This document shows, piece by piece, positions 1 through 23,163 of a DNA stretch of 23,163 bases. A program made the position numbers and the translations under genes. This stretch comes from Anaerolineae bacterium (GTDB lineage: Bacteria > Chloroflexota > Anaerolineae > 4572-78 > J111). Numbering within the stretch: the stretch's first letter is position 1; each line of letters starts with the position of its first letter. A model generated the notes under the pieces. The model saw only the letters and a list, made by a program, of their open reading frames with translations. It did no database searches and was not told the origin of the DNA. The DNA lies in assembly GCA_023382535.1 (NCBI GenBank), contig JAHDWA010000105.1, positions 1-23,163 of the forward strand, written 5' to 3'.

Positions 1-1636
1 CGGCCTGCTCGGCTTCGCCGGCCTTACCAATATTAGCCACCACTTCCACCCGGTGACCATCAAGGGTTAGGGCCGGTTCGTAGCGGCTGCGATATTCGGC
101 GTCGCGCATCTCCTGCAGGACCACCTGCACCTGTCTGGCTGACTCCACATCGGTCTGGCTTGGTTCCAGGTAAAGGTTGCCGCTGTTGCCGTCCAAAATC
201 CCCAACACTCCGTCTGCCTGGCCCAGGACTGCCGGGCCGGCACCGACAATGGCCGGAATATCCAGCGAGCGGGCGATAATGGCCGTGTGCGAGGTGGGGC
301 CGCCGCTGGCCGTGCAGAAGCCCAGAATAGTGGCCGGGTTCAGGCTGGCTGTGTCCGAGGGAGTCAAATCCTCGGCAATCAGAATGACCGGTTCTTTGGG
401 CACAAACGGCTTGTCTTCCACTATCCCGGCCAACAGTTTGAGCACCCGGTTGCCAACATCGCCCAGGTCAACCGCGCGACCGGCGATGACCGGGTCATTC
501 ACCTGAGCCATGGACTGGACCCGCGCCTGGATGGTCTGCTGCCAGGCCCACCCGGCGCTGTGCCCCTGTTTGATGAGACCGGTGGTGTCGTTAACCAAGT
601 CAGGATCGTTGAGGAACTCGGCGTGTGCCCGAAAGATGGCTGCATGACCGGCCCCGGAGCGCTCCTTGACTTCCTGGTAGAGCTGGTCCAGTTCAACCTG
701 GGCTGCGGCAATCGTTTTATGCAATTTCAGCTCTTCCGCCACTATATCCCGCGCCGTCGCTTCGACCACAATTTTGCGCTGCTGGAAAAGCCGGACGGGG
801 CCAATGGCCAGGCCGGGTGAGGCGGCGATGCCGGGAATGGTTTTGCCCACCAGGGTGGGCGTCCAGCCGTGGGCCAGAGTCACGGTCGGCTTTTCTTCTT
901 CTTCGCCCAGCCCAGCTTCAACCGCTTCCCGCAAGGCCCACAGGGCGGCCTCCGCATCCGGTCCCTGGGCCATAACCCGAATGGTGCTGCCACCCTCGAC
1001 CCCTAATTGGAGCAGCGAGACCAGGCTTTTGCCGTTGGCCACTTTGCCGTTGTGCCGCACATGAACGTCGGCCTGAAACTGCTTAGCCAGGTCCACAAAG
1101 GTCGTGGCCGGGCGGGCGTGCAGGCCGTGCGCGCCCTGGACCACAACCTCCACATAATTGGGAAAGTCGGGCAGCGTCTCGCCAGAGGCGGCGGGAACGG
1201 CGGCCTGACGCGAACCGCCAAGTTGGGCGACAATTTCATTGGTATCGTCGGTTTCGGATAATTGGTGAATGAGCGCCTCGTCGCCCAAGACACGGGTGAG
1301 ATTGGCCAGGACTTCGAGGTGTTCGTCGGAACGGGCAGCGATGCCCACAATCAGGTGGGCGGTTTCGCCGGGGTTCCACTCGACCCCTTGAGGAACTTGG
1401 AGCACAGCAATGCCGGTGCGCAGGATCAGCTCGCGGTCCTTTGGCAGCCCGTGGGGGATGGCTACCCCACTGCCCAGGTAGGTGTTGGCAACCTTTTCGC
1501 GGGCCAGCATGCTGTCAATGTAGCCTGCTTTAATGTACTCGCTCTTAACCAGCAGGCTGCCAACTTCACGGATCGCCTCCGCTTTAGTGGTTACATGGGC
1601 GTGAAGTTGAATGTTATTTTTTTCTAATTGCATCAT
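1..1636 (-). CDS. PTS multiphosphoryl transfer protein (EIIA-HPr-EI fusion), 3' end cut by window edge
   Basis: This gene encodes the phosphate relay of a sugar phosphotransferase system in one cytoplasmic polypeptide. Phosphate passes from PEP to EI, then HPr, then EIIA. About 545 codons are visible without a stop. Residues 1-140 are a PtsN/fructose-type EIIA with the active-site motif AIPHG (His62). Residues about 160-245 are HPr with GLHARPAT (His173) and a regulatory-type Ser204 in NGKSLVSLL. From about 265 (GIAASPGLAIGP) it is the EI N-terminal half with the phosphohistidine motif GGPTSHTAIIARS (His450). The PEP-binding C-terminal barrel must lie beyond position 1. The domain order matches the FruB-type proteins of Rhodobacter and Xanthomonas, so fructose is a reasonable but unproven substrate. 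Two tandem ATGs (1634-1636 and 1631-1633) follow an AAGGAG ribosome site. The gene is divergent from the lacI-type gene and shares its operators. Confidence 0.93.
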   Translation of the reverse strand, partial: MMQLEKNNIQLHAHVTTKAEAIREVGSLLVKSEYIKAGYIDSMLAREKVANTYLGSGVAIPHGLPKDRELILRTGIAVLQVPQGVEWNPGETAHLIVGIAARSDEHLEVLANLTRVLGDEALIHQLSETDDTNEIVAQLGGSRQAAVPAASGETLPDFPNYVEVVVQGAHGLHARPATTFVDLAKQFQADVHVRHNGKVANGKSLVSLLQLGVEGGSTIRVMAQGPDAEAALWALREAVEAGLGEEEEKPTVTLAHGWTPTLVGKTIPGIAASPGLAIGPVRLFQQRKIVVEATARDIVAEELKLHKTIAAAQVELDQLYQEVKERSGAGHAAIFRAHAEFLNDPDLVNDTTGLIKQGHSAGWAWQQTIQARVQSMAQVNDPVIAGRAVDLGDVGNRVLKLLAGIVEDKPFVPKEPVILIAEDLTPSDTASLNPATILGFCTASGGPTSHTAIIARSLDIPAIVGAGPAVLGQADGVLGILDGNSGNLYLEPSQTDVESARQVQVVLQEMRDAEYRSRYEPALTLDGHRVEVVANIGKAGEAEQA

Positions 1637-1722
1637 AGTCTACTCCTTTGTATCTTTGCTTCTTGGCAAACTACCAACAGGGCTTTAACAGAAACTCCTT
1701 TTGGTCTTCCATATAATAGTAT

Positions 1723-1738
1723 TTGTAATCGTTTACAA
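1723..1738. promoter_or_regulatory. LacI-family operator O2
   Basis: TTGTAATCGTTTACAA is the exact inverted copy of operator O1, with centres 21 bp apart (two helical turns). It lies over the predicted PTS transcription start. The spacing would place two repressor dimers on the same face of the helix. Confidence 0.83.
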
Positions 1739-1742
1739 AGTG

Positions 1743-1771
1743 ATTGTAAACGATTACAAAGATTTTGTCAA
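1743..1771 (-). promoter_or_regulatory. Promoter of the PTS gene
   Basis: Read on the minus strand, a consensus -35 TTGACA (1771-1766), a 17-nt spacer and a -10 TACAAT (1748-1743) form a strong sigma70-type promoter. The start site should be near 1736, giving a leader of about 100 nt before the AAGGAG-ATG. The spacer and -10 are covered by operator 1744-1759. The whole 29-nt cassette matches the repressor's own promoter at 26 of 29 positions. Confidence 0.85.
1744..1759. promoter_or_regulatory. LacI-family operator O1
   Basis: TTGTAAACGATTACAA is an imperfect palindrome with the central CG typical of LacI/GalR-family operators. It overlaps the spacer and -10 box of the PTS promoter, so a bound repressor would block RNA polymerase. 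Confidence 0.85.
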
Positions 1772-1944
1772 GAGGGCGGCGCAAAACTTTAAGGTTAACT
1801 CGTTTTTTGAGTCAGGTGGGTGGTCAAACCAGGAAGCAAGTTTTTTTGGATGAGAGATTTTTTATCAGTTTTTCACCGTTTCTCAACAAAGAAGAGGCAT
1901 AAAGTTGCCGGGAGTAGCTAAAATATGGAACAGATCAAATATCT

Positions 1945-1973
1945 TTGACAAAGTCATCGTAATCGTTTACAAT
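1945..1973 (+). promoter_or_regulatory. Promoter of the LacI-family repressor gene
   Basis: TTGACA (1945-1950), a 17-nt spacer and TACAAT (1968-1973) form a near-consensus promoter. The start site should be near 1980, about 48 nt before the ATG at 2028. Because the promoter lies downstream of 1905, it rules out the longer reading of the repressor that would begin there. Confidence 0.83.
1957..1972. promoter_or_regulatory. LacI-family operator O3 (autoregulatory)
   Basis: TCGTAATCGTTTACAA differs from operator O2 at one base and sits in the same place in the repressor promoter (spacer plus -10) as O1 does in the PTS promoter. This indicates negative autoregulation. Confidence 0.8.
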
Positions 1974-2027
1974 TATGTTGGTCCATATTTTTCAGTAGGA
2001 ATAATCAAGCCCGGAGTATATCAATCT

Positions 2028-3026
2028 ATGGTCAGTATCAAGGAAGTTGCCGATGCTGCCGGAGTCTCGACGGCAACGGTCTCGCGGGTGTTGGCGAACA
2101 AGCCCCATGTCCGGCCCGAAATTCGTGAGCGCGTTTTGGCCGCGGTGGAAACGCTGAGTTACCGCCCCAATCGGGTGGCGCGTAGTTTAAGGGCGCAAAA
2201 GTCACACACGATCGGTTTGATCGTGGCCGATATTCAAAATCGTTTTTTTACCGCGGTCAGCCGCGCCGTGGAGGATATGGCCTATGAGCATGGACTGAGC
2301 ATCTTTTTGTGCAATACCGATGAAAACCCGGCTAAAGAGGCCATGTACCTCGACCTCATGCGAGATGAAAACGTGGCCGGGGTGATTTTAGCGCCGACGG
2401 GTCAAACCGCTGACGCCTTTGCTACTCGGGTCAAACTCGATATCCCGATAGTGGTTATTGATCGGCGGGTACGGGGCGTTGAGGTGGATAGTGTCTTAAT
2501 TGATAATGTTGAGGCAGCCTACAAGATTGTTGAACATCTCCTTGACGATGGTCATCGGCGCATTGGGGCTATGTTTGGTATAGGCAGCACCACTGGACGG
2601 GAACGACGCGAGGGCTTTATGCAGGCGTTTAAGGACCGCGGCCTTAAACCGGCGCTTGAGTTGCTCAGCTACGTTGATGTCAGAGAGGAAGAGGGCTATA
2701 AAGCGACCCAACAGCTATTGGGTCTACCTGAACCGCCAGAAGCTATTTTGGCCAGCAATGGCTTGATGGCTGTAGGGGCCTTCCGGGCGATTCGGGAGAG
2801 TAAACTGTCAATTCCCGATCAGATTGCTTTTGCCAGTTTTGACCGGACCACTTGGAGTTCTCTCGTTGAGCCGGCCGTTACCCTGATTGAGCAGCCAACT
2901 TACGAGATTGGCCAAACGGCCACAGAACTCCTGCTCAAACGGCTTGAAGAGCCTACCCGTCCCACCCGCGAGGTTATTCTTAAGGGTAAGTTAGTTATCC
3001 GGCAGTCTTGTGCCAATCACAAATGA
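2028..3026 (+). CDS. LacI-family transcriptional repressor
   Basis: This 332-aa cytoplasmic regulator probably represses the divergent PTS gene and itself. Residues 3-22 (SIKEVADAAGVSTATVSRVL) form the helix-turn-helix. The hinge helix carries VARSLR at about 48-53. The rest is a periplasmic-binding-protein-like sensor domain (HTIGLIVADIQNRFF to LIEQPTYEIGQTA). The effector is unknown; by context it would be a sugar or sugar phosphate from the PTS. I chose the ATG at 2028, giving MVSIKEV as in typical family members, with GGAG at 2013-2016. An in-frame start at 1905 would add 41 unconserved residues and would place the gene's own promoter inside the coding region. The stop lies 24 bp from the convergent GyrA-like gene, with no clear terminator between them. 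Confidence 0.93.
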   Translation: MVSIKEVADAAGVSTATVSRVLANKPHVRPEIRERVLAAVETLSYRPNRVARSLRAQKSHTIGLIVADIQNRFFTAVSRAVEDMAYEHGLSIFLCNTDENPAKEAMYLDLMRDENVAGVILAPTGQTADAFATRVKLDIPIVVIDRRVRGVEVDSVLIDNVEAAYKIVEHLLDDGHRRIGAMFGIGSTTGRERREGFMQAFKDRGLKPALELLSYVDVREEEGYKATQQLLGLPEPPEAILASNGLMAVGAFRAIRESKLSIPDQIAFASFDRTTWSSLVEPAVTLIEQPTYEIGQTATELLLKRLEEPTRPTREVILKGKLVIRQSCANHK

Positions 3027-3050
3027 TGGATGTTATCCTACAAGGCAATC

Positions 3051-4088
3051 CTACATCTGGCCCACTGTCAGCGCCACAGTTTCATCGGCGCGGAGGGCCA
3101 TGCAGTTGACCCCCTGGACGACCCCTTCTTTGGCCGGAACCTCGCCTACCTGAAAGCGAATAATTTTTCCCAGGCGTGAGATAATAAACAGATCATCCCT
3201 ATTGGTGGCGGTGACTGCGCCAACCAGTTTGTCGGTTTTCAGAGCGACTTTGCCGCCTGCGCCGGGCGCTTTGTTGGCGGCAAAACCGGTCATCAGGCGC
3301 AGCGCGCCTTTGCCGTCGTCGCCGAGCAAAAAGACACTGCTGTCATCCTGCACCGGGGCAACGGCAACCACGGTATCGTCTCGGTCCAGGCGGATGCCCA
3401 GGCAGCCGCTGTGCGGCACACGTTGCTCGGCAAAACGGATAGCTTTGCCTTGGGCCGTGGCAATAAACAGGTCAGCCTCGCCGGGAGTCCAGCAGGCAGC
3501 CGCCGGCGCGCCCAGTTCTTGCACCTCGAATAGAAGGGTGCCAGGGCGAAGGTTGTCGCTCAGGTAATGGTGGCGCAGGCGGCGAACGTGACCGCGCTCG
3601 GTGACAAGGGCGACATAGCCGCTCGGCTGGCCGGGCAAAACGATGGCCAGGCGCTCGTCGGGGCGAAAGGGCAGCCGCTCTGTCAGCAATTGACCCCGGC
3701 CGCGCACCGGGGACTCGGGCAGGCTGTTGACCGGGACGCGGAAGGCGCGGGCGTGATTGGTGATAAGCAGCAGGCTCTGGCTTTCGTCGGCGATGGTCAA
3801 AAAGGCCGGCGCGTCGCTTTCCGGTGTCTCCAGGTCAAATATCCCCATCCCACCCCGGCGCTGGCGATAGTAAAGATGGCGCGGCGTGCGCTTGGCCTGA
3901 CCGCCGGCGCTGACGGTAATAAGGTTGAGAGTGGTCGGCGGCTCGCTGGGTTCGAGAAGTACTGCCGCTACAGCCCGTTCACTCGCAGTCTCCTCTTCTC
4001 GCAAACGTTCCAGTTCAGCTTCCAAAGCTTCGATATAAGCGCGCACCTGCGGGTCAACCTGACTCAGGTCGGGGCGTTCAAGGTTCAT
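3051..4088 (-). CDS. Stand-alone DNA gyrase A C-terminal beta-propeller protein
   Basis: This 345-aa protein resembles only the C-terminal DNA-wrapping domain of GyrA/ParC. It has no breakage-reunion domain and no catalytic tyrosine region. Residues about 10-45 are charged and helical (EALEAELERLREEE), a likely short coiled coil. From about 52 onward there are repeated blades of the form 'ITVSAGGQAKRTP', 'LLLITNHARAFRVPV', 'VALVTERGHVRRL', 'LFIATAQGKAIRF', 'VFLLGDDGKGALRL' and 'LFIISRLGKIIRF', about six in all. QRRGGMG at 76-82 resembles the GyrA box (QRRGGRG) used for DNA wrapping. I prefer the ATG at 4088, preceded by GAGG at 9 nt, over a TTG at 4109. It has its own promoter. A role in DNA bending or supercoiling homeostasis is inference. 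It is not a degraded gyrA, because the frame is intact. Confidence 0.88.
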   Translation of the reverse strand: MNLERPDLSQVDPQVRAYIEALEAELERLREEETASERAVAAVLLEPSEPPTTLNLITVSAGGQAKRTPRHLYYRQRRGGMGIFDLETPESDAPAFLTIADESQSLLLITNHARAFRVPVNSLPESPVRGRGQLLTERLPFRPDERLAIVLPGQPSGYVALVTERGHVRRLRHHYLSDNLRPGTLLFEVQELGAPAAACWTPGEADLFIATAQGKAIRFAEQRVPHSGCLGIRLDRDDTVVAVAPVQDDSSVFLLGDDGKGALRLMTGFAANKAPGAGGKVALKTDKLVGAVTATNRDDLFIISRLGKIIRFQVGEVPAKEGVVQGVNCMALRADETVALTVGQM

Positions 4089-4129
4089 TAGATTTTTCCT
4101 CAATTTCAAAAACTAAATTTAGCGCATTG

Positions 4130-4158
4130 AGTATAACAATAGCGCTCCATTGCGTCAA
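4130..4158 (-). promoter_or_regulatory. Promoter of the GyrA-propeller gene
   Basis: On the minus strand, TTGACG (4158-4153), a 17-nt spacer and TATACT (4135-4130) give a good sigma70-type promoter. The predicted start near 4123 leaves a leader of about 35 nt before the ATG at 4088. The gene can therefore be expressed independently of the DUF402 gene upstream. Confidence 0.7.
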
Positions 4159-4202
4159 AGAAACACTCGTCAGCAGGCTTTTTTGATTGACAAAACATTT
4201 TT

Positions 4203-4829
4203 CTAAAGCTTATCCCAATCCTCTGGCAATCTTGGGATAGACCATTCTGGTGGAGGAATCCAATTCGGCCAATCCTCACTAAATGGTGCAACCTTTGTAC
4301 GGATATGGCCAATTACTCTTTCCCCCTCGGCTCTAATCTCACGGGCTTCTTCAACTGAAAAAATACCTTCCTCTTGATGGCGTTGAAAACTTGCTTCATC
4401 TTTCCAAACCCATTCAGACAAATCCGCTTTCACCATTATATCTAAATCTTGGTCCATAAAATCGAATCCGATCCTTGTTCGGCGTAATGGTTCTTGAAGA
4501 TTAATATACCAGCCAACAAAAATCCTTTTTTCTGCCCACATCACATGGACTGCATGAGCTTCACCCGGATTGATAAGGAATAAGGTATCTCCCAAAGACC
4601 AAACTGTATCAGCTAACCTCCAGTTTTCTGTAAGCTTACAGTGAAGCAGGTCTGTACTATCGTCTGGGGGAGTGCAAATTTTCCACTGAGTTCCCGAACA
4701 TAAGTATAGGGCAGTTAAATTGGGTGTATCTTGAATCACAGTGACAGGTCTGGCTGTCCACACCTTGCCCCGCCAGATTTCACGATAAACAATTTCACTA
4801 CCTTTCGGCCAATATCGAGCTTGACTCAT
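4203..4829 (-). CDS. DUF402 family protein (FomD/Ntdp-like)
   Basis: This 208-aa soluble protein carries the DUF402 signature. The pattern WYINLQEP (107-114), GFDFMDQDLDI (121-131, with acidic residues suited to metal binding), ADLSEWVWKDE (135-145) and a following acidic helix is typical of the family. Characterised members include FomD, which hydrolyses CMP-linked phosphonates, and staphylococcal Ntdp, a nucleoside di/triphosphatase. A metal-dependent nucleotide phosphatase or phosphodiesterase activity is therefore likely, but the substrate is unknown. It lies 64 bp downstream of the 770-aa membrane protein gene in the same direction. A weak 5-bp hairpin (AGTGG/CCACT) with a short T-run lies in that gap on the minus strand. 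The ATG at 4829 has only a weak GGGA ribosome site. Confidence 0.85.
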   Translation of the reverse strand: MSQARYWPKGSEIVYREIWRGKVWTARPVTVIQDTPNLTALYLCSGTQWKICTPPDDSTDLLHCKLTENWRLADTVWSLGDTLFLINPGEAHAVHVMWAEKRIFVGWYINLQEPLRRTRIGFDFMDQDLDIMVKADLSEWVWKDEASFQRHQEEGIFSVEEAREIRAEGERVIGHIRTKVAPFSEDWPNWIPPPEWSIPRLPEDWDKL

Positions 4830-4893
4830 ACTTTTTTCCCAGGTTTGTTATTTTGCGAAAAGTGGTTTTACAATCGGTCCACTAACGTTGATT

Positions 4894-7206
4894 TCAATGG
4901 AGCGGAATGATCAGCATATCATCGGCCAGGCGGTTGCCGCGGGTGTCAAAGGCGGGCAAGCGCTGGCCGGTCGCGGGGTCATACAGGCCAACGGCCAAAT
5001 GGTCCGCCTGGACCAAATTGCCCTCAGGAAAGTAACGAATATCCTGGATGATTTCGCCAGGCTGCCAGGTGGTGGTGGGATAATGGCCGCTTACGGGAGG
5101 ACCGTCAGCTTGGCTGCGGACAAACCCATCGGCCGCGCGGAAGTGGATGAAGACGGTGTAGTCGGCGGGGAAGGGGGAGGTGGGACGCCAGTAGAGGGTG
5201 AGGCGGGGAGTAGAAGATGGAAGATAGAGGATAGAAGATAGTGGTTGGTTGAAAGTGGAAAGTTGAAGGTCAGGGGAAGACATTTCGTAGGCTAAAAGTT
5301 GGATGGTTTGATCCTGTCCGAAGGTGGCGATGGGGGTGGTGAAGCGAGCTGCATCGGCTGGAAGAACCTGATAGAGATAATCACCTTCGAACTGAGCTAT
5401 AGGGAGTAGCGCCGGATCGCGTTCAGCTTGCCAGCGGTCGGTGGTTTCCCAGCGGTCGCGGTCAAACGGGGTTTCGCCGGGGTGGACGAGGAGGAAGAGG
5501 GGAGGGGAGGGCTGGAGGGTTGGAGAGATGGAGGAAGAGGTTAGGTCTTGGAGGGCGGTGACTGCGGTGGGGCCGGGAAAGTCAGTGAGCGCCTCGGCTA
5601 ATTGGGGTTGGCGGGAGGGGGTGTAGCCGGAGTAGCCGTTGACGAGCTTCCACCAGCCCAGGGTGCTGGCGTAGAGTCGTTTGACTTCGGGATATTCGGG
5701 GGCAGGGGCGCTGTGCAGCGGGAGTTCGATCAGGGCGACAGGGCCGGGCTGCTCGGCCAGCCAGTGATAAGCCGGGTTCAAGGTGTTTCGGTTTTCGACA
5801 GGGGCGAGGGGGAGAGGGATCGAGAGGGTTTCGAGGAGGAGGGCGAAGGTGAGGATGAAGAGGATAGATTTAAAGTAAAGCGTGGTGCGTGGTGCGTGGT
5901 GCGTGATAACAGTATAGCCGAAGGCAGCCAGACCGGCCAGGGCGAATAGGGCCGGGATAACCCAGCGAGGCGGGACACGGATGACGGTGCTGGCGGGAAA
6001 GAGGTGGGCCAGGGCAGCGTAGGGAGTGGCAAAGGTGAGGGCCAGGGCGATGAGGAGGACGGCGAGGAAGGCGTAGAGCGTAGAGCGTAGAGCGTGAGGT
6101 GTGGGGCGTGAGGTGTGAGGTATAAATCGTAAATCGTAAATCGTAAATCGTAGGAGGGTGATGAGGGCCAACAACGGAGCTACGATGCCAATAAAGAGGG
6201 TATTTTCCTCAGTGAAGCCGGGACGGGTGCGGAAGAACCCGGTCAGGGGGCCGAAGAGGCGATTGAAAGGGGCCGCGGCGATAAAGTCGGTGGGGGCGGC
6301 GGCGAGAGAAAGCGCCTGTGACAACGGGCGAGCGGTACGCAGGTCGTCCAGCAGAGAGAGGTAGGGCCAGGCGAAGGGGAGAATGATGAAAAGTGAAATT
6401 AGAAATAAGAGGCCAAAGTGAAACAAATTGGTCCGGGTTAGCCGGCGAGTGAAGAGGGCGGTTAGCAGAAAAATGCCGAGAATAAGGAAAGTGTACAGGG
6501 TCAGATACCAGGAGGCCAGCAGTTGCAGGAGCAGAAAAATGACTGAAGCAAGGAGTAGGGACGCGAAGCGAGGAGTAGGGAGTAGGGATTGGGGAGGTTT
6601 TTTCTGATCGAATAATTTGTCAATGAGTAACAGGACGAAAGGCAGCCACTGGAAGGTGAGCAATTGCAGGTGGGCGATGGTGGCAAAGCGGTAAGGGGCG
6701 AAAGCAAAAATCAGGCCGGCGATAAAAGCGGCGCTGCGCTGGCGGGTCAAGTGTAACGCTAGCAGGTACATGCCAAAAGCGGCCAGGGGAAAAGTCAGCA
6801 GCAGGCTGAGATTATAGGCGGCAACTGGCTCGGCGGAAATCAACTGCAAGGGCAGTGCCAGCAGGGCCGTGCTAAAGAGGTGTTCCGAGTAGGCCAGCGT
6901 GTCAGGCAGGGGGTAAAAGATATTGGCGTTGAATAAATTGAGGGGGTCGGTGAGCAGGGCATGGCTGTCCCAGGCCAGAATCCAGGTGTTGAGCAAAGGA
7001 TCACCGATGTCGTTGGGTACGGCAGTGGTCAGGTTGAAAAACAAGGGATGGGTCAAGACAAGGGTGATGAGCGTATAGGCCATGAGGATGGTCAGGTTGA
7101 TCCATTGTTGACTACCGACTATTGCCTGTTGACTGCCTGTGCCCGCCAGGGTATTGATTATTGAAAGCGGGTTGTCCTTTAGCCCTGATGATTGCTGCCG
7201 ACTCAT
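4894..7206 (-). CDS. GT-C-like multi-pass membrane protein with C-terminal extracytoplasmic beta module (770 aa)
   Basis: This is a probable membrane glycosyltransferase of the GT-C fold, which would transfer sugar from a polyprenyl-phosphate donor outside the membrane. The first membrane segment (about 38-55) is followed by an acidic outer loop, PNDIGDPLLNTWILAWD (64-80), where GT-C enzymes place catalytic or metal-binding aspartates. About ten more hydrophobic segments run to residue 460. The C-terminal region (about 650-770) is soluble and contains YTVFIHFRAADG, YPTTTWQPGEIIQD and LAVGLYDPATGQRLPAFD, a module shared with the two upstream genes. The start ATG overlaps the upstream stop in an ATGA arrangement, so translation is probably coupled. 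Six heptanucleotide repeat patches are translated within it. The donor and acceptor are unknown, and a non-catalytic membrane role cannot be excluded. Confidence 0.8.
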   Translation of the reverse strand: MSRQQSSGLKDNPLSIINTLAGTGSQQAIVGSQQWINLTILMAYTLITLVLTHPLFFNLTTAVPNDIGDPLLNTWILAWDSHALLTDPLNLFNANIFYPLPDTLAYSEHLFSTALLALPLQLISAEPVAAYNLSLLLTFPLAAFGMYLLALHLTRQRSAAFIAGLIFAFAPYRFATIAHLQLLTFQWLPFVLLLIDKLFDQKKPPQSLLPTPRFASLLLASVIFLLLQLLASWYLTLYTFLILGIFLLTALFTRRLTRTNLFHFGLLFLISLFIILPFAWPYLSLLDDLRTARPLSQALSLAAAPTDFIAAAPFNRLFGPLTGFFRTRPGFTEENTLFIGIVAPLLALITLLRFTIYDLRFIPHTSRPTPHALRSTLYAFLAVLLIALALTFATPYAALAHLFPASTVIRVPPRWVIPALFALAGLAAFGYTVITHHAPRTTLYFKSILFILTFALLLETLSIPLPLAPVENRNTLNPAYHWLAEQPGPVALIELPLHSAPAPEYPEVKRLYASTLGWWKLVNGYSGYTPSRQPQLAEALTDFPGPTAVTALQDLTSSSISPTLQPSPPLFLLVHPGETPFDRDRWETTDRWQAERDPALLPIAQFEGDYLYQVLPADAARFTTPIATFGQDQTIQLLAYEMSSPDLQLSTFNQPLSSILYLPSSTPRLTLYWRPTSPFPADYTVFIHFRAADGFVRSQADGPPVSGHYPTTTWQPGEIIQDIRYFPEGNLVQADHLAVGLYDPATGQRLPAFDTRGNRLADDMLIIPLH
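5211..5241. repeat. Heptanucleotide repeat patch (GAAGATA type)
   Basis: About four units close to GAAGATA/GAGGATA lie inside the 770-aa gene just before its C-terminal module. On the coding strand they are translated as LSSILYLPSST. Looser 7-8-bp purine repeats continue to about 5270. Confidence 0.7.
5487..5545. repeat. Purine-rich short repeat patch
   Basis: Degenerate 7-8-bp units of GGAGGGTT and GGAGAGAT type lie within the 770-aa gene. They are read on the coding strand as TSSSISPTLQPSPPLFLL. This patch is less regular than the others. Confidence 0.5.
5879..5909. repeat. Heptanucleotide repeat patch (GCGTGGT type)
   Basis: Three exact GCGTGGT units plus a GCGTGAT variant lie inside the 770-aa gene. 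They are translated on the minus strand as ITHHAPRTT. Confidence 0.78.
6071..6154. repeat. Composite heptanucleotide array (GTAGAGC, GTGAGGT, CGTAAAT units)
   Basis: Roughly twelve consecutive 7-bp units occur in three blocks: three GTAGAGC, about four GTGAGGT/GTGGGGC, then four CGTAAAT. The 84-nt patch is translated in the 770-aa protein as FTIYDLRFIPHTSRPTPHAL followed by RSTLY. Confidence 0.85.
6550..6595. repeat. Heptanucleotide repeat patch (GAGTAGG type)
   Basis: Units of GAGTAGG, with an interrupted copy GACGCGAAGC, lie in the 770-aa gene. They are read on the coding strand as PPQSLLPTPRFASLLLAS. Confidence 0.7.
7105..7156. repeat. Repeat patch (TTGACTA type) with shared 19-nt end
   Basis: Units close to TTGACTA/TTGACTG are followed by TGTGCCCGCCAGGGTATTG (7138-7156). 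The same 19 nt recur exactly at 11371-11389 in the 977-aa gene, again preceded by TTGTTGAC and TTGCC units. Here the patch encodes the N-terminal stretch NTLAGTGSQQAIVGSQQ. Confidence 0.75.
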
Positions 7207-10200
7207 GGCTTCACCCGCCAGACAAAGCTGTTATCAGGCAGGGGCTGGCCGGCGGCATCGGCGGCGGGGAGGCGTTCTCCGGTATCAGAATTGTAAACGC
7301 CGACGGCAATAGAGGCGAGGTCAGCCGGGTTGGGCAGCAGGGAGGTTAAGGGGCGCGCATCGGTAATGATTTGGCCCGGCTGCCAGTTAGACAGGGGATA
7401 GAGGCCGGCATAGGGGACGCCGTCTGCCTGGGCCAACAGGCTGCCGCTGCTATCCAGCAAGTGGATAAAAATAGTGTTATTCCGCTCAAGCGGCTGGGCG
7501 GTCTGCCAGAACAACATCAGGGTCTGCTTGCCGTCCGAGGGATAGAGGGCCTGCCAAAGGGTGATATGTGGGCCAAAATGGGCTAACGGTTCTGAGGGTA
7601 AAGCAGGCTGCGGCGGGGTCAACCAGATCGAGCCGAGGGTAAAGGTGGTCGCTTCACCGGCAGGCAGGACAACCAGGCGCTCATTGCTCTGGCGATCGTA
7701 CAAGCCTGCCTTCACTTCATAGCGAATCGGCGGGAGGCCGGCGGGAATTTCCAGATGAAGCGGGTTGCGCAGGTACAGTCCGGGTGGCCAATTGCGGGTC
7801 GGAATATTTTCCGGGTGGACTTCGTCCACGGTAGCGAAAGTCTGGCCGTTGGGAGCGTCGAGATGCAGAAAGACGGAATAGTTGGTGTCGAGTTCGCCCA
7901 GGCTGCGCCAATATAAAACTGCCGTTAATGTCTCGTTATTGTCGCTAACCATTGGCAAAACTTGAGGCAAATTGTCGGCGCCGACGAGGCGCAGCAGCGC
8001 CGTCCGGTCCGCAGGGAGGCCAAAATCCACTTGCAAGATTTGAGCGGCGGGTTGGGGCCGGTCAGGGTTAGAGCGGAACGTAAAGAATGGGGCCAGCGGG
8101 CGAGAGACGAGGTAAGTTGTGACAAGCAGAGCCGAGGTGACAGCGAAAAATTGGCCGGTCAGCGGAGCCTGGCGAGGCGAAATCTGACCGGGAACTGGAG
8201 ACTTAACTCGCCGGCTGGCTAACTCGCCAAATCGCTTTTTGAGAGCAAAACCAGCGATAATGACCAGGATGACAAACGCGCCAAGCGTCAGTCCCTGGCC
8301 CAGAGTGCGCAGCGGTGTGGACTCCAGTCTCAAGGCCAAAATGTGTTCACCGGCTGGAACGGTGGTTTGGATCAGCCCAGTTGGCTCAGTCACCGTAAAA
8401 GCAGCAGGTTGCTCATCCAGGTAAAGCTGCCAGCCGGGCCAGTAAAGGGTGCGGACCGTGGCGACGAATTCCTGGGGAGTGCGAATACGGAAGGTGTCGG
8501 CCTCGGCGCGGTGCGAGATAGTTTCGACAGTGGCGCCGGAAGGTAGAGTTGCCGGGTCTACCTTTTGGGGAGGGCGGCTGGCGGCATAATCAGGCCAGAG
8601 GGCGTCGGGCCGGGGATGCTGCCGGGCGCTGCGAGGTAAAAATTCGCCGGTGCTGGTCGTGCCAATGGCGCCGGAGGTCACTTCATAGGCAAAGGCGTCG
8701 GCCGGCGCAGGCGTACTCCAGACGATGAATTGGACAGGATAAAGGTAGTAGATATTCAGGGCAATGGCGGCGAAGATGGAGAACAGAAGATAGAAAGTAG
8801 AAGATAGAGGTTTGAATCTAGAAAAAAGAAGTAAGAAATTAGATTTTAGTTTTGAACGAGAGCGGTTAGGATTGAAAGGGTAGGCTTCAGGTTTTAAAAT
8901 CGAAAGTCGAAAATCGAAAATCGAAAACGGAAATGCGGCCAGGAGACTCGCGCAGAAGATAGCCGGGCCGAGCATTCGCCACGGGAATTCGGCCAGTTCC
9001 AGAAGCGGGACTGCTTCCCAAAGGGGAAGAGAGTAGGGCAGAGCCAGGAAAGTGTAGAGCAGAAGGAAGACGGCGAAGAAGAGAGCGTGGGCGAAGGCAT
9101 GAAGATGGAAGATAGAGGATAGAGAATAGAAGATAGAAGATAGAAAATAGAAAATAGAAAAAGGATGATGAGTTGGTATATCCTGGGACTGACTCGCTAA
9201 CCTGCTGCTTCGTTGCTTGTTCAGTTTGATACTGATGAATAGTAAAGTAATTAAACCAATTCCTGCTCCGATAATTTGGGGCAAACCCAGACTAAGGGGA
9301 AATTCGGGGTTGATGGCGGCAAGGTCGAGGGGGAGAGGCGGGGAGAAGAATTCCGGCAGGGAGATGAAATTGGCCCGAAAATCAAAAAAACCACGGGTGA
9401 TGCCTTCCAATTGAATTTCGTGCCGCTCGCCAAACGCGGGCAGCCAGAAGATGGCGGCCAGTCCGAGTCCCAGGAGGCCGGCGGCTATGAGAGCAAAAAG
9501 TGGGCGTATGAAATACGAAGTGTAAGGATTACTCTTCGCTTCTTCACCTCTTCGCCTCTTCGTCTCAGCGGAAGCGGTCAAGATCAGCAGAAACAACAGG
9601 TAGGCCGCCAGCAGCGGGGTGAAGAGCATGAAACTGATGTTATGGCTAAAGAGCAGGCCGGCCAGGGAAAAGGCGGCAGCAACCAGATAACCGGGTTGCC
9701 TGGTCGTGACGAGACCGTGACAGGCCCACAAGATGAGCGGGTAAAAAGCCAGGCCGGTGAATTGGCCGTAATTGCCCTGAATGTAAGCCTCGCGGAGGCG
9801 ATAGGGCGCATAGACATACAGGGCAGCCGCCAGCAAAGCCGGGCCGGGACCAAACAGACGGCGAGCCAGCAGAAACATGCCGGCGCTGTATAACAGAAAA
9901 TCAAAAACGAGGACAGCTTTCATGGCCTCGTCCAGGGGCAGGCCAAGTAAGTGGAAAAGTTGGGTTAGCTGGTAGAGAGCCGGCGGAGCGTAACTAAAAA
10001 TAGGCATGCCATGGCCAAAAGCCAAATCCGTTCCCCAGCGGGGATAGAAATTACCTTCCTGCCAGGCCCGATTTAGCTCCACCTGGCGCATCAAATGAGC
10101 CGGACCATCGGCTGTGTTCGGTAAGCCGGGGTGGGTCAATAAGGGCAAAACAGCAAATAACGGCAGGACCAGAGCCAGCAACAAGCCATAGTCTAACTTT

Positions 10201-10220
10201 TGCCAAAGTTGAGATCTCAA
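7203..10220 (-). CDS. PTPS-related/YfhO-like GT-C-type membrane protein (1005 aa)
   Basis: This large membrane protein belongs to the family labelled '6-pyruvoyl-tetrahydropterin synthase related'. That label reflects a domain name and not pterin chemistry. After membrane segment 1 (12-30) comes the family hallmark TADGPAHLMRQVELNRAW (36-53, Asp38), then PRWGTDLAFGHGMPIFSYAPP. About a dozen membrane segments follow. An outer domain resembles YfhO (YWPGWQLYLDEQP, VPAGEHILALRLESTP), then comes a further membrane helix. Two tandem copies of the beta module end the protein: YSVFLHLDAPNGQ (about 778) and NTIFIHLLDSSG (about 915) with LYPLSNWQPGQIITDA. The start is TTG at 10220 with GGA 9 nt upstream; a stop lies just upstream in frame. 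It is a paralogue of the 977-aa gene, 100 bp away in the same direction. Confidence 0.82.
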   Translation of the reverse strand: MRSQLWQKLDYGLLLALVLPLFAVLPLLTHPGLPNTADGPAHLMRQVELNRAWQEGNFYPRWGTDLAFGHGMPIFSYAPPALYQLTQLFHLLGLPLDEAMKAVLVFDFLLYSAGMFLLARRLFGPGPALLAAALYVYAPYRLREAYIQGNYGQFTGLAFYPLILWACHGLVTTRQPGYLVAAAFSLAGLLFSHNISFMLFTPLLAAYLLFLLILTASAETKRRRGEEAKSNPYTSYFIRPLFALIAAGLLGLGLAAIFWLPAFGERHEIQLEGITRGFFDFRANFISLPEFFSPPLPLDLAAINPEFPLSLGLPQIIGAGIGLITLLFISIKLNKQRSSRLASQSQDIPTHHPFSIFYFLSSIFYSLSSIFHLHAFAHALFFAVFLLLYTFLALPYSLPLWEAVPLLELAEFPWRMLGPAIFCASLLAAFPFSIFDFRLSILKPEAYPFNPNRSRSKLKSNFLLLFSRFKPLSSTFYLLFSIFAAIALNIYYLYPVQFIVWSTPAPADAFAYEVTSGAIGTTSTGEFLPRSARQHPRPDALWPDYAASRPPQKVDPATLPSGATVETISHRAEADTFRIRTPQEFVATVRTLYWPGWQLYLDEQPAAFTVTEPTGLIQTTVPAGEHILALRLESTPLRTLGQGLTLGAFVILVIIAGFALKKRFGELASRRVKSPVPGQISPRQAPLTGQFFAVTSALLVTTYLVSRPLAPFFTFRSNPDRPQPAAQILQVDFGLPADRTALLRLVGADNLPQVLPMVSDNNETLTAVLYWRSLGELDTNYSVFLHLDAPNGQTFATVDEVHPENIPTRNWPPGLYLRNPLHLEIPAGLPPIRYEVKAGLYDRQSNERLVVLPAGEATTFTLGSIWLTPPQPALPSEPLAHFGPHITLWQALYPSDGKQTLMLFWQTAQPLERNNTIFIHLLDSSGSLLAQADGVPYAGLYPLSNWQPGQIITDARPLTSLLPNPADLASIAVGVYNSDTGERLPAADAAGQPLPDNSFVWRVKP
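8772..8812. repeat. Heptanucleotide repeat patch (GAAGATA type)
   Basis: About five units of GAAGATA/GAAAGTA/GAACAGA lie inside the 1005-aa gene. They are translated as KPLSSTFYLLFSIF within a membrane segment. Confidence 0.68.
8897..8930. repeat. Heptanucleotide repeat patch (ATCGAAA type)
   Basis: Four units (ATCGAAA, GTCGAAA, ATCGAAA, ATCGAAA) lie in tandem inside the 1005-aa gene. They are read on the coding strand as FSIFDFRLSI. Confidence 0.8.
9100..9163. repeat. Heptanucleotide array (GAAGATA/AAAATAG type)
   Basis: About nine consecutive near-heptamers lie inside the 1005-aa gene. They are translated as FSIFYFLSSIFYSLSSIF, a hydrophobic stretch with a clear seven-residue period. Confidence 0.85.
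9508..9568. repeat. Octanucleotide repeat patch (CTTCGCCT type)
   Basis: Units of CTTCGCTT, CTTCACCT, CTTCGCCT and CTTCGTCT follow a degenerate AAATACGAAGTG stretch in the 1005-aa gene. They are read on the minus strand as AETKRRRGEEAKSNPYTSYF, a charged insert between hydrophobic segments. Confidence 0.68.
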
Positions 10221-10244
10221 GGTTCGGTATCCAAGCTTTTCGCC

Positions 10245-10265
10245 GGGATTAGGGGATTAGGAGAT
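10245..10265. repeat. Intergenic short repeat (GGGATTA type)
   Basis: GGGATTAG, GGGATTAG and GAGATTTT lie in tandem in the 100-bp gap between the 1005- and 977-aa genes. This is an untranslated member of the same class. The rest of that gap shows nothing clear. Confidence 0.5.
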
Positions 10266-10320
10266 TTTTGAGTTTCCTTACCCGCAAATTCCCTGATCCG
10301 GGCGGGCTTAATCAAAGTGG

Positions 10321-13254
10321 CTAATCCCCAACTTTTACCCGCGCCAGTTCGACAAAATCAGCGCCGTTGGCCGTGAGCAAACGCTGCTGGCTGGTGGGAT
10401 CGTACAGGCCCACAATGAGGCGATATTCGCCGGGAAGTACGTTCTGTAAAGGAATATGACGCGGGTCAATGATCGTTTGATCGGGCAGCCAGGTCGAGGT
10501 CGGGTAGGCTCCATCCAGCGGAGGGCGGTCAAAACTGGCGGCTAAATTATTCTCCAGGTCGAGCAGTTGAGCAAAAACCGTGTAATCGGCTGGTGGGGAC
10601 TGGTCTGTCCGCCAGGCCAGCCGAAAACCAAGGCGGTTTTGGGCTGGAGGGTCGAGTTCAAAGCCGGTCAAATAGATGGTGGCGTGGCCGGCTTTGAAAG
10701 ACGCTGCGAGTGATTCAGCCAGGCGAGCTGTTTCAATGGCCGGTGCAGTCACATTAATCACAGTTAACCGGGCCGTATCGCCGCTGCTATTAGCCAGGGG
10801 CAGCAGACGACCGTCCTGATCAGGGTCCATCAGGCCCACCCGCACGGCGTAGGCCAGGGGCGGTGTGTCCGGTGGTACCGTCAGGTCATACTCGTCGCGG
10901 ATATAGCGAGCGTTGTCCCAATGAAAGGTGGGCAGGACGCTCTCGGTCGTGGCATCCCCCGGCGTGTAGTTGGTTGCGCCCGCAACAGTCGTCAGGGTGT
11001 CGAGCCGGTCCAGGTGGACAAAGGGTTGGAGGTTTACCTCAAGCGGCGCTGCATCGGTTTGCCAGTAAAGCACCATCTGCACCCGCTCGCCCCCTGAAAC
11101 AACCGTTTCATCCAGGTCGTATCCAATCAGTTGGATGCCCTGGGCAAAATGGATCTGCGTCTGGTACTGGGCCGGTAAGGCCCGATCGGGCGGAGAGTTG
11201 ACGGTAAACATGGGCCGGAGCAGCGGCTTAAGCCAGAGTGCGGCAGGGATGATAAGTAAGATAACGGCTAAGAAAGCAGGGGAGCAGGGGAGCGGAGGAG
11301 CAGGGGAGATTATGCTGGCATTCTCATGTTTTCCTGCCCCTGGGTTGTTGACAATTGCCCCCTGTTTGCTTGTGCCCGCCAGGGTATTGGCCCTTATTCT
11401 TCTTACTACACCCGCTCCGATCAAGCCTAGCACTGTCAGACCTGTCAGCAGCAGCGCAAAGACCCGGCCTGGCGTTTCTCCAAAATGGACGACCAGCTCG
11501 TGGCGGCCGGCAGGGATATGGATCAGGATCAGCCCGCTTTCGGCCTCAGGCTGAATGAACACCGGTTGACCGTCGAGTTGAGCCTGCCAGCCGGGGTAAT
11601 CGAACTGGAAGAAGCGTAGGGTAAAGGCAGTGGGACTGTCCAGGTGGTAGCGGTGGGTGACAGCGGTCTGCTCCAGCAGGGTCGCGCTGGCCCCGTCAGG
11701 CAGGCTGTTACGGTCGAGGCGCTCGGGAGAGGGGGTCGCTTGAAAAGCCTCGACCAGGGGCGAGGTGGTGGGGGGAGTAGTAACCGTCTGGGGCAGGTAT
11801 TCGCCGAGGGTGGTCGTGCCGATGGATTGCGAGCGGCGTTCGTAATTAACCTGGTCGGCGATCGTCACCTGGTCATAACGGGTGAAACCAATTACCGGGT
11901 AGAGGTAGGGGGCTACGGCAGTAATTTGGACCACCAAAAGGATCAGGGTCAAGGGCCAGCGCACTCTTGCGGGCAGCCATAGTACAGCTCCGCCGGCCAG
12001 GAAAGCCAATCCGAGATTGGCTACGCCCAACATGCGCCAGGGGAACTCCGCCACCTGCAAAATGGAGACGATCTCCCAGACCGGCCGCGAGATGGGCAGG
12101 CTCATAAAGGCGGCTGCGGCGGCTATAACGGCAAAGAAGAGGGTGGAGAGGAGGCGGGGGTTGGAGGTCAGGAGTCGGGGATTAAATGTTTGCTGACCCC
12201 TGGCCCCTACCCCCTGGCCCCTGAAAATCCCTGCGGCCAGGCCAAGGGCGGCCAGGATGAGGGTAATGACGCCCAGGGTCAGCGGGGCGTACGGATTGGC
12301 CGCACGGGTGTCGAGGGGCTGAATCCAGGCGACCAGTTCCGTCCACTGGGGATAGCGTACATAAAAAGGACTTTTCTCCAGGTAGATGTCAGCCTGGGCC
12401 CGGGTGAAGACTCGCTCCGTAAAGGCAGGCAGCCAGAAAAAGGCCGTCAGCAGGAGGCCGAGGGGGATAGCGGATAGAGGATAGAGGATAGAAGAAAGCG
12501 CATGGCGAGCTGAGTTCTGATTACTGGCTACTGACTCCTGACCCCTGGCCCCCGACCCTTGCAGTAGAACCAAGCCATATAGGCCCGCGACAGGTGTAAA
12601 AATCAGGGCCTGGAAAAGATGGCTGAGCAACACACCGACAAAAAAAGTGGCGGTCAGCACTCCCCAGCTCCAGGAGCGTCTCCTGTCAGCGCAGGTCATA
12701 GCCCAGAGAGTCCAGGGGAAGAGACCGATGGCCAGCAGTTGGGGGACATTGCCGCCGTAGAGCAGCGCTTCGCGTAAGGCAAAAGGAGCAAAGGCGTAAG
12801 CGGTGGCAGCTATCAGCCCAGCCGTGACGCTGCCCCATACGTCCCGGCCAAGCAAGTACATGCCAATTGCGTAAAGTAGAATTGTGAGGATAATTAAAAG
12901 TTTGAACGCATTTTCCCAGGTCAATCCGAGGCCGTGGAAAGCCAGCCCCAGCCAATAGGGCAGGGGCGGGGCAAAAACAAACATGGGATAGCCGTAGCCA
13001 TAAGCTAAATTAGGCGCCCAACGCGGCACGATTACGCCCGGCCCCCAGGCTTGGCCGTACTCCAGGGTGCGGTAAAAGTGGATCGGCAGGTCCGCTTGGG
13101 TAGGTAAGCCGGGCTGGAGCAGGCTCTGGACGATGAACAGCGTGAGCAGCCCGGCCAGGATGAGGCCGGCATCCAGCCGGCGCAGCAAAGGATGCGCTGC
13201 AGCCCGTGAAACGTGATGAGTGAGACGTGACGCAAAAGACATGGATTTGACCAT
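10321..13254 (-). CDS. PTPS-related/YfhO-like GT-C-type membrane protein (977 aa)
   Basis: This is the first gene of the leftward membrane-protein cluster and a paralogue of the 1005-aa protein. After segment 1 (about 29-46), the hallmark loop reads TQADLPIHFYRTLEYGQAW (52-70, Asp55), followed by PRWAPNLAYGYGYPMFVFAPP. Multiple membrane segments follow, then a YfhO-like outer domain (DYPGWQAQLDGQPV, HIPAGRHELVVHFGETP). The protein ends in two beta modules, near residues 745 (LQPFVHLDRLD) and 893 (YTVFAQLLDLENN, YPTSTWLPDQTIIDP, LIVGLYDPTSQQRL). The ATG at 13254 lies 7 nt after a GATAAT -10 box, suggesting a leaderless message; an ATG at 13242 is an alternative. Five repeat patches are translated within it, including one at residues 6-16. 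Surface-glycan synthesis is the likely role, with the substrate unknown. Confidence 0.82.
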   Translation of the reverse strand: MVKSMSFASRLTHHVSRAAAHPLLRRLDAGLILAGLLTLFIVQSLLQPGLPTQADLPIHFYRTLEYGQAWGPGVIVPRWAPNLAYGYGYPMFVFAPPLPYWLGLAFHGLGLTWENAFKLLIILTILLYAIGMYLLGRDVWGSVTAGLIAATAYAFAPFALREALLYGGNVPQLLAIGLFPWTLWAMTCADRRRSWSWGVLTATFFVGVLLSHLFQALIFTPVAGLYGLVLLQGSGARGQESVASNQNSARHALSSILYPLSAIPLGLLLTAFFWLPAFTERVFTRAQADIYLEKSPFYVRYPQWTELVAWIQPLDTRAANPYAPLTLGVITLILAALGLAAGIFRGQGVGARGQQTFNPRLLTSNPRLLSTLFFAVIAAAAAFMSLPISRPVWEIVSILQVAEFPWRMLGVANLGLAFLAGGAVLWLPARVRWPLTLILLVVQITAVAPYLYPVIGFTRYDQVTIADQVNYERRSQSIGTTTLGEYLPQTVTTPPTTSPLVEAFQATPSPERLDRNSLPDGASATLLEQTAVTHRYHLDSPTAFTLRFFQFDYPGWQAQLDGQPVFIQPEAESGLILIHIPAGRHELVVHFGETPGRVFALLLTGLTVLGLIGAGVVRRIRANTLAGTSKQGAIVNNPGAGKHENASIISPAPPLPCSPAFLAVILLIIPAALWLKPLLRPMFTVNSPPDRALPAQYQTQIHFAQGIQLIGYDLDETVVSGGERVQMVLYWQTDAAPLEVNLQPFVHLDRLDTLTTVAGATNYTPGDATTESVLPTFHWDNARYIRDEYDLTVPPDTPPLAYAVRVGLMDPDQDGRLLPLANSSGDTARLTVINVTAPAIETARLAESLAASFKAGHATIYLTGFELDPPAQNRLGFRLAWRTDQSPPADYTVFAQLLDLENNLAASFDRPPLDGAYPTSTWLPDQTIIDPRHIPLQNVLPGEYRLIVGLYDPTSQQRLLTANGADFVELARVKVGD
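11276..11308. repeat. Short repeat patch (AGCAGGGG type)
   Basis: AGCAGGGG units in tandem, with a GCGGAGG interruption, lie in the 977-aa gene. They are translated as ISPAPPLPCSPAF, a proline-rich stretch beside a membrane segment. Confidence 0.65.
11345..11389. repeat. Second copy of the TTGTTGAC...GCCCGCC repeat
   Basis: TTGTTGAC, TTGCCCCCTG and TTTGCT units are followed by TGTGCCCGCCAGGGTATTG (11371-11389), identical to 7138-7156. The coding-strand peptide is NTLAGTSKQGAIVNNPG, visibly related to the copy in the 770-aa protein. Confidence 0.72.
12142..12232. repeat. Short repeat patch (CTGGCCCC/CTGACCC type)
   Basis: Units of CTGACCC, CTGGCCC, CTACCCC and CTGGCCC follow GGAGGTCAGGAGTCGGGG in the 977-aa gene. 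They are translated as GQGVGARGQQTFNPRLLTSN and related residues, between membrane segments. Confidence 0.68.
12465..12560. repeat. Double repeat patch (GAGGATA, then CTGACTA/CTGACCC)
   Basis: Three or four GGATAGA units (12465-12500) are followed by CTGATTA, CTGGCTA, CTGACTC, CTGACCC and CTGGCCC (12512-12560). Both are inside the 977-aa gene and are translated as GSGARGQESVASNQ and LSSILYPLSAIP. Confidence 0.75.
13204..13232. repeat. Heptanucleotide repeat patch (CGTGAAA type)
   Basis: CGTGAAA, CGTGATG, AGTGAGA and CGTGACG lie in tandem at the 5' end of the 977-aa gene. They encode residues ASRLTHHVSRA. Confidence 0.65.
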
Positions 13255-13261
13255 AACCTGT

Positions 13262-13290
13262 ATTATCTGGATTTTATGTTACTGAGGCAA
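13262..13290 (-). promoter_or_regulatory. Possible promoter of the membrane-protein cluster
   Basis: On the minus strand, TTGCCT (13290-13285), a 17-nt spacer and GATAAT (13267-13262) precede the ATG at 13254 by only 7 nt. Transcription would start at or next to the start codon. The match is moderate, so this is tentative. Confidence 0.4.
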
Positions 13291-13324
13291 TACGCACAAG
13301 TCGAAGTAGCAAGTCCCAAACGCT

Positions 13325-13363
13325 ATCTGACTACTGATTACGGCTGCTGATTACTGGCTACTA
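13325..13363. repeat. Intergenic heptanucleotide patch (CTGACTA/CTGATTA type)
   Basis: CTGACTA, CTGATTA, CGGCTGC, TGATTAC and TGGCTAC run up to just before the ribosome site of the PAC2 gene, in the untranslated divergent gap. It resembles the patch near 12520 in unit sequence. Confidence 0.65.
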
Positions 13364-13383
13364 TTTTTGGAGGAGATAAGACG

Positions 13384-14307
13384 ATGGACGAACTGATTGA
13401 ATTATGGGAACAACCTGCAGCGGATGAAAAATATATGATTGCTGGCTGGCGGCAGTGGGCCGATGCGGGAGCCATTTCGTCGAATCTACCCCCTTATCTG
13501 ATTGAGCAAACCGGAGCCAAACAAATTGGAGTTATCAAGCCGCAGGGGTTCTATCTCTTCCAGATACCTGGAGCGCATCATTTTTTGCGGCCACAGGTAA
13601 AGCTGGAGGATGGTTATCGCCAGGAGTTGCAGGCGAGAAAAAACGAAATTTTCTACTCCGGCAGTGAGCGGAAAGGTTTGTTTATCTTTCTGGGCGATGA
13701 GCCTCATCTGAATGTGGAACGTTATGCCCAGGCATTTTTTGATACGGTGGAAGCGCTGGAGATTAAGCGGGTGGTCGTGGTCGGGGGAGTTTATGGAGCG
13801 GTGCCGTATGATAAGGAACGGCAGATTTCGTGCGTTTTTAGCCTGCCGGACTTGAAGTCAGAACTGGCCGAGTATGCCGTCAGGTTTGCCAACTATGAGG
13901 GTGGGGTCAGCATTGGTACCTACCTGGCCGACCAGGCTGAACAGCGCGGTCTGGAGTATATTGTTTGGTACGGGGTTGTACCGGCCTATGACTTTTCCCA
14001 ACTTTCGGCCAATCTTCAAGGCATGGTTGTCGAAAATGATTTCAAAGCCTGGTATGATTTGATGCGCCGGCTCAACCATATGTTTGGCCTGGGACTCGAC
14101 CTGACCGACCTGGCTCGGCGGAGCGATGAACTGCTAACGGTAATGGCCAAAAAGCTGGATGCCCTGGAACGGCGGCACTCCCAACTCAACATCCGCGAGC
14201 ATCTGGCCGAGCTGACCAGCGACTTCACCGAGATGCCTTTTATCCCTCTCGACGACGTGTGGGAGCGGGAGCTGGGCGATCTATTTGAAGATCTGGACAA
14301 TGAGTAA
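13384..14307 (+). CDS. PAC2 family protein
   Basis: This 307-aa soluble protein belongs to the PAC2 (proteasome assembly chaperone 2-like) family. Recognisable parts are AGWRQWADAGAISSNLPPYL (21-40), KGLFIFLGDEPHLNVERYAQAFFDTVEAL, VVVVGGVYGAVPYD and SIGTYLADQAEQRGLEYIVWYGVVPAYDF. In actinobacteria and Chloroflexota the family's role is unsettled, with ATP-grasp and proteasome links proposed. No proteasome gene is seen here. The ATG at 13384 follows GGAGGAG at 8 nt, a strong ribosome site. Its last 8 nt overlap the next gene, so the two are co-transcribed and probably translationally coupled. The C-terminal third (about 235-307) is helical and charged. Confidence 0.85.
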   Translation: MDELIELWEQPAADEKYMIAGWRQWADAGAISSNLPPYLIEQTGAKQIGVIKPQGFYLFQIPGAHHFLRPQVKLEDGYRQELQARKNEIFYSGSERKGLFIFLGDEPHLNVERYAQAFFDTVEALEIKRVVVVGGVYGAVPYDKERQISCVFSLPDLKSELAEYAVRFANYEGGVSIGTYLADQAEQRGLEYIVWYGVVPAYDFSQLSANLQGMVVENDFKAWYDLMRRLNHMFGLGLDLTDLARRSDELLTVMAKKLDALERRHSQLNIREHLAELTSDFTEMPFIPLDDVWERELGDLFEDLDNE

Positions 14308-15031
14308 TGCAAATGATATTCCCCAAATCTCGATTATCCTGCCCACCTACAATGAGGCTGGGAATATTGAAGCTTTGATTGATCGGACTCTGGCTGCGCT
14401 GGACGATTACCCCGGCGGGGTGGAAGTGGTGGTTGTGGACGACAATTCGCCGGATGGAACGTGGCGGCTGGTGGCAGAGAAAGCGGCACAGGACAAACGG
14501 GTGCGCTTGGTGCATCGGACCACTGAAAAGGGGCTGACCAGTGCCATCAGCCGGGGCATCCGCGAGGCGCGCGGGCAGTGGGTCGGCTGGATGGATTGTG
14601 ATCTGAGTATGCCGCCGGAAAAGTGGCCGTACTTGGCCGATGCCCTGGCTCAAGGGACGGGAATGGCGGTCGGCTCGCGCTACGTACCGGGCGGGGCTGA
14701 TGTGGCTCACTCCTGGACCGGGCGTACCTTCTCGCGGGTCATCAACGTTTCGGCTGGACTGGCGCTGGATTGGACGATTAAGGATTACACCAGCGGCTTT
14801 ATTTTAGGGCGTAAAGAAATCTTTGAGCGTATTGACCTGCGCGGCGATTACGGCGAATATTGTATAGACCTGCTCTACCGGGTTAAAAAGGCCGGTTATA
14901 CCATCCGCGAACTGCCTTACCACTGCGTTCCCCGCGAGGCTGGAGAAAGCAAAACGGCGACGAATATGTGGGGGTATTTGATGCGGGGGGTGAACTACGT
15001 TAAAACAGTCTGGCGATTAAGATTTGAGTGA
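14300..15031 (+). CDS. Dpm1-like polyprenol-phosphate mannosyltransferase (GT2)
   Basis: This 243-aa cytoplasmic-face enzyme would transfer mannose (or another hexose) from a nucleotide sugar to polyprenyl phosphate. The product is the lipid-linked donor used by GT-C enzymes outside the membrane. GT2 motifs are ISIILPTYNEAGNIEALI (10-27), VVVVDDNSPDGT (43-54), and the metal-binding DCD in GWMDCDLSMPPEKWP (97-110). VGSRYVPGG and YTSGFILGRKEIF complete the typical Dpm1 pattern. There is no C-terminal membrane domain of the GtrA type, so it is the short soluble form. The ATG at 14300 lies inside the end of the PAC2 gene; a TTG at 14285 is an unlikely alternative. The divergent neighbours are GT-C-like proteins that may use its product. 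Mannose specificity cannot be read from sequence. Confidence 0.88.
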   Translation: MSNANDIPQISIILPTYNEAGNIEALIDRTLAALDDYPGGVEVVVVDDNSPDGTWRLVAEKAAQDKRVRLVHRTTEKGLTSAISRGIREARGQWVGWMDCDLSMPPEKWPYLADALAQGTGMAVGSRYVPGGADVAHSWTGRTFSRVINVSAGLALDWTIKDYTSGFILGRKEIFERIDLRGDYGEYCIDLLYRVKKAGYTIRELPYHCVPREAGESKTATNMWGYLMRGVNYVKTVWRLRFE

Positions 15032-15052
15032 AGAGAGGAGGAAAGGAGAGGG

Positions 15053-15100
15053 GGAAGGTTGCAGGAGTAATTTGCCAACCCTAAAGTTTCCTAACCTTCC
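15053..15100. repeat. Inverted repeat GGAAGGTT/AACCTTCC in intergenic gap
   Basis: GGAAGGTT (15053-15060) and AACCTTCC (15093-15100) are 8-bp inverted arms with a 32-nt loop. They lie in a purine-rich 78-bp gap before the ParB/UspA fusion. The right arm ends 9 nt before that gene's ATG and could affect ribosome access. The significance is uncertain. Confidence 0.35.
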
Positions 15101-15109
15101 AGAGTGATT

Positions 15110-16882
15110 ATGAGAGACCCGAGACGTGAAAGTATAGCTTCGGCTTTAAATGATTTTCACCGGGCGCGTGAACGGGCCAGGTTGGAGGAAATTATGGCCA
15201 GCCTGACCGGCAAATCGGCTGCCCTTCTTTCTTACGACGAGGTAAAAGAGAAATTGAAGGCAAGCGGCGGCTCGGCGCGGGGATTGCAGGAGATTCCCCT
15301 GGCTGCCATTGTCGGCAGTGTGGGACGTTATACTGATTTTACCCGCAGCTTTCTTCCCCGGCACGACAGCGACGCCCAGCGCTGGGCTGGCGTGCAGCTC
15401 GCCGCCACCGGGCTGGTCGGTCTGCCACCTATTGACGTTTATCAAATCGGCGATGTCTACTTTGTGCTGGATGGCAATCACCGTGTCTCGGTTGCCCGCG
15501 GACTTGGGGCAACCCATATTGAAGCTTATGTCACCGAAGTCCACAGCAAGGTGCCGCTCACGCCGGAAGTGCGCCCGGATGATTTGATTATCAAGGCTCG
15601 CTATGCCGACTTTTTGGAACGGACCCATCTGGATGAACTGCGACCAGGCGCCGATTTGGCTGTGACCGTACCAGGCCAGTACCGGGTGCTGGAAAAACAG
15701 ATCGAGCTGCGCCGTGAGCGTATGGCTGAAGAACAACAGCGTAAGGTTCCGGTGGACGAAGCAGTGGCCGACTGGTACGACCATATTTATCTGCCGGTCG
15801 TCGAGGTGATCCGGGAGCAGGGCATTCTCCAAGATTTTCCCGGGCGAACCGAAACCGATCTTTATGGCTGGGTGTCGGAGCACCGCGAGTCGTTGGAGCA
15901 AGAACTGGGATGGCAGCTTAAGCCGGAGGCGGTCCTGGCTAATCTGGCGACTCAACTCAGCCCCAGGCCGGAGCGGGTTATAGCCCGGGTGGGCGGGCGC
16001 TTGTTAGATGCCGTTACCCCGGACTCCCTGGAGGCTGGCCCGGCAGCGGGTCGGTGGCGCAAGGAGTGGGTCGAACCTCGCCGGGGCGACCGTCTCTTTT
16101 CAGACATCCTGGTTGCGCTGGATGGAGAAGCGGGCGGTTGGCTGGCCCTGGAGGTCGCCCTACAGGTTGCCCGGCGGGAAGACGGCCGGCTTTTGGGGTT
16201 GCATGTGGTGGCTTCAGATGCCTTAAAGGAGACACAGCCTGTCCAGGCGCTCCAAGCCGAGTTTCAACAGCGCTGCCAGGCAGCTCAGGTGCCCGGCGAG
16301 TTTGCCGTTGAAGCGGGACCTATTGCCCGCAAAATTTGTGAGCGGGCCTGGTGGGCAGATTTGGTCACCGTCAGTCTAACCCATCCTCCCGCATCACAAC
16401 TGCTGGCCAAGTTGGGGCCGGGTTTTCATACCCTCGTCCGGCGCAGCGCCAGGCCCATCCTGGCTGTGCCCACCTTTTCCGATCCAGCCAGTAGGGCTGA
16501 GGCAGAGGCCAAAAGGCTGGAACGGGCTTTGCTGGCCTATGATGGCAGCCCCAAGGCCCAGGAAGCGCTTTTTGTCGCCGCTTATTTGGCCGGTAGCTGG
16601 CAGATACCCCTGGTAGTGATTACAGTGATGGATAAGAATCGAACGGCGCCGGAAGCGTTGGAGCAGGCCAAAACTTACCTGACCGCCCGCAGTGTATCGG
16701 CTACCTATGTTACCGAGAGCGGCCCGGTAGCTGAAGCTATTCTACAAACAGCCGCAGCCCGGCAAAGTGATCTCCTCATCATGGGCGGGTATGGCCCCAG
16801 CCCGATGCTGGAAGTGGTCCTGGGTAGTTCGGTGGATCAAATCCTGCGCCAGGCTCGCCAACCGCTGTTAATTTGCCGTTAA
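15110..16882 (+). CDS. ParB-like / DUF4032-like / double UspA-domain fusion protein
   Basis: This 590-aa soluble protein joins domains rarely seen together. Residues about 58-145 resemble the ParB/sulfiredoxin fold (IPLAAIVGSV, then VYFVLDGNHRVSVARGLG at 117-133). Residues about 215-270 (ADWYDHIYLPVVEVIREQGI, PGRTETDLYGWVSEHRESL) look like the helical segment of DUF4032 proteins. Two universal stress protein domains follow. UspA-1 (about 328-455) lacks the nucleotide loop. UspA-2 (about 470-590) keeps the ATP-binding pattern G-2x-G-9x-G-S in MGGYGPSPMLEVVLGSS (558-574). The ParB-like part is not a chromosome-partition protein, since no DNA-binding helix-turn-helix is evident. A nucleotide-sensing stress role is inference. 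I prefer the ATG at 15110; a GTG at 15104 is in frame. There is no strong ribosome site. Confidence 0.8.
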   Translation: MRDPRRESIASALNDFHRARERARLEEIMASLTGKSAALLSYDEVKEKLKASGGSARGLQEIPLAAIVGSVGRYTDFTRSFLPRHDSDAQRWAGVQLAATGLVGLPPIDVYQIGDVYFVLDGNHRVSVARGLGATHIEAYVTEVHSKVPLTPEVRPDDLIIKARYADFLERTHLDELRPGADLAVTVPGQYRVLEKQIELRRERMAEEQQRKVPVDEAVADWYDHIYLPVVEVIREQGILQDFPGRTETDLYGWVSEHRESLEQELGWQLKPEAVLANLATQLSPRPERVIARVGGRLLDAVTPDSLEAGPAAGRWRKEWVEPRRGDRLFSDILVALDGEAGGWLALEVALQVARREDGRLLGLHVVASDALKETQPVQALQAEFQQRCQAAQVPGEFAVEAGPIARKICERAWWADLVTVSLTHPPASQLLAKLGPGFHTLVRRSARPILAVPTFSDPASRAEAEAKRLERALLAYDGSPKAQEALFVAAYLAGSWQIPLVVITVMDKNRTAPEALEQAKTYLTARSVSATYVTESGPVAEAILQTAAARQSDLLIMGGYGPSPMLEVVLGSSVDQILRQARQPLLICR

Positions 16883-16900
16883 GACTCTCTTTCTCGTTAG

Positions 16901-16937
16901 ACCTCTCGTTCCCAAACTCAGTTTGGGAACGAGAGGT
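16901..16937. repeat. 37-nt near-perfect palindrome (REP-like)
   Basis: Two 18-nt perfect inverted arms (16901-16918 and 16920-16937) are separated by one base. The core is CGTTCCCAAACT. No T-run follows, so it is not a typical intrinsic terminator. Similar GTTCCCAAACT/AGTTTGGGAAC palindromes recur as intergenic repeats in several phyla, by general knowledge. It lies between the UspA fusion and the MFS gene and would be read as a spurious SFPNSVWERE peptide if the MFS frame were extended upstream. Confidence 0.85.
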
Positions 16938-16980
16938 AAATCAGTTTGGAAACCAGATTGGGAAAGTAAGAGATTCTTTT

Positions 16981-18189
16981 TTGTCTGATCAATTTACCAC
17001 TGCTACCAGGCAACCTTCAACGCATCATCTGGGCTGGCAAATTGGCGCGGCAACCGCCAGCCGTTTGTTGCTCAACACCGGGCGGCGTTTCCCTTATCCT
17101 TTTGCTCCGGCCCTGAGCCGGGGGTTAGACGTACCGCTAACGGCAATTACCTCGCTCATCGCCGTAAATTTGGCCACGGGTATCCTCAGCCCGCTTTTCG
17201 GCCCCCTGAGTGATCGTTGGGGCTACCGGGTGATGATGCTGCTTTCGTTGGGCATGTTGGCTCTGGGCATGCTGGCCGGGGGCCTGCTTCCGTTTTATGC
17301 AGTCATTATGCTCGCCCTGTTTTTAGCCGGCCTGGGCAAAAGTATCTTCGACCCTGCCCTCCAGGCGTATTTGGGCAAAATTGTCCCTTACGAGCGCCGG
17401 GGCCTGGTTATTGGTATTGTCGAATTCGGCTGGTCGGGCAGCTCGCTCCTCGGTGTGCCGCTGGTCGGGCTGTTAATCGAGCGCGTAGGCTGGCAGTCGC
17501 CTTTTTTGATCCTGGGCGGACTCACCCTGCTGGCAGCCGTGGCCCTGGGCATTGTCATTCCAGCGGAGGGGCGACAGCCCGTTACTTCTGGAACTGCGCT
17601 CAACTTCCGTACTCTGTGGCAAGAGGTGCGGGGTAATCAGGCGGCGTTGGGAGTGCTGGCGTTTGCCTTCTTGATCGGGCTGGCTAATGACAATTTGTTT
17701 GTGGTTTATGGGGCCTGGTTGGAAAGCAGCTTTGCCTTGAGCATCGTCGCCCTGGGCGCAGCCAGCAGTGTGATCGGCGTCGCCGAGATGATAGGTGAGG
17801 GGTTAACCGCCTTTGTCGCCGACCGCTTGGGCCTCAAACGGTCAATCATCGCCGGGTTGGCCTTGTCGTCCTTAAGTTACCTGTTATTACCTCTATTTGG
17901 ACACACCTTGCCGTTGGCTTTGGCCGGACTGTTTGTCGTCTTCCTCAGCTTTGAATTTGCGATTGTTACCACCATTTCTTTGACCACCGAGGTACTCCCG
18001 GCCGCGCGAGCGACCATGATGGCGTCGTTAATGGCAACCATGAGCGTGGGGCGGGTGATTGGTGCTCTGGCTGGCGGCCCAATTTGGCTGGCCGGCGGCC
18101 TGATGGCGATTAGCCTGGTTTCGGCGCTGGCCACAGCTTTAAGCCTCGCTTGCCTGTGGTGGGGGCTAAGGCATTGGCATCGAGTGTGA
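16981..18189 (+). CDS. Major facilitator superfamily transporter
   Basis: This is a membrane transporter of about 402 aa with some twelve hydrophobic segments, the normal MFS size. Motif A between segments 2 and 3 is clear: FGPLSDRWGYRVMML. A related loop in the second half reads VADRLGLKRSIIAGLAL. The substrate is unknown; the pattern resembles drug or sugar efflux carriers of the DHA1 type. The start is uncertain. The open frame extends back to a TTG at 16873, but that stretch runs through the 37-nt palindrome and encodes unconserved residues. I prefer the TTG at 16981, with AAGAGA 8 nt upstream, giving SDQFTTATRQPSTHHLGWQ before the first segment. It follows the UspA fusion by about 100 bp and may be co-transcribed. 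Confidence 0.85.
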   Translation: MSDQFTTATRQPSTHHLGWQIGAATASRLLLNTGRRFPYPFAPALSRGLDVPLTAITSLIAVNLATGILSPLFGPLSDRWGYRVMMLLSLGMLALGMLAGGLLPFYAVIMLALFLAGLGKSIFDPALQAYLGKIVPYERRGLVIGIVEFGWSGSSLLGVPLVGLLIERVGWQSPFLILGGLTLLAAVALGIVIPAEGRQPVTSGTALNFRTLWQEVRGNQAALGVLAFAFLIGLANDNLFVVYGAWLESSFALSIVALGAASSVIGVAEMIGEGLTAFVADRLGLKRSIIAGLALSSLSYLLLPLFGHTLPLALAGLFVVFLSFEFAIVTTISLTTEVLPAARATMMASLMATMSVGRVIGALAGGPIWLAGGLMAISLVSALATALSLACLWWGLRHWHRV

Positions 18190-18255
18190 CCCAAAGGAGC
18201 AAAAGTACCGCTAAAGAACCCCTGTTTAGCCAGAGCCTGTTTGCCCTAAAGTACC

Positions 18256-18285
18256 TTGTTCGTTGATTGCCGACAATGGTATAAT
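18256..18285 (+). promoter_or_regulatory. Extended -10 promoter of the DegT-type gene
   Basis: TGGTATAAT (18277-18285) is a perfect extended -10 element. A weak -35 TTGTTC (18256-18261) lies 18 bp upstream. The start near 18292 gives an 89-nt leader that contains the hairpin at 18321-18359. Confidence 0.65.
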
Positions 18286-18320
18286 CCTACATAAATAAAT
18301 TCGCGGCTTTTGAATTAATT

Positions 18321-18359
18321 ACCATTCTGTGCCCCAACTGAATTTGGGCATAAGATGGT
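18321..18359 (+). other. Imperfect hairpin in the 5' leader of the DegT-type gene
   Basis: Arms of 17 nt (18321-18337 and 18343-18359) pair at 13 positions plus a possible G-U, around a 5-nt loop. The core CCCCAACTGAATTTGGG matches the core of the 37-nt palindrome at 14 of 17 positions. It ends 12 nt before the GGAG ribosome site (18372-18375). It may be a degenerate REP-like copy or a leader regulatory structure. Confidence 0.45.
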
Positions 18360-18380
18360 AGAAATCAATGTGGAGAAATT

Positions 18381-19625
18381 ATGTTGCAACCATCAACAAT
18401 TACCCCCAAAGATTTGGGGGATGGCCTGGGTTCCGTAATCCCTGGTAAAGATCCTGAGCTAGCCGTCACCATCAAACGAATCCCTGTTTCAGAGTTGGAT
18501 TTGAGCGGGAAGATCATCCCGGTCTGCGAGCCAACCCTGGCCGGTAAAGAGAAGGAATATTTGCTGGACTGCCTGGATTCCAATTGGATTTCATCGGCAG
18601 GTAAGTACATCCCGGCGTTTGAAGAAAAATTTGCGGCTGAATGTCACTGTAAGTACGGCGTAGCCTGTGCCAATGGGACGGTGGCGCTGCACCTGGGGCT
18701 GGCGGCCCTCGGCCTTGAACCGGGAGATGAAGTTATCCTGCCGGCTTTCACCATGATTGCAACAATTAATGCGGTCACTTATACGGGAGCCACTCCGGTG
18801 TTGATCGATTCTGAACCCTGCACCTGGAACATGGATGTCGAGCAATTGGCCGGCAAGATTACCTCCCAAACCAAAGTGGTCATTCCGGTGCATACCTATG
18901 GCCACCCGGTAGATATGGACCCAGTTATGGAACTGGCTGAGAAGCACGGCTTTTTTGTGCTGGAAGACGCCGCCGAAGCGCACGGGGCCGAGTACAAAGG
19001 GCGGCGGGCCGGGGGGTTGGGTCATGCCGGTGGCTTTAGCTTTTACGCCAACAAAATCATTACGACGGGTGAAGGCGGCATGATCACGACCAACAACGCC
19101 AAATTTGCTGCCCTGGCCCACAATCTGCGCGATCATGCTTTTTCCAGCGAGCGCCACTTCTGGCATAAATTTGTTGGCTTTAATTACCGGATGACCAACA
19201 TGCAGGCGGCCATCGGCCTGGCCCAAACTGAGCAGATGGCCGGCTTCGTGGAAAATCGCCGGCGAAATGCGGCCCTGTACACCGACTATCTCAAGGAGAT
19301 TCCCGGTATTGTTACGCCACCAGAGGCAGGTTGGGCCAAAAATGTCTTTTGGATGTACTCAATTCTGGTTGAGGAAGAATTTGGGCTGACTCGTGACCAA
19401 CTGCGGGCCTACCTGGCGCGTTACGGTATCGAAACCCGCACCTTTTTCATCCCCATGCACCTCCAACCCATTTATTACGAAGCCTTTAAAGACCAGCGTT
19501 TTCCTGTCGCCGAAATGCTCTGCCAGCGTGGTTTTTATCTGCCCTCTGCTTCATCCCTCACTCCACAGCAGATTAAATACATCGCCAGTATTGTGCGCCA
19601 GGCTTACGAGGAAGCGCACTCCTGA
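18381..19625 (+). CDS. DegT/DnrJ/EryC1/StrS aminotransferase (perosamine-synthase-like)
   Basis: This 414-aa PLP enzyme probably transfers an amino group to a nucleotide-linked keto-sugar, making an amino sugar for surface polysaccharide. After an unusual N-terminal extension of about 44 residues, the fold starts at IPVCEPTLAGKEKEYLLDCL. SNWISSAGKYIPAFEEKFA (68-86), GVACANGTVALHLGLAALGL (93-112) and EVILPAFTMIATINAV follow. The PLP-related Asp196 is in LEDAAEAHGA, and the Schiff-base Lys225 is in SFYANKIITTGEGGM. The YRMTNMQAAIG loop and the C-terminal half are complete. The closest characterised type is GDP-perosamine synthase, but I cannot fix the sugar. The ATG at 18381 follows GGAG at 5 nt. 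It has its own promoter, and the methyltransferase gene begins 6 bp after its stop. Confidence 0.9.
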   Translation: MLQPSTITPKDLGDGLGSVIPGKDPELAVTIKRIPVSELDLSGKIIPVCEPTLAGKEKEYLLDCLDSNWISSAGKYIPAFEEKFAAECHCKYGVACANGTVALHLGLAALGLEPGDEVILPAFTMIATINAVTYTGATPVLIDSEPCTWNMDVEQLAGKITSQTKVVIPVHTYGHPVDMDPVMELAEKHGFFVLEDAAEAHGAEYKGRRAGGLGHAGGFSFYANKIITTGEGGMITTNNAKFAALAHNLRDHAFSSERHFWHKFVGFNYRMTNMQAAIGLAQTEQMAGFVENRRRNAALYTDYLKEIPGIVTPPEAGWAKNVFWMYSILVEEEFGLTRDQLRAYLARYGIETRTFFIPMHLQPIYYEAFKDQRFPVAEMLCQRGFYLPSASSLTPQQIKYIASIVRQAYEEAHS

Positions 19626-19631
19626 TCTATT

Positions 19632-20426
19632 ATGGAATGGCCTGAATACGAGCACATGTACCAGGTTGAGGATTCCCACTGGTGGTTTGTGGGCCGGCGG
19701 CGGCTGGCCCAAGTCCTTATCGAACAGCGCAGCGCTTCTCATCCCAAGCAACGAATCCTCGATGTAGGCTGTGGTACCGGCGGTAACCTGGCTTTCCTGG
19801 CCCGGTGGGGCGATGGCTTTGGTGTTGACCTCAGCCCCCTGGCTTTAAGTTTGGCCCGTCTCCGACGTTTACCCCGGCTGGCACAGGCGTCGGGTCTGGC
19901 CTTACCCTACGCCGACCAGAGTTTTGACCTGGTGACGCTCTTTGATGTGCTTTATCATCGCTGGATCAGCGACGACGACCAGGCTGTACGCGAGGCTTAC
20001 CGGGTGCTGCGGCCGGGTGGCTGGTTGCTGCTGACCGATTCGGCTTTGCCCAGCCTATGGAGTCTCCATGACGAAATTTATTACGCCCGGCAACGTTATA
20101 CGCTGGGAGTGGTGCAGGCCAAATTACGCGGGGTTGGCTTTCGAGCAGGAGTTTTTTCGTATATTAATACATTATTGCTCCCGTTTGTGGCAGCGACTCG
20201 TCTCGTGGCCCGTTGGCTTCCATCGGCTGAAATGGATGTCCAGCCGCCACCCCGCTGGTTGAATCAATTACTGCTTGGCGTCCGCAGCCTGGAAGCGGCC
20301 TGGCTGGGCCGGGGACATACCTTTCCCCTGGGTAGCAGTCTCGTCTGTTTTACCCAAAAACCTCCGGCGGTTCCTGTCGTCCTGAAGTTGGCGGCTGAAG
20401 AAATCCTGTATGAACAGGTTTCCTGA
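19632..20426 (+). CDS. Class I SAM-dependent methyltransferase
   Basis: This 264-aa protein has the class I Rossmann methyltransferase fold. Motif I is ILDVGCGTGGNLAFLA (42-57), the acidic end of strand 2 is FGVDLS (63-68), and motifs II/III are QSFDLVTLFDVLYH and REAYRVLRPGGWLLLTDSA. An N-terminal EYEHMYQVEDSHWWFVGRRR segment is common in methyltransferases near glycan gene clusters. The C-terminal third has hydrophobic stretches (YINTLLLPFVAATRLVARWL) that may touch the membrane. The gene follows the DegT-type gene by 6 bp, so the two are in one operon. The substrate could be a sugar or lipid-linked intermediate, but it is unknown. Confidence 0.87.
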   Translation: MEWPEYEHMYQVEDSHWWFVGRRRLAQVLIEQRSASHPKQRILDVGCGTGGNLAFLARWGDGFGVDLSPLALSLARLRRLPRLAQASGLALPYADQSFDLVTLFDVLYHRWISDDDQAVREAYRVLRPGGWLLLTDSALPSLWSLHDEIYYARQRYTLGVVQAKLRGVGFRAGVFSYINTLLLPFVAATRLVARWLPSAEMDVQPPPRWLNQLLLGVRSLEAAWLGRGHTFPLGSSLVCFTQKPPAVPVVLKLAAEEILYEQVS

Positions 20427-20478
20427 AGAAATAAGGCGTGCTCTGGCTGAGTTTTCAAACCTGATTTAAACCTGAGCG

Positions 20479-20487
20479 TGATATAAT
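20479..20487 (+). promoter_or_regulatory. Extended -10 element before the flippase-like gene
   Basis: TGATATAAT is an extended -10 box with no recognisable -35. It is about 54 bp upstream of the ATG at 20541. The 114-bp gap it sits in holds no other signal I can support. Confidence 0.5.
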
Positions 20488-20540
20488 TCTCAATGGTGTG
20501 GCTGGCCTTTTAAGTTTAGTAAAGTAAAGGCAGTTGAACG

Positions 20541-21740
20541 ATGACTTGGATTAAGAATCATACAAATCTGGTTTGGGGTTTATTAATTTTGGCGATTGCC
20601 GCTTTTTTTGGCTATCGTTATGCCCAGTTAGGCCATCTGGTCTATCTGGCCTATATTGGTGCCTTTGGGAGTCTGGGCGTACTTAGCCTGATCAACCAAT
20701 TGCCGCCGCGCTGGCAAAATCTCACCTTTAACCTGGGCATTAGCCTGTTCTTTTTGGATTTTGTTTTTGCTGAGATCAGTTTGGCTGATGTTGTTAAAGC
20801 TATGGCGAATGCGGACTACCGCATGTTGTTGTTATCAATGGGGATGATCCTGCTCCATATTTATTTTCGAACGGTTCGCTGGCAGTGGCTGCTCAAACCC
20901 ATGGGGCAGGTTGCTTTCTGGCCGGCTTGCCGCGCTCTGCTGATTGGCATTACCGGTAATACCGTATTGCCGGCCCGCGCTGGCGAATTTTTGCGGGCCT
21001 ATGTCTTGGGACGTTCGACCGGCCTGGCCAAAACAGGTGTTTTTGCCACCCTGGTGGTGGAACGTATCTTTGATGGCTTGACTGTTTTGCTGGTCCTGTT
21101 AGTGGTCATCATTTGGGGGGTACATAACGAACGCCTGCAGCTCATTGGTATTCTCGGTGCGATATTTTACGTAGGTGTGATGGTCGGCCTGATTGTTTTT
21201 ATGCTTAAACGTCATTGGGCCGACGCCTTAATTAACAAATTTTTGCCGCCCCACTTAGCCAAGCGGGTCCTTGGCTTGCTCGACGGTTTTAGCAGCGGGC
21301 TGGCCGTGCTGAAAAATCCCTCCCAACTGGCTATGGTTACGTTCTGGAATATGCTGACCTGGGGTATCATCCTCATTTCGTTTTGGTTTGGCCTGCTGGC
21401 CTTTGATTTCGGCTCACCACTGCCGTGGCAAGCGCCGGTACTGATGCTGCCGGCGATGGCCCTGGGTTTGACGGTCCCGGCGGCGCCGGGTGGTGTCGGC
21501 CTGGTGCAGGCAGCGATCAAGTTGACCCTTGATTTAACCTATGCCGGCCTGCCGGTCGCCTCGAACTTTCAAGAAAGTGTGGCCGCCGCCGGAATCTTAA
21601 TTCATTTCACCCAGTTTGCCCCGGAAGTCATCCCCGGTATCTTCTGTTTTATGTACGAGGGCCTCTCAGCCCGCGAAGTTAGTGCCGGCCGCGGCTTGGG
21701 CCAGCCCGAAGCGAGTATCGCGGCCAACTTGCCTGATTGA
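20541..21740 (+). CDS. Lysylphosphatidylglycerol-synthase-type membrane protein (flippase-like, UPF0104)
   Basis: This 399-aa multi-pass membrane protein has eight or nine hydrophobic segments and matches the membrane part of MprF and the YbhN/AglD family. Signature stretches are FRTVRWQWLLKPMG, GNTVLPARAGEFLRAYVLGR (about 136-155), FATLVVERIFDGLTVLLVLL and LTVPAAPGGVGLVQAAIKLT. No lysyl-transferase domain is present, so it is not a full MprF. Family members are thought to move or modify lipid-linked molecules. Near Dpm1 and GT-C genes, a role with polyprenyl-linked sugars is plausible but inferred. The ATG at 20541 follows AAAGG at about 10 nt. The C-terminal 30 residues are hydrophilic. Confidence 0.88.
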   Translation: MTWIKNHTNLVWGLLILAIAAFFGYRYAQLGHLVYLAYIGAFGSLGVLSLINQLPPRWQNLTFNLGISLFFLDFVFAEISLADVVKAMANADYRMLLLSMGMILLHIYFRTVRWQWLLKPMGQVAFWPACRALLIGITGNTVLPARAGEFLRAYVLGRSTGLAKTGVFATLVVERIFDGLTVLLVLLVVIIWGVHNERLQLIGILGAIFYVGVMVGLIVFMLKRHWADALINKFLPPHLAKRVLGLLDGFSSGLAVLKNPSQLAMVTFWNMLTWGIILISFWFGLLAFDFGSPLPWQAPVLMLPAMALGLTVPAAPGGVGLVQAAIKLTLDLTYAGLPVASNFQESVAAAGILIHFTQFAPEVIPGIFCFMYEGLSAREVSAGRGLGQPEASIAANLPD

Positions 21741-21764
21741 AAATCTTGTATTCACCTTTAAGAA

Positions 21765-21792
21765 TTGGACAAATGTAGCGAAGTAGTGTAAT
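21765..21792 (+). promoter_or_regulatory. Possible upstream promoter before the atp genes
   Basis: TTGGAC (21765-21770), a 16-bp spacer and TGTAAT (21787-21792) form a moderate promoter match, 105 bp upstream of the better atp promoter. It may be a chance match. Confidence 0.3.
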
Positions 21793-21896
21793 ATCCGCCC
21801 CGCTTGTGAAATTAACATCAAGTCGTCAACTCTTCCCTTAAACCCTTTTCTGTCCTCGCTGCGATTTACCAGACTTGAGAATTTATGCACAAGCAC

Positions 21897-21925
21897 TTGA
21901 CGAGACGGGCAGCGCGTGGTATAAT
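21897..21925 (+). promoter_or_regulatory. Promoter of the ATP synthase operon
   Basis: TTGACG (21897-21902), a 17-bp spacer and TATAAT (21920-21925) preceded by TGG form a near-consensus promoter with an extended -10. The start near 21932 lies about 42 nt before the atpZ GTG. It is the strongest promoter seen on the plus strand. Confidence 0.78.
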
Positions 21926-21973
21926 CGCCGCCAATTCTAGGGGTAGTCTGTAAAATCTCACCAAACCGGTCAA

Positions 21974-22186
21974 GTGAAGAAATATCTGAGCGCGCTGGAA
22001 GGGTATCACCTGGCCCTTCAAATTAGCAGTATTTTGTTATGCTCGGTTTTTGGCTCACTTTTTGGCAGTATTTGGTTAGATCGAAAGTTAGGAACTGCCC
22101 CCTGGCTCATGTTAACCCTGATGATCGTGGGCCTGATAGTTGCCACATATGTTATTTACCGCACGGTAAAAGAGCCACATCAGTAG
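21974..22186 (+). CDS. atpZ: AtpZ/AtpI-family ATP synthase accessory protein
   Basis: This 70-aa protein has two membrane segments (about 14-34 and 43-62). Its FGSLFGSIWLDRKLGTAPW loop is typical of the AtpZ/'ATPase gene 1' family that heads F-type ATPase operons. Members are thought to help assemble the rotor ring or carry magnesium or calcium. It begins with GTG at 21974 without a good ribosome site, and no other start fits. It is followed directly by atpB, with no separate atpI. Confidence 0.85.
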   Translation: MKKYLSALEGYHLALQISSILLCSVFGSLFGSIWLDRKLGTAPWLMLTLMIVGLIVATYVIYRTVKEPHQ

Positions 22187-22211
22187 TTAAAAATAGATAC
22201 TTTACCGCCCA

Positions 22212-22235
22212 CAGCAGTTAGAACTTTGACTGCTG
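22212..22235 (+). other. Stem-loop between atpZ and atpB
   Basis: CAGCAGT (22212-22218) and ACTGCTG (22229-22235) form a perfect 7-bp stem with a 10-nt loop, 33 nt before the atpB ATG. There is no T-run, so it is not a terminator. It may help set the ratio of the two products. Confidence 0.45.
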
Positions 22236-22268
22236 GTCTAAATGCCAGGATGCAAAGGTTTGGAGCGT

Positions 22269-23163
22269 ATGACTAAAGTTATCATCTACATTGTGATTGC
22301 GCTGGTTGTCATTATTGTAGGCAATATCTTGCTGCCCGTACCCCGTGTGGCTATCGAAGTGGCGGCGGAACCAGTTGGTTTGGGGCCTGTCACCAATGCC
22401 ATGCTGACCTCATTTACCCTATCGGCAATTATCCTGATCCTCGCTTTTGTCATTGGCCGTAGCCTGAAGGAAAATCCGGGAGGGCTGCAAAATATCGTCG
22501 AGGTTTTGATTGAAGCGCTCGCTAATTTTGTCAACGATATTGCCCCCAAAAAGTGGGCTGCTACTTTTTTCCCCATTTTAGCTACCATTTTTATTTATCT
22601 ACTCTTTGCCAACTGGTTTGGGTTATTGACTCCTCTGTTGGGCAGCTTTGGTATTGTTCACTCTACCGACCACGGGGGGATGCCAGTTGAAAATGTTGTT
22701 TTCCTAAGGGGGAACGCCGACACAATGACCCCTCTACATAAAGCTGAGAGTGGCGCCGAGGGTGATGAAGCTCACGCGGAAGAGGAAGGCGACCACGCCG
22801 CGGGCAAACAAGCCCTCCTTGTTCCATTCTTCCGTGCCCCCAGCAGCGATTTAAACCTGACCGTTGCCCTGGCGCTTATTTCGGTTTTCCTGACCCAGGT
22901 GTTTGGTGTTTGGGAGCTGGGCCTGGGTTACTTTGGCAAGTTTTTCCAGTTTGGATCTTTTGCCAAAAAGGGCATTGGGCTGGGACTCATTGACTTCTTT
23001 ATGGGCTTGATCGAGTTGGTAAGCGAGGTGGCTAAAATTCTCTCGTTTGCCTTCCGGTTGTTTGGCAATATCTTTGCGGGCGAAGTGGTCTTAATCATTA
23101 TGTCATCACTGGTTTCCCTGCTGGTGGTGAATATTTTCTTTGGCCTGGAAATATTTGTCGGCT
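22269..23163 (+). CDS. atpB: F-type ATP synthase subunit a, 3' end cut by window edge
   Basis: This is the membrane subunit that forms the two proton half-channels of F0 next to the rotor ring. 298 codons are visible without a stop. Segments begin at about 5-22 and 47-64. RAPSSDLNLTVALALISVF (189-207) is the conserved segment-3 motif. AFRLFGNIFAGEVVL (261-275) carries the essential stator arginine, Arg263. A Glu/His-rich, Ala/Gly-spaced insert (158-180, SGAEGDEAHAEEEGDHAAGK) separates the early segments and is longer than in most relatives. The start is uncertain: the ATG at 22269 has AAAGG at 10 nt, and in-frame TTG at 22260 and ATG at 22242 also exist. The remaining c-ring and stalk genes presumably follow beyond the window. 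Confidence 0.93.
   Translation, partial: MTKVIIYIVIALVVIIVGNILLPVPRVAIEVAAEPVGLGPVTNAMLTSFTLSAIILILAFVIGRSLKENPGGLQNIVEVLIEALANFVNDIAPKKWAATFFPILATIFIYLLFANWFGLLTPLLGSFGIVHSTDHGGMPVENVVFLRGNADTMTPLHKAESGAEGDEAHAEEEGDHAAGKQALLVPFFRAPSSDLNLTVALALISVFLTQVFGVWELGLGYFGKFFQFGSFAKKGIGLGLIDFFMGLIELVSEVAKILSFAFRLFGNIFAGEVVLIIMSSLVSLLVVNIFFGLEIFVG

Follow-up and report, generated by a model that had tools for sequence, protein, structure and literature searches.

Heptanucleotide tandem repeats between genes and within variable loops of polytopic membrane proteins in Chloroflexota

Heptanucleotides of the short tandemly repeated repetitive (STRR) type in cyanobacteria, and long simple sequence repeats in bacteria, were reportedly described by Mazel in 1990 and Mrazek in 2007. 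In most genomes repeats with seven-base units outnumber those of any other unit length, with intergenic over-representation in Xanthomonas and Nostoc and with some units inverted (PMC4692102, PMC4679880). TAACTGA heptamer arrays are known from Beggiatoaceae, Cyanobacteria and some Bacteroidetes, where most lie between genes; one genome has them chiefly a short distance ahead of start codons, and within its genes they adopt the stop-free orientation. Proteins with LSVISYQ repeats occur in several groups (PMC4679880). In the Nostoc tRNA-Leu intron, the P6b element is a heptanucleotide hairpin whose length is set by repeat number (PMC3488679). The term 'chloroflex' does not occur in the main text of PMC4679880, and a literature search of one collection found nothing on heptamer repeats in Chloroflexota.

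The arrays of the current study share with the TAACTGA system a seven-base unit, a mostly intergenic location and a stop-free orientation in genes, which supports the likeness to cyanobacterial heptamer repeats proposed in the first-pass annotation of this DNA. According to PMC4679880, that system consists of one unit with 169 direct sets and one inverted set, whereas dozens of units, often in inverted intergenic pairs, are found here, and the arrays within genes are concentrated in polytopic membrane proteins.

The window, i.e. the entire 23,163-nucleotide stretch of Anaerolineae DNA that was analysed, contains three genes in which Tandem Repeats Finder identified 15 arrays, 12 of period 7 and three of period 8 (Table 1). 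Their minus-strand frames of 770, 1005 and 977 aa stay open across all these arrays in the ORF listing, in agreement with the initial claim of about 13 in-frame repeat patches. Copy numbers range from 3.4 to 8.4 and most arrays are degenerate. Employing a strict test (13 of 14 positions matching at a shift of 7), six period-7 arrays were detected in the three genes, as against a mean of 0.00 and a maximum of 0 in 100 Markov simulations, which places heptanucleotide tandem arrays beyond chance; across the whole window strict arrays numbered six at period 7, two at period 8 and 0 to 2 at other periods. Outside the three genes, the threshold was reached at 10245-10266 (8-bp, intergenic) and 22898-22913 (a weak 7-mer of 2.3 copies), with further rows of periods 9, 11, 13, 15 and 21. 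The reported absence of patches from the other genes of the window thus holds at the threshold used, but it does not extend to relatives, in which arrays are also present in other genes, including those of soluble proteins (HypF, RecJ-like, alpha-mannosidase), and many are intergenic.

Table 1. Host genes and tandem arrays of the window (arrays from Tandem Repeats Finder; positions are those of the window)
Feature	Position	Strand	Remarks
770-aa membrane protein gene	4894..7206	-	ORF; seven arrays inside
7-bp array TAGAAGA (+ strand), 4.4 copies	5211..5241	-	peptide LSSILYLPSST; substitution-free vs sister locus L001
8-bp array GGAGGGAT, 3.6 copies	5506..5534	-	Tandem Repeats Finder
7-bp array GCGTGGT, 3.7 copies	5880..5905	-	peptide ITHHAPRTTL
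7-bp array GCGTAGA, 3.6 copies	6071..6095	-	ALRSTLY cycle
7-bp array GTGAGGT, 4.0 copies, 80% matches	6094..6121	-	part of 21-bp difference vs sister
7-bp array TAAATCG (coding ATTTACG), 4.3 copies	6123..6152	-	IYDLRFT cycle; part of 21-bp difference vs sister
7-bp array GGAGTAG, 3.6 copies, 83% matches	6572..6596	-	Tandem Repeats Finder
1005-aa membrane protein gene, predicted GT-C fold	7203..10220	-	four arrays inside
7/14-bp array GAAGATAGAGAACA	8772..8809	-	residues 471-483, predicted helix start
7-bp array AAAATCG, 4.6 copies	8896..8933	-	residues 430-442, predicted helix end
7-bp array GAAGATA, 8.4 copies	9101..9159	-	PFSIFYFLSSIFYSLSSIFHLH, residues 353-374
8-bp array CTCTTCGC, 4.4 copies	9532..9566	-	peptide ETKRRRGEEAKS
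8-bp array GGGATTAG	10245..10266	.	intergenic
977-aa membrane protein gene	10321..13254	-	PF10131 E=1.2e-8, and homologs; four arrays inside
8-bp array AGCAGGGG, 4.2 copies	11275..11308	-	Tandem Repeats Finder
7-bp array CTGGCCC, 4.4 copies, 79% matches	12193..12223	-	Tandem Repeats Finder
7-bp array GGATAGA, 4.0 copies	12465..12492	-	inside ALSSILYPLSAIP
7-bp array CTGACCC, 4.0 copies, 80% matches	12531..12558	-	Tandem Repeats Finder

Concerning the encoded proteins, homologs of the 770-aa protein among the matches listed show 45-87% identity, those named by organism being Chloroflexota, and this protein gave no match in Pfam. By its predicted fold the 1005-aa protein belongs to the GT-C glycosyltransferase superfamily, and the large membrane proteins look sugar-transferase-like; the fold assignment is based on a separate comparison and not on the Foldseek list, which contains mostly beta-sandwich matches (e.g. 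antibodies) and one oligosaccharyltransferase, at rank 37. Sequence identity to GT-C glycosyltransferases (the oligosaccharyltransferases STT3/AglB/PglB, and AftD) is only 9-16%, and the predicted C-terminal beta-domains would be an addition relative to these enzymes. D65 is among the invariant alignment columns. The first part of the array at 9101..9159 encodes a loop modelled with low confidence (pLDDT 51 and 50, residues 351-370).

Alignment with the sister locus L001 revealed homologous sequence, array-like by eye, at 13 of 13 array sites, which rules out fresh insertion relative to this locus for most sites. The sister carries seven strict arrays, located at six of the window's array sites, and the sites at 11275 and 12193 are degenerate in both. 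The coding indels between the two measure 39, 3, 3, 21, 48, 21, 3 and 3 bp, of which one of the two 21-bp events falls inside the arrays at 6130. Three triplets of the same change at 7-bp spacing were observed, all in arrays (485 of 8321 aligned bases); in the 5880..5905 array an identical A (window) to C (sister) change on the coding strand is present in three copies, and three copies of the 8896..8933 array likewise carry an identical change in the sister. Over the whole alignment such triplets were not in excess at spacing 7 (three) when compared to spacing 6 (three) or spacings 3, 5, 9 and 16 (two each), nor was faster evolution of the arrays found, substitutions amounting to 11.3% in arrays and 10.7% elsewhere.

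Since the window's own genome lies outside the sample, genome-wide statements rest on two relatives, G002 and G001, of which 1.2 Mb each was sampled in evenly spaced, non-random stretches from four and three contigs, respectively. Seven was the commonest period in both, with 155 arrays in G002 (followed by period 8, with 59) and 56 in G001 (period 8, 24). The G002 arrays comprised 81 intergenic, 19 straddling and 55 genic cases, and 19 of the 56 in G001 were wholly intergenic; the arrays are dispersed in both samples with a higher density between genes than within them (328 versus 58 per Mb in G002, 79 versus 28 in G001). These classes depend on gene calls from our own codon-usage caller (CDS fraction 0.79-0.80), and therefore some 'intergenic' arrays may fall in missed genes. 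The vocabulary of G002 consists of 48 unit classes out of 1170 possible, and 16 classes are common to the genic and intergenic vocabularies; slippage alone does not explain this recurrence of few unit types in 155 arrays. The units reported for Nostoc and Xanthomonas (GGGGATT, GGGGACT, GGGAATC) are found in none of the 155 G002 arrays, 16 G001 arrays (first 400 kb only), four G310 arrays and 30 arrays of operon loci, and GGGGATT represents one of 13 arrays in G082. Their absence sets the present arrays apart from the Nostoc and Xanthomonas unit families, not from the heptanucleotide-repeat kind. The operon-loci row (21/30) contains the G002 operon itself and was left out of the vocabulary-sharing comparison.

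Intergenic arrays frequently face an inverted copy of themselves and could therefore form hairpins. An inverted partner within 80 bp accompanied 53 of 81 intergenic, 10 of 19 straddling and 10 of 55 genic arrays in G002, seven of the latter 10 partners being at most 42 bp from a called start, whereas control flanks 3 kb away held such a partner at 0 of 155 arrays; in G001 the corresponding values were 9/19 intergenic versus 1/23 internal genic. Intergenic hairpins numbered 58 with an arm period of 7, 12 with a period of 8 and at most three with any other. The 66 intergenic heptamer hairpins counted in 1.2 Mb are distinct from the single site in intron RNA that P6b represents (PMC3488679). On the transcribed strand between tandem genes the hairpins contain 21 G-U and 22 A-C mismatches, hence no preference for RNA pairing, and RNA-level selection is unsupported. 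Arrays are present in 53 of 416 tandem, 8 of 90 divergent and 5 of 78 convergent intergenic regions, and the lack of an excess between convergent genes speaks against a terminator role. The two arms do not mirror each other copy by copy beyond chance: mean arm mismatch was 0.090 versus 0.124 after block shuffling, but only 14 of 28 hairpins had a value lower than the median of their shuffles.

Within genes, the proposed link to membrane proteins was confirmed in both relatives, polytopic genes carrying 196 arrays per Mb versus 20 in other genes in G002, where one of the eight polytopic genes, contributing 6 of 22 arrays, matches the window's 770-aa gene in position and length and is thereby its ortholog (L010), and 99 versus 13 in G001. 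Counted by gene with array residues masked, the enrichment is significant (Fisher p 4.6e-4 in G002 and 3.0e-6 in G001). The G001 density of 99 per Mb (122 unmasked) is as high as that between genes, and no more than 19 of its 56 arrays lie entirely between genes, so in this relative tolerance may be an incomplete explanation. All 14 array sites examined lie inside length-hypervariable regions, and the idea that repeats supply loop material is thereby upheld, but the families give no sign of growth by seven-residue increments: no such step was found in loop lengths between conserved anchors (113 and 117 homologs) or in gap lengths (170 and 169 pairs of neighbours), where four multiples of seven held 122 gaps versus 232 in the eight adjacent bins, and 126 versus 249. 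Most loop-length variation is consequently not visible as array slippage.

The first-pass annotation ascribed the orientation of these arrays to selection, whereby heptamer arrays would serve as membrane-loop building blocks with the hydrophobic-coding orientation favoured, an explanation which we consider unlikely. It would accord with the roughly 8-10-fold higher density in polytopic genes, exceeding the intergenic density in G001, with the confinement to variable regions, and with the somewhat less hydrophilic peptides of polytopic arrays in the two relatives (-0.07 versus -0.55), but the latter difference is not significant (34 versus 28 arrays, p 0.105) and soluble proteins carry arrays too. 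The supposedly 'mostly hydrophobic' cycles proved a weak point, as five of the six named lie above zero by a hand calculation with Kyte-Doolittle values, yet YLLSSIF alone is far above it and TTHHAPR lies far below. As stated, the unused strand runs into a stop in GAAGATA, CGTAAAT, GAGTAGG and GTAGAGC; in GCGTGGT and ATCGAAA both strands are open. The tendency towards stops on the unused strand arises because the vocabulary is rich in one-strand-open units between genes as well (51 of 81 intergenic arrays in G002, versus 428 of 1170 possible units). The genic mixture of both relatives is what random orientation would yield once stop-containing arrays are filtered out: in G002, 13 both-open, 51 one-open and 17 none-open intergenic units predict a both-to-one ratio of 13:25.5 (0.51), with 18:36 observed plus one none-open, and in G001 4:15 predicts 0.53, with 8:15 observed among internal arrays, i.e. 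after dropping those at most 60 nt from a called start or 30 nt from a called end (4 of 27; 16 of 55 in G002). Furthermore, one both-open unit is found in both orientations within genes of the relatives.

A mobile palindromic element of the REP/REPIN or MITE kind, copied by a transposase and leaving broken halves as genic arrays, might be suspected from the recurrence of few unit types at many sites and from the inverted intergenic pairs. This is quite improbable given that PF01797, the Y1 transposase family that the search covered, has only three matches in each of two 9-Mb genomes, that the approximately 3.3-kb loci around these six matches contain no heptamer hairpin (plain heptamer arrays lie nearby in L085 and L087), that sequence beyond the arrays is, by eye, not common to most copies of seven unit types, and that many unrelated units display the same architecture. 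Phase variation, in which a 7-bp change in copy number would shift the frame and turn genes on or off, is very improbable despite the fact that seven is indivisible by three and that repeats of 1-5 nt switch genes of other bacteria (PMC4692102): all eight coding indels relative to the sister are multiples of three, two being of 21 bp, the arrays are short, mostly degenerate and at sites common to the sister, and a 98%-identical relative of the 977-aa protein has an identical length.

In our judgement it is probable that these are slippage-made heptanucleotide tandem repeats dispersed through the genome, and that those surviving in genes are stop-free arrays in tolerant loops of membrane proteins. 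Arrays would arise and turn over through slipped-strand copying, mainly by a step of seven bases and more rarely of eight. Between genes they may build up in either orientation, often opposite their own inverted copy, a pairing that looks like a DNA-level event such as template switching and not like RNA selection. A genic array would persist if its orientation is stop-free, its net length a multiple of three and the extra residues tolerated, which points to tolerance rather than benefit; variable loops and helix ends of GT-C-like and other polytopic proteins would best meet these conditions, so that single arms accumulate at these places and become part of the protein. A further proposal, which we regard as speculative and somewhat doubtful, is that heptamer arrays of these Chloroflexota, drawing on a vocabulary of a few dozen units specific to the clade, spread without a transposase as DNA palindromes, slippage lengthening an arm, template switching writing its inverted copy, occasional copying seeding new sites and genes capturing single arms; if true, one mutational process would generate both intergenic hairpins and new loop peptides in membrane proteins.

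The repeats are of a known bacterial type, in a coding setting that is unusually clear. They illustrate in numbers how repeats made in noncoding DNA can contribute to the evolution of proteins, often as inverted pairs between genes and mostly as single translated arms within them, the mixture of units being explained by nothing more than a filter against stop codons. Annotators should be aware that repeats can make up the variable loops in proteins of this kind. The arrays also offer a testable system for asking what makes seven bases the favoured step in many bacteria and by what route identical units come to occupy many sites.

The heptamer arrays of the window are a genuine feature and are well supported. 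Three neighbouring ORFs on the minus strand, encoding 770, 1005 and 977 aa, contain 15 arrays identified by Tandem Repeats Finder, twelve with 7-bp and three with 8-bp units. A strict period-7 criterion retained six arrays, every one within these three genes, and none in 100 simulated windows; seven was also the most frequent of the strict periods in the window. The reading frames remain open through the arrays, and the first-pass annotation was correct in essence in its observation of in-frame seven-base repeats. The unused strand encounters a stop codon in four of the six units it named, GCGTGGT and ATCGAAA being stop-free on that strand.

Sampling of 1.2 Mb from each of two Chloroflexota relatives, G002 and G001, yielded 155 period-7, 59 period-8 and 15 period-9 arrays in G002, and 56 period-7 and 24 period-8 arrays in G001. 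The period-7 arrays were intergenic, genic or straddling in 81, 55 and 19 cases (G002) and in 19, 27 and 10 cases (G001), corresponding to intergenic versus genic densities of 328 versus 58 and 79 versus 28 arrays per Mb, respectively. The intergenic units of G002 are stop-free on both strands in 13 cases, on one strand in 51 and on neither in 17, the corresponding genic counts being 18, 36 and 1. Under a stop-filter model, in which the orientation of arrays entering genes is random and those bearing stops are removed, a ratio of both-open to one-open units of 13 to 25.5 (0.51) is expected in G002, where 0.50 was observed; in G001, 4 and 15 of 19 intergenic arrays predict 0.53, and the 23 internal genic arrays, 8 both-open and 15 one-open, give 0.53. 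One unit of G002 occurs within genes in both orientations, encoding PVSGLRS once and RPETGDR or ETGDRRP twice. Since the model ratios match the genic mixture in both genomes, stop avoidance is enough to account for genic orientation, and the selection on orientation that had been proposed gives way to survivorship of the stop-free strand, although a weak additional preference may exist at these sample sizes.

The proposed tie to membrane proteins extends past the window. With polytopic proteins defined by at least six predicted transmembrane segments, array residues being masked, the number of arrays per Mb in polytopic versus other genes is 196 versus 20 for G002 and 99 versus 13 for G001 (Fisher test by gene, 4.6e-4 and 3.0e-6), with enrichment also among genes of at least 500 aa (p 0.002 and 6e-5). 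In G001, the density in polytopic genes equals or exceeds the intergenic value. Soluble proteins, for example HypF, a RecJ-like protein and an alpha-mannosidase, also contain arrays, and higher hydrophobicity of array peptides in polytopic genes was not clear (p 0.105).

Alignments of 113, 117 and 110 sequences placed all 14 array sites tested in length-hypervariable regions, spanning for example 12–124 or 14–102 residues, and at the same places relatives possess different heptamer cycles, such as HHASRFT or FTIYDLR. In the three proteins, internal variable regions represent 23%, 26% and 19% of the length by our own sum, while a script that included the ends returned 29%, 51% and 23%. The earlier argument that arrays provide material for growing loops was partly right. 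In the structure model the longest array (residues 353–374) starts in a loop with pLDDT of about 50, those at residues 430–442 and 471–483 constitute the helix ends flanking one low-confidence loop, and that at residues 219–230 is located at a helix end.

Whether the patches are insertions relative to relatives was assessed against the sister locus L001 (8321 aligned bases, 89% DNA identity), in which each of the 13 sites compared has homologous sequence. Seven arrays of L001, spread over six of these sites, pass the strict criterion. Coding indels measure 39, 3, 3, 21, 48, 21, 3 and 3 bp, one 21-bp indel lying within arrays (window 6130) and the other some 9 bp from another array (8838). In three arrays, three successive copies share one change (e.g. 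ACCACGC versus CCCACGC); two are unchanged in length, and a 3-bp gap occurs at the third (9160). The same-change triplets with spacing 7, three in all, lie inside arrays, although such triplets at other spacings are equally common over the whole alignment. Faster evolution of arrays was not found (11.3% versus 10.7% in the rest), nor were equal peptides from unrelated codons seen at the compared sites. Most of the arrays are therefore orthologous, with copies that seem to undergo slow homogenisation.

The unit vocabulary is small, the 155 arrays of G002 deriving from 48 of 1170 possible classes. These classes are used by 11 of 16 arrays within the initial 400 kb of G001, and by 3/4 and 3/13 arrays in the genomes G310 and G082, compared with 4% of random genomic 7-mers. 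Three exact copies of CGTAAAT occur in 7/25 genomes of the order (including G001 and G002) and 3/301 of the phylum (including G002), the reversed control giving zero matches. By reading, many intergenic arrays (seven unit types) oppose an inverted copy of their own unit. In G002, an inverted partner within 80 bp accompanies 53/81 intergenic, 10/19 straddling and 10/55 genic arrays (seven of these last ten no more than 42 bp from a called start), against 0/155 at control flanks 3 kb away; in G001 the figures are 9/19 intergenic and 1/23 internal genic. Hairpins whose arms measure at least 15 numbered 217; of these, 58 intergenic ones and 14 in or over genes had period-7 arms, 12 and 9 had period-8 arms, and other periods accounted for at most five; many heptamer hairpins lie 10–30 bp upstream of a start codon (25/68 distances). 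G-U and A-C mismatches on the transcribed strand were equal (21 versus 22), and there is therefore no sign of selected RNA pairing. Template switching, described as able to create and repair inverted copies (PMC8794818), may be the origin of the inverted arms, although clear copy-by-copy mirroring was not found.

Other features are listed in the table. The TTTGTAATCGTTTACAA arms look like a putative operator pair. Both CAATACCCTGGCGGGCAC inserts are missing from L001 (gaps of 48 and 39 bp). With one mismatch allowed, the CAATACCCTGGCGGGCAC core has 1, 2, 1, 6 and 0 matches in five relatives and its reversed control one in each of two, so that G310 alone stands out; one of its copies adjoins a heptamer array (locus L094).

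Coordinates of further features in the window and in two loci from relatives
Feature	Position	Context
Two facing 17-bp arms TTTGTAATCGTTTACAA	window 1722-1760	upstream of LacI-type regulator gene (1905-3026)
352-aa protein	window 3051-4109	sole Pfam match PF03989, DNA gyrase A C-terminal propeller; without catalytic part
In-frame insert of ~40 nt with CAATACCCTGGCGGGCAC	window 7139-7156, minus strand	770-aa gene
In-frame insert of ~40 nt with CAATACCCTGGCGGGCAC	window 11372-11389, minus strand	977-aa gene
Diverged CTGATTACTGGCTG array (Tandem Repeats Finder)	window 13334-13359	divergent intergenic region
Palindrome ACCTCTCGTTCCCAAACT-c-AGTTTGGGAACGAGAGGT, arms 18 bp and perfect	window 16901-16937	within start of MFS transporter ORF, or immediately 5' of true start
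Clean period-7 array ATCAGTAACCAGTAACCAGTA	L001 7311-7331	at or near place of the window's CTGATTACTGGCTG array
Exact TAACTGA array	L091 from about 8561	

In one survey, heptanucleotides outnumbered every other class of long repeat in most genomes, and the cause proposed was polymerase slippage involving a seven-base contact (Mrazek 2007, as described in PMC4692102 and PMC4679880). Some Beggiatoaceae, cyanobacteria and Bacteroidetes are described as carrying TAACTGA arrays; in one genome these lie mostly immediately upstream of start codons, and the in-gene arrays have the stop-free orientation. LSVISYQ repeats have been noted in proteins from several groups (PMC4679880); in Nostoc, degenerate heptanucleotides are reported to pair as a hairpin within an intron (PMC3488679). 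Exact TAACTGA arrays were observed in 7/41 genomes of another Chloroflexota family (G082, G066, G333 and four more) and in 0/25 of the order of G002. The repeats of the window are members of this known bacterial heptanucleotide-repeat kind, of which they represent a variant.
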